From: Arenimonas terrae
GTDB taxonomy: Bacteria > Pseudomonadota > Gammaproteobacteria > Xanthomonadales > Xanthomonadaceae
DNA: 64,000 bases
Reading direction: 5' to 3'
Assembly (NCBI RefSeq): GCF_006265115.1
Contig: NZ_SMDR01000001.1
Coordinates: forward strand, 186,001 to 250,000
Shown here: positions 1-64,000 of the stretch, piece by piece
Layout: each line of letters opens with the position of its first letter
How positions within the stretch are numbered: the stretch's first letter is position 1
Position numbers and translations under genes: made by a program
The notes under the pieces: model-generated
What the model saw: the letters and a program-made list of their open reading frames with translations, nothing else
The model's database searches: none
What the model was told of the DNA's origin: nothing

Positions 1-1
1 C

Positions 2-538
2 TACACCGGCGAGGTCTCGGGCCGGATGCTGCACGACGTCGGCGGCCGCTACGTGCTGGTGGGCCATTCCGAGCGCCGTCAGTACCACGAAGAGAGCTGC
101 CAGCTGGTGGCCGAAAAGTTCGTCGCCGCCCGCAAGGCCGGCCTGCGCCCGATCCTGTGCATCGGCGAGACCCTGCACCAGCGCGAGGCCGGCCAGACCG
201 AATGGGCGATCGAGAAGCAGCTGGGCCCGGTGGTCGAACTGGCCGGAATCGCCGCCTTCGAAGGCGCCGTGCTGGCCTACGAGCCGGTCTGGGCCATCGG
301 CACCGGCCGGACCGCCAGCCCGGAGCAGGTCCAGGAAGTACATGCCTTCATCCGTGGCGAACTGCGCGCACACGATGCTAGAATCGCCGGCTCGCTGCCC
401 ATCCTTTACGGTGGCAGCGTGAAACCCGCCAACGCGGCCGAGCTGTTTTCCCAGCCGGACGTCGATGGCGGCCTGATCGGGGGCGCGTCCCTCGTGGCCC
501 AGGATTTCCTGGCAATCGCTGCCGCGGCGGCGAGGTAA
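2..538 (+). CDS. tpiA: Triosephosphate isomerase, 5'-truncated by window edge
   Basis: Glycolytic enzyme interconverting dihydroxyacetone phosphate and glyceraldehyde 3-phosphate in the cytoplasm. The reading frame is open from base 2, so the N-terminal third lies outside the window. Visible family motifs are GHSERR (containing the catalytic histidine region), the [11 protein letters not shown] segment carrying the catalytic glutamate with the start of the mobile loop, and the phosphate-binding YGGSV and GGLIGGASL segments near the C-terminus. It ends 12 bases before secG, an arrangement common in proteobacteria. Identification is secure; only the start is unseen. Confidence 0.97.
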
Positions 539-550
539 AACGAACAAGCC

Positions 551-1042
551 ATGCTGCTCACCATCGTCAGTGTCATTTATGTGCTGGTCGCGATCGCCAT
601 GATCGTGCTCATCCTCATGCAGCGCGGTTCGGGCGCCGCCGCGGGTTCCGGCTTCGGTGCCGGCGCCTCGGCCACGGTGTTCGGCGCGCGCGGTTCGGCG
701 AACTTCCTGTCCACCGCCACCAAGTGGCTGGCCGTCGTGTTCTTCGCGATGAGCCTGGGCATGGCCTGGAACGCCACCCGCACCATCACGCACAACCCGG
801 CCGCGGAAGACCTGGGCGTGATGTCCGACGTTCCGGCCGCGGCGCCGCCGGCCGGCGAGCTTCCGGCGCCGGCCGCCGACATGCCGGTGATCCCGGCCGC
901 CCCGGCAACCGATGTTCCCGCCGCGCCGGCCAGCGAAGGCGACGCGGCTCCGGCGGCGCAAGCCGTTCCGGCCGAGGTTCCGGCCGAGCCTGCGGCTCCC
1001 GAGGCCGAGGCCAAGGACGAGCAGGGCAGCCAAGGCGGCTGA
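551..1042 (+). CDS. secG: Protein translocase subunit SecG
   Basis: Small membrane partner of the SecYEG translocon. The first 75 or so residues fit SecG: a membrane segment at residues 2-24, the LMQRGSGAAAGSGFGAGAS stretch typical of the family, and a second membrane segment around 55-75. The protein is 163 residues, longer than the roughly 110 of enteric SecG, because of an Ala/Pro/Glu-rich low-complexity tail from about residue 85 on. That tail is probably disordered. The gene sits between tpiA and tRNA-Leu, the usual context. Confidence 0.95.
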   Translation: MLLTIVSVIYVLVAIAMIVLILMQRGSGAAAGSGFGAGASATVFGARGSANFLSTATKWLAVVFFAMSLGMAWNATRTITHNPAAEDLGVMSDVPAAAPPAGELPAPAADMPVIPAAPATDVPAAPASEGDAAPAAQAVPAEVPAEPAAPEAEAKDEQGSQGG

Positions 1043-1096
1043 TCCGCTGGTACAATCTTTCGCCTTCGTTCCGGGTGATCCGGACGTGGCACACCT

Positions 1097-1181
1097 GCCC
1101 AGGTGGCGGAATTGGTAGACGCACTACCTTGAGGTGGTAGCGACGTAAGTCGTGGGGGTTCGAGTCCCCCCTTGGGCACCA
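1097..1181 (+). tRNA. tRNA-Leu(GAG)
   Basis: An 85-nt class II tRNA with a 7-bp acceptor stem (GCCCAGG paired with CUUGGGC, one G-U), encoded CCA, a long variable arm and a T-arm. The anticodon stem CTACC/GGTAG closes the 7-nt loop TTGAGGT, placing GAG at the anticodon. A -10-like TACAAT lies at 1051-1056 just after secG and could start a transcript covering the tRNA and the nuo operon; I see no good -35. Confidence 0.96.
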
Positions 1182-1261
1182 ATCGATAGACGGGCTGCCG
1201 CCCGGCAACAGCTGGAGCGGCGGCACGAACGCGCCTACGGGCGCAAGGTGAGGACGCGCGC

Positions 1262-1618
1262 GTGCTGGGCGAATATCTGCCGATCCTGTTGTTCCTCTTC
1301 GTGTCGACCGGACTGGGCATCGTCCTGTTGCTCGCGGGCTGGGCCCTGGGCCCCAAGCGCCCCGACAGCGAGAAACTCTCGCCCTACGAATGCGGCTTCG
1401 AGGCCTTCGAGGACGCGCGCATGCAGTTCGACGTGCGCTACTACCTCATCGCCATCCAGTTCATCATCTTCGACCTGGAAATCGCCTTCGTTTTCCCGTG
1501 GGCGGTGAATTTCCGCAACCTCGGCATCGTCGGCCTCACCGAGATGGGCATCTTCATCGGCCTGCTGGTGCTCGGCTTCGTTTACGTCTGGAAGAAGGGA
1601 GCGCTCGAATGGGAGTGA
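1262..1618 (+). CDS. nuoA: NADH-quinone oxidoreductase subunit A
   Basis: First subunit of the proton-pumping complex I operon, a 118-residue inner-membrane protein with three predicted membrane helices. The conserved YECGFEAF loop (residues 42-49) and the acidic pair D71/E73 of helix 2 are visible. The start is GTG at 1262. The stop overlaps the nuoB start by 10 bases, indicating translational coupling. Length and order match complex I operons of gammaproteobacteria. Confidence 0.97.
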
Positions 1619-2163
1619 GCTCGGCCATTTCGCGCGTGATGAACAACCCCGAGCCGATCGGCTCGGTGGACGACATCCTGCGTCCCGAAGGCGACAACCC
1701 GTTGCTCGAGCGCGGCTTCGTCACCACCAACATCGACACCCTGGTCAACTGGGCGCGCACCGGCTCGATGTGGCCGATGACCTTCGGCCTGGCCTGCTGC
1801 GCGGTCGAGATGATGCACGCCGGCGCCTCGCGCCTGGACCTGGACCGTTACGGCGTGATCTTCCGCCCGTCGCCGCGCCAGTCCGACGTGATGATCGTCG
1901 CCGGCACCCTGGTCAACAAGATGGCGCCGGCGCTGCGCAAGGTCTACGACCAGATGCCGGAACCCAAGTGGGTGATCTCGATGGGCAGCTGCGCCAACGG
2001 CGGCGGCTACTACCACTACTCGTATTCGGTGGTGCGCGGCTGCGACCGCGTGGTGCCGGTGGACGTCTACGTGCCGGGCTGCCCGCCGACCGCGGAAGCC
2101 CTGGTCTACGGAATCCTGCAGCTGCAGAAGAAGATCCGCCGCACCAACACCATCGCCCGCTAA
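1609..2163 (+). CDS. nuoB: NADH-quinone oxidoreductase subunit B
   Basis: Peripheral-arm subunit that binds the terminal [4Fe-4S] cluster N2 next to the quinone site. The ligand cysteines are visible as the tandem pair C63/C64, C128 in SMGSCANGG, and C158 in VPGCPPTAE. The ATG at 1609 is chosen over an upstream in-frame ATG at 1390 because the longer reading would run across most of nuoA. The resulting 184 residues fit the family. It overlaps nuoA by 10 bases. Confidence 0.97.
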
Positions 2164-2179
2164 GGACCCAGCCGCCGCC

Positions 2180-2902
2180 ATGGTCGAAACGACGATCAGC
2201 TTCACCGAGCGCCTGAAGGCGCGCCTGCAGGACCGACTGGTGTCGGTGCGCGAGGCGCTGGGCGAAACCACCGTCGAACTGACGCCGGATTCCTGGGCCG
2301 ACGCGGCGCGCATCTTGCGCGACGAGCCCGAGTTCGGCTTCGAGCAGCTGATCGACCTGTGCGGCGTCGACTTCCTGGGTTACGGCAGCGACGAGTGGGA
2401 GACCGTGGACGTCAGCGACGAGGGTTTCTCGCGCGGCGTCGAGGGCACCTCCGGCCCGGGCCGCTTCAACTGGGAAGACCGTCCGCGTGGCAATGGTCCG
2501 GAGCGCCGTTTCGCCGTGGTGGTGCACCTGATGTCGGTGCGCAACAACAAGCGGCTGCGCATCCGCTGCTTCGCCGCCGACAACGGCCTGCCGGTCGTGC
2601 CGTCGCTGGTCGACGTTTACCCGGTGGCGAATTGGTTCGAGCGCGAGTGCTTCGACCTGTTCGGCATCGTGTTCGAGGGCCACCCGGACCTGCGCCGCAT
2701 CCTCACCGACTACGGCTTCGTCGGCCACCCGTTCCGCAAGGACTTCCCGCTGACCGGCAACGTCGAAGTGCGCTACGACGCCGAGCGCAAGCGCGTGGTC
2801 TACGAACCCGTTTCGATCGAACCGCGCGTCGGCGTGCCGCGCGTGGTGCGCGAAGACTCGCGCTGGCAGCAGGCCGCCACCGAGCAGCCGAGCAAGGACT
2901 GA
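2180..2902 (+). CDS. nuoC: NADH-quinone oxidoreductase subunit C
   Basis: The 30-kDa-type subunit of the complex I connecting module, encoded separately from nuoD rather than fused as in Escherichia coli. The family signature [10 protein letters not shown] followed by [13 protein letters not shown] and HPFRKDFPL is in the C-terminal half. At roughly residues 75-112 there is a hydrophilic Gly/Glu/Arg-rich insertion between the core strands. I infer it is a lineage-specific loop. Sixteen bases separate it from nuoB and six from nuoD. Confidence 0.96.
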
Positions 2903-2908
2903 GCGGCC

Positions 2909-4165
2909 ATGACCCAGGAAATCCGCAACTACACCCTCAACTTCGGCCCGCAGCATCCGGCCGCGCACGGCGTGCTGCGCCTGGTCCTGGAGATGGACGG
3001 CGAGGTCGTGCAGCGTGCCGACCCGCACGTGGGCCTGCTGCACCGCGGCACCGAGAAGCTGGCTGAGTCCAAGCCCTTCAACCAGTCCATCGGTTACATG
3101 GACCGCCTGGACTACGTCTCGATGATGTGCAACGAGCACGCCTACGTGCTGGCGATCGAGAAGCTGCTGGGCGTGCAGGCGCCGATCCGCGCGCAGTACA
3201 TCCGCACGATGTTCGACGAGATCACCCGCATCCTGAACCACCTGATGTGGATCGGTTCCAACGGCCTCGATCTCGGCGCGATGGCGGTGTTCCTGTACGC
3301 CTTCCGCGAGCGCGAAGAGCTGATGGACTGCTACGAGGCGGTGTCGGGCGCGCGCATGCACGCCACTTATTACCGCCCGGGCGGCGTGGCCCGCGACCTG
3401 CCGGACGCGATGCCCAAGTACCGCGAGTCGCCGTGGCGCAAGGGCGCCGAGCTCAAGCGCGTGAATGCCTCGCGCGAAGGTTCGATGCTCGACTTCCTGG
3501 ACGCCTTCTGCGACGACTTCCCGCGCCGCGTCGACGAGTACGAAACCCTGCTCACCGACAACCGCATCTGGAAGCAGCGCACCGTCGGCATCGGCGTGGT
3601 GCCGACCGACATGGCCCTGGCCTGGGGCATGACCGGCCCGATGCTGCGCGGCTCCGGCCTGGCCTGGGACCTGCGCAAGAAGCAGCCCTACGCCGCCTAC
3701 GACAAGGTCGACTTCGACATCCCGGTGGGCGTGCAGGGCGACTGCTACGACCGCTACCTGGTGCGCGTCGAAGAAATGCGCCAGTCCAACCGCATCATCA
3801 AGCAGTGCGTGCAGTGGCTGCGGGCCAACCCCGGTCCGGTCATGGTCAAGAACTTCAAGGTGGCGCCGCCGTCGCGTGCCGAGATGAAGGACGACATGGA
3901 AGCGCTGATCCACCACTTCAAGCTCTTCACCGAGGGCTACTGCGTGCCGGCCGGCGAGGCCTATGCCGCGGTCGAGGCGCCCAAGGGCGAGTTCGGCGCC
4001 TACATCGTCTCCGACGGCGCCAACAAGCCGTTCCGCCTGAAGCTGCGCGCCCCCGGTTTCGCCCACCTCTCGTCCATGGACGCGATCGTGCGCGGCCACA
4101 TGCTGCCGGACGTCGTCGCGATGATCGGCACCTACGACATCGTCTTCGGCGAAATCGATCGCTAA
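2909..4165 (+). CDS. nuoD: NADH-quinone oxidoreductase subunit D
   Basis: The 49-kDa subunit forming the quinone-binding cavity with NuoB. Conserved features include [13 protein letters not shown] at residues 12-24, [12 protein letters not shown], the DRLDYVSMM segment, and a C-terminal DIVFGEIDR typical of the family. At 418 residues it is full length. It follows nuoC closely and precedes nuoE. Confidence 0.98.
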
Positions 4166-4179
4166 GGGTTATCTGACCG

Positions 4180-4707
4180 ATGAAAGCCACCGGAAATTTC
4201 GCCGCCTGCCAGCACGTCGACCCGATGGTCGCGCTGAGCGACGCCACGCGCGCGCACATCGACCACTGGGTGTCCAAGTTCCCGGCAGACCGCAAGCGCT
4301 CGGCCGTGATCCAGGGCCTGATGGCCGCGCAGGAACAGAATGCCGGCTGGCTGAGCGACGAGATCATCGCCGCCACCGCCAAGTACCTGGGCATCCCGCC
4401 GGTCTGGGCCTACGAGGTCGCGACCTTCTATTCGATGTTCGACCTGGCGCCGGTCGGCCGGCACAAGGTCGCCATCTGCACCAACATCAGCTGCTGGCTC
4501 AACGGCGGCGAAGACATCGTGCGCCACTGCGAGCGCAAGCTCGGCATCAAGCACGGCGAGAGCACCGCCGACGGCCGCATCTTCCTCAAGGTCGAGGAAG
4601 AATGCCTGGCCGCCTGCGCGGGCGCGCCGATGATGGTGGTGGACGGTCATTACCACGAGAAGCTCACCACTGAAAAAGTGGACGCGCTGCTCGACGGACT
4701 GGAGTAA
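4180..4707 (+). CDS. nuoE: NADH-quinone oxidoreductase subunit E
   Basis: The 24-kDa thioredoxin-like subunit carrying the [2Fe-2S] cluster N1a in the NADH dehydrogenase module. The four ligands appear as C100 and C105 (CTNISC) and C142 and C146 (CLAAC), with the expected spacing. The helical N-terminal domain precedes them. The 175-residue length is normal. It is eight bases upstream of nuoF, its partner in the module. Confidence 0.97.
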
Positions 4708-4715
4708 GGCAGGCC

Positions 4716-6079
<1,364 letters not shown>

Positions 6080-6083
<4 letters not shown>

Positions 6084-8383
6084 GCGCCCAGCCGACCGCA
6101 CCCAATACCGCGCCGGACGTGGTGAACATCGAGATCGACGGCAAGGCCATGCAGGCGCCGAAGGGCTCGATGATCATCCAGGCCGCCGACAAGGCCGGCG
6201 TGCCGATCCCGCGCTTCTGCTACCACGAGAAGCTGCCGATCGCGGCCAACTGCCGCATGTGCCTGGTGGACGTCGAGAAGATGCCCAAGCCGGCCCCGGC
6301 CTGCGCCACGCCGGTGATGGAAGGCATGAAGATCACCACCCAGACCAAGCGCGCGCTCGACGCGCAGCGCAACGTCATGGAGTTCCTGCTGATCAACCAC
6401 CCGCTGGACTGCCCGATCTGCGACCAGGGCGGTGAGTGCGAACTGCAGGACGTGTCGATGGGCTACGGCCGCTCGGTGTCGCGCTACGTCGACCGCAAGC
6501 GCGTGGTCGCCGACGAGGACCTGGGCCCGCTGGTCGCCACCGACATGACCCGCTGCATCCAGTGCACCCGCTGCATCCGCTTCACCGCGGACGTGGCCGG
6601 CACCTTCGAGCTGGGCGGCATGAGCCGCGGCGAGAACCTGCAGATCGGCACCTACGACGGCAAGCCGCTGATGACCGAACTCTCGGGCAACGTCATCGAT
6701 GTCTGCCCGGTCGGCGCGCTGACCAACAAGGTGTTCCGCTTCCGCGCCCGCGCCTGGGAGCTGGTGGCGCGTGAATCCGTCGGCTACCACGACGCGCTCG
6801 GCTCCAATCTCTACCTGCACGCGCGCCGCGGCGACGTGCTGCGCACCGTGCCGCGCGACAACGAAGCGGTGAACGAGTGCTGGCTGTCGGACCGCGACCG
6901 CTATTCGCACCAGGGCCTGGTGGCCGACGACCGCGCCGGCAAGCCGCTGGTGCGCGAAGGCAACGCCTGGCGCGAGGCCTCGTGGGACGAGGCGCTGGCG
7001 CTGGCGGCCAAGCTGCTCAAGGAGGCGGGCGAGTCGCTCGGCGTGCTCGCCCATCCGGCGACCTCGAACGAGGAGGGCGCGCTGCTGGCATCCCTGGCCG
7101 CGGGCCTGGGCACCGGCCACGTCGACCACCGTCTCAAGACGCTGGACTTCGCCGACGGCGCCTTCGCTGAACCCTTCGAGCTGCCGGCGGCCGAACTCGA
7201 ACAGGCCGAGGCCGTGCTGCTGGTGGGCTGCAACCTGCGCCACGAGCTGCCGCTGCTGCACCAGCGCCTGCACAAGGCCGGCAAGCGCGGCGCCAAGGTG
7301 TTCGCGATCAACCCGGTGGACTTCGAGACCACGTTCAACCTCGCCAGCAAGCGCATCGTCGCGCCCTCGCACCTGCCGGGCGCGCTCGCCGCGGTCGCGC
7401 AGGCCGCCGGCGCCACGCTACCCGGTGCAATCGCTGCCGAGGCGCATGACGGCGCCCAGGCCATGGCCGACGCACTGGCCAAGGCCGGCAAGGCCGTGAT
7501 CGTGCTCGGCGAGCTGGCCGAAAACCACGCCCAGGCTTCCTGGCTTCGCGCCGCCGCGCGTGCGCTGGCGACCGCCACCGGCGCCAAGCTCAACCGCGTT
7601 CCGCAGGGCGCCAACGCCATCGGTCTGGCGCGCCACGGCCTGGTCCCGAAGGGGCAGGGCAGGCACGCCGCGGCGATGCTGGCGCAGCCGCTGCCGGCCT
7701 ACCTGCTCTACGGCATCGAGCCGCAGTACGACTTCGCGCACGGCGCGCAGGCGCTCAAGGCCCTGGCCGCTGCCAAGGTCGTCGCGTTCTCGGCCTATGC
7801 GTCCGAAGAGCTCAAGAAGCTGGCACACGTGATCCTGCCGATCGGCCTGCTGCCGGAGATCGAAGCGACGCTGGCCAATGTCGACGGCACCGACCAGGCC
7901 ACCCAGGCCGGCGGCAAGCTGCCGGGCGAGGCGCGGGCCGGCTGGCGCGTGCTGCGCGCTTTGGGAGGTCAGCTTGGCTTGGCCGGTTTCGAGTTCACCG
8001 ACCTGCACGGGTTGCGTGCTGGGCTCAAGCCGCAGGCGCCCGCCGCCGGCAGCGGCCTGGCGGAAGCGGGCAAGGCCGAGTCGGGCCTGGAGCGCATCGC
8101 CAGCACGCCGATCTACCGCGGCGATGCGGTGCTGCGCCGTTCGGCCGCGCTCAACGCGCACCCGCTGACGGTCGGCGCCCGGCTCGTGCTGCATCCGGAG
8201 GAGGCGCTGTCGCGCGGACTGTCCGACGGCGGCATGGCCAAGGTCGGCGATGGCGTCGGCAGCGCGGCGCTGCCGGTGTCGGTGAGCCCGCGCGTGCCCA
8301 AGGGCGCGGTGTGGATCGAGAACGGTTACGAAGCCACCGCGCCGATGTCGCCGGTGGCGCGCCTGGCGGTGGTGGGAGCCTGA
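6080..8383 (+). CDS. nuoG: NADH-quinone oxidoreductase subunit G
   Basis: Large iron-sulfur subunit of complex I, 767 residues. The N-terminal [2Fe-2S] ferredoxin domain has C47, C58, C61 and C75. It is followed by the [14 protein letters not shown] motif for the histidine-coordinated cluster and [10 protein letters not shown] plus a later CPVGAL for another [4Fe-4S] cluster. The remainder is the degenerate molybdopterin-oxidoreductase-like domain. The ATG at 6080 overlaps the nuoF stop by four bases; earlier in-frame ATGs fall inside nuoF and are discarded. Confidence 0.97.
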
Positions 8384-8384
8384 G

Positions 8385-9443
8385 ATGATCGACGCCCTCC
8401 GCGAGTTCTTCCTCTCCTTCGGCGACCTCGGCCTGGTCATCTGGACCCTGGTCAAAATCATCGTCATCGTGCTGCCGATCACCATCGGCGTGGCCTTCTA
8501 CACCCTGGCCGAGCGCAAGGTGATCGGCTGGATGCACGTGCGCCAGGGACCGCAGTTCATCGGCGGCTTCATGGGCATCGGCTTCATCCAGGCCTTCGCC
8601 GACGTGTTCAAGATGCTGTTCAAGGAGCTGGTGATCCCGAGCTCGGCCAGCCCGCTGCTGTTCCGGCTGGCGCCGCTGCTGGCGCTGGCGCCGGCCTTCG
8701 CGGCCTGGGCGGTGATCCCGTTCGACGACGGCGTGGTGCTGGCCAACGTCAACGCCGGCCTGCTGGTGCTGCTGGCCCTGACATCGATGGGCGTGTACGG
8801 CATCATCATCGGCGGTTGGGCCTCGAACTCGAAGTACGCGATCCTGGGCGCGCTGCGCTCCGCCGCGCAGGTGGTCAGCTACGAGATCGCGATGGGCTTC
8901 GCCCTGGTCGGCGTGCTGGTCGCGGCCGGCACCATGAACCTGACCGAGATCGTGCACGCGCAGGCGGGCAATCTCGGTATCGGCGAGTGGTTCATGTGGC
9001 CGCTGTTCCCGCTGTTCATCATCTACTTCATCTCCGGCGTGGCCGAGACCAACCGCGCGCCCTTCGACGTCGCGGAAGGCGAATCGGAAATCGTCGCCGG
9101 CTTCCACGTCGAGTACTCCGGTTCGGCCTTCGCGATCTTCTTCTTGGCCGAATACGCCAACATGATGCTGGTCAGCCTGCTGACCCCGATCCTGTTCCTG
9201 GGCGGCTGGCTGTCGCCGTTCCCGCCGTCCTGGGGCTTCCTGGGCGAGCCGGGCTGGTGGTGGCTGGCGGCCAAGTTCGTGTTCTTCGCTTTCACCTTCC
9301 TGTGGTTCCGCGCCACATTCCCGCGCTACCGCTACGACCAGATCATGCGTCTGGGCTGGAAGGTGTTCATCCCGATCACGATCGTGTGGATCTTCGTGAC
9401 GGCCGTCATGGCCTACAACGGCTGGTTCACCCTGGGCGCCTAA
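8385..9443 (+). CDS. nuoH: NADH-quinone oxidoreductase subunit H
   Basis: Membrane subunit that contacts the peripheral arm and helps form the quinone tunnel. The polytopic 352-residue protein has the diagnostic [14 protein letters not shown] loop, the [16 protein letters not shown] loop and the AETNRAPFD segment. One base separates its ATG from the nuoG stop codon. Confidence 0.98.
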
Positions 9444-9446
9444 GAC

Positions 9447-9935
9447 ATGAACCGCATCGCCACCTACCTCAAGAGCCTGATGCTGCTGGAGCTGCTCGCC
9501 GGCATGCGCCTGACGCTGGGCTACATGTTCGCCCCGACCTACACGGTGAACTACCCGTTCGAGAAGTTCCCGCAGTCGCCGCGCTTCCGCGGCCTGCACG
9601 CGCTGCGCCGCTACCCCAACGGCGAAGAGCGCTGCATCGCCTGCAAGCTGTGCGAGGCGGTGTGCCCGGCGCTGGCCATCACCATCGACTCGGAGCCGCG
9701 CGCCGACGGTTCGCGCCGCACCACGCGCTACGACATCGACCTGTTCAAGTGCATCTACTGCGGCTTCTGCGAGGAAAGCTGCCCGGTGGACTCGATCGTC
9801 GAAACCCACATCCACGAATACCACTTCGAAAAGCGCGGCGAGAACATCGTCAGCAAGCAGCAGCTGCTGGCCATCGGCGACCGCTTCGAAGACGAGATCG
9901 CGCAACGCCGGGCCGCCGACGCGGCCTACCGGTGA
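9447..9935 (+). CDS. nuoI: NADH-quinone oxidoreductase subunit I
   Basis: Peripheral subunit with two [4Fe-4S] clusters (N6a, N6b) passing electrons towards N2. Two tandem ferredoxin motifs are clear: [12 protein letters not shown] and [12 protein letters not shown]. The 162-residue length and the N-terminal amphipathic helix that anchors it to the membrane arm match the family. It follows nuoH by three bases. Confidence 0.98.
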
Positions 9936-9948
9936 GGGCAGGGACGAC

Positions 9949-10572
9949 ATGAGCATGAGCTACGAACTGATCGCCTTCTGGGCCTTCGCCGGGGTCACCG
10001 TGCTGGCGGCGCTGGGGGTCATCCTGGCCCGCAACCCGGTGCACGCCGTGCTCAGCCTGGTGCTGGCCTTCTTCTCCACCGCCTGCCTGTGGCTGCTGCT
10101 GCAGGCCGAGTTCCTGGGCGTGGTGCTGGTGCTGGTCTACATCGGCGCAGTGATGGTGCTGTTCCTGTTCGTGGTGATGATGCTCGACATCAACACCGCG
10201 CCGTTGCGCGAAGGTTTCACCCGCTACCTGCCGCTGACCGGCGCGGTGGTGGTGGTGATGGCGGCCGAGATGGTGATGCTGATCGGCAACAAGCGCTTCG
10301 AGGTGGGGCTGTCGGCCACCGACCCGGCCGCCGCGGCCGGCAAGACCAACCTGCAATGGATCGGCGAGACGCTGTTCAGCAAGTACATCCTGCCCTTCGA
10401 GATCGCCGCGGTGATCCTGACCGTGGCCCTGATCGTGGCGGTGATGCTGACCCTGCGCCGCCGCCCCGGCACCAAGCACCAGGACCCCGGCCGGCAGGTG
10501 GCCGTGCGCCGCGACGACCGCGTGCGACTGGTCAAGATGCCGGCCGAACCCCGCCAGGAGGGCAACCCGTGA
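9949..10572 (+). CDS. nuoJ: NADH-quinone oxidoreductase subunit J
   Basis: Five-helix membrane subunit of complex I, 207 residues. The [15 protein letters not shown] helix and the [19 protein letters not shown] helix, which contains the family's pi-bulge region, are recognisable. The C-terminus is a basic hydrophilic tail of about 35 residues. Its TGA overlaps the GTG start of nuoK. Confidence 0.96.
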
Positions 10573-10874
10573 TCAGCCTCGGCCACTACCTCGCGCTGGG
10601 CGCGGTGCTGTTCTGCATCAGCGTCGCCGGCATCTTCATCAACCGCAAGAACGTCATCGTGCTGCTGATGTGCATCGAGCTGATGCTGCTGGCGGTGAAC
10701 ATCAACTTCGTGGCCTTCTCGCGCTTCCTCGGCGATGTGTCCGGCCAGATCTTCGTGTTCTTCATCCTTACCGTGGCCGCCGCCGAAGCCGCCATCGGCC
10801 TGGCCATCCTGGTGACCCTGTTCCGCAACCGGCGGACCATCAACGTCGCCGAACTCGATTCCCTGAAGGGCTGA
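10569..10874 (+). CDS. nuoK: NADH-quinone oxidoreductase subunit K
   Basis: Small three-helix antiporter-like (MrpC-like) subunit, 101 residues. The functionally important membrane glutamates are in [14 protein letters not shown] and in [11 protein letters not shown]. The start is GTG at 10569, giving a GTGA overlap with nuoJ. Upstream in-frame ATGs would read through nuoJ and are rejected. Confidence 0.96.
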
Positions 10875-10881
10875 GCGCGCC

Positions 10882-13026
10882 ATGATCTCCATGAACACGC
10901 TCCTGATCATCGCCCTGGCGCCGCTGCTGGGTGCCGTCGTCGCCGGCCTCTTCGGCAAGCAGGTCGGCCGCGCCGGCGCGCACTGGGTCACCATCCTGGG
11001 CGTCGCGGTCAGCTGCGCGCTGTCGGTCCAGGTGCTGTGGCAGCTGGCGGTGCAGCATGCCGACCCGTTCAACCAGAACGTCTACACCTTCTTCCAGGTC
11101 GGCGGATATTCCGCGCACGTCGGCTTCATGGTCGACAGGCTGACCGCGATGATGATGGTCGTGGTGACCTTCGTCTCGCTGCTGGTGCACGTCTACACCA
11201 TCGGCTACATGGCCGAGGATCCGGGTTACCAGCGCTTCTTCAGCTACATCTCGCTGTTCACCTTCAGCATGCTGATGCTGGTGATGAGCAACAACTTCCT
11301 GCAGCTGTTCTTCGGCTGGGAAGCGGTGGGCCTGGTCTCGTACCTGCTGATCGGCTTCTGGTTCAAGCGGCCGACCGCCATCTTCGCCAACCTCAAGGCC
11401 TTCCTGGTCAACCGCGTCGGCGACTTCGGCTTCCTGCTCGGCATCGCCGGCGTGCTGATGTGGGTCGGTTCGCTCGACTACGCGACCGTGTTCGCCCAGG
11501 CCAGCAACGCCGACCTGCAGGCCACCTTCACCCTGTGGTCGGGCAAGATCGGCACCGGCGCCTGGACGGTGGACGTGCTGTCCTCGCCGGTCGAGGTGAC
11601 GATCATCGGCTTCATCTGCGTCTGCCTGTTCATCGGCGCGATGGGCAAGTCGGCCCAGGTGCCGCTGCACGTCTGGCTGCCGGACTCGATGGAAGGCCCG
11701 ACCCCGATCTCGGCCCTGATCCACGCCGCGACCATGGTGACCGCGGGCATCTTCATGGTCGCGCGCATGTCGCCGCTGTTCGAGCAGAGCGAAACCGCGC
11801 TGGCCTTCGTGCTGGTGGTGGGCGCCACCACGGCCCTGTTCACCGGCCTGATCGGCATCGTCCAGAACGACATCAAGCGCGTGGTCGCGTATTCGACCCT
11901 TTCGCAGCTGGGCTACATGACCGTCGCGCTCGGCGTCTCCGCCTATTCGGCGGCGGTCTTCCACCTGATGACCCACGCCTTCTTCAAGGCGCTGCTGTTC
12001 CTGGCGGCGGGCAGCGTCATCATCGGTATGCACCACGAGCAGGACATGCGCAAGATGGGCGGCCTGCGCAAGTACATGCCGATCACCTACATCACCAGCC
12101 TGATCGGCACGCTGGCCCTGGTCGGCACGCCGTTCTTCTCCGGCTACTTCTCCAAGGACACGATCATCGTGGCGGCGGGCGAGGCGGCCAAGACCGGCGG
12201 CTGGGCCCAGACCTACGGCTACTGGGCGGTGATGCTGGGCGTGTTCGTGACCGCTTTCTACAGCTTCCGCCTGCTGTACCTGACCTTCCACGGCAAGGAG
12301 CGCTTCCGGGAGGTCGAGGCCCATGGCCACGACGACCACCACGGCGCCGATGACGCGCACGGCGACGCCCACCACGACGCGCACGACGACCACGGCCACC
12401 ACCATGGCCCGGTCGAGCCGCACGAGTCGCCCAAGGTGGTGACGGTGCCGCTGATCCTGCTGGCGATCCCGTCGGTTCTGATCGGCTTCTTCACCGTCGG
12501 CCCGATGCTGTTCGGCGATTTCTTCCGCGGCGCCATCGAGGTGCTGCCGGCGCACGATACGGTCGCCGCGGCCGGCAAGTCGCTTTGGCACGCCGACCAC
12601 GGCTGGGTGTCGGCGGCGGTGGGCTTCGGCCTGCACTTCTGGTCGTCGCCGGTGTTTTGGCTGGCCTTCTCCGGCTTCGCCTCGGCCACCGCGCTCTACC
12701 TGTTCTATCCGGATGTCGCCACGAAGATGCGCGCCAGCAAGCCCGGCGCCTTCCTCACCCGCATCCTCGAGAACAAGTACGGCTTCGACGACCTGTGGAT
12801 CAAGGGTTTCGCCGGCGGCGGCGTCAAGCTCGGCCGCTTCTCCTGGAAGCGCGGCGACGCCGGGCTGATCGACGGCCTGTTCGTCAACGGCTCCGCCGTG
12901 CTGGTCGACCGCGTCGCGGGCCTGGTCCGCCAGCTGCAGACCGGCCGCCTCTACAACTATGCCTTCGCCATGATCCTCGGCCTCATCGTCCTGTTGGCGG
13001 TGCTGGTGCGGACGATCGGCGCCTGA
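10882..13026 (+). CDS. nuoL: NADH-quinone oxidoreductase subunit L
   Basis: Distal antiporter-like proton-pumping subunit with the long lateral helix, 714 residues. The conserved FFGWEAVGLVSYLLIGFW segment, GKSAQVPLHVWLPDSMEGPTP and LIHAATMVTAGIFMVAR are present. Residues about 480-513 form a loop very rich in histidine and aspartate, between the antiporter core and the C-terminal helices. Similar His-rich loops occur in some proteobacterial NuoL proteins; its role here is unknown. Confidence 0.97.
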   Translation: MISMNTLLIIALAPLLGAVVAGLFGKQVGRAGAHWVTILGVAVSCALSVQVLWQLAVQHADPFNQNVYTFFQVGGYSAHVGFMVDRLTAMMMVVVTFVSLLVHVYTIGYMAEDPGYQRFFSYISLFTFSMLMLVMSNNFLQLFFGWEAVGLVSYLLIGFWFKRPTAIFANLKAFLVNRVGDFGFLLGIAGVLMWVGSLDYATVFAQASNADLQATFTLWSGKIGTGAWTVDVLSSPVEVTIIGFICVCLFIGAMGKSAQVPLHVWLPDSMEGPTPISALIHAATMVTAGIFMVARMSPLFEQSETALAFVLVVGATTALFTGLIGIVQNDIKRVVAYSTLSQLGYMTVALGVSAYSAAVFHLMTHAFFKALLFLAAGSVIIGMHHEQDMRKMGGLRKYMPITYITSLIGTLALVGTPFFSGYFSKDTIIVAAGEAAKTGGWAQTYGYWAVMLGVFVTAFYSFRLLYLTFHGKERFREVEAHGHDDHHGADDAHGDAHHDAHDDHGHHHGPVEPHESPKVVTVPLILLAIPSVLIGFFTVGPMLFGDFFRGAIEVLPAHDTVAAAGKSLWHADHGWVSAAVGFGLHFWSSPVFWLAFSGFASATALYLFYPDVATKMRASKPGAFLTRILENKYGFDDLWIKGFAGGGVKLGRFSWKRGDAGLIDGLFVNGSAVLVDRVAGLVRQLQTGRLYNYAFAMILGLIVLLAVLVRTIGA

Positions 13027-13045
13027 GACTGACAAGGAAGCCCTG

Positions 13046-14575
13046 ATGGAAGCCACCTGGCCCCTGCTTAGCGTGCTGATCTGGCTGCCGATCGTCGGCG
13101 GCCTGCTCACGCTGGCCTTCGGCGACGCCCGTGCCCACCAGGCCAAGGCCTTCGCGCTGCTGGTCTCGCTGGCCACGCTGGTCGCGAGCCTGTTCCTGTT
13201 CGCCGGCCACGACTACGCCTCGGCGGCGATGCGCTTCGTCGAGGACCATCCCTGGATCCCGAGCTTCGACATCCGCTACCACCTGGGCGTGGACGGCCTG
13301 TCGATCGCGCTGATCGCCCTGACCACGCTGACCACGGTGCTGGTGCTGATCGGCTCCTGGACCTCGGTCGAGCGCCGCGCGCACCAGTACTTCGCCGCCT
13401 TCCTGATCCTCGAGGGCCTGATGGTGGGCGTGTTCTGCGCGCTCGACGCCATCCTGTTCTACGTGTTCTTCGAGGGCATGCTGATCCCGATGTTCATCAT
13501 CATCGGCGTCTGGGGCGGCCCGCGGCGCGTGTACGCGTCGCTGAAGTTCTTCCTGTACACGTTCCTGGGCTCGGTCTTCATGCTGATCGGCCTGGTCTAC
13601 CTGTACCTGCAGACGGTGAAGGCCGGCAGCCCGAGCTTCCAGCTCGCCGACTTCTACGCGCTGCGGCTCGGCGCCACCGAGCAGATGTGGATCTTCTTCG
13701 CCTTCCTGGCCGCGTTCTCGGTGAAGGTGCCGATGTTCCCGGTCCACACCTGGTTGCCGGACGCGCACGTCGAGGCGCCGACCGGCGGCTCGGTGATCCT
13801 GGCGGCGATCATGCTCAAGATCGGCGGCTACGGTTTCCTGCGCTTCACCCTGCCGATCGTGCCGGACGCCGGGCAGGAGTGGGCCTGGCTGGTGATCGGC
13901 CTGTCGCTGGCGGCGGTGGTCTACGTCGGCCTGGTCGCCCTGGTGCAGGAGGACATGAAGAAGCTGATCGCGTACTCCTCGGTCGCGCACATGGGCTTCG
14001 TCACCCTCGGTACCTTCGTCGCCTTCGCGCTGGTGCGCGAGCTGGGCAATACCGATGCGGCGCAGCTCGGCCTGCAGGGTGCGATGGTGCAGATGATCTC
14101 GCACGGCTTCATTTCCGGCGCGATGTTCTCCTGCGTCGGCGTGGTCTACGACCGCATGCACAGCCGCATGATCCGCGACTACGGCGGCGTGGCCAACACC
14201 ATGCCCTGGTTCGCGGCCTTCTTCGTCTTCTTCGCGATGGCCAACTCCGGCCTGCCGGGCACGTCGGGCTTCGTCGGCGAGTTCATGGTCATCCTGGCCG
14301 CGTTCCAGCACAACGTCTGGGTCGCCTTCGGCGCCGGCTTCACCCTGATCCTCGGCGCGGCCTACACGCTGTGGATGACCAAGCGGGTGATCTTCGGCGA
14401 CGTCGCCAACCACCACGTCGCCGAACTCACCGACATCAACGGTCGCGAGGCCCTGGTGCTGGGTGTGTTCGCCCTGGGCACCCTGGCCCTGGGCGTCTAC
14501 CCCAAGCCCCTGACCGATCTGATGGAAGCACCGATCGCGCAGCTGCTGACCCAGCTCGCCGCCACCAAGCTTTAA
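13046..14575 (+). CDS. nuoM: NADH-quinone oxidoreductase subunit M
   Basis: Antiporter-like proton-pumping membrane subunit, 509 residues. Family markers include FFEGMLIPMFIIIG (with the key glutamate), KVPMFPVHTWLPDAHVEAPT, LKIGGYGFLRF and GLPGTSGFVGEF. It lies between nuoL and nuoN with a 19-base gap upstream and a 10-base gap downstream. Confidence 0.98.
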   Translation: MEATWPLLSVLIWLPIVGGLLTLAFGDARAHQAKAFALLVSLATLVASLFLFAGHDYASAAMRFVEDHPWIPSFDIRYHLGVDGLSIALIALTTLTTVLVLIGSWTSVERRAHQYFAAFLILEGLMVGVFCALDAILFYVFFEGMLIPMFIIIGVWGGPRRVYASLKFFLYTFLGSVFMLIGLVYLYLQTVKAGSPSFQLADFYALRLGATEQMWIFFAFLAAFSVKVPMFPVHTWLPDAHVEAPTGGSVILAAIMLKIGGYGFLRFTLPIVPDAGQEWAWLVIGLSLAAVVYVGLVALVQEDMKKLIAYSSVAHMGFVTLGTFVAFALVRELGNTDAAQLGLQGAMVQMISHGFISGAMFSCVGVVYDRMHSRMIRDYGGVANTMPWFAAFFVFFAMANSGLPGTSGFVGEFMVILAAFQHNVWVAFGAGFTLILGAAYTLWMTKRVIFGDVANHHVAELTDINGREALVLGVFALGTLALGVYPKPLTDLMEAPIAQLLTQLAATKL

Positions 14576-14585
14576 GGAAGCCACG

Positions 14586-16034
14586 ATGGCCCTGCCGATG
14601 CCCACTGTTGCCGACCTGCTGCCCCTGGGGCCGGAGATCTTCGTTTGCGGCGCGGCCTTCGCCCTGCTGATGGTCGACCTGTTCCTGTCCGACCAGCGGC
14701 GTGGCCTGACCCACTTCCTGGCCCTGTTCATCCTCGCCGGGGCCGCGGTGCTGACCGTGCGCGACCTGGCGATGGAGCCGGTGTACGGCTTCGCCAACAT
14801 GTTCGTGCGCGACACCGCCAGCGACGTGCTCAAGCTCGCCGTGTACCTGGTCGCCGGTGCGTCCTTCGTCTACGCCAAGCCCTACCTGCAGGACCGCGGC
14901 CTGTTCAAGGGCGAGTTCTACGTGCTCGGCCTGTTCGCCGTGCTCGGCATGATGCTGATGATCTCCGCCGGCAGCATGCTCACCGTCTACCTGGGCCTGG
15001 AGCTGCTGGCGCTGAGCTCCTACGGCCTGGTCGGCATGGACCGCGACAACCCGCGCTCCTCCGAGGCGGCGATGAAGTACATCGTGCTCGGCTCGATGGC
15101 CTCGGGCCTGCTGCTGTACGGCATGTCCATGGTCTACGGCGCCACCGGCAGCCTGATGCTGGGCGAGATCCACGCGGCCGCCGCCAGCAGCGGCGACCGC
15201 ACCCTGCTGCTGTTCGGCGTCGTCTTCATGCTGGTCGGCATCGCCTTCAAGTTCGGCGCCGCGCCGTTCCACATGTGGCTGCCGGACGTCTACCATGGCG
15301 CGCCGACCGCGATCACGCTGTTCATCGGCTCGGCGCCCAAGCTGGCGGCGTTCGGCATGGCCTACCGGCTGCTCGAGGCGGGCGTCGGTCCGCTCGATCC
15401 GTACTGGCAGGACATGGTCGCCTGGGTCGCGGCGCTGTCGCTGGTGATCGGCAACCTCGTGGCGCTGGTGCAGACCAACCTCAAGCGCATGCTGGCCTAT
15501 TCGACCGTCTCGCACGTCGGCTTCCTGTTCATGGGCCTGGCCCATGGCGGCAACCTCGGCTACTCGGCGGCGATGTTCTACGCCATCAGCTACGCGATCA
15601 TGTCGGCGGCCGCCTTCGGCGCGATCATCGCGCTCTCGCGCAAGGGCTTCGAGTCCGAGAACATCGACGACTTCAAGGGCCTGTGGTCGCGCAACCCGGG
15701 CCAGGCGGTGCTGGTGCTGTTCGTGATGGCGTCCCTGGCCGGCGTGCCGCCGTTCCTGGGCTTCTGGGCCAAGCTCGAAGTGCTGGTGGCCGCGCTCGAC
15801 GCCGGCCTGATGTGGCTGGCCGTTGTCGGCGTGGTCTTCGCGGTGATCGGCGCCTTCTACTACCTGCGCGTGATCAAGGTGATGTTCTTCGACGAGCCGG
15901 AAGGCGAGGGCGCCCGGGTGCATCCGGACAGCCACCTGCGCGTGCTGTTCGCGGTCAACGCCGCGGCGCTGCTGGTGCTGGGCCTGTTCGCCGACACGAT
16001 CCTGGCCTGGTGCGGGCTCGCTTTCCCGGCCTGA
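14586..16034 (+). CDS. nuoN: NADH-quinone oxidoreductase subunit N
   Basis: Third antiporter-like subunit and last gene of the complex I operon, 482 residues. GLELLALSSYGLVGMDRD, FKFGAAPFHMWLPDVYHGAPT and a C-terminal VPPFLGFWAKLEVL match the family. No strong intrinsic terminator is visible before the initiator tRNA promoter 20 bases downstream, so some read-through may reach the next transcription unit. Confidence 0.97.
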   Translation: MALPMPTVADLLPLGPEIFVCGAAFALLMVDLFLSDQRRGLTHFLALFILAGAAVLTVRDLAMEPVYGFANMFVRDTASDVLKLAVYLVAGASFVYAKPYLQDRGLFKGEFYVLGLFAVLGMMLMISAGSMLTVYLGLELLALSSYGLVGMDRDNPRSSEAAMKYIVLGSMASGLLLYGMSMVYGATGSLMLGEIHAAAASSGDRTLLLFGVVFMLVGIAFKFGAAPFHMWLPDVYHGAPTAITLFIGSAPKLAAFGMAYRLLEAGVGPLDPYWQDMVAWVAALSLVIGNLVALVQTNLKRMLAYSTVSHVGFLFMGLAHGGNLGYSAAMFYAISYAIMSAAAFGAIIALSRKGFESENIDDFKGLWSRNPGQAVLVLFVMASLAGVPPFLGFWAKLEVLVAALDAGLMWLAVVGVVFAVIGAFYYLRVIKVMFFDEPEGEGARVHPDSHLRVLFAVNAAALLVLGLFADTILAWCGLAFPA

Positions 16035-16055
16035 ACCGTCCGCTCATCATTGGGC

Positions 16056-16085
16056 TTGCGCCGGATTCACCCAGGCCCCTATAAT
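16056..16085 (+). promoter_or_regulatory. Sigma-70-type promoter of the initiator tRNA
   Basis: TTGCGC at 16056-16061 and a perfect TATAAT at 16080-16085 are separated by 18 bases. The -10 is 13 bases before the mature tRNA start, as expected for a tRNA transcribed with a very short leader. It may also feed the downstream rimP operon if the terminator at 16277 is leaky. Confidence 0.85.
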
Positions 16086-16098
16086 GCGCGTCTACTGC

Positions 16099-16175
16099 TG
16101 CGGGGTGGAGCAGTCTGGCAGCTCGTCGGGCTCATAACCCGAAGGTCGCAGGTTCAAATCCTGCCCCCGCTACCA
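16099..16175 (+). tRNA. Initiator tRNA-fMet(CAT)
   Basis: A 77-nt tRNA with encoded CCA and anticodon CAT. Two initiator hallmarks are visible: three consecutive G-C pairs at the base of the anticodon stem (TCGGG/CCCGA around CTCATAA) and no Watson-Crick pair at positions 1 and 72, here U-U. It sits directly before rimP-nusA-infB, as metY does in Escherichia coli. Confidence 0.95.
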
Positions 16176-16276
16176 GTTTCTGGCGAAGTGTTCCGAAAGG
16201 ATCTCAACGCTCAGGCTTGTTCCCTCGGGTCGGCCCTTTTGGCGGCCCCGGGAAGCCGGAACCTGGATGTACCGGA

Positions 16277-16303
16277 AAAGGGCCTTACGGCCCTTTTTTG
16301 TTT
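16277..16303 (+). terminator. Intrinsic terminator between tRNA-fMet and rimP
   Basis: AAGGGCC-TTAC-GGCCCTT forms a 7-bp stem followed by a T-rich run. It lies about 100 bases after the tRNA and 40 bases before rimP. It could end the tRNA transcript or attenuate read-through into the rimP-nusA-infB operon. Confidence 0.85.
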
Positions 16304-16342
16304 TCGAAATTCGCGAAACAACGAGGCGACAGGACCGAACCG

Positions 16343-16879
16343 ATGACCGGCAAGGCGACCGAAATCAGCGAACTGCTCGCGCCCACCGTGGCGGCGCTCG
16401 GGCTGGAGCTGCTGGGCGTGGAATTCGCGCCCACCGGCAACAGCGCGATGCTGCGCCTGTACATCGACGCGCCCGGCCGGCACGTGGCCATCGAGGACTG
16501 CGAAGCGGTGAGCCGCGAAGTGTCGGCGCAGCTGGACGTCGCCGACCCGATCGCCTCGGAGTACACGCTGGAAGTGTCCTCGCCGGGCATCGACCGGCCG
16601 CTGTTCACCGCGGCGCAGTTCGGCCGCTTCATCGGCGAGCAGGCCAAGCTGACCCTGCGTTTGGCGCAGGACGGCCGCCGCCGCTTCATCGCCCGCATCA
16701 CCGGCGTCGAGGGCGACGTGGTGCTGCTTTCGCACGAGGCCGGCGACATGCGGGTCGAGCACGACAACATCGAAAAGGCGCGCCTGGTCCCCGACCTGGT
16801 CGCCCTGGGCCTCGCGGCCCAGCCCAAGCCTACCGGCCCGGGCGGCTCGCGCCGCAAGGCCAAGACCAAAGAATCCTGA
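16343..16879 (+). CDS. rimP: Ribosome maturation factor RimP
   Basis: Cytoplasmic factor needed for 30S subunit maturation, 178 residues. It has the two-domain RimP pattern: an N-terminal alpha/beta domain with LGLELLGVEF and LRLYID, the conserved CEAVSREVSAQLD and YTLEVSSPGIDRPL, and a C-terminal Sm-like barrel ending in a basic tail. The ATG at 16343 is chosen because an in-frame ATG at 16217 would place the upstream terminator inside the gene. The gene heads the nusA-infB operon. Confidence 0.96.
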   Translation: MTGKATEISELLAPTVAALGLELLGVEFAPTGNSAMLRLYIDAPGRHVAIEDCEAVSREVSAQLDVADPIASEYTLEVSSPGIDRPLFTAAQFGRFIGEQAKLTLRLAQDGRRRFIARITGVEGDVVLLSHEAGDMRVEHDNIEKARLVPDLVALGLAAQPKPTGPGGSRRKAKTKES

Positions 16880-16924
16880 TCAAAACCCGAGGCGGTCGCA
16901 CCGCCTTTGACGGAGCTGGAAAAG

Positions 16925-18412
16925 ATGAGCAAGGAACTGTTGCTGGTGATGGAAGCGGTGGCCAACGAGAAGGGCGTGCCGCGCGCCGTGATCATCGAGG
17001 CGATGGAGGCCGCGCTGGCCTCCGCCGCGAAGAAGCGCTACCACGAGCAGGACGTGTCCGTGCGCGTGGCCATCAATTCCAAGGACGGCAGCTACGAGAC
17101 TTTCCGCCGTTGGGAGGTCGTGGCCGATGACGTCGTGATGGAATCGCCGGACCGGCAGATCCGCCTGATGGACGCCGTCGACGAGAAGGAAGGCGCCGTC
17201 ATCGGCGACTTCGTCGAGGAGCAGGTCGAGAACGCCGAGTTCGGCCGCATCGCCGCCCAGGCCGCCAAGCAGGTCATCGTGCAGCGCGTGCGCGAGGCCG
17301 AGCGCACCCAGGTGGTCGACGCCTGGCGCGACCGCATCGGCGAGCTGGTCAACGGCATCGTCAAGCGCGTCGAGCGCGGCAACGTCTACGTGGACCTGGG
17401 CGGCAACGCCGAGGCCTTCATCCCGAAGGACAAGGCCATCCCGCGCGACGTGCTGCGCCCGGGTGACCGCGTGCGCGGCTACCTGCTGGACGTGCGCGCC
17501 GAACAGCGCGGCCCGCAGCTGTTCATCAGCCGCACCGCGCCGGAATTCATGATCGAGCTGTTCAAGCTCGAAGTGCCGGAGGTCGGCCAGGGCCTGGTCG
17601 AGATCAAGGCCGCGGCCCGCGACCCGGGCGACCGCGCCAAGATCGCCGTGCTCGCCCACGACCACCGCACCGATCCGATCGGCGCCTGCATCGGCATGCG
17701 CGGTTCGCGCGTGCAGGCGGTTTCGAACGAGCTCAACGGCGAGCGCATCGACATCGTGCTGTGGTCGGACAACCCGGCCCAGTTCGTCATCAACGCCATG
17801 GCCCCGGCCGAGGTGCAGTCGATCATCGTCGACGAAGAGAAGCACTCGATGGACCTCGCGGTCGCCGAGGACAAGCTCGCCCAGGCGATCGGCAAGGGCG
17901 GCCAGAACGTGCGCCTCGCCAGCCGCCTGACGGGCTGGCAGCTCAACGTCATGACCCAGGACCAGGTCACCGCCAAGTCCGAGGGCGAGCAGGCCACGGC
18001 CCGCGCGCTGTTCATGGACAAGCTGGAAGTGGACGAAGAGATCGCCGGCATCCTGGTCGCCGAGGGCTTCAGCACGGTCGAGGAAATCGCCTACGTGCCG
18101 GCCGCCGAGCTGCTGGCCGTCGAAGGCTTCGACGAGGACATCGTCGAGGAGCTGCGCGCCCGCGCCCGTGACGCCCTGCTCACCGAGGCCCTGGCGGTCG
18201 AGGAAGAGATCGAGGACCACAAGCCGTCCGACGACCTGCTGTCGCTCGAAGGCATGGACGAGACCCTGGCCTACGCCCTGGCCGCCCGCGGCGTGGTCAC
18301 GCGCGACGACCTGGCCGAGCTGGCCACGGACGAACTGACCGACCTGGACGACATGGACGACGAACGCGCGGCCAAGCTGATCATGGCGGCGCGCGCGCAC
18401 TGGTTCGAATAA
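16925..18412 (+). CDS. nusA: Transcription termination/antitermination factor NusA
   Basis: RNA polymerase-binding factor controlling pausing, termination and antitermination. The 495 residues contain, in order, the N-terminal polymerase-binding domain, an S1 domain (about 135-200), KH domains with DPIGACIGMRGSRVQ and QAIGKGGQNVRLA, and two C-terminal acidic helix-hairpin repeats (about 365-425 and 440-495). The start ATG at 16925 has GGAG nine bases upstream; an in-frame TTG at 16907 is less likely. It lies 45 bases after rimP. Confidence 0.97.
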   Translation: MSKELLLVMEAVANEKGVPRAVIIEAMEAALASAAKKRYHEQDVSVRVAINSKDGSYETFRRWEVVADDVVMESPDRQIRLMDAVDEKEGAVIGDFVEEQVENAEFGRIAAQAAKQVIVQRVREAERTQVVDAWRDRIGELVNGIVKRVERGNVYVDLGGNAEAFIPKDKAIPRDVLRPGDRVRGYLLDVRAEQRGPQLFISRTAPEFMIELFKLEVPEVGQGLVEIKAAARDPGDRAKIAVLAHDHRTDPIGACIGMRGSRVQAVSNELNGERIDIVLWSDNPAQFVINAMAPAEVQSIIVDEEKHSMDLAVAEDKLAQAIGKGGQNVRLASRLTGWQLNVMTQDQVTAKSEGEQATARALFMDKLEVDEEIAGILVAEGFSTVEEIAYVPAAELLAVEGFDEDIVEELRARARDALLTEALAVEEEIEDHKPSDDLLSLEGMDETLAYALAARGVVTRDDLAELATDELTDLDDMDDERAAKLIMAARAHWFE

Positions 18413-18502
18413 GGCTGTAACGGCGTCACGCCATCGCGGCAAAGCTAGTTCCGGAAACACCATCGCGCGCTCCGGCGCGCAGCCCCAAGGAATCACCAAC
18501 AC

Positions 18503-21169
<2,667 letters not shown>

Positions 21170-21184
21170 GGCGCGCGCGAACCC

Positions 21185-21547
21185 ATGGCGACCAAGAGCT
21201 TCCATCGCACCGACCGCGTCGCGGCCCAGCTGCGGCGCGACATCGGCCAGATCGTGCACCAGGCGGTGCGCGACCATGGCCTGCCGTCGGTCAGCGTTTC
21301 CGACGTCGAGGTCACCCGCGACTTGGCCCACGCCAAGGTCTTCGTCACCGCGCTGCTGGCCGAGCAGGGCCCGACCGCGGTGAAGGCGCTCAAGGAACTC
21401 GCGCCCGAGCTGCGCTACCAGCTTGGCCAGGCGGTGCGCATGCGCCACGTGCCCGAGATCCACTTCTTCTACGACGACTCGGTCGACAAGGGCGAGCGCA
21501 TCGAGAAGCTGCTGCGCGAGAACCCGTCCGGCTCCGCCGAAGACTGA
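21185..21547 (+). CDS. rbfA: Ribosome-binding factor A
   Basis: Small KH-like protein acting in late 30S maturation and cold adaptation, 120 residues. The N-terminal FHRTDRVAAQLRRDIGQIV, the SVSDVEVTRDLAHAKVFV strand-helix and LGQAVRMRHVPEIHFFYDDS are typical. It lies between infB and truB, with 15 and 9 bases of spacing. Confidence 0.97.
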   Translation: MATKSFHRTDRVAAQLRRDIGQIVHQAVRDHGLPSVSVSDVEVTRDLAHAKVFVTALLAEQGPTAVKALKELAPELRYQLGQAVRMRHVPEIHFFYDDSVDKGERIEKLLRENPSGSAED

Positions 21548-21556
21548 GCCCCGCGC

Positions 21557-22480
21557 GTGGGCCGCACGACCTTCCGCCCGCTCGACGGCATCCTGCTGCT
21601 GGACAAGCCCGCCGGCCTGAGTTCCAACCAGGCCCTGCAGCGCGTGCGCCACCTGTACCGCGCCGAGAAGGGCGGCCACACCGGCGCGCTCGATCCGCTG
21701 GCGACCGGCCTGCTGCCCCTGTGTTTCGGCGAGGCAACCAAGATCGCCGGCCTGCTGCTGGGCGGCCGCAAGGCCTACGAGGCGCAGATCCGCTTCGGCG
21801 CCACCACCGACACCGATGATGCCGACGGCACGGTGCTGCGCGAGCGGCCGGTTCCGCCGCTGGACCGCGCCCGGATTGAGGCGGCGCTGCGGCCCTTCCT
21901 CGGCCGCATCCGCCAGCGCCCGCCGATCTATTCCGCGCTCAAGCAGGGCGGCGAGCCGCTTTATGCCAAGGCCCGGCGCGGCGAGACCATCGAGGTGGCC
22001 GAGCGCGAGGTCGAGATCCAGGACATCACCGTGCTGGCCCTGGACGGCCCGCTGCTGCGCCTGGCCGTGACCTGCGGCTCGGGCACCTACATCCGCAGCC
22101 TGGCCCGCGACCTGGGCGAGGCGCTGGGCTGCGGCGGCCACATCACCGCGCTGCGCCGGACCTGGGTCGAGCCCTTCCTGTCCCCGGACATGATGACGCC
22201 CGACCAGCTCCAGGCCCTGGCCGACGCCGGCGGCGAAGCGGCCCTGGATGCCCGGCTGCTGCCGGTCGAGGCCGGGCTGGCCCATTTCCCGGCCCTGGCC
22301 CTGGACCCCGACCAGGCGCGGCGCCTGGGGCAGGGCCAGGTACTCGCCATCGACGGCGCCGCCCCCGTCGAGACCCTCAACCTCACCGACCTGAACGGCC
22401 GTTCCCTGGGGCTGGGCGAGCTGCGTGAAGACGGTTCCCTGCGGCCCAGGCGCCTGTTCCGCTGGGCTTCGGCGCAATAA
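21557..22480 (+). CDS. truB: tRNA pseudouridine-55 synthase TruB
   Basis: Enzyme converting U55 to pseudouridine in the T-loop of tRNAs, 307 residues. The catalytic aspartate is D46 in [14 protein letters not shown]. The substrate-binding [17 protein letters not shown] segment and [10 protein letters not shown] are visible, followed by a C-terminal PUA-like domain. The start is GTG at 21557. The order rbfA-truB-rpsO is standard. Confidence 0.97.
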
Positions 22481-22540
22481 GCGCGCGTGTTCCCGCGCCC
22501 CCGCATGGCGGGGGACCGCGGTTCCTGTGCCGCTAAAGCC

Positions 22541-22569
22541 TTGTCCGCAAAGGCCCGCTCGGCTACAAT
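22541..22569 (+). promoter_or_regulatory. Probable rpsO promoter
   Basis: TTGTCC at 22541-22546 and TACAAT at 22564-22569 are spaced by exactly 17 bases and lie about 100 bases before the rpsO start. This would give rpsO-pnp its own promoter inside the larger cluster, as known in Escherichia coli. The about 90-base leader could carry the S15 autoregulatory structure; I did not fold it. Confidence 0.75.
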
Positions 22570-22669
22570 TTCGCGGCTTTCACGAGCACCTCCCAACCGG
22601 CGGGCCACGCGGTGCGGCGCCAATCCTGGCCCCGTTCCTGCAGGCTGCGCATCACAAGGAAATACAGAA

Positions 22670-22930
22670 ATGTCCATCGATTCCGCCAAGATCATCGAAG
22701 AGTTCAAGCGCGTCCCCAACGACACCGGTTCGCCGGAAGTCCAGGTGGCCCTGCTCTCCGCCCGCATCGACCAGCTGACCGACCACTTCAAGGCGCACAA
22801 GCAGGACCACCACTCCCGCCGCGGCCTGCTCAAGATGGTCAACCAGCGCCGTTCGCTGCTGGGCTACCTCAAGAAGAAGGACGCCGCGCGCTATCAGACG
22901 CTGATCGAGCGCCTGGGCCTGCGCCGCTAA
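22670..22930 (+). CDS. rpsO: 30S ribosomal protein S15
   Basis: Primary 16S rRNA-binding protein of the small-subunit platform, 86 residues. The conserved [25 protein letters not shown]-like and [12 protein letters not shown] helices are seen. The start ATG at 22670 follows an AAGGA site; the upstream in-frame extension has no resemblance to S15. It is followed by a strong hairpin and pnp. Confidence 0.97.
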
Positions 22931-22942
22931 GGCAAGCAACAA

Positions 22943-22969
22943 CGACGCGGCGCCGATGGCGCCGCGTCG
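22943..22969 (+). terminator. Strong hairpin between rpsO and pnp
   Basis: A perfect 12-bp stem with a 3-nt GAT loop lies 12 bases after the rpsO stop and is followed only by CATTT, not a full T-run. By analogy with the Escherichia coli rpsO-pnp region it could be a weak terminator, an RNA-stabilising 3' end for rpsO mRNA, or an RNase III processing site controlling pnp. Confidence 0.65.
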
Positions 22970-23052
22970 CATTTGGGCGGTCGCCCGGATGCGAAGCCGC
23001 CGGGCAGGGTGCCCGCCGGTTCATGAATCAGAAGACTCAAGGACTACACAAC

Positions 23053-25149
23053 GTGGCGAAAGTAACCAAGACCTTCCAGTACGGCCAGCACCAGGTGACC
23101 CTGGAGACCGGCGAGATCGCGCGCCAGGCCAGCTCCGTCATCGTCAAGATGGACGACACCGTCGTGCTCGTCACGGCCGTCGGCAACCGCACGGCGAAGG
23201 AAGGCCAGGATTTCTTCCCGCTCACGGTCGACTACATCGAGAAGTTCTACGCCGGCGGCCGCATCCCGGGAGGCTTCTTCAAGCGCGAAGGCCGCCAGAC
23301 CGAGAAGGAGACGCTGATCTCCCGCCTCATCGACCGTCCGTGCCGTCCGCTGTTCCCGGAAGGCTTCACCAATGAAGTCCAGGTCATCGCCACCGTGATG
23401 TCGCTGAACCCGGAAATCGACGGCGACATCCCGGCGCTGATCGGCGCGTCCGCCGCGCTGGCGCTGTCGGGCCTGCCGTTCAACGGCCCGATCGGTGCCG
23501 CCAAGGTCGGCTACATCGACGGCAAGTACATCCTCAACCCGACCACCACCCAGCTGCAGACCTCGAAGCTCGAGCTGGTCGTCGCCGGTACCGCCAAGGC
23601 CGTGCTGATGGTGGAATCCGAAGCCGCGCTGCTGTCCGAGGACGTGATGCTCGGCGCCGTCGTGTTCGGCCACCAGGCCCAGCAGGCCGTGATCAACGCG
23701 ATCAACGAGCTCGTCGCCGAAGTCGGCGTCAAGCGCTGGGACTGGACCGCGCCGGCCAAGAACGAAGCGCTGGTCGCTGCCGTCGCCGGCGCCGTGGGCG
23801 ACCGCCTCGCCGCCGCCTACGCCGTGAAGGACAAGATCGAGCGTCGCGACGCGATCTCCAAGCTGAAGAAGGAAGTGGTCGAGTCGCTCAAGCCCAAGGC
23901 CGTGGAAGCGGGCTGGAACGTGGCCGACCTGGGCAAGGAATTCAGCGAGCTCGAGTACAACTCGATGCGTTCTTCGGTGCTCAAGACCAAGTCCCGCATC
24001 GACGGCCGCGACCTGACCACCGTGCGCCCGATCACCGTCAAGACCGGCGTGCTGCCGCGCGTGCACGGCTCGTCGCTGTTCACCCGCGGCGAGACCCAGG
24101 CGATCGTCGCGATCACCCTGGGCACCGCCCGTGACGGCCAGATCATCGACCAGGCCGCCGGCGAGTACAAAGAGCACTTCCTGTTCCACTACAACTTCCC
24201 CCCGTACTCGGTCGGTGAAGCCGGCCGCATGATGGGCCCGAAGCGCCGCGAGATCGGCCACGGCCGCCTCGCCAAGCGCGGCGTGCTCGCCGTGATGCCG
24301 AGCATGGAGTCGTTCCCGTACACCGTGCGCGTCGTCTCCGAGATCACCGAGTCGAACGGCTCCTCGTCGATGGCGTCGGTCTGCGGCTCCTCGCTCGCGC
24401 TGATGGACGCCGGCGTGCCGGTGAAGTCGCCGGTCGCGGGCATCGCGATGGGCCTGATCAAGGAAGGCGACGATTTCGCCGTGCTGTCCGACATCCTGGG
24501 TGACGAAGACCACCTCGGCGACATGGACTTCAAGGTGGCCGGTTCCGCCGAGGGCATCTCCGCCCTGCAGATGGACATCAAGATCGAAGGCATCACCGAA
24601 GAGATCATGAAGATCGCGCTGTCGCAGGCGAAGCAGGGCCGCCTGCACATCCTCGGCGAGATGGCCAAGGCGATCAGCACGCCGCGCACCGAAATGAGCG
24701 AGTACGCGCCGCGCCTGCTGACCATGAAGATCCACCCGGACAAGATCCGCGAAGTGATCGGCAAGGGCGGTTCGGTGATCCAGGCGATCACCAAGGAAAC
24801 CGGCACCCAGATCGACATCCAGGACGACGGCACCATCGTCATCGCCTCGGTCAACGCCGCCGCCGCCCAGGCCGCGAAGGCGCGCATCGAGTCGATCACG
24901 TCGGACGTCGAGCCGGGCCGCATCTACGAGGGCAAGGTCGCCAAGCTGATGGATTTCGGTGCGTTCGTCACCATCGCCCCGGGCAAGGACGGCCTGGTGC
25001 ACGTGTCGCAGATCTCCAACGAGCGCGTCGAGAAGGTCTCCGACAAGCTCAAGGAAGGCGACGTGGTGAAGGTCAAGGTGCTGGAAGTCGACAAGCAGGG
25101 CCGCATCCGCCTGTCGATGAAGGCCGTGGAAGAGGGCGAGGGCGTCTAA
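23053..25149 (+). CDS. pnp: Polyribonucleotide nucleotidyltransferase (PNPase)
   Basis: Phosphorolytic 3'-5' exoribonuclease of the RNA degradosome, 698 residues. Two RNase PH-like domains flank an alpha-helical domain ([20 protein letters not shown]-type segment, then RGETQAIV and the [10 protein letters not shown] catalytic region). They are followed by a KH domain ([14 protein letters not shown]) and an S1 domain ([13 protein letters not shown]). The start is GTG at 23053, preceded by AAGGA at nine bases. An in-frame ATG at 23023 would add ten residues not typical of the family. Confidence 0.96.
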
Positions 25150-25175
25150 GCCTCCGATTCCCATGTTGTGCACGG

Positions 25176-25205
25176 AAAAGCGGGCTTCGGCCCGCTTTTT
25201 CTTTG
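25176..25205 (+). terminator. Intrinsic terminator after pnp
   Basis: AAAAGCGGGC-TTCG-GCCCGCTTTT forms a 10-bp stem with a UUCG tetraloop and a T-run, 26 bases after the pnp stop. It is a classic terminator ending the rpsO-pnp transcript. Confidence 0.95.
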
Positions 25206-25279
25206 TTCGGCACGAGGGCCCGGCCGGAAAGTTTTTCCTGCGTCCGCGTCGCCCGGCGGGCGGCCCGGTTTCCGTCTGC

Positions 25280-25305
25280 TAAAGTCGGCTCGTTCCCGAG
25301 CCGAC
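25280..25305 (+). promoter_or_regulatory. -10-like element and 9-bp palindrome before pssA
   Basis: TAAAGT at 25280-25285, preceded by TGC, resembles a -10 element. It overlaps a perfect inverted repeat, GTCGGCTCG-TTCC-CGAGCCGAC (25284-25305), that would sit at the transcription start and 12 bases ahead of the ATG. It could be an operator or a leader hairpin covering the ribosome-binding region. This is inference from position only. Confidence 0.45.
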
Positions 25306-25317
25306 GATGGTGCCGGT

Positions 25318-25929
25318 ATGAAACGCCATTTCTCCATGCTCCGCGATTTCCACCTGGCCGACTGGTTCACGCTGGCCAACGCCTTCTGCGGCACCGGCGC
25401 CATCTTCGCGGCGATGCGCTTCCTGCAGGACGGCCACGTCACCGACCTGCTCTGGGGCATGGCCCTGATCCCGCTGGCCTTCGTCTTCGACGCGCTCGAC
25501 GGCCGCATCGCCCGTTCGCGGCAATCGTCCTCGACCCTGGGCCGCGAACTGGACTCGTTGTCGGACGTGATCTCCTTCGGCGTCGCGCCCGCGGCCCTGG
25601 CCTACGCCTGCGGCATGCAGGGCGGCTGGGACTGGCTGGTGCTGTCCTACTTCGTCGGCTGCGGCGTCAGCCGCCTGGCCCGCTACAACGTCACCGCCGA
25701 AGCACTGAGCGGCGACGAGGGCAAGGTCAAGTATTTCGAAGGCACGCCGATCCCAACCAGTCTGGCGCTGGTGGTGGTGCTGGCGGTCGCCGCCTGGCAG
25801 CAGCGCATCGGCGAATCGCTGTGGCTGGGCAGCGTCGACCTGGGCTGGCAGCTGCATCCGCTGGTGCTGATGTTCGCGCTGTCGGGTTCGCTGATGATCA
25901 GCAAGACCCTGCGCATCCCCAAGCCCTGA
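25318..25929 (+). CDS. pssA: CDP-diacylglycerol-serine O-phosphatidyltransferase
   Basis: Membrane enzyme making phosphatidylserine, the precursor of phosphatidylethanolamine. The CDP-alcohol phosphotransferase signature DG(x2)AR(x8)G(x3)D(x3)D is perfect, at D61, G62, A65, R66, G75, D79 and D83. About five to six membrane helices surround it. The 203-residue reading from ATG 25318 is chosen; an in-frame start further upstream at 25168 would include the pnp terminator. Two membrane-protein genes follow closely and may be co-transcribed. Phosphatidylserine synthase rather than another CDP-alcohol transferase is inferred from length and overall similarity. Confidence 0.88.
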   Translation: MKRHFSMLRDFHLADWFTLANAFCGTGAIFAAMRFLQDGHVTDLLWGMALIPLAFVFDALDGRIARSRQSSSTLGRELDSLSDVISFGVAPAALAYACGMQGGWDWLVLSYFVGCGVSRLARYNVTAEALSGDEGKVKYFEGTPIPTSLALVVVLAVAAWQQRIGESLWLGSVDLGWQLHPLVLMFALSGSLMISKTLRIPKP

Positions 25930-25936
25930 TCCGCCC

Positions 25937-26788
25937 ATGATTCCCTCGCTGGCCGATGTCGACGCGCACCTGGTGGGGCAGCGGCCGCTGCCCTGGCTGG
26001 CGCGGCTGCCGCGCTTCCTGCGCGAGTTCCTCTACTTCGGCGTCAAGGAGGCGCGGGCCTGCCTGTTCGTCGTGTTGTTCTTCGCGGCGGTGTTCACCGT
26101 GCCGCGGGCCGGGCTGTTCGGCCTGCCGCGCTACGACGTACTGCTGGTCGTCGCGCTGGGCATCCAGGCCTGGATGCTGGCGACCAGGCTCGAGACCTGG
26201 GACGAATTCAAGGCGATCTGCCTGTTCCATGCCGTCGGCTTCGCGCTGGAGGTGTTCAAGACTTCGCCGGCGATCGGCTCCTGGAGCTACCCAGATCACG
26301 CCTACACCAAGGTGCTGGGCGTGCCGCTGTTCGCCGGCTTCATGTACGCGGCGGTGGGCAGCTACGTGATCCAGGCCTGGCGGCTGTTCGACCTGCGCGT
26401 GCGGCACCATCCGCCGCACTGGATGGCGGCATTGGTGGCGATGCTGATCTACGCGAACTTCTTCACCCACCACTACATCGGCGACTACCGCTGGTACCTG
26501 GCGGCCTGCGCCCTGGGGCTGTACGCGCGCTCGACCGTGCTGTTCCGCCCCCTGGACCGCGACCGCAGCATGCCGCTGCTGCTGGCCTTCGTGCTGATCG
26601 GCTTCTTCATCTGGATCGCCGAGAACATCAGCACCTTCTTCCACATCTGGAGCTATCCCAACCAGATCGGCGCCTGGGCGGCGGTGCACGTGGGAAAATG
26701 GAGCTCCTGGGCCCTGCTGGTGGTGATGACCTTCACCATCGTCGCCAACCTCAAGCACATCAAGGAACGCATCCATGTCGCCGATTGA
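25937..26788 (+). CDS. DUF817 family integral membrane protein
   Basis: A 283-residue protein with about eight hydrophobic segments. The pattern EFLYFGVKEARAC near the N-terminus and W-S-Y-P-rich segments (SWSYPDHAYTKVLGVPLFAGFMYA; FHIWSYPNQ) match the DUF817 family as I recall it. The repeated W-S-Y-P motif in two different loops suggests a conserved polar site in the membrane, but no function is established. It begins seven bases after pssA and overlaps the next gene by 14 bases, so a three-gene operon is likely. Confidence 0.8.
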   Translation: MIPSLADVDAHLVGQRPLPWLARLPRFLREFLYFGVKEARACLFVVLFFAAVFTVPRAGLFGLPRYDVLLVVALGIQAWMLATRLETWDEFKAICLFHAVGFALEVFKTSPAIGSWSYPDHAYTKVLGVPLFAGFMYAAVGSYVIQAWRLFDLRVRHHPPHWMAALVAMLIYANFFTHHYIGDYRWYLAACALGLYARSTVLFRPLDRDRSMPLLLAFVLIGFFIWIAENISTFFHIWSYPNQIGAWAAVHVGKWSSWALLVVMTFTIVANLKHIKERIHVAD

Positions 26789-27416
26789 CGGCGCGGTCGC
26801 GGTCGGTCTGGTCCTGGTCGTGCTCGACCTGGTGGGGACGTTCGTCTTCGCGCTCAGCGGCGCGCTGGTCGGGGTGCGGCAGCGGCTGGACCTGTTCGGC
26901 GTGCTGGTGCTGTCCTTCGTCGCGGCCTGCGGCGGCGGCATCCTGCGCGACACGATGATCGGCGCGACCCCGCCGGCGGCGCTGCAGGACTGGCGCTACG
27001 TCGCCATTTCGATGGCGGCCGGCCTGCTGACCTTCTGGCGCGCCGGTGCGATCGAACGCTGGCGCAACCCGGTGCAGAGCATGGACGCGGTCGGCCTGGG
27101 CGTGTTCGCCGTCGCAGGGGCGCTGAAGGCGCAGGCCTTCGGCCTCGGCCCGGTCGGCGCCATCCTGCTGGGCATGCTGACCGGCATCGGCGGTGGCATG
27201 CTGCGCGACGTGCTGGTCGCCCAGGTGCCCGCCGTGCTCAAGGCCGAGCTCTATGCCGTGGCCGCGCTGGCCGGCGCCGGCGTGGTGGTGCTGGGCAAGG
27301 CGCTTTCGCTGCCGCTGACGCCGGTCGTGGTCGCCGGCGTGGTCGCCTGCACCGGACTGCGCCTGTTCGCGATCCGCCGCGGCTGGCGCCTGCCGACGGC
27401 GGAGCCGCCGGCCTGA
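26775..27416 (+). CDS. TRIC/UPF0126 family membrane channel protein
   Basis: A 213-residue protein built of two homologous three-helix repeats plus a last helix. Each repeat carries the family glycine motif (GGGILRDTMIGATPP and GGGMLRDVL). This matches the trimeric intracellular cation channel family (YadS/YicG-like), whose bacterial members conduct monovalent cations in vitro. The ATG lies within the end of the DUF817 gene. Family call is firm; physiological role is unknown. Confidence 0.85.
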   Translation: MSPIDGAVAVGLVLVVLDLVGTFVFALSGALVGVRQRLDLFGVLVLSFVAACGGGILRDTMIGATPPAALQDWRYVAISMAAGLLTFWRAGAIERWRNPVQSMDAVGLGVFAVAGALKAQAFGLGPVGAILLGMLTGIGGGMLRDVLVAQVPAVLKAELYAVAALAGAGVVVLGKALSLPLTPVVVAGVVACTGLRLFAIRRGWRLPTAEPPA

Positions 27417-27422
27417 GCGTGG

Positions 27423-27848
27423 CTACATCACGATGCTGAAATTGAAGCGCGCGTCCGGGGCCTGCGTGCTGCCGGCATAGGCGAGGCTTTCCTTCAGTTC
27501 GGCGACGACGGCGTCGTGGTCATTGCGCAGCAGGCCGAAGCGGATCTTGCGGGCTTCGATCTCGGCCAGGGCGGCGGTGATCGCGCGTACGGCCTCGGTG
27601 GCCGCGATCCATTTCCCGGACAGGGCCATCACCTGGTTCGTGGACGTCATGCCCTCGGGCAGTTCCTCGTCGTCGCCCAGGTTGTACTCCAGGTCGGTGC
27701 TGTCGCAGAACGACAGCAGGGACACGCCAGCCGCGCGCTGGAAGATGCCGTCGAGCTTGTCGGCGTGCCGGTGCAGCGCCGCCTTGTCACTTTCGTCCGA
27801 GCTCACTTCGCCGTCGATCAGCAGGTTCGCCCACAACACGGTGCTCAT
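27423..27848 (-). CDS. Hypothetical protein, 141 residues
   Basis: Soluble acidic protein with no signal peptide or membrane segment; I do not recognise the family. It opens MSTVLWANLLIDGEV and has a helical region around residues 80-120. An AAGGAATCTCC sequence precedes the ATG at 27848, so translation is plausible. It is the last gene of a six-gene minus-strand run and is convergent with the TRIC gene, the two stop codons being only six bases apart with no terminator visible. Confidence 0.7.
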   Translation of the reverse strand: MSTVLWANLLIDGEVSSDESDKAALHRHADKLDGIFQRAAGVSLLSFCDSTDLEYNLGDDEELPEGMTSTNQVMALSGKWIAATEAVRAITAALAEIEARKIRFGLLRNDHDAVVAELKESLAYAGSTQAPDARFNFSIVM

Positions 27849-27873
27849 GGAGATTCCTTGAAGGATAGGGACG

Positions 27874-28323
27874 TCAGGTATGCCGGATGCGCCATTGATT
27901 CAACAAGTCGGCCAGGGCCGCGGCCGTCATGCCGTAGGTGTCGGGCAGGGCAGCCTCGACGCCGGCGAGGTGGCTGGCCACCACCCGGCCAGCGCGCTGG
28001 CCGGAATACCCGGGCACGTAGTTCCAGCAGACCAGCTCCCGGCGCGAAATGAAGGCCGGGAAGAACGTCTGCACGTCGCCCCAGCGCACCGACCAGCGCC
28101 GGTACAGCGAACAGACCTCGAGGCCTTCGTCGTCGAGCTGCAGGTGGTTGCTGCCCGGCAGCAGGCTGACGATGGCCACCGCCACGCCCAGCCCGAAGAA
28201 GACGATGTTCAGCCAGCCGATCAGCGGCTTGCCCTGCGCGACCAGGAAGATGCCCATGGCCACGAAGGCGGCGGAGACGAGCAGCAGGATCACGAACTTC
28301 AAGGGCGGGGGCGTCAGTTTCAT
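27874..28323 (-). CDS. Two-helix membrane protein with PH-like domain
   Basis: A 149-residue protein with two N-terminal membrane helices (about 10-29 and 34-54) and a cytoplasmic part containing LQLDDEGLEVCSLYRRWSVRWGDV, the strand-turn pattern of bacterial PH-like domains such as the STM3941 family. The C-terminal helix TAAALADLLNQWRIRH also fits. Function is unknown. It lies 33 bases after the MazF-like gene and 25 bases before the hypothetical gene. Confidence 0.65.
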   Translation of the reverse strand: MKLTPPPLKFVILLLVSAAFVAMGIFLVAQGKPLIGWLNIVFFGLGVAVAIVSLLPGSNHLQLDDEGLEVCSLYRRWSVRWGDVQTFFPAFISRRELVCWNYVPGYSGQRAGRVVASHLAGVEAALPDTYGMTAAALADLLNQWRIRHT

Positions 28324-28356
28324 GGTGCAGGCGCGGTGGGCGGGTGGACTTCGTTT

Positions 28357-28755
28357 CTAGCGCAGGTCGGGGCGCGAATGGAAGGAGTGCTGGAGGAAAC
28401 GCAGCGCCGAGAGGATCTGTTCGACCCGCTCGGCGGAAACGCTGCCGATGCGCTCGCCCAGCTGGTCCTTGCGCACCGACGAGACCTGCGAGGCCAGCAC
28501 CACGCTTTCGCGCTCCAGTCCGCCTTCGCCGGCCGGCAGGCGCACCGTGCCGGGCTCCGAGCCGCGCCGGGCGTTGGTGGTGATGCCGCAGACGACGACG
28601 GTGTCGATGCGCGAATCGTTGAACAGGTCGTCCTGCACCACGACATGCGGGTGCCGGATCGGCGGCACCGAACCCTGCGGTCCGTCGGAAACGAGCCAGT
28701 AGAGGTCGCCGCGACGGATGGGGCGTTCGGACTGGCCCGAAGGGGGCAGGGTCAC
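28357..28755 (-). CDS. PemK/MazF-like type II toxin, no adjacent antitoxin
   Basis: A 132-residue protein resembling MazF/PemK endoribonucleases. IRRGDLYWLV at the N-terminus is the family's RGD-x-(Y/W) motif. It is followed by RHPHVVVQDD, a strand DTVVVCGITTN and a C-terminal helix with RVEQILSALRFL. These toxins normally cleave mRNA and are encoded after a small antitoxin. Here the gene directly upstream, abutting with no gap (TGA followed by GTG), encodes a DUF4256 protein instead. The start is GTG at 28755. Family membership is likely; toxicity is unproven. Confidence 0.8.
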   Translation of the reverse strand: MTLPPSGQSERPIRRGDLYWLVSDGPQGSVPPIRHPHVVVQDDLFNDSRIDTVVVCGITTNARRGSEPGTVRLPAGEGGLERESVVLASQVSSVRKDQLGERIGSVSAERVEQILSALRFLQHSFHSRPDLR

Positions 28756-29301
28756 TCAGACCTCCAGCGAACCGCGGAAACCACGCGCGGCGTAATAGGA
28801 CTGCGCGCCGTTGTGGTAGACGAAGACCTGGCCGTAGCGCCGGTCGCAGAACAGCGCGCCGCCCAGCTTGCGGACCGCCGGCGGGGTCTGGATCCAGCTG
28901 GAGGTCTTGAGGTCGAACTCGCCCAGCGCCTGCAGCTGCCGGTACTGCGCTTCGGTGAGCAGGGTGATGCCCATCGCGGCAGCCATGCCGGCGGCGCTGT
29001 CGGCGGGCTTGTTCTCCTTGCGCTCCGCCAGGGCGTCGGCGTCGTAGCAGGTGCTGCGCCGGCCCGACGGGCTTTCCGCCGAACAGTCGAAGAAGGTGTA
29101 CGGGCCGGCCTTGCCGGCCGCGGCGACGACGTCGGGTTCGCCGCCCGTGGCCTCCATCGCGGCCAGCACCTTCAGCGCGGCGGGCTGGGCTTCGAGCCGC
29201 GCCTGCACCTGGGGCCAGGCGATACCTTTGTGACGGGACGTGTTCTTCTCGAAGCGCGTTTTCAGCACGTCGAGAAGCTCATCGCGTTGTTTCTTGTTCA
29301 T
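28756..29301 (-). CDS. DUF4256 family protein
   Basis: A 181-residue cytoplasmic protein. The pattern RDELLDVLKTRFEKNTSRH at the start, YTFFDCSAESPSGRRS, a predicted helix with AAAMGITLLTEAQYRQLQALGEFDLKTSSW-type residues, and GALFCDRRYGQVFVYHNGAQSYYAARGFRG are characteristic of DUF4256 proteins. No function is known to me. ATG 29301 (MNKKQRDE) is preferred over an in-frame ATG at 29358, because the added 19 residues overlap the upstream gene and look unlike the family. Confidence 0.8.
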   Translation of the reverse strand: MNKKQRDELLDVLKTRFEKNTSRHKGIAWPQVQARLEAQPAALKVLAAMEATGGEPDVVAAAGKAGPYTFFDCSAESPSGRRSTCYDADALAERKENKPADSAAGMAAAMGITLLTEAQYRQLQALGEFDLKTSSWIQTPPAVRKLGGALFCDRRYGQVFVYHNGAQSYYAARGFRGSLEV

Positions 29302-29323
29302 GCCGTTTGAATCCCGTTCCGGA

Positions 29324-30103
29324 TCATTGCGCCCTCGCCAGTTCCGAGGTGATTTCAACGACTCTTCCGTCCTCTAGAACGGAGGGGCGGAAGTGAAATA
29401 CGTGGGCATTGGCGTGGCGGGAGTATCTCCCCCGTTCGGTGACGAACTCTACTGGAATCAGCGCGGCGTATCGCACCGACAGGTCAGCATCGAAGGCCAC
29501 GGCTGCCAGCACGTCGAAGGGTCGTTGGTCGAGGTTGCGGATGGCTCCCAGCTGCGTCGATTTGTTCGGTCCGGCCAACCGTCTCCCCTTGATCTGGTAG
29601 CGCGTTCCGTCGGAATCGATTGCGTCGAATCCGGCGCGGGAAGGAACTTCCCGCGAAAGCCGCAACACCTTGCATACCAAGGCTTCTGCATAGTCGGCCA
29701 CGGGATTGTTCGCGCTTCTCACAACTCCGCGCCGCGTCAACTCGTCAAGCAGCGCACCGTGGGCCGTGAGCAGCTGGCGGTCGCTCAATTCGGTCCAATC
29801 CGGCTCCGGCGGCAGAGTTTGGACTACGATGCCGCCGAATCGTGCTTCGTCGGCGCGGCAGGGATGGCCGTCGATGTAGCAGTCATGGCTGTCATAGGGG
29901 CTGTGGTCGTCGGCGTACTGCGCGCCGTAGCCGCCCGAAAGCCCCAGGTTGAAGAATGCCAGCGGACGGCCGTTGCGCGAACAGGCTCTACTTTCGCAAG
30001 AGGGGCAAACATAGCGCGGATATCGGGCAATCAGCGGCAGGGCAACGCCGCATAGGGGGCACAGGTGGGTCATCTCCAGCCGGGTCAGGCTAGGGTCGCT
30101 CAC
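29324..30103 (-). CDS. Zinc-ribbon protein with possible PD-(D/E)XK-like domain
   Basis: A 259-residue protein of unknown function. It has an N-terminal zinc ribbon (CPLCG and CPSCES pairs), a central segment, and a C-terminal domain. The C-terminal domain reads EALVCKVL, then FDAIDSDGTRYQIKGRR, then a strand FDVLAAVAFDADLSVRYAALIP. This order of helix-glutamate, aspartate and Q-x-K resembles restriction-endonuclease-fold nucleases; that is my inference. Base composition is visibly less GC-rich than the flanks. Its start overlaps the stop of the small basic gene upstream by four bases (ATGA), so the two are coupled. A second possible start is the ATG eleven codons later. Confidence 0.7.
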   Translation of the reverse strand: MSDPSLTRLEMTHLCPLCGVALPLIARYPRYVCPSCESRACSRNGRPLAFFNLGLSGGYGAQYADDHSPYDSHDCYIDGHPCRADEARFGGIVVQTLPPEPDWTELSDRQLLTAHGALLDELTRRGVVRSANNPVADYAEALVCKVLRLSREVPSRAGFDAIDSDGTRYQIKGRRLAGPNKSTQLGAIRNLDQRPFDVLAAVAFDADLSVRYAALIPVEFVTERGRYSRHANAHVFHFRPSVLEDGRVVEITSELARAQ

Positions 30104-30384
30104 TTGGCGTGCTTGTCCATCAGGTCCGCGAAGTCGGACCAGGTGATGCGCTGGCGCTTCTTGCTGTTGCGGGCGTACCAGAAGAAGGAGCCGCGCCCAA
30201 CGACCAGTTCCCCCAGTTTTTCGCCGTCAGCGCGAAGGACCAAGTTCAGCGCGGACGTGGCTTTGGTCAGGTCGACGTTGCGCAGCGACGCCTTTACCGT
30301 GTGCTTTCGGTCAGGCGCAGCCGCCACCTTCTTCAGGTGGCGCGTGGCGACGGTGGGTCTTGCCGCGGTCTTGCGAGTGGCCAT
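30100..30384 (-). CDS. Small basic protein, unknown family
   Basis: A 94-residue, strongly basic protein. The first 30 residues are rich in Arg, Lys, Ala and Thr. The C-terminal part (about 45-94) reads LRADGEKLGELVVGRGSFFWYARNSKKRQRITWSDF-like and looks like a compact beta-rich domain. It could bind nucleic acid. A GGAAGG site precedes the ATG at 30384, and TAGGTC about 60 bases upstream on this strand could be a -10. It heads the six-gene minus-strand cluster and overlaps the zinc-ribbon gene by four bases. Confidence 0.7.
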   Translation of the reverse strand: MATRKTAARPTVATRHLKKVAAAPDRKHTVKASLRNVDLTKATSALNLVLRADGEKLGELVVGRGSFFWYARNSKKRQRITWSDFADLMDKHAK

Positions 30385-30481
30385 TGACTGCCTTCCGATG
30401 GCGCCGGGCGCCGATCCGGCCCCGGTGCGGGGCGTCGGGACCTATGGTTGGCGACGGCCCGCGCCGGGTCAAGCAGAGGGC

Positions 30482-31879
30482 CTAAACCCACCCAGTCGCG
30501 TAGAACAGCCCGATGATCACGAACACCGCCATCGTCTTGATGATCGTGATCGCGAAGATGTCCTTGTAGGCCTGGCGGTGGGTCAGGCCGGTGACGGCGA
30601 GCAGGGTGATCACCGCGCCGTTGTGGGGCAGGGTGTCCATGCCACCGCTGGCCATGGCGGCCACGCGGTGCAGCACCTCCATCGGGATGCCGGCGGCATT
30701 GGCGTTTGCGATGAAGGTGTCGGCCATCGCCGCCAGGGCGATCGACATGCCGCCGCTGGCCGAACCGGTGATGCCGGCCAGCGCGGTCACGGTCACTGCC
30801 TCGTTGACCAGCGGGTTCGGGATAGAGCCCAGCGCATTGGCCACCACCAGGAAGCCGGGCAGGGCGGCGATGACGGCGCCGAAGCCGTATTCGGAGGCGG
30901 TGTTCATCGAGGCCAGCAGGGCGCCGCCGATCGCGGGTTTGGTGCTTTCGGCGAAGTGCGTGGCCACCGCGCGCCAGGACAGCAGCAGCACGGTCAGGAT
31001 GCCGACCAGCAGCGCCGCTTCGACCGCCCAGACGGCGGCGATGCGCGGGATCTCCTGCACCACCGGCGCCGGGTCGCCGATCACCGACGGAAGGAAGGCG
31101 TGGCTGGCGCCGTAGTGCTGCGGGATCAGCACGGTGAACACCTTGTTCGACACGCCCACCAGCACCAGCGGCAGCAGTGCGATCCAGGGGTTGGCCAGCT
31201 TGTCGCCGGCAAACGGCGCGGGCTCGTTCACCAGTTCGGTGCCATAGCCTTCGCCCGCGGCCAGTGCGGCGCGCCGGCGCCATTCCAGGTAGCCCAGGCC
31301 CAGCGCCAGGATGAAGACGCCGCCCAGCGTGCCCAGCACCGGCGCGGCCCAGGCGTCGGTGCCGAAGAACGAGGCCGGGATGATGTTCTGGATCTGCGGC
31401 GTGCCCGGCAGCGCGTCCATGGTGAAGGTGAAGGCGCCCAGGGCGATGGTGCCGGGGATCAGGCGTTTGGGGATGTCGGCCTGGCGGAACAGTTCGGCGG
31501 CGAACGGGTACACCGCGAACACCACCACGAACAGCGACACACCGCCGTAGGTCAGCAGCGCGCACACCGCGACGATGGACAGCATGGCCCGCTGCGGCCC
31601 GAACAGCCGGATGGTGGCGGCCACGATCGACTTCGAGAAGCCCGAGACTTCGATGAGCTTGCCGAAGATCGCGCCCAGCAGGAACACCGGGAAGTACAGC
31701 TTCAGGAAGCCGACCATCTTGTCCATGAACAGGCCGGTGAACATCGGCGCGACCAGGGTCGGGTCGGTCAGCAGCACGGCGCCCATGGCCGCGATCGGCG
31801 CGAACAGGATCACGCTGTAGCCGCGGTAGGCGACCAGCATCAGGAAACACAGCGCCGCGAGCACGATCAGGAAGGACAT
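30482..31879 (-). CDS. GntP-family permease, candidate 3-hydroxybutyrate importer
   Basis: A 465-residue polytopic protein with about 12 helices. It belongs to the GntP family of gluconate, citrate or hydroxyacid:proton symporters, as judged from MSFLIVLAALCFLMLV, the TYGGVSLFVVVFAVYP segment, DALPGTPQIQNIIP, EYGFGAVIAALPGF, and SGGMDTLPHNGAVITLLAV near the C-terminus. Some GntP members carry D-3-hydroxybutyrate. The neighbouring PHB depolymerase, oligomer hydrolase and hydroxybutyrate dehydrogenase make that the best guess here. ATG 31879 is chosen because it starts directly at the first helix. It diverges from the TonB receptor across a palindrome-bearing intergenic region. Confidence 0.85.
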   Translation of the reverse strand: MSFLIVLAALCFLMLVAYRGYSVILFAPIAAMGAVLLTDPTLVAPMFTGLFMDKMVGFLKLYFPVFLLGAIFGKLIEVSGFSKSIVAATIRLFGPQRAMLSIVAVCALLTYGGVSLFVVVFAVYPFAAELFRQADIPKRLIPGTIALGAFTFTMDALPGTPQIQNIIPASFFGTDAWAAPVLGTLGGVFILALGLGYLEWRRRAALAAGEGYGTELVNEPAPFAGDKLANPWIALLPLVLVGVSNKVFTVLIPQHYGASHAFLPSVIGDPAPVVQEIPRIAAVWAVEAALLVGILTVLLLSWRAVATHFAESTKPAIGGALLASMNTASEYGFGAVIAALPGFLVVANALGSIPNPLVNEAVTVTALAGITGSASGGMSIALAAMADTFIANANAAGIPMEVLHRVAAMASGGMDTLPHNGAVITLLAVTGLTHRQAYKDIFAITIIKTMAVFVIIGLFYATGWV

Positions 31880-31942
31880 GCCTTCGCTTCCCCAGGGGAA
31901 ATCCAGGGCCCGAGTCTCCGCAGCGCGCGCGCCGGCGGCCAC

Positions 31943-31958
31943 CTGTACCAAGGTACAG
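31943..31958. promoter_or_regulatory. 16-bp palindrome, candidate operator (copy 1)
   Basis: CTGTACC-AA-GGTACAG is a perfect 7-2-7 inverted repeat between the divergent GntP permease and TonB receptor genes. A near-identical palindrome lies at 40698-40713 between two other genes of the locus. On the plus strand its centre is 31.5 bases before the first T of TAGTCT (31982-31987), a -10-like element for the TonB receptor. That places it near -42 to -44, typical for an activator. Confidence 0.7.
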
Positions 31959-32034
31959 TGCCCGGCCCCACGGGGCCGTCATAGTCTGCTGGGCGTCGGC
32001 CGTCCGGCCGTCCACACGCTTGCAAGGGGAGAAC

Positions 32035-34260
32035 ATGAAGCGCAACCACCTCAGCCTGGCCATCGGCCTGACCCTGACCCTCGGCGCCCTGCAGGCGCAG
32101 GCCCAGGAGTCCGCCGCGCCGGCGCCCGCCGCCGAAGGCGAGGCCGTCACCCTGGACGCGATCCAGGTCACCGCCCGCAAGCGCGAAGAGACGCTGCAGG
32201 AAGTGCCGGTCGCGGTCACCGCCTTCACCTCCGAATCCCTGGACAAGCTCAATGTCCGCGACCTCGGCGACCTCGACGCCCAGGTGCCGAACCTGACCAT
32301 CTACGCCGCGCGCGGCTCCTCGAGCACGGTCACCGCCTACATCCGCGGCGTCGGCCAGTCCGATCCGCTGTGGGGCGTGGACCCGGGCGTGGGCATCTAT
32401 CTCGACGACGTCTACATCGCCCGCCCGCAGGGCGCGCTGCTGGACGTGTTCGACGTCGAGCGCATCGAAGTGCTGCGCGGCCCGCAGGGCACCCTGTACG
32501 GCAAGAACACCGTCGGCGGCGCCATCAAGTACATCTCGCGCGGCCTGCCCACTGAAACCGAGGGCCGGGCCGAACTGACCGTGGGCAACTACGGCCAGGT
32601 CGACGCCAAGGCCTCGATCGGCGGCTCCTTCAACGAGGCCGACACGCTGCGCGGCCGCATCGCCCTGGCCAGCCTCAACCGCGACGGCTTCGGCGAGAAC
32701 GTGGTAACCGGCGACGACGTCAGCGACAAGAAGATCAAGGCCCTGCGCGGCCAGCTCGGCGCCTACGTCACCGAAGACTTCAACCTGCAGTTCGCCTTCG
32801 ACTGGATGGACGACACGTCCGGCGTGCGCGGCGCCCAGCTGCTGGAAGGCAACCGCTTCGTGCCGCTGGCGACGCCGATGGACAGCCGCTACGACGTACG
32901 CAACGGCATGCCCAACGTCAACGACACCTCGATGGCCGGCGCCTCGCTGACGGCGAACTGGCGCATCAACGACGACTGGAATGCGAAGTACGTGTTCGCC
33001 AAGCGCGAATCCGACACCGAGACCAACATCGACTTCGACCTGACCCAGTCCACCATCGCCGACGTCAAGGCCTTCTACAGCGACGAGCAGGTCAGCCACG
33101 AGATCCAGCTCAACTACGACGGCGGCGGCCGCCACCGTGGCGTGATGGGCCTGTACCTGTTCGACGGCGAAGCCGGCGGCCAGGTGCTCAACAACTTCTT
33201 CGGCCTGCTGTTCGGCGACACCCAGGGCACGGTCTACACCGACAGCCTGGCGGTCTACGGCGACTGGAGCTTCGACCTCAGCGAGAAGCTCAACCTCGAC
33301 GTCGGCGTGCGCTGGACCGACGAGGACAAGCGCGCCGACGTGCTCAACCGCGGCTACAGCGACGGCACCTACACCACGCCGATTTCGGTGGCGGCGAACT
33401 TCGACCGCACGATCAACTTCAAGAACATCTCGCCGCGCATCTCGCTCGGTTACCAGGCCACGGACGACATCCTGGTCTACGGCCTGGCGACCCGCGGCTT
33501 CAAGTCCGGCGGCTACAACATCCGCGCCCAGGCCACCGCGGTGCCGCGTTCGGCCGAACCCTTCGACGACGAGGTGGTCGACAGCTTCGAGGTCGGCACC
33601 AAGATGTCCTTCCTCGACCAGCGCCTGTTCCTGAACCTGGCGGCCTTCCACAACAAGTACGAAGACATCCAGCTGTCGGTGTTCACCGCCTACGACAGCA
33701 ACGGCGACGGCACCGACGACGCCTTCTTCGGCGATTTCACCAACGCCGGCGAAGGCACGGTCAACGGCTTCGAGGTCGAGTACCAGTTCCTGCCGACCGA
33801 GAACTGGCTGATCAGCGGCAACCTGGCCTGGCTCGACGGCGAGTACGACACCTTCATGTACGCCGGCCTGAACATCGCCGACGAGCAGGAGTTCACCAAT
33901 GCGCCCGAGTTCTCGGGGGCCTTCAATGTCGAGTACCGCACGGCCCTGGCCAACGGCGGCCGCCTCTCGGCCCGCCTCGGCTACAGCTACCAGTCGGAAG
34001 TGACCGCGACCACCGAGATCGTGCGCGCCGAAGTGCCGCCCAACGGCCGCCCGCCGATCATGCAGGACGGCTACGGCCTGATCAGCGCCGGCGTCATCTG
34101 GAACGTCAACGACGCCTGGACCCTGTCGCTGCAGGGCTCGAACCTGGCCGACGAGGAGTACCTGACCACGGGCTACAACCTCAACCGCGCGCTCGGCGTC
34201 TACACCGGCTTCTACGGCCCGCCGCGCCAGTACAGCCTGTCCGTGCGCTACGACTTCTGA
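32035..34260 (+). CDS. TonB-dependent outer membrane receptor
   Basis: A 741-residue outer-membrane protein. A signal peptide (MKRNHLSLAIG to AQAQ, about 24 residues) is followed by a TonB-box-like start (VTLDAIQVTARKREETLQEVPVAV), the plug domain with DVERIEVLRGPQGTLYGKNTVGG, and a beta-barrel ending in the aromatic-terminated SVRYDF. ATG 32035 has AGGGGA five bases upstream. The ligand is unknown. Because of the shared palindromic operator and the neighbours, uptake of hydroxybutyrate oligomers or a related compound is an inference to test. An intrinsic terminator follows 28 bases after the stop. Confidence 0.9.
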   Translation: MKRNHLSLAIGLTLTLGALQAQAQESAAPAPAAEGEAVTLDAIQVTARKREETLQEVPVAVTAFTSESLDKLNVRDLGDLDAQVPNLTIYAARGSSSTVTAYIRGVGQSDPLWGVDPGVGIYLDDVYIARPQGALLDVFDVERIEVLRGPQGTLYGKNTVGGAIKYISRGLPTETEGRAELTVGNYGQVDAKASIGGSFNEADTLRGRIALASLNRDGFGENVVTGDDVSDKKIKALRGQLGAYVTEDFNLQFAFDWMDDTSGVRGAQLLEGNRFVPLATPMDSRYDVRNGMPNVNDTSMAGASLTANWRINDDWNAKYVFAKRESDTETNIDFDLTQSTIADVKAFYSDEQVSHEIQLNYDGGGRHRGVMGLYLFDGEAGGQVLNNFFGLLFGDTQGTVYTDSLAVYGDWSFDLSEKLNLDVGVRWTDEDKRADVLNRGYSDGTYTTPISVAANFDRTINFKNISPRISLGYQATDDILVYGLATRGFKSGGYNIRAQATAVPRSAEPFDDEVVDSFEVGTKMSFLDQRLFLNLAAFHNKYEDIQLSVFTAYDSNGDGTDDAFFGDFTNAGEGTVNGFEVEYQFLPTENWLISGNLAWLDGEYDTFMYAGLNIADEQEFTNAPEFSGAFNVEYRTALANGGRLSARLGYSYQSEVTATTEIVRAEVPPNGRPPIMQDGYGLISAGVIWNVNDAWTLSLQGSNLADEEYLTTGYNLNRALGVYTGFYGPPRQYSLSVRYDF

Positions 34261-34288
34261 TGCCGATGTTTCCCCGGGAACTTTCCCA

Positions 34289-34316
34289 ACGGGCCGCGCA
34301 AGCGGCCCGTGTTTTT
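34289..34316 (+). terminator. Intrinsic terminator after the TonB receptor gene
   Basis: ACGGGCCGC-GCAA-GCGGCCCGT is a 9-bp stem with a GCAA tetraloop followed by GTTTTT. It ends the receptor transcript and argues that the next gene starts downstream of it. Confidence 0.9.
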
Positions 34317-34370
34317 GGCGGACGCGTCGACCCGCACGCGAGCAGCGTTCCCGGCAGCGGCACCGCGCGA

Positions 34371-35381
34371 GTGGCTCGTTTTTCGGGCGGACTCTTGGCG
34401 ATCGCCGTGCTCTGCGGTTGCGCCGCGGAGCCGGCGCCGCCGCTGCCGGCGCTGGCGATCGACGCCGACCGGATCGCGGTCGCGGGCCTGTCTTCGGGCG
34501 CCTACATGGCCACGCAGGTCCACTTCGCCTGGTCGGACCGGCTGCGCGGCGCGGCGCTGGTGGCGGGTGGACCTTACGGCTGCGCCGGCGGCTCGCTCGA
34601 CACCGCGCTCGGGCCCTGCATCGAAGCCAAGCCTTTCACGCCCGATCCGGAGCGGCTGGCGAAAAAGCTGCGCGAACGCGCGGTGCGTGGCGACATCGCG
34701 CCGCTGTCGGGCCTGGCCGGCGACCGGGTCTGGCTGCTGCACGGCCGCGAAGACCAGGTCGTCGCCGCGGCAGTGGTGGATTCGGCGCAGCAGCTCTACC
34801 GCCAGCTCGGCGCCGACGCGCCCGGGCTCACCGTGACCCGCGAAACCGGCGACTTCGGCCACGTGCTGCCGACGTTGTTGGCCGGCGCCGACTGCGTCGC
34901 CGGCGGCCCGCCGCACCTGGGTGCCTGCGGCCGGGACGCGGCCGGCGAGGCGATGCAGGCCCTGTTCGGCGAGCCCGGCGCGGAAGCGGGCGAGGCCAGC
35001 GGCGAACTGCGCCGCTTCGGCCAGGAGGCTTACCTCGAGCCCGGGCAGGACGCCCAGCTCGCCGTCGACGGCTATCTCTACCTGCCCGCCGCCTGCGCGG
35101 CCGGCGAGCGCTGCGGTCTGCTGGTCGCCTTCCACGGCTGCGAACAGAACGCCGACCGGGTCGGCGAGGCCTTCGTGCGCGACGCCGGCTTCAACCGCTG
35201 GGCGGACGTGCACCGCGTGGTGGTGCTGTATCCTCAGGCGCGATCGAGCTATCTGCCGCTGAATCCAAAAGCATGCTGGGACTGGTGGGGCTACACGGGA
35301 CCGGACTACGACACCCGTCGCGGCGCGCAGCTGCGCTGGCTGGCGTCGGCGATGGCGGCGATCGGCGCACCGCTGCAATGA
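34371..35381 (+). CDS. Lipoprotein PHB depolymerase, type 2 catalytic domain
   Basis: Predicted extracytoplasmic alpha/beta hydrolase cutting poly(3-hydroxybutyrate). From GTG 34371 the 336-residue protein has a short lipoprotein signal ending LCGC (lipidated Cys17). It then has the esterase box GLSSG (catalytic Ser41), a WLLHGREDQVV segment with a candidate acid, FGHVLP with a candidate histidine, and the LLVAFHGCEQN oxyanion-type motif characteristic of short-chain-length PHA depolymerases with a type 2 catalytic domain. The frame is open back to 34260, but that would include a terminator. The start is therefore inferred from the signal peptide. No substrate-binding domain is seen, so oligomers or intracellular-type amorphous polymer are also possible substrates. 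Confidence 0.8.
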   Translation: MARFSGGLLAIAVLCGCAAEPAPPLPALAIDADRIAVAGLSSGAYMATQVHFAWSDRLRGAALVAGGPYGCAGGSLDTALGPCIEAKPFTPDPERLAKKLRERAVRGDIAPLSGLAGDRVWLLHGREDQVVAAAVVDSAQQLYRQLGADAPGLTVTRETGDFGHVLPTLLAGADCVAGGPPHLGACGRDAAGEAMQALFGEPGAEAGEASGELRRFGQEAYLEPGQDAQLAVDGYLYLPAACAAGERCGLLVAFHGCEQNADRVGEAFVRDAGFNRWADVHRVVVLYPQARSSYLPLNPKACWDWWGYTGPDYDTRRGAQLRWLASAMAAIGAPLQ

Positions 35382-35397
35382 CCGCCGGCAGGGCGCC

Positions 35398-38300
35398 GTG
35401 CTGACCGACGGCCTGGTCGTCGGGGCCGGCCTGCTCTGGCTGGGCCTGCTGTTCGGCACTGCGCTGTGGGCCGAACGGCGCCCGGGCCTGCTGGCGAAAC
35501 AGTGGCCGGTGGTCTACAGCCTGTCGCTGGCCGTGTACTGCACCTCGTGGACCTTCTACGGCACGGTGACCCAGGCGCAGCGCTCGGGCTGGCCGATCCC
35601 GCCGACCTTCCTGGGCACGATCCTGCTGTACGTGCTGGGCTTCGGCTTCCTGCTCAAGCTGCTGCGGCTGGCGCGCGAGCACAACTCGACCTCGCTGGCC
35701 GACCTGGTGGCGACGCGGCTGGGCCGCAATTCCTGGCTGGCGGCCGTGGTCACCTTCGTCGCGGTGCTGGGCATCGTTCCCTACATCGCGCTGCAGCTCA
35801 AGGCGGTGGCCATGAGCTACGGCATGCTCACCCGCGCCTCCGACCTGGCGCCGCCGCCGTGGCAGGACAGCGCGCTGTACGTGGCGCTGGCGATGGCGCT
35901 GTTCGCGATGCTGTTCGGCACGCGCCGCGCCTCCGCGGCCGAACACAACCGCGGGCTGGTGCTGGCGATGGCGGTCGAGTCGCTGCTCAAGCTCGGCGCG
36001 ATGCTGGCCCTGGGCGCCTTCGTCTGGTTCGGGCTGGACCTGCCGGACGTGCCGGCCGCGCCGCCGCCGCCCGACGGCGCCAGCGGTTTCCCGGCCCTCG
36101 TGCTGCTGGGCGCGCTGGCGATGTTCACGCTGCCGCACCAGTTCCACGTCGGCATCGTCGAGTGCCGCGACGAGACCCAGCTGCGCACGGCGCGCTGGCT
36201 GTTCCCGCTGTACATGGGGGTGATCGCGCTGCCGATCCTGCCGCTGGCCCGCGCCGGCGACGCGCTGCTGGCGCCGATGGGCGTGCCTTCCGACCTGTAC
36301 GTGCTGGCGCTGCCGCTGGCACAGGGCCACGAGGCGCTGGCCCTGCTGGCCTTCCTGGGCGGGCTCAGCGCCGCGACCGGCATGGTCATCATCTCGACCC
36401 TGGCGCTGAGCGTGATGATCGGCAACCACTGGCTGGCGCCGCTGCTGGTGCGCGGCCGCTGGGCCGGCGGCGGCAAGGGCGCCGACCTGCGCGGCGCGGT
36501 GCTGATGCAGCGGCGCATCGGCATCCTGGTGGTGGTGCTGCTGGCCTGGCTCTACAGTCGCGCCATCGCCGGCAGCGACGCGCTGGCCGATATCGGTGCG
36601 CTGTCGTTCTCGGGCCTGGCGACGCTGGCGCCGGCGGTGGGCTTCGCGGTGTGGCGGCCGCAGACGCCGGCGCGCGCGGTGCTTGCGGGCGTGGTGGCGG
36701 CGGTGCTCGTGTGGATATGGGTGCTGCTGGTGCCGGCGCTGGCCGAGGCCGCGGGTCATTCCGCGCCGTGGCTCGTGCAGGGGCCGTTCGGCCTGGCCTG
36801 GCTGGCGCCGGACGCGATGTTCGGCCTGGGCGAGTGGAGCCGCATCGGCCGCGCCACCGCCCTGAGCCTGCTGGCCGGGGCGGGCGTGACCTGGGTGCTG
36901 GCCTCGCGGCTGGACGTGGCGCCGGACCGTGCGGTCGGTGGCGGACTGTCGCGCGCCGGGCTGCGCGAAGTCGCGGCGCGGTTCCTGCCGGCGCAGCGCG
37001 TGGACGCGGTGCTGGCCGACACCGGCGCCGACGCCGCGGTGCCGGCCGAGATCGAGCAGCGCATCGAACGCGAGCTGGCGGCGGTGCTGGGCGCCGCCTC
37101 GGCGCGCCTGCTGCTCGACGCCGCGCGGCGCGAACAGGGCCGCGACCTCGACACCGTCGCCACCATCGTGGGCGAAGCCTCGCAGGCGCTGCGCTTCAAC
37201 CAGCGCGTGCTCGAGGCGGCGCTGGAGAACATGAGCCAGGGCATCAGCGTGGTCGACGCCGAGCTGCGCCTGGTGGCCTGGAACCGGCGCTATGCCGAAC
37301 TGTTCGACTATCCGGCGACCCTGCTGCAGGTCGGTGTGCCGGTGTCGGAGCTGGTCGCGCACAACGTGCGCCGCGGCCTTGCCGGCCCGGGCCGCGGCGA
37401 CGGCGAGGTGGGCAAGCGCATCGCGCACATGCGCGCCGGCACCCCCTACGTCGCCGAGCGCCGCTTCGGTGAGACCGTGGTCGAGATCCGCGGCAACCCG
37501 ATGCCCGGCGGCGGTTTTGTCGCCACCTTCACCGACGTCACCGATTTCCGGCGCAACGAGCAGGCGCTCAAGTCGGTGGCCGAGACGCTGGAGCAGCGCG
37601 TCGCCGAGCGCACCGCCGAACTGGCCGGCGCCAAGGGCGAGGCCGAGCGCGCCAACCGGGCCAAGACCCGCTTCCTGGCGGCGGTCAGCCACGACCTGGC
37701 GCAGCCGCTCAACGCCGCCCACCTGTTCGTGCACGCGCTGGCACCGCAGCTGACGGAGCGCCGGCATGTCGAAGCGCTGGTCAATATCGACGGTGCGCTG
37801 GGTTCGGCCGAATCGCTGCTGGCCGGCCTGCTCGACATCTCGCGGCTCGACGCCGGCGGCATGGAGCCGAAGGAGCAGGCCTTCCGCATCGGCGACCTGC
37901 TGCAGCATCTGGCCGCCGAATTCCGCGTGCTGGCGGCCGAGAAGCGCCTGCCGCTGGACTGCGTCGGCACCGGGGCCTGGGTGCGCAGCGACCCGCAGCT
38001 GCTGCGCCGCGTGCTGCAGAACTTCCTGGGCAATGCGGTGAAGTACACGGCCCGCGGCCGCATCCTGGTGGGCGTGCGCCGCCGCGGCGACGCGCTGTCG
38101 ATCGAAGTCTGGGACACCGGCCCCGGCATCGCCGAAAGCGACCAGAGCCTGATCTTCGAGGAGTTCCGCCGGCTCGACCGCGGCGGGCAGGGGCTGGGCC
38201 TGGGCCTGGCGATCGCCGAGCGCATCGCGCGCCTGCTGGGGCATCCGCTGCGGCTGCGCTCCTGGCCGGGGCGCGGCACCATGTTCGCAATCGATGTGCC

Positions 38301-38721
38301 GCGCGCGGCGCCGGCGCCGGTGGCCGCGGCGGCGCCGGAACCCGCCACCCCGGAACCACCGCGCAGCCGCGTGCTGGTCGTGGACAACGACGCCGACGTG
38401 CTTCGAGCCATGCAGGCCCTGCTGGGCGGCTGGCAGTGCGAGGTGCTGGCCGCGCGCGACGCCGACGAGGCGCAGCGGCTGGCCGCCGGCGCGATGCCGG
38501 ACCTGCTGCTGCTCGACTTCCACCTCGACGGCGGCGACACCGGCCTGGCCCTGCGCGAACGCCTGGCGGCGACCCTGCCGGCGCGACCCTGCGTCATCAT
38601 CACCGCCGACCACAGCGCCGACGTGCGCGACGCAGTCGCCGCCGCCGGCTGCGTGCTGCTGCACAAGCCGCTCAAGCCGCTGGCGCTGAAGTCGGTGATG
38701 TCCCGACTGCTGGCACGCTAA
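35398..38721 (+). CDS. SSS-transporter-linked hybrid sensor histidine kinase
   Basis: A 1107-residue membrane sensor. Residues about 1-480 form a sodium:solute-symporter-like 13-helix domain. A PAS domain follows near 605-715, then a HisKA dimerisation domain with phospho-accepting His765 in AAVSHDLAQPLNAA, an HATPase domain with NAVKYTARG, DTGPGI and GLGLGLAIAERIA, and a C-terminal receiver with Asp1040 in LLLLDFHLDGG. This architecture matches the CrbS/MxtR type of kinase, which in other gammaproteobacteria works with a LuxR-type regulator to control acetate use. Here it is embedded in the PHB locus, so a short organic acid such as 3-hydroxybutyrate is a candidate signal. The start is GTG at 35398. 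Confidence 0.92.
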   Translation: MLTDGLVVGAGLLWLGLLFGTALWAERRPGLLAKQWPVVYSLSLAVYCTSWTFYGTVTQAQRSGWPIPPTFLGTILLYVLGFGFLLKLLRLAREHNSTSLADLVATRLGRNSWLAAVVTFVAVLGIVPYIALQLKAVAMSYGMLTRASDLAPPPWQDSALYVALAMALFAMLFGTRRASAAEHNRGLVLAMAVESLLKLGAMLALGAFVWFGLDLPDVPAAPPPPDGASGFPALVLLGALAMFTLPHQFHVGIVECRDETQLRTARWLFPLYMGVIALPILPLARAGDALLAPMGVPSDLYVLALPLAQGHEALALLAFLGGLSAATGMVIISTLALSVMIGNHWLAPLLVRGRWAGGGKGADLRGAVLMQRRIGILVVVLLAWLYSRAIAGSDALADIGALSFSGLATLAPAVGFAVWRPQTPARAVLAGVVAAVLVWIWVLLVPALAEAAGHSAPWLVQGPFGLAWLAPDAMFGLGEWSRIGRATALSLLAGAGVTWVLASRLDVAPDRAVGGGLSRAGLREVAARFLPAQRVDAVLADTGADAAVPAEIEQRIERELAAVLGAASARLLLDAARREQGRDLDTVATIVGEASQALRFNQRVLEAALENMSQGISVVDAELRLVAWNRRYAELFDYPATLLQVGVPVSELVAHNVRRGLAGPGRGDGEVGKRIAHMRAGTPYVAERRFGETVVEIRGNPMPGGGFVATFTDVTDFRRNEQALKSVAETLEQRVAERTAELAGAKGEAERANRAKTRFLAAVSHDLAQPLNAAHLFVHALAPQLTERRHVEALVNIDGALGSAESLLAGLLDISRLDAGGMEPKEQAFRIGDLLQHLAAEFRVLAAEKRLPLDCVGTGAWVRSDPQLLRRVLQNFLGNAVKYTARGRILVGVRRRGDALSIEVWDTGPGIAESDQSLIFEEFRRLDRGGQGLGLGLAIAERIARLLGHPLRLRSWPGRGTMFAIDVPRAAPAPVAAAAPEPATPEPPRSRVLVVDNDADVLRAMQALLGGWQCEVLAARDADEAQRLAAGAMPDLLLLDFHLDGGDTGLALRERLAATLPARPCVIITADHSADVRDAVAAAGCVLLHKPLKPLALKSVMSRLLAR

Positions 38722-38722
38722 C

Positions 38723-38768
38723 CCGGGGTCAGAGTGCATTTATCCAGATAAATGCACTCTGACCCCGG
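38723..38768. repeat. Perfect 21-bp inverted repeat, REP-like palindrome
   Basis: Two exact 21-bp arms are separated by CCAG. The half-site includes GGGGTCAGAGTGCATTTAT. It fills the gap between two convergent genes, the kinase and the oligomer hydrolase. Sequences beginning GGGGTCAGAGTG are, as I recall, scattered in Xanthomonadaceae genomes as repetitive extragenic palindromes linked to REP-associated transposases. It has no T-run, but as RNA it would form a very stable hairpin and could terminate or protect both transcripts. Only one copy is visible in this window. Confidence 0.8.
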
Positions 38769-38782
38769 ATTAGCGCTTGCGC

Positions 38783-40663
38783 TCAGCGTGGGGCGTCCAG
38801 GTTTTCCGGCGTCAGCGGCGCCAGCGCGCCGTTCGCGAAGGGGCGTGGTGTGGTCTGGATCTCGGCATCGCCCGGCAGGGGAGCGCCTTCCGCCACCGTC
38901 GCCCAGGCGGCATCGAGTGCGCGGTAGCCGTAGGGCAGCATCGGCACGTAGCGCATGGCCAGCACCGGCAGGCCGAGGAAGGCGTCGAAGTGCTGGGCGT
39001 TGCGCACGCGCCAGTAGCTGACCGGGCGCGCGCTGGCGTCGGCCCAGCGCGCGTAGGCGGCGCCGCTGAAGGCTTCCGGCACCAGGCCGTCGTCGGCGCC
39101 GTGCACCACGATCACCGGCAGGCCGGCGCGGGGCAGGGCGGCGCGGGTCTGGGCGATGCCGGCGCGCACGGCGCCCCCGGCGTCGTCCCAGAGGCCGCGC
39201 AGGCAATTCAGTCCCGGCAGGGCAGGGTCGGCGCCGCTGGCCTGGCCATCGAGCAGGCCGATGCCGGTGCCCGGCGGGATGCCGCTGCCGTCGCTCCACC
39301 AGGCCGCCTGTTCGGCCGCGGTCGGCGCGCGCGGTCTGCCGTCGGCGCCGAGCACGGCGAAGCCGTAGCCGCAGGGCATCGCCGACGCCGGCGTGCGCGC
39401 ATAGGCCGACGCATAGGTGACGTCCACCGCGCGCCACAGATCGAAGCCGGTGCTGAGCGCGCCGGCGGCGATGGCCTCGTCGGTCCAGCCCGCGGCTTTC
39501 AGGGTCGCGTGCGCGGATTCGGCCTGGGCTTCGGCGCTGTCGCCCTCGAGGCGGCCCGCCGCCTTTAGCGAAGCGCAGCGCAAGGTGCCGGCCGGGTGCT
39601 TGCCGCCGTTCGGGCGCGCCAGCAGCACGCCGTCGAAGGCGGCGGCGTTGAGCGCGCAGGGCATCCACACCGCGGCTTCGGTGCCGTAGTCGTAGAGCGC
39701 GCGGCCGCCGTCGCCGGGCAGTATGTTGGGCGATACCGCGACCACGGCATCGAGCCAATCGCCCTCGAGCTCCGCCGCCCGCAGCACCGCGCCGCCGCCG
39801 TTGGACACGCCCACGGCGATCACGCGCGTGTTCCGGAAGGTCCAGGGGCCATCGCCGGGATGCGCCGTGTCCAGCACCTGCAGCGCGAACTGCGCCGCCT
39901 GCTGCACGTGCCGGCCCCAGTCGGCTTCCGGGTTGTCGCCGGAATGCGCGTGTTTGACCGCGATGCGCGGCGCGTCCTGATTGGCCGCCATCGCCGCGTC
40001 CGGCGCGAATTCAACCGGCGCGCCTTTCGCCGCCACGCGGCCATCGATGCCGAATCCGCGGCCGCCTTCCGCGACGTAGCCGGTTCCGGCGCCCTTGTCG
40101 GTGTAGGCCACCGCGCAGCCGCGCGGCAGGCCCCAGGCGCCCGCCAGGGCGATCGCGCCGTACACGCCGCGCGAGCCGGAGGATGCGGTCACCACCACGC
40201 AGCGTTTGCCGGCATCGAAGGCATCGGGCAGCTGCACCAGCACGCGGTGCGGCTGATTGCGCCCGGGCAGCCGGGCGAAGGCGTGGTATTCGCGGCCCGG
40301 CACCGGCTGCAAAGTGCCGTAGACGCTGCCGTAGCCGCCGCCGGGCGCGAGGTCGGCGATGCCGCGCCAGTTGGTCCAGATCGCGCGCCGGCGCAGTTCC
40401 GCGGCGGTCGGCTGTTCGGGGTTGGCGAAGGCCGGTGGCACGGGGTTGCGCAGGCCGGCTTCGCCCAGGCCGGCGGTCAGCAGATCGTCGCCGTCGGCGT
40501 GGGCATGCAGGTGGACGCCCGCGTCCAGCGCCAGCGCCGGCGCGCGTTCGGCGGTGCCTGCGCAGGCCGCCAGCGCAAGCGCCAGCAGCGACAGCGCCAG
40601 TGGGCGCGAGCGGCGATCCCAGCGCGGCTGGGGGCGGGACGGCAAGGTCGGCATCGGGTTCAT
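38783..40663 (-). CDS. 3-hydroxybutyrate oligomer hydrolase (lipoprotein)
   Basis: A 626-residue extracytoplasmic hydrolase of the D-3-hydroxybutyrate oligomer hydrolase family. It has a long lipoprotein signal (SLLALALAACAG). The mature part contains the family segments RRAIWTNWRGIADLAPGGGYGS, RVLVQLPDAF, TASSGSRGVYGAI, and the nucleophile motif GVSNGGG with Ser287. PVIVVHGADDGLVP supplies a candidate acid and NAQHFDAFL a candidate histidine. It would finish PHB breakdown to monomers. It diverges from the hydroxybutyrate dehydrogenase gene. TAAGGT on this strand (first T at 40675) lies only 12 bases from the ATG, suggesting a leaderless or nearly leaderless mRNA. Confidence 0.9.
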   Translation of the reverse strand: MNPMPTLPSRPQPRWDRRSRPLALSLLALALAACAGTAERAPALALDAGVHLHAHADGDDLLTAGLGEAGLRNPVPPAFANPEQPTAAELRRRAIWTNWRGIADLAPGGGYGSVYGTLQPVPGREYHAFARLPGRNQPHRVLVQLPDAFDAGKRCVVVTASSGSRGVYGAIALAGAWGLPRGCAVAYTDKGAGTGYVAEGGRGFGIDGRVAAKGAPVEFAPDAAMAANQDAPRIAVKHAHSGDNPEADWGRHVQQAAQFALQVLDTAHPGDGPWTFRNTRVIAVGVSNGGGAVLRAAELEGDWLDAVVAVSPNILPGDGGRALYDYGTEAAVWMPCALNAAAFDGVLLARPNGGKHPAGTLRCASLKAAGRLEGDSAEAQAESAHATLKAAGWTDEAIAAGALSTGFDLWRAVDVTYASAYARTPASAMPCGYGFAVLGADGRPRAPTAAEQAAWWSDGSGIPPGTGIGLLDGQASGADPALPGLNCLRGLWDDAGGAVRAGIAQTRAALPRAGLPVIVVHGADDGLVPEAFSGAAYARWADASARPVSYWRVRNAQHFDAFLGLPVLAMRYVPMLPYGYRALDAAWATVAEGAPLPGDAEIQTTPRPFANGALAPLTPENLDAPR

Positions 40664-40697
40664 CGCCCGACCTTAGCAATGGCGCGTGCGGCCGGCA

Positions 40698-40713
40698 TCG
40701 TACCTTGGTACGA
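40698..40713. promoter_or_regulatory. 16-bp palindrome, candidate operator (copy 2)
   Basis: TCGTACC-TT-GGTACGA is a perfect 7-2-7 inverted repeat between the divergent oligomer hydrolase and hydroxybutyrate dehydrogenase genes. Its core matches the copy at 31943-31958. Its centre is 30.5 bases from the first T of TGC-TAGGGT on the plus strand (40736-40741) and also 30.5 bases from the first T of TGC-TAAGGT on the minus strand (40675-40670). The two promoters are thus arranged symmetrically around one site. Confidence 0.75.
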
Positions 40714-40772
40714 CGCGCCGCCGCGGCGGCCCTGCTAGGGTGGGAAATCCCTATCGCCCCAAGGACTTCGCC

Positions 40773-41582
40773 ATGAGCGACCGCTTCCTCGCCGGCCGCT
40801 GCGCCCTGGTCACCGGCTCGACCTCGGGCATCGGCCTGGCCATCGCCCGCAGCCTCGGCGCCGCCGGCGCGCGGGTCGCCGTGAACGGTCTGGGCACGCC
40901 CGAACAGATCGCCGCGGCGCTGGAGTCGGTGCGCCAGGCCGGCGCGCCCGAGGTCCGCCATTTCGGCGCCGATCTGTCGGATGCCGCGGCCATCGAAGCG
41001 ATGATGGCCGACCTCGCCGCCTGGGCGCCGGTGGACGTGCTGGTGAACTGCGCCGGCGTGCAGCACACCGCGCCGATCGCCGAGATGCCGGCCGCGACCT
41101 GGGAAAAACTCATCGCCATCAACCTCAGCGCCGCCTTCCACACCATGCGCCTGGCGCTGCCGGGCATGGCCGCGCAGGGTTACGGCCGCGTGGTCAACAT
41201 CGCCTCGGTGCACGGCCTGGTGGCGTCGGTGAACAAGTCACCCTACGTCGCCAGCAAGTTCGGCCTGATCGGGCTGAGCAAGGTCGCGGCGCTGGAGTAC
41301 GCGGCCGCCGGCAGCCGCGCCAGCGGCGGCGTCACCGTGAACTGCGTCTGCCCGGGCTGGGTCGAGACGCCGCTGATCGAACCGCAGATCGCCGCCCGCG
41401 CCTCCGCGGTGCACGGCGACCGCGAGGCCGGCGTGCGCGAGCTGCTGCGCGAGAAGCAGCCCAGCGGCCGCATGTCGCTGCCGGAGGAAATCGCCGACCT
41501 GGTCGTGTGGCTGTGCCGCCGCGAAGCGCACAACCTCAGCGGCGCCGCGCTGCCGGTGGACGGCGGCTGGACCGCGCAATAG
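40773..41582 (+). CDS. 3-hydroxybutyrate dehydrogenase, SDR family
   Basis: NAD-dependent short-chain dehydrogenase expected to oxidise D-3-hydroxybutyrate to acetoacetate, 269 residues. The Rossmann motif TGSTSGIG is at 14-21, NCAG at 92-95, and the catalytic set N117, S145, Y158 and K162 (YVASK) is complete. NCVCPGWVETPLIEPQI and a long helical segment before the C-terminal LPVDGGWTAQ are typical of bacterial 3-hydroxybutyrate dehydrogenases. ATG 40773 follows AAGGA. The context of PHB hydrolases supports the substrate, but other SDR substrates cannot be excluded from sequence alone. Confidence 0.85.
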   Translation: MSDRFLAGRCALVTGSTSGIGLAIARSLGAAGARVAVNGLGTPEQIAAALESVRQAGAPEVRHFGADLSDAAAIEAMMADLAAWAPVDVLVNCAGVQHTAPIAEMPAATWEKLIAINLSAAFHTMRLALPGMAAQGYGRVVNIASVHGLVASVNKSPYVASKFGLIGLSKVAALEYAAAGSRASGGVTVNCVCPGWVETPLIEPQIAARASAVHGDREAGVRELLREKQPSGRMSLPEEIADLVVWLCRREAHNLSGAALPVDGGWTAQ

Positions 41583-41591
41583 CCCGCTGGC

Positions 41592-41897
41592 TCATTTCCA
41601 GTTCGACAGCTCGGCGTCGGTGATGCGGCCGTTGCGGTCGGTGTCGACCAGCCTGAACTCGCTGGCGAGCGCGTGGTCGGCAGGAACCTCCGAACGCACC
41701 ACGACGCCGTCGCCATTCTGGTCGAGCTGGGCCACGGTGGCCTGGTAGTCGTCGCTGTTGGGAATCGGCGGCTGCACGGACTTCACCGTGACCGGACCGG
41801 TGGTGGCCTCGAACTGGACTTCGCTGGTCGGGGTGACCTGGGCCTGCGCGGCGGCGGCGAACAGCGTCGCGGAAAGCATGATCGTCAAACGTTTCAT
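41592..41897 (-). CDS. Secreted EF-hand protein
   Basis: A 101-residue protein with a cleavable signal peptide (about 1-20, ending AQAQ). It has two canonical 12-residue calcium-binding loops, D59-N61-D63-V65-E70 and D85-D87-N89-R91-E96, each with acidic residues at positions 1, 3, 5 and 12 as required. It is probably a periplasmic or secreted calcium-binding protein; its partner is unknown. It converges with the dehydrogenase gene, the stops being nine bases apart. Confidence 0.85.
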   Translation of the reverse strand: MKRLTIMLSATLFAAAAQAQVTPTSEVQFEATTGPVTVKSVQPPIPNSDDYQATVAQLDQNGDGVVVRSEVPADHALASEFRLVDTDRNGRITDAELSNWK

Positions 41898-42051
41898 GTC
41901 GTTCTCCCTTCGGGGTGGAGTGCCACGACCATGAACATCGCGGGACGAACGGTGCGTGAATCGCGGACCCCGCGTTCAGGTGGGGTTTCGTCTGGCGTAA
42001 AGCGCCGGCGGCGAAGGCGGTAGAGTCGGGCAAGCCCCCACGGACCCTGCC

Positions 42052-43266
42052 ATGGACCTCAAGAGCGGTTATCCCTACTGGGCGGTGAAGAACGGGCTGA
42101 TGCACGCGTTTCCGCGGCTGGAGGCGGATGCGCAGGCCGACGTGGCGATCATCGGCGGCGGCATCACCGCGGCCCTGGTGGCCGATGAGCTGTGCCGTCA
42201 TGGGCATTCGGTCATCGTGCTAGAACAGCGCGACGTCGCCTGGGGCAGCACTGCGGCCAGCACGGCGCTGCTGCAGTACGAGATCGACACGCACCTGGTG
42301 GACCTTACGCGCAAGGTCGGCCTGCCCGATGCCGTGCTCGCCTACCGGTCCTGCGTCGACGCGGTGCGCGAACTCGGGCGGCTGGCCAGGGCGTTTCCCG
42401 ATGCCGGCTTCCGCAGGCAGGACAGTCTCTATCTGGCCTCGCGCGCAGGGCATGTGCGCGGCATCCGCCGCGAGTTCGAGGCGCGGCGGCGCGCCGGCAT
42501 CGAGGTCGAGTGGCAGGACCGCGACGCGCTGCGCTCGGATTTCGGGCTGGACGCCCCGGCCGGCCTGCTGACGCGGCCCGCGGCCACGGTCGATCCCTAT
42601 CGCCTGGCCTACCGGCTGCTGATGCGCGTGGAGAAAAAGGGCGGCCAGGTCCACGACCGCACGCGCGTGCTCGACATCACCACCTCGGCGCGGCGCGTGG
42701 AGCTGCATACCGAAGGCGGTCCGGTGGTGCGCGCGGGCCGCGTGATCATCGCCGCGGGTTACGCTTCGCAGGCGTGGTTGCCCAAGGCCGTGGCGAAGAA
42801 CCGCAGCAGCTACGCCTTCATCTCGGATCCGGTGGGCGCGGAGCGCCTGGGCTTCCTGTCGCGCACGCTGGTCTGGGAGTCGGCGCGCCCCTATCTCTAC
42901 CTGCGCAGCACCACCGACGGCCGCCTGCTGGTCGGCGGCGAGGACGATGCGGTGGACATTCCGGCGCGGCGCGACCGGCGGGTGGAGAAGAAGCAGGCGA
43001 AACTTCAGCGGCGGCTGGCCGGCCTGTTCCCGGACCTGGAGCTGACGCCTGCCTTCGCCTGGGCCGGCACTTTCGCCGAAACCGCCGACGGCCTGCCGTA
43101 TTTCGGGCCGCATCCGGCCCATGGGCCGCGCGTGCTGTTCGCGCTGGCCTATGGCGGCAACGGCATCACCTACAGCCTGCTGGGCGCGGGACTGCTGCGC
43201 GCGCGCATAGAATCGCAGCCGCATCCGCTGGCCCGACTGTTTTCGTTCGAGCGGACCGCGGGCTGA
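42052..43266 (+). CDS. FAD-dependent oxidoreductase, DAO family
   Basis: A 404-residue flavoprotein of the D-amino-acid-oxidase/glycine-oxidase-like superfamily. The dinucleotide-binding motif VAIIGGGITAALVADEL is at 31-47 with the ribose-binding acid in VLEQ near 57-60. Other features are a helix with TAASTALLQYEID, AGRVIIAAGY near residue 235 and a C-terminal FALAYGGNGITYSLLGAGLL flavin-contact segment. The substrate is not evident. It stands alone between the EF-hand gene and a disordered small protein. Confidence 0.85.
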   Translation: MDLKSGYPYWAVKNGLMHAFPRLEADAQADVAIIGGGITAALVADELCRHGHSVIVLEQRDVAWGSTAASTALLQYEIDTHLVDLTRKVGLPDAVLAYRSCVDAVRELGRLARAFPDAGFRRQDSLYLASRAGHVRGIRREFEARRRAGIEVEWQDRDALRSDFGLDAPAGLLTRPAATVDPYRLAYRLLMRVEKKGGQVHDRTRVLDITTSARRVELHTEGGPVVRAGRVIIAAGYASQAWLPKAVAKNRSSYAFISDPVGAERLGFLSRTLVWESARPYLYLRSTTDGRLLVGGEDDAVDIPARRDRRVEKKQAKLQRRLAGLFPDLELTPAFAWAGTFAETADGLPYFGPHPAHGPRVLFALAYGGNGITYSLLGAGLLRARIESQPHPLARLFSFERTAG

Positions 43267-43297
43267 GCGGCCGACCGGAAAGGATTGGAGCTTTCTG

Positions 43298-43327
43298 AAA
43301 AAAATGCCCCGGCGCGAGCCGGGGCAT
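43298..43327 (-). terminator. Intrinsic terminator for the small disordered-protein gene
   Basis: ATGCCCCGGC-GCGA-GCCGGGGCAT is a 10-bp stem. The A-run at 43298-43303 becomes a T-run on the minus strand, so it terminates the gene at 43346-43543. It could also slow read-through from the FAD oxidoreductase gene. Confidence 0.85.
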
Positions 43328-43345
43328 CGGTTCATCGGTCAGGCT

Positions 43346-43543
43346 TCAGCGGCCGGTGTTCTGCCCGGCGCGATCCTTATCCTGGCCCGGCATTTCCTTG
43401 CCGCCTTCCTTGGCGTCGCGGTCGGCGTCCTTCTGGCCCGGCTGGCTGCGGTCCTGCTGGCCCGGGGCGTTCTTGCCCGGCTGGCCCTGCTGGCCCTTGT
43501 CCTGCGGGTTCGGGGTGGTCTGGTTGTTCTGGTTGTTGGCCAT
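43346..43543 (-). CDS. Small disordered Gln/Gly/Asp/Lys-rich protein
   Basis: A 65-residue protein composed almost entirely of hydrophilic residues. It has repeated PGQ/GQQ and DKD/KDAD pieces and no hydrophobic core. It has a GGAG site before its ATG and its own terminator, so it is probably expressed. Composition resembles stress-induced hydrophilic proteins (hydrophilin-like), but I cannot assign a family. Confidence 0.65.
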   Translation of the reverse strand: MANNQNNQTTPNPQDKGQQGQPGKNAPGQQDRSQPGQKDADRDAKEGGKEMPGQDKDRAGQNTGR

Positions 43544-43703
43544 CTTGGAGTTCTCCGTTGGGGGGATGTCGGAAAGCTACCGACGGGAAGAGTGCAGCAA
43601 TGTCCGTGCCACGCCGATGTGGTTCAGCAGCCGATACCGACGGCGGAAGCGATTGCGCGGCCTCCGGGTTTCCCGGTGGCGGAGGGCGACATACCATGAG
43701 GCC

Positions 43704-44363
43704 ATGCATCGACTGCTGATCGCCGACGACCATCCGCTCTACCGCCTGGCCCTGACCCAGGCCGTGCGCGGCGTGCTGCCCGACGCGGTGATCGCCGAGG
43801 CCGAGGACATGCCGGGCGTGCACGCCGCGCTGGCCGCCGCGCCCGACACCGACCTGGTGCTGCTGGATCTGCACATGCCCGGCAGCCACGGCCTGATGGG
43901 CCTGGCTTCGCTGCGCGCCGAGCACCCCGGCGTGGCGGTGGCGATGATCTCCGCGCACGAGGATCCGGTGACGATCCGCCGCGCGCTGGCCTATGGCGCC
44001 GCCGGCTACCTGACCAAACGCGCTGATCTGTCGGAGCTGCAGGCCGGCCTGCGCGCTGTGCTGGCCTGCGAGGAATGGCTGCCGCCGGCCCTGCGCGAGC
44101 CGGTGGCGCGTGCTGCCGCCGATCCGGGCGACCGGGAGACGGCGGCCCGGCTCGCCAGCCTCAGCCCGCAGCAGTTCAAGGTGCTGGCGCGCGTGGCCGA
44201 AGGGCGGCTCAACAAGCAGATCGCCGACGAGCTCGGCATCCAGGAGCGCACGGTGAAGGCGCACATGAGCGCGATCTTCGAGAAGCTCGGCGTGCGCAAC
44301 CGCACCCAGGCCGGCGTGCTGCTCGGGTCGCTGGCGCTGGCCGACCCGGCACGCGAGGCCTAG
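43704..44363 (+). CDS. LuxR/NarL-family response regulator
   Basis: A 219-residue two-component response regulator. The receiver domain has acidic residues D8/D9, phospho-accepting D55 in LVLLDLHMPG, and the conserved lysine in YLTKRAD. The C-terminal LuxR helix-turn-helix (about 155-205) contains LSPQQFKVLARVAEG, NKQIADELGI and ERTVKAHMSAIFEKLGV. No histidine kinase is adjacent, but the SSS-type hybrid kinase 5 kb upstream belongs to a class known to pair with such regulators (CrbS/CrbR). It is the prime candidate to bind the palindromes at 31943 and 40698. Confidence 0.92.
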   Translation: MHRLLIADDHPLYRLALTQAVRGVLPDAVIAEAEDMPGVHAALAAAPDTDLVLLDLHMPGSHGLMGLASLRAEHPGVAVAMISAHEDPVTIRRALAYGAAGYLTKRADLSELQAGLRAVLACEEWLPPALREPVARAAADPGDRETAARLASLSPQQFKVLARVAEGRLNKQIADELGIQERTVKAHMSAIFEKLGVRNRTQAGVLLGSLALADPAREA

Positions 44364-44364
44364 A

Positions 44365-44460
44365 TCAGCGCCAGAAGGGAATGACCTCGGGCGCGGCGGA
44401 GTACGTTCCATCGTCGCGGTCTTCGGCCCGGGGTAGGCAGTCCTTCGTCGTTCGGGGTGC
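44365..44460 (-). pseudogene. 3' remnant of a duplicated membrane-protein gene
   Basis: Read on the minus strand, this stretch ends in VIPFWR-stop, preceded by a D-R-x-D-D segment. The intact gene at 45393-46706 ends VIPFWL-stop after D-R-K-A-D-D. The first 21 bases of the two 3' ends differ at only one position (both contain CCAGAAGGGAATGAC). The rest is degenerate and no start is visible, so this is probably the leftover end of a paralogue. Its exact upstream limit is uncertain. Confidence 0.5.
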
Positions 44461-44519
44461 GTTGCGGGCATTCCGGTGTTGTGGTCCGATGGCGACGAGG
44501 CGGGCATCATCCGCCGATC

Positions 44520-45374
44520 ATGGGAATTCGGATGCCTGGATGCTGGCGTGCAGTTTCTCTGGTCCTGGCCTGTGCCGTTTTGCCTTGCGGTCAGGCATCG
44601 GCGTCCGAAGCCGCATCCGGCTCTCGTGTCTGCGATGCGGCCGAAGCCTGGCGTGTCTGCGTGGAGATCCCGGAGGGAGCGGACCCTGGTCGCACTTCAC
44701 CTTTCGCAGCCATCGCTTACAGGGACGGCCCCGGACATCTTTTCAACCCCTGGACACACTGGAGCGGCAGTGACTGGGAAGACCTGATCATCAAACTTTT
44801 GCCGCGCGGCAGGCCTCCGGCCGAGTACGACGATCGCGCGCTGCTGGCCTGGGCCGGCTTCTGGGACGCCGACTCGCGGGCGCGGGAGATCGCGGCCGGT
44901 CAGTCCCGCCTGTCCGCGCCGCCACCGTTCAAGCTGTCCACCTACGTGGACGGCAAGGGCCGTCGTTGGCCGCACGCCGTCCGCCACGCTCGCACGCTGA
45001 CTCCCTGGATCGTGCGCACCGAGCACATTCTGGTGATGCCGTTGGATCGGGAGGGTCTGCGGCTTGAGCTGAAGTTCAACTGCACGTCAAACACAGGCAA
45101 CTGCCGCAGGCTGAACGACATAGTGTCCTCACTCAGCTGGCACGAACTGCCCGAGCCATCGGCCGAAACGCCGTTGCAGTTGGGGGTGGCGATGCTTCGC
45201 GACGATGGGGTGCTGGAGATCTCGCTCAGCAGGGACATGGACGGGAATGCGGTGCACGGCTTTTTCGAGCTTCATCCCGAAGATCCCCGATACGCCCGCG
45301 AGCGAGAACACATCGGCGAAATGGCCCCTGGTCGTGAAGTGCCGTATTTCGCCAATCGGCAGGAATCGGAATGA
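44520..45374 (+). CDS. Secreted protein of unknown function
   Basis: A 284-residue protein with a signal peptide (about 1-30, ending GQASAS). Mature features include CDAAEAWRVCVEIPEG with a possible disulfide, WTHWSGSDWEDLIIKLL, and a second cysteine pair in FNCTSNTGNCRRLND. I do not recognise a family. ATG 44520 is chosen because the signal peptide begins there. Composition is somewhat less GC-rich than the flanks. It lies between the 3' remnant and the intact membrane-protein gene, as if inserted between two duplicates. Confidence 0.65.
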   Translation: MGIRMPGCWRAVSLVLACAVLPCGQASASEAASGSRVCDAAEAWRVCVEIPEGADPGRTSPFAAIAYRDGPGHLFNPWTHWSGSDWEDLIIKLLPRGRPPAEYDDRALLAWAGFWDADSRAREIAAGQSRLSAPPPFKLSTYVDGKGRRWPHAVRHARTLTPWIVRTEHILVMPLDREGLRLELKFNCTSNTGNCRRLNDIVSSLSWHELPEPSAETPLQLGVAMLRDDGVLEISLSRDMDGNAVHGFFELHPEDPRYAREREHIGEMAPGREVPYFANRQESE

Positions 45375-45392
45375 TCCTGGCGGACGCCGGAG

Positions 45393-46706
45393 TCAGAGCC
45401 AGAAGGGAATGACGTAGGGCTTGGGCGGCGGATCGTCGGCCTTGCGGTCGCTGCGCGGGGTGCGCTGGAGGCTCAGCTCGTGGCGGCCGCGCTCGAGCGC
45501 ATGCACCGGGATCATCGCCAGCATGCCGCGCTGGCCGGTGGCCGGGTCTTCGGCGGCGTCGAAATGGATGTCCAGCGGCTGGCCGTCGAGCGTGACCGCG
45601 TGCATGGCCTCGAGGCACTCCAGGCGTTCGCGCTGCGCGTCGTCGCCGGTCGCTTCCAGCGCCTGCGGGCAGCGCAGCCGCATCGCCTCGTTGTGGCGGG
45701 CCGGAATGTAGGGGACGAACAGGCGCACGTAGCCGCCGCGCACCACCGGGTCCGGGATGTGCGGCAGCGGCGCCAGGCGCGGGGTATCGCCGCGCTGGCT
45801 GGCGTAGTGCTGGGGCAGCACCGTGTCGGTGGCCGACTGCACGTCGTCGGGCAAGCCGTCGAAGTCGCCGACGTCCCAGCCCAGGCGGTCGCCCAGCGCC
45901 TGCCAGATCACGATGCTCATCACGCAGAACATCACCACGCCCAGGATGACCGCGGTGCGGCGGTTGCCCTCGTTGCTGCCGTACAGGGTGATCAGCGGAT
46001 TGTTCGCGCGGTCGAAGCCGAGCCGGGCGTAGAAGCGGAAGAAGCCGCGGATCCAGCGCCCCGCGCGGCTCCCGGCGGGGTAGTGGTCGCCCTTGGCCCG
46101 GTCCCAGTACACCATCACGCCGAACACGATGAACAGCAGCGCGGCCATGGCGGCCGACAGCTTCAGTGCATCCGTGCCGTCGCCGCCCAGGGTTTCGTAG
46201 CACCAGATGAAGGCCATCATGCCCATCACCAGCACCATCGGCATCAGCATCAGCATCGCCATGCCGAAGCCCAGGCCGAAGACCACGCTGGCCCGGTTGT
46301 CGGCACGTTCGATCAGGGTGCGGATGTCGCCGGCCAGTTCGCGGCTGGTCTCCAGGTAATGCGGGCCGAGCCGGGCCTTCATCCGGTCCCAGCGGAAGCC
46401 CTGCGGATAGACCGAATGCAGGCCGACCAGCGCCACCCAGTATCCGCGCAGGCACAGGTGCACGACGAAGGTCGCGATCAGGGTCAGCAGCGAGAACTTG
46501 ATGTAGATCCACAGCGAGGGCGCCAGCGCGGCCACCGCGAAGTTGCTGGCGTTGTAGAAGCCGAACACCAGGCGGTCGGCCTGTGCCGGCAGCTGCATCA
46601 GGCCGAATACCGTCGCGCCGGAGACCAGCAGCTCCATCTCCCAAGTCGGGGTGGTGCGTCCGGGCAACTCGGTCTTGGGGCTTTCGGCCGCGTCGGGCTG
46701 GTCCAT
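45393..46706 (-). CDS. Polytopic membrane protein of unknown function
   Basis: A 437-residue protein. Five to six membrane segments occupy residues about 25-285 (for example FGLGFGMAMLMLMPMVLVMGMMAF and AALLFIVFGVMVYW). They are followed by a soluble C-terminal domain of about 140 residues containing YVRLFVPYIPARHNEAMRL and a conserved end VIPFW. The start at 46706 has AGGAG seven bases upstream. I recognise no family. A decayed copy of its 3' end lies at 44365-44460. Confidence 0.7.
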   Translation of the reverse strand: MDQPDAAESPKTELPGRTTPTWEMELLVSGATVFGLMQLPAQADRLVFGFYNASNFAVAALAPSLWIYIKFSLLTLIATFVVHLCLRGYWVALVGLHSVYPQGFRWDRMKARLGPHYLETSRELAGDIRTLIERADNRASVVFGLGFGMAMLMLMPMVLVMGMMAFIWCYETLGGDGTDALKLSAAMAALLFIVFGVMVYWDRAKGDHYPAGSRAGRWIRGFFRFYARLGFDRANNPLITLYGSNEGNRRTAVILGVVMFCVMSIVIWQALGDRLGWDVGDFDGLPDDVQSATDTVLPQHYASQRGDTPRLAPLPHIPDPVVRGGYVRLFVPYIPARHNEAMRLRCPQALEATGDDAQRERLECLEAMHAVTLDGQPLDIHFDAAEDPATGQRGMLAMIPVHALERGRHELSLQRTPRSDRKADDPPPKPYVIPFWL

Positions 46707-46813
46707 TTCGCACTCCTGGCAAGGGCGCCAGCGTCGCAGATCGCCGGGGTCGGCCACAAGCGGCCGATGCTAGAATTCCGGCCGGAATCAGGGGAATCCA
46801 GGGGAAACAGGCA

Positions 46814-47530
46814 ATGAAGAAGCTGCTCATCGGCGTGGTGCTGTTGATCGCCGCGGCCGTGGTCTACAAGGAGATGGGCAGGGGCGGTGCGCCGGTGCTG
46901 CGCCAGATCAGCGGCGAGATGATCAACCCGTACCCGCCCGGTTCGTCGCTGCATGCGCAGCAGCAGGAGTTCGTGGACCGCTTCAACGCCGACCCGGCGC
47001 TGCGCGAGCGTTTCGCCGGCACCTTCTCCAGCAAGGGCCTGTACGCGGAGGTGAAGTTCGCGCTGGGCCGCGGCGCCCAGTCGCTGGACGGCCCGTCGCT
47101 GGTGAAGGTGACGCGGGCGATGGCGGCGATGATCCCGCGCCTGCCGCAGAAGAGCTGCGCCAAGCTGATCCGTCCGCGCGACGATTTCGACCGCGAGCTT
47201 GGCAACGACATGCAGTCGGCGCTCGAGCGCCTGCCGCCGGTGCACCACCGCAACCTCTGGGACTTCTACCTGCGCGCGCTCAAGGCCGAGGTCGGCAATG
47301 CGCCGATCATCCCGGTGGATACGGTGAAACGCGACCGCGCGCTGCAGCACCTGGGCGAGAAGTTCCCGGGCCCGTTCGGCCAGCGCATCGCCGGCGTGCT
47401 GCAGAATCCGGTCGCCGCGTCCGACGAGGACGCCTGCTGGGCGATCAACGCCTTCACCCACAATTCGACCCAGCTCGACCCCGAAAGCGCCGAGGCGATG
47501 TCGCGGCTGATCTGGGCGGGCGGCGAGTAG
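46814..47530 (+). CDS. Membrane-anchored or secreted protein, unknown function
   Basis: A 238-residue protein with one N-terminal hydrophobic segment (LLIGVVLLIAAAVVY) and a helical periplasmic part, including an AMAAMIPRLPQKSCAKLIRPRDD segment. No family recognised. TAGAAT at 46771-46776 could be the -10, immediately followed by a perfect 14-bp palindrome ATTCCGG/CCGGAAT at 46775-46788. It diverges from the membrane-protein gene. The next gene starts four bases after its stop. Confidence 0.65.
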   Translation: MKKLLIGVVLLIAAAVVYKEMGRGGAPVLRQISGEMINPYPPGSSLHAQQQEFVDRFNADPALRERFAGTFSSKGLYAEVKFALGRGAQSLDGPSLVKVTRAMAAMIPRLPQKSCAKLIRPRDDFDRELGNDMQSALERLPPVHHRNLWDFYLRALKAEVGNAPIIPVDTVKRDRALQHLGEKFPGPFGQRIAGVLQNPVAASDEDACWAINAFTHNSTQLDPESAEAMSRLIWAGGE

Positions 47531-47534
47531 GGCG

Positions 47535-47978
47535 ATGCGCCGGGCCGGCCAGGTCCTGGGTTTCGCGCTGGGCATGGCCTGGGCCAGCCCGATGAGCCTG
47601 GCCGGCCTGCTGGCCGGCCTGGCGGGGCTGCCGTTCGGCGCCAGGGCGCGCCTGTCCGACGCGGCCCTGGTCTTCCACCGGTATCCCTGGGGCCCGGGCG
47701 GCGCCCTGACCCTGGGCAACGTGATCCTGCACACCGGCGCGTCGATGGACGAGGTGACGGTGACCTACGCCTGCGCCGCCCGCGGCGGCCGCGACGAATG
47801 CGTGCGGCTGGGCGACCACGAACGCGCCCACGTCTACCAGGCCCTGGTGCTGGGGCCGCTGTTCCTGCCGCTGTATTTCGCCTGCGGCGGCATCAGCCAC
47901 CGCAACCGCTTCGAACAGGCCGCCGACCGCTACGCCCTGACCGGCCGCGGCTGGTGGCCCTGGCCCCGGGCCGTTTGA
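47535..47978 (+). CDS. Small membrane protein with HExxH zincin-like motif
   Basis: A 147-residue protein with an N-terminal hydrophobic segment (about 7-31) and a second one near 106-118. The sequence GDHERAHVYQ contains HExxH, and NRFEQAADRYAL about 30 residues later supplies a downstream E-x-x-A-D, the arrangement of gluzincin metalloproteases or their minimal relatives. Proteolytic activity is an inference. Translation is likely coupled to the preceding gene, four bases away. Confidence 0.65.
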   Translation: MRRAGQVLGFALGMAWASPMSLAGLLAGLAGLPFGARARLSDAALVFHRYPWGPGGALTLGNVILHTGASMDEVTVTYACAARGGRDECVRLGDHERAHVYQALVLGPLFLPLYFACGGISHRNRFEQAADRYALTGRGWWPWPRAV

Positions 47979-48046
47979 CCGGGCGCAAGGCGGCGTGAAG
48001 GCCCGGTGCTAAACTGCGCCCACTCCCGAAACCCCCAGGTGCCGCC

Positions 48047-48625
48047 ATGTTGGCCCTCGACTTCCCCGGCAGCGACAAGCTCATCGCCATGATCAACGCG
48101 GCGGTGACCGGCGACTGCCAGCGCCAGACCACCGACTGCATCCGCAACGGCCTGTCCGAGCTGATCCGCACCCGGGCCATGACGCTCCCTGACTGCGTGC
48201 ACGAGCCGGTGGCCGACCACTACGCGCGCCGCGAGCTCTACCGCTGCGAGCTCACCGGCTTCAGCGTGGTCGCCATGACCTGGGGCCCGGGGCAGGGCAC
48301 GGCCATCCACGACCACTCCGGCGTCTGGTGCGTCGAGGGCATCGTCGAAGGCCAACTGGAGATCACCCAGTACGACCTGCGCGGCCGCGACGGCGAGCGC
48401 TTCCAGTTCGAGCCGGTGGGCACGACCCTGGCCGGGGCCGGATCCGCCGGCAGCCTGATCCCGCCGCACGAGTACCACACCATCCGCAACCCCAGCGCCA
48501 CCGCCATCGCGGTGTCCCTGCACATCTACAAGCAGGCCCTGACCTGCTGCGCGCACTTCCATCCCGCAGGCGACGGCTGGTACACCAAGGCCGACCGCCA
48601 GCTGGGCCTGGACGAAGCCGCCTGA
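48047..48625 (+). CDS. Cysteine dioxygenase family protein
   Basis: Cupin-fold non-haem iron thiol dioxygenase, 192 residues, expected to convert cysteine to cysteine sulfinate. Iron ligands appear as H88 and H90 in IHDHSG and a histidine in PPHEYHTIRN (H141 or H144). Unusually for a bacterial member, C95 and Y161 sit where the crosslinked Cys-Tyr pair occurs in animal enzymes. TAAACT at 48010-48015 after TGC may be the -10. A related mercaptopropionate dioxygenase activity cannot be ruled out. Confidence 0.85.
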   Translation: MLALDFPGSDKLIAMINAAVTGDCQRQTTDCIRNGLSELIRTRAMTLPDCVHEPVADHYARRELYRCELTGFSVVAMTWGPGQGTAIHDHSGVWCVEGIVEGQLEITQYDLRGRDGERFQFEPVGTTLAGAGSAGSLIPPHEYHTIRNPSATAIAVSLHIYKQALTCCAHFHPAGDGWYTKADRQLGLDEAA

Positions 48626-48657
48626 GCGGCACTGGGCTATAATCGCGGCGCCAATGT

Positions 48658-48743
48658 GCCGGTGTGGCGGAATGGTAGACGCGGGGGACTCAAAATCCCT
48701 TGGCAGCGATGTCGTGTAGGTTCGAGTCCTATCACCGGTACCA
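48658..48743 (+). tRNA. tRNA-Leu(CAA)
   Basis: An 86-nt class II tRNA with a 7-bp acceptor (GCCGGTG/CACCGGT, first pair G-U), encoded CCA, a long variable arm and anticodon loop CTCAAAA giving CAA. TATAAT at 48638-48643 is its -10, 14 bases upstream. A low-GC accessory segment starts soon after the tRNA, so this gene may mark an insertion point. Confidence 0.95.
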
Positions 48744-48809
48744 AAGGAGTGGAAAAGCCGATTGGAGGGCCCACGCCCCCCAAACGGAGTCCCCACTCCC
48801 CAATGCCCG

Positions 48810-48838
48810 AAAAAGCCCGCCTTGGCGGGCTTTTTCCT
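48810..48838 (+). terminator. Intrinsic terminator after tRNA-Leu(CAA)
   Basis: GCCCGCC-TT-GGCGGGC is flanked by five A residues and five T residues, extending the stem across A-T pairs. It ends the tRNA transcript and insulates the downstream island genes. Confidence 0.92.
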
Positions 48839-48917
48839 TTTCCGAGGCCGGAAGTTTGTATGACCCGCGTTGGGTCATGTAACGTCGAATCGACTGTTTC
48901 TGTCCTGGGGGTAGGTA

Positions 48918-49712
48918 ATGGCAGCAGTTCCTAAGAAGATCGCCGAGCGTGTCGTAGCGGGCATCAAGCGATATCAGCCTATCGTCGCGGCAGCCAAGGC
49001 GCGGGACGTTGGCGAAGCCGACACCGTGACCATCATCAAAGACATGCTCGCTGACGTCTTCGGCTACGACAAGTACTCAGATGTGACGTCGGAGTACGCC
49101 ATTCGCGGAACCTACTGCGATCTGGCAATAAAGCTGGATGGCCAACTTCAGACCCTGATCGAGGTTAAGTCCATCGGACTGGACCTGAAGGAAAGTCACG
49201 TCAAGCAGGCCATTGACTATGCCGCGAATCAGGGCGTGGACTGGGTGCTCCTTACGAACGGAGCCATTTGGCGGGTCTATCACGTCATCTTCGCTAAACC
49301 GATTGATCAGGAGCTTGTGCTGGAAATCGATTTCTGCTCGCTGAGCCATCGTTCTGACGGAGATATTGAGCGCCTCTACCTGTTCTGCAAAGAGGGTTGG
49401 CAGCGGTCCTTGCTGGGCGAGTACCACACGCAGAAGCAGGCGCTATCCAGATTCTTCGTTGGCGCGATGCTTCAGACGGACACCGTTCTGGATGTGATCC
49501 GCAGGGAGCTGAGGCGGGTATCCCCTGACGTCAAGATCGATGCCGACCAGATCAAAGACGTCTTGGTGAACGAAGTAATCAAGCGGGAAGTACTAGAGGG
49601 TGAGAAGGCGGAAGAGGCCCGGAAGAGAGTCGCCAAGGCCGCAAATACACTGCTGCGGGCGCCAAAAGTGACGGGAGCCAAAGCATCGAGCGGGTCTGGC
49701 GATGGTGCTTAG
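48918..49712 (+). CDS. HsdR N-terminal-like nuclease-domain protein
   Basis: A 264-residue protein resembling the stand-alone restriction-endonuclease-fold domain at the N-terminus of type I HsdR subunits. EADTVTIIKDMLADVFGYD, DVTSEYAIRGTYCDLAIKL (D68), TLIEVKS (E82, K84) and the HVKQAIDYAANQGVDWVLLTNGAIWRVY helix-strand are typical. The C-terminal third is charged and helical. No HsdM, HsdS or helicase domain is nearby, so it is an orphan. GC content is clearly lower than the flanks, and it lies just after a tRNA gene, both signs of horizontal acquisition. Confidence 0.82.
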   Translation: MAAVPKKIAERVVAGIKRYQPIVAAAKARDVGEADTVTIIKDMLADVFGYDKYSDVTSEYAIRGTYCDLAIKLDGQLQTLIEVKSIGLDLKESHVKQAIDYAANQGVDWVLLTNGAIWRVYHVIFAKPIDQELVLEIDFCSLSHRSDGDIERLYLFCKEGWQRSLLGEYHTQKQALSRFFVGAMLQTDTVLDVIRRELRRVSPDVKIDADQIKDVLVNEVIKREVLEGEKAEEARKRVAKAANTLLRAPKVTGAKASSGSGDGA

Positions 49713-49787
49713 GAGCCGTAGGAATTTTCAGCTGACCTAACGACCGTAACGAACCCGATACAGTCTTCCACGGGAGCGGGGTGAGGC

Positions 49788-50606
49788 ATGGCGCGTGGTT
49801 ATGAAAGGATACGCACGCGCGGAAGTAGGGACGGAGCATGCAATATCTGCGGGCGTTTTGGTCGGCTGACCCAAGATCACGTCCCGCCGAAAGGGGTGCC
49901 TCGCATCGGACAGTTCGAGATGTATCGACTACACGAGGCAATGGGCAATCAAGTGCCTGCTTATCGAGGTCGACTATTTCAGGGTGGGCCAACGCATACG
50001 ACGATTTGCGCTCGTTGCAATAACGAACGTCTTGGGGGCGAGTACGATCCAGCGCTTATTTCTCTTGCCAATGATGTGCACAGGTGCCTGACCGCTGTTA
50101 CGGCATTGCCGCGAGTGCTTCATTTTCCATGTATGCCGCAGCGAATCGCTCGCGCAGTAGTCGGTCATCTCCTAGCAGTAGGTGTAAATATGCCTGCTGC
50201 GGGTGAGATCGGATCTGCACTCGCGGGATTCTTTCTTGACCCAGCTGCTAAATGGCCCGCCGAGCTCGAATTCTCCGCATGGGTCTACCCATACTCTCGA
50301 CAGGTCTCGATTCGTGGCGCGATGATGATGAAGTTTGGGCTTTCGGGGAACGTTCACTTCTCACTTCTGAAGTTCTACCCGCTGGCTTTCCTCATTACAC
50401 GAGGCGATATTTCTGCGGCAGGTCCATCGATTCAAAGCATCCTGGAAGGTACACGCGAGCTGGATGATTTGGGCCATTTTTCTGTCGAACGCGGCAACTT
50501 TGCGCACTTCGCGTGGCCTGAGAGCCCTGAAGAAGATGGAATGATACTGATGGGAGAGGGGGCAGTTGTCGCTCTGCCGAGGTCTCCTTTCGAGTCGACG
50601 CGTTAA
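49788..50606 (+). CDS. HNH-endonuclease-like protein
   Basis: A 272-residue protein whose first 80 residues form an HNH-type zinc site: C18-x2-C21, DHVPPKG with H31, and C74-x2-C77 followed by N78/N79. The rest (about 90-272) is unrelated to anything I recognise. Base composition is near 52-54% GC by eye, far below the window average, with rare-codon usage to match. It is co-oriented with the HsdR-N-like gene 75 bases upstream and probably belongs to the same acquired segment. Confidence 0.75.
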   Translation: MARGYERIRTRGSRDGACNICGRFGRLTQDHVPPKGVPRIGQFEMYRLHEAMGNQVPAYRGRLFQGGPTHTTICARCNNERLGGEYDPALISLANDVHRCLTAVTALPRVLHFPCMPQRIARAVVGHLLAVGVNMPAAGEIGSALAGFFLDPAAKWPAELEFSAWVYPYSRQVSIRGAMMMKFGLSGNVHFSLLKFYPLAFLITRGDISAAGPSIQSILEGTRELDDLGHFSVERGNFAHFAWPESPEEDGMILMGEGAVVALPRSPFESTR

Positions 50607-50665
50607 TCTTGTGCTCTGTCAGGGAAGTATGAGTGCGTGAATCTTCTCGACAGGATCGCGAAAAA

Positions 50666-51781
50666 TCAAAGCCGTTGTAAGAACGCACCAATCGCCGCCC
50701 CGAACCGCTCGATATCCACCAGAAACGCATCATGCCCCTGCGGTGACGGCAGCGGCACGAACTCCGCCTCCGCGCCGCCCGCGCGCAGCCCGTCGGCCAC
50801 CTGCTCCTGCTGCTGCAGCGGAAACAGGATGTCGGTATGCACGCCGATCGACAGCGAGCGTTCGACCTTGATCGACGCCAGGCCCTTCATCACGTCGCCG
50901 CCGCCGTATTCGGCCACGTCGAACCAGTCCATCGAGCGGCCAAGATAGAGGTAGCAGTTCGGGTCGAAGCTGCGCACGAAGCGCTGCGCGTGGCCCTCGA
51001 GATAGCGCTCGACCTCGAATTCCTGGCCGAACGGGTCCTCGTCGCCGCGCATCTCGCTGTCGAGTTTGACGCGGCCGAAGCGGCCGTCCCACTCCATCGC
51101 CGAGCGATAGGTCACCACGCCGAGCTTGCGGGCGATGCGCATGCCGTTTTCGGGGTAGTGCGCGTCGTCGTAGCGGCCGTGGTTCCAGTTCGGATCCAGC
51201 CGGATCGCCTCGCGCTGCAGCGAGCGGATCGCGATCGAGAACGGCAGCGCCTGGGCGCTGCCCGAGACATTGATGTGCGCGCGCGCCGATCCCGGATGCA
51301 GCAGCAGGTAGGCCAGCGCGGTCATGCCGCCCATCGAGTTGCCGATCACGCAGGCCAGACGCTCGATGCCCAGCGACCGCACCACGACGTGGGCGGCGCG
51401 GGCGCCGTCCTCGATCGACAGGTCGGGGAAATCGAGGCGATAGGGTTCGCCGGTGGCCGGGTTGACCGACGCGGCGCCGGTCGAACCCTTGCAGCTGCCC
51501 AGCGAGTTCACGCAGATCACGAACCAGCGGTTCGTGTCGATCGCCTTGCCCGGGCCGAGCATGCCTTCCCACCAGCCCGGGTCGGGATTGCCGGCGTTGG
51601 AGGCCGCGTGCGCATTCGGCGACAGGCCGGTGAGGATCAGGAGGGCGTTGTCGCGGGCGGCGTTGAGGTCGCCCCAGGTTTCGTAGGCCATCCGGGCGCC
51701 GTGCAGCTCGCCGCCGCGCTTGAAGGCGAAGGGCGAGGGCAGGGCGGCGAAGCGGGTGCCGGGCGGGATGGTTTCGGTCAT
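50666..51781 (-). CDS. metX: MetX-family O-acyltransferase (homoserine/serine)
   Basis: Alpha/beta hydrolase-fold acyltransferase, 371 residues. The nucleophile is in GNSMGGM, with the acid in HTDILFPL and the histidine in GHDAFL. YETWGDLNAARDNALLI and NSLGSCKGSTG are family markers. In Xanthomonadales, members have been reported to act as serine O-succinyltransferases rather than homoserine acetyltransferases, so both the acyl donor and acceptor are open. Its ATG overlaps the ccmI stop by four bases, placing it as the last gene of the cytochrome c maturation operon. Confidence 0.9.
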   Translation of the reverse strand: MTETIPPGTRFAALPSPFAFKRGGELHGARMAYETWGDLNAARDNALLILTGLSPNAHAASNAGNPDPGWWEGMLGPGKAIDTNRWFVICVNSLGSCKGSTGAASVNPATGEPYRLDFPDLSIEDGARAAHVVVRSLGIERLACVIGNSMGGMTALAYLLLHPGSARAHINVSGSAQALPFSIAIRSLQREAIRLDPNWNHGRYDDAHYPENGMRIARKLGVVTYRSAMEWDGRFGRVKLDSEMRGDEDPFGQEFEVERYLEGHAQRFVRSFDPNCYLYLGRSMDWFDVAEYGGGDVMKGLASIKVERSLSIGVHTDILFPLQQQEQVADGLRAGGAEAEFVPLPSPQGHDAFLVDIERFGAAIGAFLQRL

Positions 51782-52779
51782 GGATGCACCCGGTCGATGA
51801 TCAGGGTGGCCTGGGCCCCGTCGCGCACGGCGATCACCTGCGCTTCGGCTTCGAGGTCGCCGGCGGCCGCCGCAGCGTCGCCGGATTTCGAGATGCGCGC
51901 CATCAGCCGCACCTGCGCCTGCATCGACAGCTTCTGCGCCGGCATCAGGCCGTCGGCGTCCGACAGCCCGATCGTGATCGGGAAATCCTTCGCCGCCAGG
52001 CGCTTCACCGCCACCGGCAGGCCGGCGCCGTCGGGCGTGCGGGCGAATACGAACAGGGTGTCGGCGGCGTCCAGCTGCGCCGCCAACGCGGGCGCCAGTG
52101 CCACCGTCACCTGCAGGGTCGGGCCGGTCGCGGCGGCGGGCGTCTCTTCCAGCGGCGGCAGGCCGGCCTGTTCGCGCGCCATCGCCAGCTGCGGGCGCAG
52201 GGCCTCGGCAGTGCGGGCGTCGAGCAGGGGCAGCAGGCGGCCCCAGTAGTCGGCCGCTTCGGCGGGTTTTTCCGCCTGCAGCCGCTGGGCGCCGAGGTAG
52301 AACAGGCCGCGCTGGTGGTTGGGCTGGCCGGCGACGACCTTCTCCAGCATCGCCACCGCTTCGGGCGGGAAACGGCCGTCGGGTGCGGCACGCATCATCG
52401 CGTCGGCGTATTCCACCATCAGGTCCGGTTCGTCCGGCAGCAGGGCCTGGGCCCTGGCGAAGGCGTCGCGGGCTTGCGGCCAGTTCTGCTGCGCCATGCG
52501 GCTGCGGCCCAGCAGCACCCAGCCCTCGACGCTGCCGGGCTCGTCTTCCAGCCGGCGTTCGAGCTGGGCGATGGCGTCCTCGAGCGTGGTCGGGGCTTCG
52601 ACGTTTTTCGGATCGAGTGCGTCGGGTGTGCCGAGCAGCCCGTACACGCCGGCCGCACCCAGCGGCAGTGCCAGCGCGAGCGCCAGGGCGGTGCGGCGGG
52701 CGTCGCGCCACAGCGGGGGCAGCACCAAGGCCAGGGCCAGCGCGCAGATCAGCAGGGCGCCGAGCAGGAAACCGGTCAT
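51778..52779 (-). CDS. ccmI: Cytochrome c maturation protein CcmI
   Basis: Apocytochrome chaperone holding c-type apoproteins for haem ligation, 333 residues. Two membrane helices at the N-terminus (MTGFLLGALLICALALALVLPP and a second at about 32-50) flank a short loop. They are followed by TPR-like repeats (GWVLLGRSRMAQQNWPQARDAFARAQALLPDEPD) and a C-terminal beta-rich periplasmic domain. The ATG at 52779 shares one base with the ccmH stop codon. Confidence 0.92.
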   Translation of the reverse strand: MTGFLLGALLICALALALVLPPLWRDARRTALALALALPLGAAGVYGLLGTPDALDPKNVEAPTTLEDAIAQLERRLEDEPGSVEGWVLLGRSRMAQQNWPQARDAFARAQALLPDEPDLMVEYADAMMRAAPDGRFPPEAVAMLEKVVAGQPNHQRGLFYLGAQRLQAEKPAEAADYWGRLLPLLDARTAEALRPQLAMAREQAGLPPLEETPAAATGPTLQVTVALAPALAAQLDAADTLFVFARTPDGAGLPVAVKRLAAKDFPITIGLSDADGLMPAQKLSMQAQVRLMARISKSGDAAAAAGDLEAEAQVIAVRDGAQATLIIDRVHP

Positions 52780-53204
52780 CACCACTCCTGGTCGTTTTCG
52801 TTCGGGGCGATCGCGGGGGCGGCGGCCGCGCGCCGGCGCACGACCACCACGACCACCGCGGCGCCGATCGCCAGCATCAGCGCCGGCCCGAACCACAGCA
52901 GCCAGGTCGCCGGCCGCACCGGCGGGTTGTAGAGCACGAAGTCGCTGTAACGCGCGACCAGGTAGTCCTTGATCTCGCGGTCGCTCTTGCCTTCGCGCAT
53001 CAGGGTCAGCACCTGCAGGCGCAGGTCGTGAGCGATCTGGGCGTTGGAGTCGGCCAGGGACTGGTTCTGGCACATCACGCAGCGCAGTTCGGCGCTGAGC
53101 TCGCGGAAGCGGGCTTCCTCGGCGGCGTCCTCGAACTGGATCGGCTCCATCGCGCCGACGGTGGCCGACAGCAGCAGCATCAGCACGAGCAGAAGGCGCT
53201 TCAC
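52779..53204 (-). CDS. ccmH: Cytochrome c maturation protein CcmH
   Basis: Membrane-anchored thiol oxidoreductase that keeps apocytochrome CXXCH motifs reduced, 141 residues. It has a signal peptide, then the diagnostic LRCVMCQNQS (C42, C45), a helical domain and a C-terminal membrane anchor. The start is GTG at 53204, overlapping the ccmG stop codon (GTGA). This is the short form, with the CcmI domain encoded separately. Confidence 0.95.
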   Translation of the reverse strand: MKRLLLVLMLLLSATVGAMEPIQFEDAAEEARFRELSAELRCVMCQNQSLADSNAQIAHDLRLQVLTLMREGKSDREIKDYLVARYSDFVLYNPPVRPATWLLWFGPALMLAIGAAVVVVVVRRRAAAAPAIAPNENDQEW

Positions 53205-53734
53205 TTGAGCTTCTCCAGTTCCGGCAGCAGCTGGTCGCGCACGACCTCGTCGGTCATCGGGCCGATGTACTTCCAGCGCACGATGCCCTGGGCATCCACC
53301 AGGAAACTCTCCGGCGCGCCGTAGATGCCCCAGTCGAAGGCCGCGCGGCCGTCCCGGTCGGCGATCACCAGGGCGTACGGGTTGCCGAACTGCTCGAGCC
53401 AGCGCAACGCGTCTTCCGGTTCGTCCTTGTAGTCGTAGCCGATCACCTTGATGCGGCCGCTCTGCGCGAGTTCGGTGATGACCGGGTGTTCGTCGCGGCA
53501 GGCCGGGCACCAGCTGCCCCAGACGTTGAGCAGGTAGGGCGCGCCGCCCAGGTCGGCATTGGTGATCATCCGCGAGGGTTCGCCCAGCACCGGCAGCGAA
53601 AACGCCGGCGCTGGCTTGCCGATCAGCGGCGAGGGAATGGCGCTGGTGTCCTTGCCCGAATTCATCAGCACGCCCACGCCCAGCAGCAGGGCCAGCAGCG
53701 AGAAGGCGATCAGCGGCAGCAGGCGCTTGATCAT
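53201..53734 (-). CDS. ccmG: Thiol:disulfide interchange protein CcmG/DsbE
   Basis: Periplasmic thioredoxin-like reductant of the cytochrome c maturation system, 177 residues. An N-terminal anchor (about 5-25) precedes a thioredoxin fold with active site WCPAC (C76, C79), the GSPESFLVD-like strand and IGPMTDEV. Its ATG overlaps the ccmF stop by four bases. Confidence 0.95.
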   Translation of the reverse strand: MIKRLLPLIAFSLLALLLGVGVLMNSGKDTSAIPSPLIGKPAPAFSLPVLGEPSRMITNADLGGAPYLLNVWGSWCPACRDEHPVITELAQSGRIKVIGYDYKDEPEDALRWLEQFGNPYALVIADRDGRAAFDWGIYGAPESFLVDAQGIVRWKYIGPMTDEVVRDQLLPELEKLK

Positions 53735-55650
53735 GCCGCCACCGTGCGCCGGAAGCGCTTGTCGAAGACCACGACGAAGCCGCCCAGGGCCATGAACAGC
53801 GCGCCCAGCCAGATCAGGCGGATGTAGGGTTTGACGTACAGGCGCAGCGCCCAGGTGCCGTTCTGGTCCAGCGGTTCGCCCAGCGCGACGTAGAGGTCGC
53901 GCGAGAGACCGCCGTCGAGCGCGGCTTCGGTCATCACCTGGCCGCCACTGGCGTAGGCGCGTTTTTCCGGATGCATCACCGCGACCTGGCGGCCGTCGCG
54001 GCTGACCACGACGGTGCCGCGGTCGGCCATGAAGTTCGGGCCGGGCTGTTTTTCCACGCCCTGGAACAGGAAGTCATGGCCGCGCAGCTCGAAGCTCTGG
54101 CCGGGTCTCGCCGCCACGTCCTTCTCGATGCTGGTGCTTTCGGTCAGGAACACGCCGGCCACGAAGATGCCGATGCCGGCATGCGCCAGCACCATGCCGA
54201 CCATCTCGGCGGTGAAGCGGCTGCCGCTGGACCTCAGCCGCAGCCAGACGAAGCGAGCGGTGCCTGCCAACATCCAGACCGCGCCGGCGATGCCGAAGGC
54301 GGTCTTGGCGGTGCCGTTGGGCCAGGCGAAGAAGACCAGCACGCCGGCGATCACCGCCAGCCCCGCCCAGGGGGCCAGCCAGCGCAGCGGCCGGCCGATG
54401 TCCTCGCGTTGCCAGCGGGTCAGCGGCCCGAACGGAACCAGGGCCACCAGCGGCGCCATCAGCAGCACGAACAGCAGGCCGAAGTAGGGCGGGCCGACCG
54501 AGATCTTGCCCAGGTCCAGGGCTTCGGCCAGCAGCGGATACAGCGTGCCCAGCAGGATCATCGCGGCGGCGGCGGTCAGCAGCAGGTTGTTGGCCAGCAG
54601 GAAGGTCTCGCGCGAGGACGCGGCGAAGGGCTGGCCGGTTTCCATCTTCGGCGCCCGCAAGGCGTACAGCAGCAGCGAGCCGCCGATCACGATCACCAGG
54701 AAGGCGAGGATGAACATGCCGCGTTCGGGATCCGACGCGAAGGCGTGCACCGAGGTCAGCACCCCGGAGCGCACCAGGAAGGTGCCGAGCAGGGACAGCG
54801 AAAACGCCGCGATCGCCAGCAGCAGGGTCCAGCCGCGGAAGCTGCCGCGCTTTTCGGTGACCGCCTGGGAATGCAGCAGGGCCGTGCCGACCAGCCAGGG
54901 CATGAAGCTGGCGTTTTCGACCGGATCCCAGAACCACCAGCCGCCCCAGCCCAGTTCGTAATAGGCCCAGAAGCTGCCGAGCGCGATACCCAGGGTCAGG
55001 AAGGCCCAGGCCACATTCGTCCACGGACGCGACCAGCGCACCCACTGCGCGTCCACCTTGCCGTCGATCAGCGCCGCCACCGCGAACGCGAACGCCACCG
55101 CGAAACCGACGTAGCCCAGGTAGAGCAGGGGCGGGTGGAAGATCATGCCCACGTCCTGCAGCAGCGGGTTCATGTCGCGGCCTTCGTCGGCGCCGGGCAG
55201 CAGGCGCTCGAACGGGTTGGACGTGAACAGCGTGAAGGCCAGGAAACCCAGCGCGATCATGCCCATCACCGCGAGCACGCGGGCGATGACCGGTGCCGGC
55301 AGCTTGCGCGAGAAGCGCGCCACCAGCGCGGTCCAGACGCACAGGAACAGCACCCACAGCAGCAGCGAACCTTCGTGCGCGCTCCAGACCGCGGTGAACT
55401 GGTAGGCCCGCGGCAGCAGCGAGTTGGAGTTCTGCGCGACGTAGGCGACCGAGAAGTCGTGCTGCAGGAAGGCCCAGGTCAGCAGGCCGTACGAAACTGC
55501 GACCATCAGCAGCTGGGCATAGGCCAGCGGCCGCGCGGTCGCCATCCAGGCCGTGTGGCCGCGGTGTGCGCCCAACAGCGGCAGCACGGACAGGGCCAGC
55601 GCCAGCAGCAGCGCCAGCGCCAGGCTCAGCAGGCCGAGTTCGGGCAGCAC
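53731..55650 (-). CDS. ccmF: Haem lyase CcmF
   Basis: Large polytopic haem handling protein that attaches haem to apocytochrome c with CcmH, 639 residues with about 15 membrane helices. The tryptophan-rich motif GWGGWWFWDPVENASFMPWL, the FHPPLLYLGYVGFAVAFAFA segment and ligand histidines in SAHEGSLLLW are visible. It directly abuts ccmE with no intergenic gap. Confidence 0.97.
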   Translation of the reverse strand: MLPELGLLSLALALLLALALSVLPLLGAHRGHTAWMATARPLAYAQLLMVAVSYGLLTWAFLQHDFSVAYVAQNSNSLLPRAYQFTAVWSAHEGSLLLWVLFLCVWTALVARFSRKLPAPVIARVLAVMGMIALGFLAFTLFTSNPFERLLPGADEGRDMNPLLQDVGMIFHPPLLYLGYVGFAVAFAFAVAALIDGKVDAQWVRWSRPWTNVAWAFLTLGIALGSFWAYYELGWGGWWFWDPVENASFMPWLVGTALLHSQAVTEKRGSFRGWTLLLAIAAFSLSLLGTFLVRSGVLTSVHAFASDPERGMFILAFLVIVIGGSLLLYALRAPKMETGQPFAASSRETFLLANNLLLTAAAAMILLGTLYPLLAEALDLGKISVGPPYFGLLFVLLMAPLVALVPFGPLTRWQREDIGRPLRWLAPWAGLAVIAGVLVFFAWPNGTAKTAFGIAGAVWMLAGTARFVWLRLRSSGSRFTAEMVGMVLAHAGIGIFVAGVFLTESTSIEKDVAARPGQSFELRGHDFLFQGVEKQPGPNFMADRGTVVVSRDGRQVAVMHPEKRAYASGGQVMTEAALDGGLSRDLYVALGEPLDQNGTWALRLYVKPYIRLIWLGALFMALGGFVVVFDKRFRRTVAA

Positions 55651-56142
55651 TCAGTAGGCTCCCGGCTTGGCGCCGTCGGCGGGTGCGCCATCCGCGGCCT
55701 TGTCGTCGACCTTGTGCTTGTCGTGCGCCTTGCCCATGGCCTCGGCCACTTCGCGCGGCATGTACTGCTCGTCGTGCTTGGCCAGCACCTGGGTGGCGAT
55801 GAAGACGTCGCCCTCGCGGCGGCCGGTGGCGATCACGGCCTGGTTCTCGCGGAACAGGTCGGGAAGGATGCCCTCGTAGTACGCGGTCATCACCGCGTCG
55901 CCGTCGGTGACGCCGAACTGCACCTTCAGCGTGCCGTCCTCGCGCTTGAGCGAATCCTTGGCGACCATGCCGCCGAGGCGGAACACGGCCTGGTCGGCCG
56001 CTTCGCCGGCGAACACCTGGCTGGGCGTGTACAGGTAGGTGATGTTCTCGCGCAGGGCCAGCGCGACCAGGGCCGCGGCCACGCCGGAGGCGGCGAGCAG
56101 GGCGAGGATCAGCAGCAGGCGGCGCTTGCGGGTCGGGTTCAT
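55651..56142 (-). CDS. ccmE: Haem chaperone CcmE
   Basis: Periplasmic haem carrier anchored by one N-terminal helix, 163 residues. The covalent haem-binding histidine is H123 in LAKHDEQY, with Y127 completing the HxxxY motif. The C-terminal tail is acidic and lysine-rich. Its start overlaps the ccmD stop (ATGA). Confidence 0.96.
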
Positions 56143-56294
56143 GCGGGGGTTCCGGAGCGGGTGGCGTCGCGCCGGGCGCGCAGCCGGATGGCGCGGCGGG
56201 TGCGGGCCAGGCGGATGCGCGGCACCACGAAATCCCAGGCCAGGAAGGCGGCGAACACGGCGTAGGCGCCGATCACGTAGTCGAGGTAGCTCAT
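56139..56294 (-). CDS. ccmD: Haem exporter protein CcmD
   Basis: A 51-residue single-helix protein ([20 protein letters not shown]) with a basic cytoplasmic tail, placed between ccmC and ccmE. It releases holo-CcmE from the CcmABCD complex. ATG 56294 overlaps the ccmC stop codon and gives the normal short length; longer in-frame starts upstream lie in ccmC. Confidence 0.92.
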
Positions 56295-57040
56295 CGCGGC
56301 GCCTCCGCGGCGGCGCGCGCCCAGTCCTTGCCGGCCTCGCGCTCGAGGTTGTCGGCGCGGGCGCGCTGCAGCAGCGAGCCGGCGAACCAGAACTTGGTCG
56401 CCAGCACCATTACCCACAGCGGCCAGGTCATGGACGAATCCATGGTCGATTCGCCGAACAGCCGGATGGTGGCGCCCTGGTGCAGCGAGTTCCACCACTC
56501 CACCGAATAGCGGATCACCGGCAGCAGCACCACGCCGACGATGGCCAGGAAGCCGGCGGCGCGCGCGGCGTTGCGGCGGTCCTCGATGGCGGCGTTGAGG
56601 CCGATCACGCCCAGGTACAGGAACAGCAGCACCAGTTCCGAGGTCAGGCGCGGGTCCCAGTCCCACCAGGTGCCCCACATCGGTTTGCCCCAGATCGATC
56701 CGGTGGCCAGCGTGACCGCCGTGAACAGGGCGCCGACCGGCGCGCAGGCCATGGCCAGGATCTCGCACAGCTTGATCCGCCAGACCAGGGCGATGGCCGC
56801 GTAGAAGGCCATCAGCGCGTAGACGAACAGGCTCATCCAGGCCGCCGGCACGTGGATGTACAGGATGCGGAAGCTGTCGCCCTGCTGGTAGTCGGCCGGC
56901 ACCACGAACAGCGCGCCGTACAGGCCGATCGCCATCGTCAGCAGCCCCAGGCCGAAACCCACCGGCGCCCAGCGCGCGGCGAAGCGGTCGAAGGTGGGGG
57001 GCGAGCCGAGTTGGTGGAACCAGAGCAGGACGGGATTCAC
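56291..57040 (-). CDS. ccmC: Haem transporter subunit CcmC
   Basis: Six-helix membrane protein that loads haem onto CcmE, 249 residues. The tryptophan-rich periplasmic motif [20 protein letters not shown] and flanking histidines in IHVPAAWMS and WWNSLHQG are characteristic. It sits between ccmB and ccmD in the conserved order. Confidence 0.97.
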
Positions 57041-57053
57041 GAGGCGATGGCTT

Positions 57054-57737
57054 TCAGGTCAGGGCGATGCGGATCGCCGCGGCGGCGGCGAGCGGGGCGA
57101 GTACCAGGGCCAGGGCCAGTCCGGCCCCGAGCAGCAGCAGCGCGCCGGACCAGGGCAGGCCCTGCGCGGCGGCCATCACGCTGCCGGCGCCGAATACCAG
57201 CACTGGCAGGAACAGGGGCAGCGCCAGCAGGGCCAAAAGCATACCAGAGCGGCGTATCCCGACCGTCAGCGCCGCCACCACCGCGCCCATCAGGCTCAGC
57301 AGCGGCGTGCCCAGCGCGAGCGAGACCATCAGCACCGGCAGGAGTTCCCCGGGCAGGTAAAGAAGCTGCGCCAGCAGCGGCGTGACCAGCACCAGGGGCA
57401 GGGCGGTGGTGGCCCAGTGCACGGCTACCCGGACGGCCAGCAGCCAGGCCAGGGGCACGGGCGCGAGCAGCATCTGTTCCAGGCTGCCGTCCTCGACGTC
57501 GCTGCGGTAGAGCGAATCCAGGGTCAGCAGGCCCGCCAGCAGCACCGCCACCCAGAGCACGCCCGGGGCGATCCGGGCGAGCTGGGCCGGGTCCGAGCCC
57601 AGGGCCAGCGGAAACAGGGCGACGACCATCAGGGCGAACAGCAGGGGCTGGGCGGCATCACCGCGCCGACGCCAGACCAGGCGCAGGTCGCGGGCGGCCT
57701 GGGCGCGGGCGGCGGCCAGCAGGGACGGGCCGCTCAT
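57054..57737 (-). CDS. ccmB: Haem exporter permease CcmB
   Basis: Membrane subunit of the CcmAB ABC transporter, 227 residues with six helices. [32 protein letters not shown] at the start and [16 protein letters not shown]-type residues match the family. It overlaps ccmA by four bases and precedes ccmC by 13. Confidence 0.95.
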
Positions 57738-58390
57738 GCGGGGCTCCGGGCCGGCGCCAGGGTCAGGGTGCGCACCGGCACTGGCGGGGCCGCATAGGCG
57801 CCGTGGGTGGTCAGCAGCACGGCGCCGCCGGCGCGCACGTGTTCCTGGATCAGGTGGTTGACCAGGGCGATGCCGTCCAGGTCCAGGTTGGCGTAGGGCT
57901 CATCGAGCAGCCACAGCGGCGCCGACTGCAGGCGCAGGCGGGCCAGGGCCAGGCGCTTGTTCTGGCCGGCGGAGAGGCGTCGGGCCGGGCTGTCTTCGTG
58001 GCCGGAGAGGCCGACATCGGTCAGGGCGCGCTCGAGGTCGGCCCCGGTGGCGTCGCCGCGCAGGGCCCGGTGGAAGGCGAGGTTCTCCAGCGCGCCCAGC
58101 TCGGCCTTGTGGCCGGGCAGATGGCCCAGGTAGGCGCTGCCGCGGGCCAGGTGGCCGCGGTCGACCGGCCGGCCGGACAGGAACACCTCGCCGGCGCTGG
58201 CGCCCAGCAGGCCGGCAAGCACGCGCAGCAGGGTGGTCTTGCCGGCGCCGTTGCCGCCCAGCACCAGCAGCGCTTCGCCGGGACCGAGTTCGAAATCCAG
58301 CGGCCCGAACACCGGCTCTTCATTGCGGGCGAAACACAGGCCGCGGGCCTGCAGCAGCGGCGGCGCGGGGGCGTTGGGCGTGGGCGTCAT
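57734..58390 (-). CDS. ccmA: Haem exporter ATP-binding subunit CcmA
   Basis: ATPase of the Ccm ABC transporter, 218 residues. Walker [12 protein letters not shown], signature [13 protein letters not shown] and Walker [13 protein letters not shown] are intact. It is the first gene of the ccm operon. TAGCAT on this strand (58405-58400) is a possible -10 very close to the start codon. Confidence 0.96.
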
Positions 58391-58574
58391 GGCGGCGGAA
58401 TGCTACCTCAGGCCGCCGCTTCCCGCCCTGCCGGCGTTAGCGTTGCCTGACCAGAATCAAGTTTCCGTGCGGCTTCACAAACCGCAACCGGACATTCGAG
58501 CGCCCCTTCGTTGTGCTTCGCGCCCTCGTGCGTGAGAATCGGGGAGTTCATTCATCTCGCAGGACAGCAAGAGC

Positions 58575-61500
58575 ATGCGCGCGACTCCCCTGATGCTTGC
58601 CATCGCCCTCGGCCTCGGCCTGTCGGCTCCCGCCCTCGAGGCCGCCTCTCCGAATCCGGCCGATGCCGTCGCCAGCCGCGACGCGCTCAAGACCTACATC
58701 GTCGTATTCGACGAACCCGCCGCCGCCAGCTTCCGCGGTTTCAGCAGCAAGGACAGCACCCGTCCCCGGCTGGCCGCCAGCAGCCGCGCGGTGACCGGCG
58801 CGCGCAAGTACGACGCCCGCAGCGCGGCCGCCGTCGCCTACACCGAGTACCTGGGCGACCTGCGTCAGCAGCGCCTGCGTGAAGCCTCGTCCCGCCTCGG
58901 CCGGCCGGTGCGCGCGACCTACGTATACGAACATGCGCTCAACGGCATGGCCCTGCAGCTGACCGCCGCCGAGGCCGAGGCGATGGCGACGATGCCCGGC
59001 GTCAAGCGCGTCCAGCCCGAATTCGTCCGATTCATCCAGACCGACTTCGGTCCCAAGTGGATAAAGGCCGACCAGATCTGGAACGGCGTTGCCAACGGCG
59101 GCACCGCGCGCCGCGGCGAGGGCCAGATCGTCGGTGTCATCGACACCGGCATCAACCGCACCCACGTCGCCTTCGCGGCCAACGGCCTGAGCAACCCGCT
59201 GGGCAGCTTCCGCGGCTATTGCACCACCACCCCCAGCGCCTGCAACAACAAACTGATCGGCCTCTGGGACTTCACCGACGGCCTGACCAGCGGCCTGCGC
59301 GACCCCATCGACGACGATGGCCACGGCACGCATACCGCCAGCACCGCCGCCGGCAACGCCTTCAGCGTGTACAGCGGCGTGGCGCCGAACGCCAACGTCA
59401 TCGCCTACAAGGCCTGCCCCGGCCTGAGCTGCCAGGGCACGGCCCTGCTGGCCTCGATCGACCAGGCCATCCAGGATGGCGTGGACGTCATCAACTATTC
59501 GATCGGCTCGGGCCCCTTCGATCCCTGGGCCAGCGTCGGCGGCACCATCAACGACGACAGCGAGGCCTTCCTGGCCGCGCGCGAGGCCGGCATCGTGGTC
59601 GCCGCCGCGGCCGGCAACGACGGCCCGGCCCCCGGCTCGCACGGCAACCCCTCCAATGCGCCCTGGGTGATGGGCGTCGCCGCCGCCACCCACGACGGCG
59701 TCCCGCCGCCCGATCGCCTGGCCAGCTTCAGCGGTCGCGGCCCGGTGATCCCGCTGGGCGTGGTCAAGCCCGATGTCACTGCGCCGGGCGTCGGCATCAT
59801 CGCCGCCGGCACCAGCGGCAACACCAGCACCGAAGAACTGAGCGGCACCTCGATGGCGACCCCGCATGTCGCCGGCGCGGCCGCCCTGCTCAAGTCCGCG
59901 CGCCCGACCGCGACGGTGGACCAGCTGATTTCCGCGCTGACCCTGACGGCGCGCAACTCGGTCACGAACGGAAGCCGTACCGCCACGCCGCACGAACAGG
60001 GCGCTGGCATGCTGGACCTGTCGCTGGCGGTCAAGGCGGGCCTGTATCTGGACGTCACCGGCACGCAGTTCCGCGCCGCCACCGCGAACCCGGCCACCGG
60101 CAACGCCCAGGCGCTGAACCTGCCCACCCTCGGGCACGGGTTCTGCTTCCGCACCTGCACCGTCACGCGCACCTTCAAGCAGATGCCCGGCACGTCGGCG
60201 GGCAACTACAGCATCTCCTCGTCGGTGACCGCGGGCGCGACGATCACTCCGAATGTCACCAGCTTCAACAGCAGCGCCGCCGGTCAGGCGGTCACCTTCA
60301 CCGTCAACGTCGACAACCCGGCGTTGGCCGGCAAGTGGATCTACGGCACCGTGACCCTGACCAACAACTCCGGTGACGGTCGCCCGAACCTGAAGCTGCC
60401 GGTGGCGGTCTATGCCTCGCCGTTCTCGACCCCGGCCTTCGCGGCGCGCTTCAATCCGGCGCAGCGCAACGTCACCACCGAACGCGGCGTGTTCGACCTG
60501 GACGTCGAGGGCATGGTGCCGCTGCCGAACGCCCGTTTTGTCTCCACCGGCCTGTACTCGCCGCTGTCGAGCACGCACACCATCACCCAGGACGACACGC
60601 CGACCGACGTGTTCGACGACGTCAGCGTGCACTACCGCCGCTTCCTGTCGGTGCCGGCCACAGTGGGTGCGGAAGGCCCGATCAATTACCGCATCCATGC
60701 CGTGACCCGCGCCGCCGCCGGCGATGTCGATCTCTACGTCGGCCGCGACTACGACAACAACGGCGTGCCGGATTCGGGCGAACTGCTCTGCATTTCCGGC
60801 TCGTCGACCTCCGCCGAGGAGTGCAGCGTCCAGGTCACCACCGAAAACGCCGACATTCCGATGTGGGTGATGGTGCAGAACTGGGAAGGGCCGGGCACCA
60901 ACGTCGGCGTGGACACCTACGTGATCCCGATGCGCGCCGCGAGTGGCGGCAGCGCCACCACCCTGGTCGCCACCGGTCCGGGCACGACGCCCGCCGCCTC
61001 GCCGTTCAAGGTCCGGGTGTCCTACGACAACCCGGGCATGACCAACGGCACCGAGCGCGTCGGCTACGTGATGATGCAGGGCCAGCCCGGCACCAGCGCC
61101 GTCGAGGTGCCGATCCGCCTGCGCCGCACCGGCACGACCTACGAACCGTTCGCGCTGTCCAACGGCGTCGGCCGCTTCGTGCAGCTCACGCCCAACAGCT
61201 CGCACGATCGCCTGTACTTCGACGTGCCGCCGCACGCGACGTCGGCGACCTTCACCACCACCGGCAGCCAGGGCAATGTCGACCTCTACGTCGCCCACGT
61301 GCCCAACCCGACCGGCCCGACCATCGCGGCCGCGCCGGCCTGGAACGGCAATGCCGCGTTCCGCGCCGCCACCGCCAGCGGCAACGAAACGGTGACGCTG
61401 ACCACCGCGGCCGGCACGCTGCTGCCGGGCCGCTACTACGTGGTGGCGGGCAATGCGACCGGCACCGATGCGCGCGCCACCGTCACCGCGACGATCACCG

Positions 61501-62264
61501 CGCAGGGCGCCCGCCCGGGCTTCCTGTCGGGCCAGTACGTCAACGCGGCCCGCGATGGCCACGGCATCTTCGTGGACTTCGCCGGCCCGGCCGGCAGCGC
61601 GCCCGACCAGTGGGTGACGGTCTGGTACACCTACCTCGAGGACAACACCCCGACCTGGTACTACTCGCAGGGCGCCGCGCCCGGCGCCAACGGCACCTGG
61701 AAGGCGGAGCTCTTCCGCGTGGTCTGGAACGGCAGCGCCACCCACGCGGTGGACGTCGGCGACGTGATCATCACGGAAACCGGCGCGCAGACCATGACCA
61801 TGAACTTCAACCTCGACGGCCGCAGCGGCTTCGAGCGCATGACGCGCGTGGGCGGCGGCAACTGCCCGCAGCACAATGCCCAGACGCTCGACGTCAGCGG
61901 CCACTGGTATTCGCCCAGCCTGTCGGGCTTCGGCTACACCTACCTGGCCACCGGCGGCGCCAACCCGCAGGAAGTCTTCATTCCCTACGTGTACGACGGT
62001 GTCGGCTTCCCGCGCTGGCTGTACGGCCAGAAGAACTTCGCCGCGGCGACGCCGACCTTCAACCTGCAGTGGTTCTCGGGCTTCTCGCCGCTGTCGGCGC
62101 CGGTCGGCCTGACCGGCACGGCGGCCGGCACCGGCACCCGCACCCTGGCGACGAACAACGTCACCGACATGTCGGTGAACGCCAACTTCACCGGTGCGCT
62201 GTCCGGCACCTGGACGCAGAACCGCGCCGTGGCCCTGCTGTCGCAGCGAAAGAACTGCCAGTAA
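58575..62264 (+). CDS. Secreted S8 subtilisin-like protease, multidomain
   Basis: A 1229-residue exported serine protease. It has a signal peptide (about 1-23), an inhibitor-I9-like propeptide (about 35-140), and a subtilase domain with catalytic D190 (VIDTG), H253 (GHGTH) and S426 (GTSMATP). The domain also has a GND motif near 353. Fn3-like regions and a pre-peptidase C-terminal-type domain (about 855-980) follow. The last 240 residues contain two copies of a module starting G-x-Y/W and holding Y-x-x-D-x-x-P-x-W-x-x-G-like motifs, which recurs in Xanthomonadaceae secreted proteins. The gene is monocistronic with its own terminator. Extracellular protein degradation is likely. Confidence 0.93.
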   Translation: MRATPLMLAIALGLGLSAPALEAASPNPADAVASRDALKTYIVVFDEPAAASFRGFSSKDSTRPRLAASSRAVTGARKYDARSAAAVAYTEYLGDLRQQRLREASSRLGRPVRATYVYEHALNGMALQLTAAEAEAMATMPGVKRVQPEFVRFIQTDFGPKWIKADQIWNGVANGGTARRGEGQIVGVIDTGINRTHVAFAANGLSNPLGSFRGYCTTTPSACNNKLIGLWDFTDGLTSGLRDPIDDDGHGTHTASTAAGNAFSVYSGVAPNANVIAYKACPGLSCQGTALLASIDQAIQDGVDVINYSIGSGPFDPWASVGGTINDDSEAFLAAREAGIVVAAAAGNDGPAPGSHGNPSNAPWVMGVAAATHDGVPPPDRLASFSGRGPVIPLGVVKPDVTAPGVGIIAAGTSGNTSTEELSGTSMATPHVAGAAALLKSARPTATVDQLISALTLTARNSVTNGSRTATPHEQGAGMLDLSLAVKAGLYLDVTGTQFRAATANPATGNAQALNLPTLGHGFCFRTCTVTRTFKQMPGTSAGNYSISSSVTAGATITPNVTSFNSSAAGQAVTFTVNVDNPALAGKWIYGTVTLTNNSGDGRPNLKLPVAVYASPFSTPAFAARFNPAQRNVTTERGVFDLDVEGMVPLPNARFVSTGLYSPLSSTHTITQDDTPTDVFDDVSVHYRRFLSVPATVGAEGPINYRIHAVTRAAAGDVDLYVGRDYDNNGVPDSGELLCISGSSTSAEECSVQVTTENADIPMWVMVQNWEGPGTNVGVDTYVIPMRAASGGSATTLVATGPGTTPAASPFKVRVSYDNPGMTNGTERVGYVMMQGQPGTSAVEVPIRLRRTGTTYEPFALSNGVGRFVQLTPNSSHDRLYFDVPPHATSATFTTTGSQGNVDLYVAHVPNPTGPTIAAAPAWNGNAAFRAATASGNETVTLTTAAGTLLPGRYYVVAGNATGTDARATVTATITAQGARPGFLSGQYVNAARDGHGIFVDFAGPAGSAPDQWVTVWYTYLEDNTPTWYYSQGAAPGANGTWKAELFRVVWNGSATHAVDVGDVIITETGAQTMTMNFNLDGRSGFERMTRVGGGNCPQHNAQTLDVSGHWYSPSLSGFGYTYLATGGANPQEVFIPYVYDGVGFPRWLYGQKNFAAATPTFNLQWFSGFSPLSAPVGLTGTAAGTGTRTLATNNVTDMSVNANFTGALSGTWTQNRAVALLSQRKNCQ

Positions 62265-62284
62265 GCCCGGCGTCTGCCGGCATC

Positions 62285-62313
62285 ACGGGGCCCTTCGGGG
62301 CCCCGTTTTTTTT
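62285..62313 (+). terminator. Intrinsic terminator after the protease gene
   Basis: ACGGGGCCC-TTCG-GGGCCCCGT is a 9-bp stem with a UUCG loop and an eight-T run, 20 bases after the stop codon. Confidence 0.95.
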
Positions 62314-62413
62314 GCCATGGCCCGCCTCTGGTTATCAGCGAATAACCGGGGGCGGGTGCGGCCACCGCCCGGCGGCCGCATAATCGGCGGCATCCTTTCC
62401 CCGGTTCCGGTCC

Positions 62414-63562
62414 ATGCAGATTCCCACCAAGCTCCCGAAGGTCGGCACGACCATCTTCACCGTGATGTCCCAGCTGGCCCTCGAGCACCAGGCCGTGAAC
62501 CTGGGGCAGGGCTTCCCGGATTTCCCGGTGCCGCCGCGCCTGGTCGACGAGCTGGCCCGGGCGATGGCCGAGGGCAAGAACCAGTACGCGCCGATGACCG
62601 GCATCCCGGCCCTGCGCCAGGCGATCGCCGCCAAGACCGAGCGCTGCTACGGCCGCCGTGTCGACGCCGACGCCGAGATCACCGTCACCAGCGGCGCCAG
62701 CGAGGCGATCTTCAACGCCATCCACGCCGTGGTGCGGCCGGGCGAGGAAGTGGTGGTGCTCGATCCCTGCTACGACTGCTACGAGCCGGCGATCGACCTG
62801 GCCGGCGCGAAAGCCGTGCACGTGCCGCTGGATCCGGTGGACTTCTCGGTCGACTGGCAGCGCGTGCGCGACGCGATCACCCCGCGTACCCGGATGCTGA
62901 TGGTCAATACGCCGCACAATCCGTCCGGCGCGATGTTCACCGCCGCGGACATGGCGGCGCTGGCGGACATCCTGCGCGGCACCGGCATCGTGCTGCTGTC
63001 GGACGAAGTCTACGAACACATCATCTTCGACGGCCGCCGCCACGAGAGCGTGCTGCGCTACCCCGAGCTGGCCGAGCGCGCTTTCGTGATCTCCAGCTTC
63101 GGCAAGACCTACCACTGCACCGGCTGGAAGATCGGCTACGCGATCGCGCCGCCGGCGCTGAGCGCCGAGTTCCGCAAGGTGCACCAGTACAACACCTTCT
63201 GCACCTTCGCCCCGGCGCAGTGGGCCTTCGCGGCGATGATCGCGCAGGAGCCGGAACACTACGACGGGCTGGGCGCCTTCTACCAGGCCAAGCGCGACCG
63301 CTTCCGCAAGCAGCTCGAGACCACGCGCCTGAAGCCGCTGCCGGTGCCGGGCGGGTATTTCCAGCTGGTGGATTATTCGGCGGTGAGCGACCTGGACGAT
63401 GCCGCCTTCTGCCGCTGGCTCACCATCGAGAAGGGCGTGGCGGCGATCCCGCTGTCGCCCTTCTACGAGACGCCGCCGAAGGGGCAGCGTCTGGCGCGGC
63501 TGTGCTTCGCCAAGGTCGAGAGCACGCTCGATGCGGCGATCGAACGGCTGCAGGGGCTTTGA
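62414..63562 (+). CDS. PLP-dependent aminotransferase (YbdL/methionine type)
   Basis: A fold-type I class I/II aminotransferase, 382 residues. NLGQGFPDFPVP, NQYAPMTGIPALRQAIA, TVTSGASEAIFNAI, NTPHNPSGAMF, SDEVYEHIIFDG and SSFGKTYHCTGWKIGY with PLP lysine K231 are visible. The pattern is that of YbdL-like methionine/glutamine transaminases. The downstream omega-amidase-like gene fits, since such amidases deamidate the 2-oxo product of these transaminases. It is likely part of methionine salvage. Confidence 0.9.
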   Translation: MQIPTKLPKVGTTIFTVMSQLALEHQAVNLGQGFPDFPVPPRLVDELARAMAEGKNQYAPMTGIPALRQAIAAKTERCYGRRVDADAEITVTSGASEAIFNAIHAVVRPGEEVVVLDPCYDCYEPAIDLAGAKAVHVPLDPVDFSVDWQRVRDAITPRTRMLMVNTPHNPSGAMFTAADMAALADILRGTGIVLLSDEVYEHIIFDGRRHESVLRYPELAERAFVISSFGKTYHCTGWKIGYAIAPPALSAEFRKVHQYNTFCTFAPAQWAFAAMIAQEPEHYDGLGAFYQAKRDRFRKQLETTRLKPLPVPGGYFQLVDYSAVSDLDDAAFCRWLTIEKGVAAIPLSPFYETPPKGQRLARLCFAKVESTLDAAIERLQGL

Positions 63563-63565
63563 ACC

Positions 63566-64000
63566 ATGGATGACCTTCGTGTCTCTTTGGTCCAGGGCGA
63601 CACCGTCTGGCACGACCCGGCGGCGAACCGGGCGATGTACGCCGACCTGATCGCGCCGCTGGCCGGCCGCACCGACCTGGTGCTGCTGCCGGAAACCTTC
63701 ACCTCCGGTTTCAGCAACGAGGCTCTGGCCTCGGCCGAAGGCATGGACGGCCCGACCGTGGCCTGGATCCGCGACCAGGCCCGGCAGCTGGGCGCCGTGG
63801 TCACCGGCAGCGTGCAGATCCGCGAAGGCGAGGGTGTCTACAACCGCCTGCTGTGGGCAACGCCGGACGGCAGCCTGAAGCATTACGACAAGCGGCACCT
63901 GTTCCGCATGGCGAAGGAGCACGAGCGCTATGCATCCGGGCGCGAGCGGCTCACGGTCGAGCTCAAGGGGTGGCGGGTTTGTCCATTGGTCTGCTACGAC
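63566..64000 (+). CDS. Omega-amidase/nitrilase family protein, 3'-truncated
   Basis: First 145 residues of a carbon-nitrogen hydrolase. The catalytic triad is E43 (LLPETFTSGF), K109 (HYDKRHLF) and C143 (CPLVCYD), just before the window ends. It resembles YafV/Nit2 omega-amidases that hydrolyse 2-oxoglutaramate or 2-oxosuccinamate. It starts three bases after the aminotransferase stop, implying an operon and linked function. Confidence 0.9.
   Translation, partial: MDDLRVSLVQGDTVWHDPAANRAMYADLIAPLAGRTDLVLLPETFTSGFSNEALASAEGMDGPTVAWIRDQARQLGAVVTGSVQIREGEGVYNRLLWATPDGSLKHYDKRHLFRMAKEHERYASGRERLTVELKGWRVCPLVCYD

Follow-up and report, generated by a model that had tools for sequence, protein, structure and literature searches.

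Genes and features of the locus

The window, which is the whole 64,000-nucleotide stretch of Arenimonas terrae DNA that was analyzed, includes a PHB/3-hydroxybutyrate (3HB) locus whose genes and regulatory features are collected in Table 1. The permease lacks any Pfam or NCBIfam match, and its Pfam scan is empty even at an E value of 10. The 3HB dehydrogenase additionally scores 285.9 on TIGR01963, which is under the cutoff of 307.

The hybrid kinase has a PAS_7 domain and passes the NCBIfam NahK/ErcS C-terminal model NF041832 (403.6 bits, cutoff 400). Its N-terminus matches the solved histidine kinase 10ed_A (E=1.2e-45), and a Pfam scan of the same region gave nothing, even at E 10. The response regulator combines a receiver (REC) domain with a DNA-binding domain of the GerE type. 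Its best NCBIfam model is ErdR (CrbR), at 205.5 bits; because the curated cutoff of 390 is not reached, the protein is classed as a paralogue rather than as ErdR. A second paralogue in the same genome, linked to acs, likewise fails this model (244.5 bits against 390).

Table 1. Genes, candidate operators, and promoter elements of the PHB/3HB locus (positions in the window).
Feature	Position	Strand	Context or evidence
GntP-family permease	30482..31879	-	tblastn, 74% to plasmid genes annotated GntP family permease
-10-like GAGACT, permease	31913..31918	-	32.5 nt from operator 1 center
Putative operator 1, CTGTACCAAGGTACAG	31943..31958	none	between GntP-type permease and TonB receptor
-10-like TAGTCT, TonB-receptor operon	31982..31987	+	31.5 nt from operator 1 center
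TonB-dependent receptor	32035..34260	+	Pfam PF00593, PF07715
Extracellular short-chain-length PHA depolymerase, type 2	34260..35381	+	NCBIfam NF050059, 309.2 bits, cutoff 280
Hybrid sensor kinase, CrbS-like: transporter-like N-terminus, PAS, HisKA, HATPase, receiver	35398..38721	+	profile matches
3HB-oligomer hydrolase	38783..40663	-	Pfam PF10605, 428.3 bits
Extended -10 TGC-TAAGGT, oligomer hydrolase	40670..40675	-	30.5 nt from operator 2 center
Putative operator 2, TCGTACCTTGGTACGA	40698..40713	none	between 3HB-oligomer hydrolase and 3HB dehydrogenase
Extended -10 TGC-TAGGGT, 3HB dehydrogenase	40736..40741	+	30.5 nt from operator 2 center
3HB dehydrogenase	40773..41582	+	NF009093, 279.3 bits, cutoff 258
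LuxR/NarL-type response regulator, paralogue of CrbR/ErdR, proposed to bind operators 1 and 2	43704..44363	+	profile matches, tree

The palindrome pair

An earlier, sequence-only reading of this DNA had reported two perfect palindromes, each between divergent genes, and both lie exactly where it placed them. With 20 perfect inverted repeats in the window that have arms of at least 7 and a 2-nt gap, a 7-2-7 palindrome is by itself ordinary. The exact motif stands apart: GTACCNNGGTAC matches the window twice, where 100 shuffles give an expectation of 0.00, and these are its only sites in the entire 3.31 Mb genome, both of them intergenic at the PHB locus rather than scattered through coding DNA, while the backward control has 0. 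The looser GTACNWWNGTAC finds the same two genome sites only, and its backward control also finds 2. When one mismatch is allowed, the genome holds 24 sites, including both operators, against 37 for the control. The motif is thus remarkable for its precise sequence and for where its two copies lie, rather than for genome-wide abundance; with no third exact site and no excess in the one-mismatch scan, a wider regulon in this genome was rejected.

In the same genus, TGTACCNNGGTAC occurs in 8 of 9 genomes, this one among them. Across 70 genomes of the family, 51 carry the hydrolase, and GTACNAANGTAC lies at most 400 nt upstream of it in 38 of these; the other 13 are without the strict core there. 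The enrichment that might be looked for in family genomes is absent for this looser core, which has 100 sites against 97 for the backward control, so that it is special in placement only: 38 sites are directly upstream of the hydrolase, 8 are within 15 kb, and 54 are farther away. Given these numbers, the notion that all GTAC-N4-GTAC sites form one regulon was rejected.

Among the 54 far sites, 23 are GTACAAATGTAC, which we take to be a LexA2-like form. Twenty family regions were chosen by hand for inspection, two with an AT spacer and 18 with other spacers; fourteen more far sites with other spacers lie outside this set. Seven of the 18 regions with other spacers are permease/receptor intergenic regions, six far from the hydrolase and one at 7.5 kb, and retention of the site in the far-off pairs points to a trans-acting factor. 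Three others are MerR-like and eight are without assignment. The MerR-like form, TCCGTACNNNNGTACGGA, occurs at L121, L122, and L132. MerR-type operators lie between the -35 and -10 elements, which are separated by a long spacer; for the window sites this identity was rejected by position, the site center being 30.5-32.5 nt upstream of the -10 element.

Conservation across hydrolase loci

A hydrolase scan identified 361 relatives, and the best 80 of these, mostly Lysobacteraceae, provided 80 loci with 1.45 Mb of sequence. The strict core GTAC-N-(AA or TT)-N-GTAC occurs 84 times in this sequence, whereas each of nine control patterns occurs 0-5 times. Sixty-eight occurrences are upstream of the hydrolase, 15 are in the permease/receptor region, and one (L049) was scored elsewhere; placed by hand, the L049 core is also upstream of a hydrolase -10 element and ATG, which brings the hydrolase count to 69/80 loci and confines all 84 cores to the same two intergenic regions. 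The script scored 12 loci, L049 included, as having no strict core upstream of the hydrolase. L033 is at a contig end, L051 and L096 are without a regulator in the sequence at hand, and in L060, L070, L080, L087, L091, and L092 near variants replace the strict core. L072 and L074 have no clear site upstream of the hydrolase, though the regulator is present. The half-sites upstream of the hydrolase are TAC/GTA in 73/80 loci and GAC/GTC in 3/80.

Operator 1 drifts. The strict core is found in 15 of 39 orthologous permease/receptor regions and is absent in 24, where a diverged form such as TTGTCCGAAGGTACAG occupies its place; a degenerate pattern matches 38/39. In Lysobacter and its kin, the variants TGGTACCAAAGTACGA and TTGTCCGAAGGTACAG stand at the corresponding places. 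The left half is TCC instead of TAC in 23/39 regions: the 38 matched regions and the window together have 16 TAC/GTA, 21 TCC/GTA, and 2 TCC/GTC pairs, the GAC-type right half being that of L071 and L073. The motif is therefore kept in orthologous intergenic regions, where its loss would have told against the sequence-only reading, and this holds for the six permease/receptor pairs far from the hydrolase gene as well.

Some of these forms invite comparison with a lux box. There are 20-bp perfect palindromes in L028, L033, and L035, and ACCTGTACCTTGGTACAGGT, which some relatives carry, resembles a lux box, as we take it; the DNA-binding domain of a quorum-sensing LuxR-type protein is likewise of the GerE type. 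Such a protein using the site as a lux box is nevertheless extremely improbable, and the identity was rejected: the outer CT..AG is not retained at operator 2, and this genome has no autoinducer-binding domain PF03472.

Promoters and spacing

The spacings reported earlier for the receptor, dehydrogenase, and hydrolase promoters are right as read off the sequence, and their constancy extends to the relatives. The hydrolase promoters were tallied in 75 of 81 regions, window included, the other 6 being unmatched by the pattern. Here the -10 element is 30.5 nt from the site center in 70/75 regions, is TG-extended in 61, and has the ATG 6 nt downstream in 62. In the window, hydrolase transcription is predicted to start at 40663, on the A of the ATG itself, which makes a leaderless hydrolase mRNA probable. 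On the receptor side, the best-scoring hexamer is 30.5-32.5 nt away in 39/39 regions and at 31.5 or 32.5 nt in 37/39. The permease promoter had been described as lacking a good -10 element at this distance. This is incorrect: GAGACT stands at 32.5 nt in the window, GANACT is kept at 30.5-32.5 nt in 35/39 regions, and the permease -10 is at 31.5 or 32.5 nt in 38/39. The dehydrogenase/regulator side is weaker, with TANNNT at 29.5-33.5 nt in 48/75 regions.

This spacing puts the site center at about -42 to -44, a class II position, and all four promoters at the locus lack a -35-like hexamer. Both features bear on a rival view, in which a repressor or a dual regulator occupies the palindromes until 3-hydroxybutyrate releases it. 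Symmetric palindromes are often bound by repressors, and the site adjoins the -35 region. Four promoters without a -35-like element and a constant distance to the -10 element argue for activation instead, the characterized relative (CrbR) is an activator, and a scan of window ORFs around the locus found no other regulator gene. We regard repression as quite improbable.

Gene order and the candidate regulator

Within the 80 loci, the 75 that hold the regulator all have it on the strand opposite the hydrolase (75/75). The two genes are at most 350 nt apart in 40 loci, 350-1800 nt apart in 32 (a gap the size of the dehydrogenase gene), and farther apart in 2; in one, the extrapolated regulator start and the hydrolase start overlap by 15 nt. 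Five loci (L033, L051, L061, L066, and L096) have no regulator match. On the side where the regulator is expected, L033, L061, and L066 run out of contig after 3 to about 1100 bases, and L051 and L096 still carry a site in variant or degenerate form. Wherever a locus has both receptor and kinase (42/42), the two share a strand and the kinase comes second. This gene order probably puts one half of a two-component system under each operator, in a positive feedback loop. Between the dehydrogenase and the regulator of the window lie an oxidase gene and the minus-strand ORFs 41592-41897 and 43346-43543, so feedback on the regulator may have been lost here.

The proposal that a shared palindrome governs both intergenic regions is thus supported in that the exact motif is confined to the locus, is kept in orthologues, and has a constant spacing; it falls short in that it missed both the likely regulator and the -10 element of the permease.

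The acetate-linked twin

The genome encodes a second kinase and a second regulator, 46% and 47% identical, respectively, to the pair at the locus. The second regulator (C3:197716-198354) is directly downstream of acs. The acs promoter has the site AGACGATGGTCTAA and a -10-like CAGAAT at 30.5 nt. A degenerate acs pattern, written from acs sites after these had been seen, matches the genome at AGACGATGGTCTAA and nowhere else.

In 30 family genomes, acs has a linked regulator in 19 and none in 11, linkage requiring a regulator match above 45% identity, which excludes L163 (30.5%). An ACTU-type site precedes acs in 19/19 genes with a linked regulator and in 1/11 without (Fisher p=3.7e-7). The one unlinked gene that has it, acs of L153, lies 103 bases from a contig end, so its linked regulator may have been cut off. 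Compared with those of the PHB locus, the acs promoters are less regular in spacing, a -10-like hexamer being at class II distance in 8 of the 20 that have a site. The half-sites of the 19 regulator-linked genes are GAC/GTC in 18 and TAC/GTC in 1, with no TAC/GTA. The acs site patterns required GTC on one side; TAC/GTA sites upstream of acs were sought on their own and found in 0/30.

The regulators divide along the same line. A tree was built from 19 acs and 70 PHB regulators, the latter from 69 loci plus the window, after matches of at most 150 aligned residues had been left out; it has two clades, 19 acs and 70 PHB, with a support of 100/100. The helix is SEAT(V/I)KAH in 19/19 acs-linked regulators and begins with QER in 68/70 regulators of the PHB locus. 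Residue 180 is S in 19/19 acs and Q in 68/70 PHB regulators, and residue 182 is A in 19/19 and R in 70/70. Both residues were aligned to NarL, by which we take them to open the recognition helix. Because helix and half-site can be compared across one contrast only, that between the two clades, their pairing suggests, but does not prove, a recognition code in which the half-site is tied to the start of the helix.

This contrast also bears on the competing idea that the acs-linked CrbR binds both operators in one acetate regulon while the local regulator acts elsewhere. The two regulators belong to the same family and share the same box architecture, and the acs site of L155 is mixed. The ACTU examples in Table 4 of PMC5715377, among them CTTGACCAAGGTCGATT and CGCTACCATGGTCGAAT, include TAC half-sites in Pseudomonas fluorescens, as in CGCTACCATGGTCGAAT. 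In A. terrae itself, however, acs has a GAC-type site, whereas each half of each PHB site is TAC-type. Recognition-helix residues 180 and 182 separate one regulator clade from the other, and 75/80 loci have the local regulator linked to the divergon that bears the sites. A single acetate regulon is accordingly unlikely.

A probable dedicated switch for PHB and 3-hydroxybutyrate

It is highly probable that the palindromes serve as operators for a two-component system dedicated to the use of extracellular PHB and 3HB. The sensor would be the hybrid kinase with its transporter-like N-terminus, and the regulator the LuxR/NarL-type protein, paralogous to the acetate regulator CrbR/ErdR. An inducing compound would set off the phosphorelay, and a phosphorylated regulator dimer would then bind TACC-AA-GGTA, the site being centered some 42-44 nt upstream from every start, and act as a class II activator, recruiting RNA polymerase to four divergent promoters without a -35 element. 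Each operator would serve two promoters that point away from it: operator 1 would drive the permease and the receptor-depolymerase-kinase operon, and operator 2 the hydrolase, from a leaderless mRNA, and the dehydrogenase. In most relatives, operator 2 probably also drives the regulator gene, and the system would feed back on itself. Since one symmetric site would serve two opposed promoters, the choice made by the polymerase may be mutually exclusive.

The observations behind this model are the sequence, uniqueness, conservation, and spacing of the sites, the gene order, the paralogy, and the matching change in helix and half-site. The pairing of the local regulator with the operators is suggested by linkage, paralogy, and the two-clade correlation of helix and site. 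A conserved operator pair for a CrbR-type paralogue given over to PHB/3HB use is very likely. The chances are about even for a fuller account, in which a duplicated CrbS/CrbR acetate switch was reassigned to PHB/3HB in the Lysobacteraceae and insulated by S/A to Q/R changes at residues 180/182 together with a GAC to TAC change in the half-sites, with single symmetric class II sites for two opposed promoters each and a leaderless hydrolase mRNA.

The result is a predicted regulator, operator, and set of four promoters for PHB/3HB use across much of a bacterial family. The locus provides a test of how one symmetric class II site may serve two divergent promoters, and the acetate twin in the same genome and in its relatives offers a natural paired test of half-site change by a LuxR-type response regulator after duplication.

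Comparison with known systems

A limited literature search found no description of PHB/3HB control in this family. By titles and abstract openings, it also found no CrbR/ErdR or SLC5-type kinase tied to 3-hydroxybutyrate use; the subscription literature lies largely outside this search. In Pseudomonas, 3-hydroxybutyrate catabolism is regulated by HbcR, a sigma-54 enhancer-binding regulator. The locus described here differs from that type in its -10-like elements and its NarL/LuxR-type regulator.

RpuS/RpuR of Sinorhizobium fredii, which controls a pyruvate symporter operon, is a second SLC5/STAC two-component system that is directed to another carbon source and has its own promoter motif (PMC9100948). 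It differs from the present system in this target.

The closest resemblance is to CrbS/CrbR (MxtR/ErdR), which likewise combines a transporter-like hybrid kinase with a LuxR-type regulator (PMC5715377, PMC8402216). CrbR activates P. fluorescens acs through an ACTU inverted repeat at -52 to -36 (PMC5715377), and the window sites share with ACTU the ACC-NN-GGT core and the place next to the -35 position, their centers lying 30.5-32.5 nt from the -10 element. The window half-sites, however, are TAC rather than GAC, the targets are PHB/3HB genes, and both exact sites are in the PHB locus. In contrast to a CrbS/CrbR regulon with acs and actP, acs here has its own GAC-type site and regulator. The PHB regulator forms a separate clade with another start to its recognition helix, in a genome that additionally retains an acs-linked CrbR-like regulator.

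Retention of the Proposed Operator and Gene Content of the Locus

In five of the regions recovered by scanning 70 family genomes for GTAC-N4-GTAC-type sites (L117, L119, L120, L123, and L124), the partner of the receptor gene is a different permease, with about 37-39% identity to the permease of the window, and the operator is retained between the two genes. At the second operator-bearing intergenic region, the mRNA of the 3HB-oligomer hydrolase is probably leaderless (window 40661-40675), because the hydrolase ATG begins 6 nt past the -10 element in 62 of the 75 regions scored.

The gap between the dehydrogenase and regulator genes (41592-43703 in the window) holds an FAD oxidase gene in the window and in L031, a hydrolase-bearing relative's locus; most relatives differ. 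The regulator of a second such locus, L030, whose contig is labelled as a Rhizobium metagenome bin, clusters within the Arenimonas regulators (91% identity), and the bin label is therefore probably wrong.

Additional features of the window
Feature	Position	Strand	Context
PemK/MazF-like toxin gene, toxin-antitoxin pair member	28357-28755	minus	adjoins DUF4256 gene
Perfect hairpin, 22-bp arms	38723-38768		between convergent kinase and hydrolase genes
EF-hand ORF	41592-41897		dehydrogenase-regulator gap
Glutamine/asparagine-rich ORF, 65 aa	43346-43543		dehydrogenase-regulator gap

Repeats and Other Palindromes

Half of the hairpin is found elsewhere in the genome (L110, L112/L113); the hairpin is thus a dispersed repeat, perhaps REP/RAYT-like. 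Among the family genomes, L134, L135, and further GTACAAATGTAC sites represent a recurrent palindrome with a start codon directly 3' (GGTGTACAAATGTACACC). These palindromes are LexA2-like and have no relation to the PHB/3-hydroxybutyrate locus. Palindromes of the form TCCGTACNNNNGTACGGA lie near ATG codons in three other scanned regions (L121, L122, and L132) and resemble MerR-type operators.
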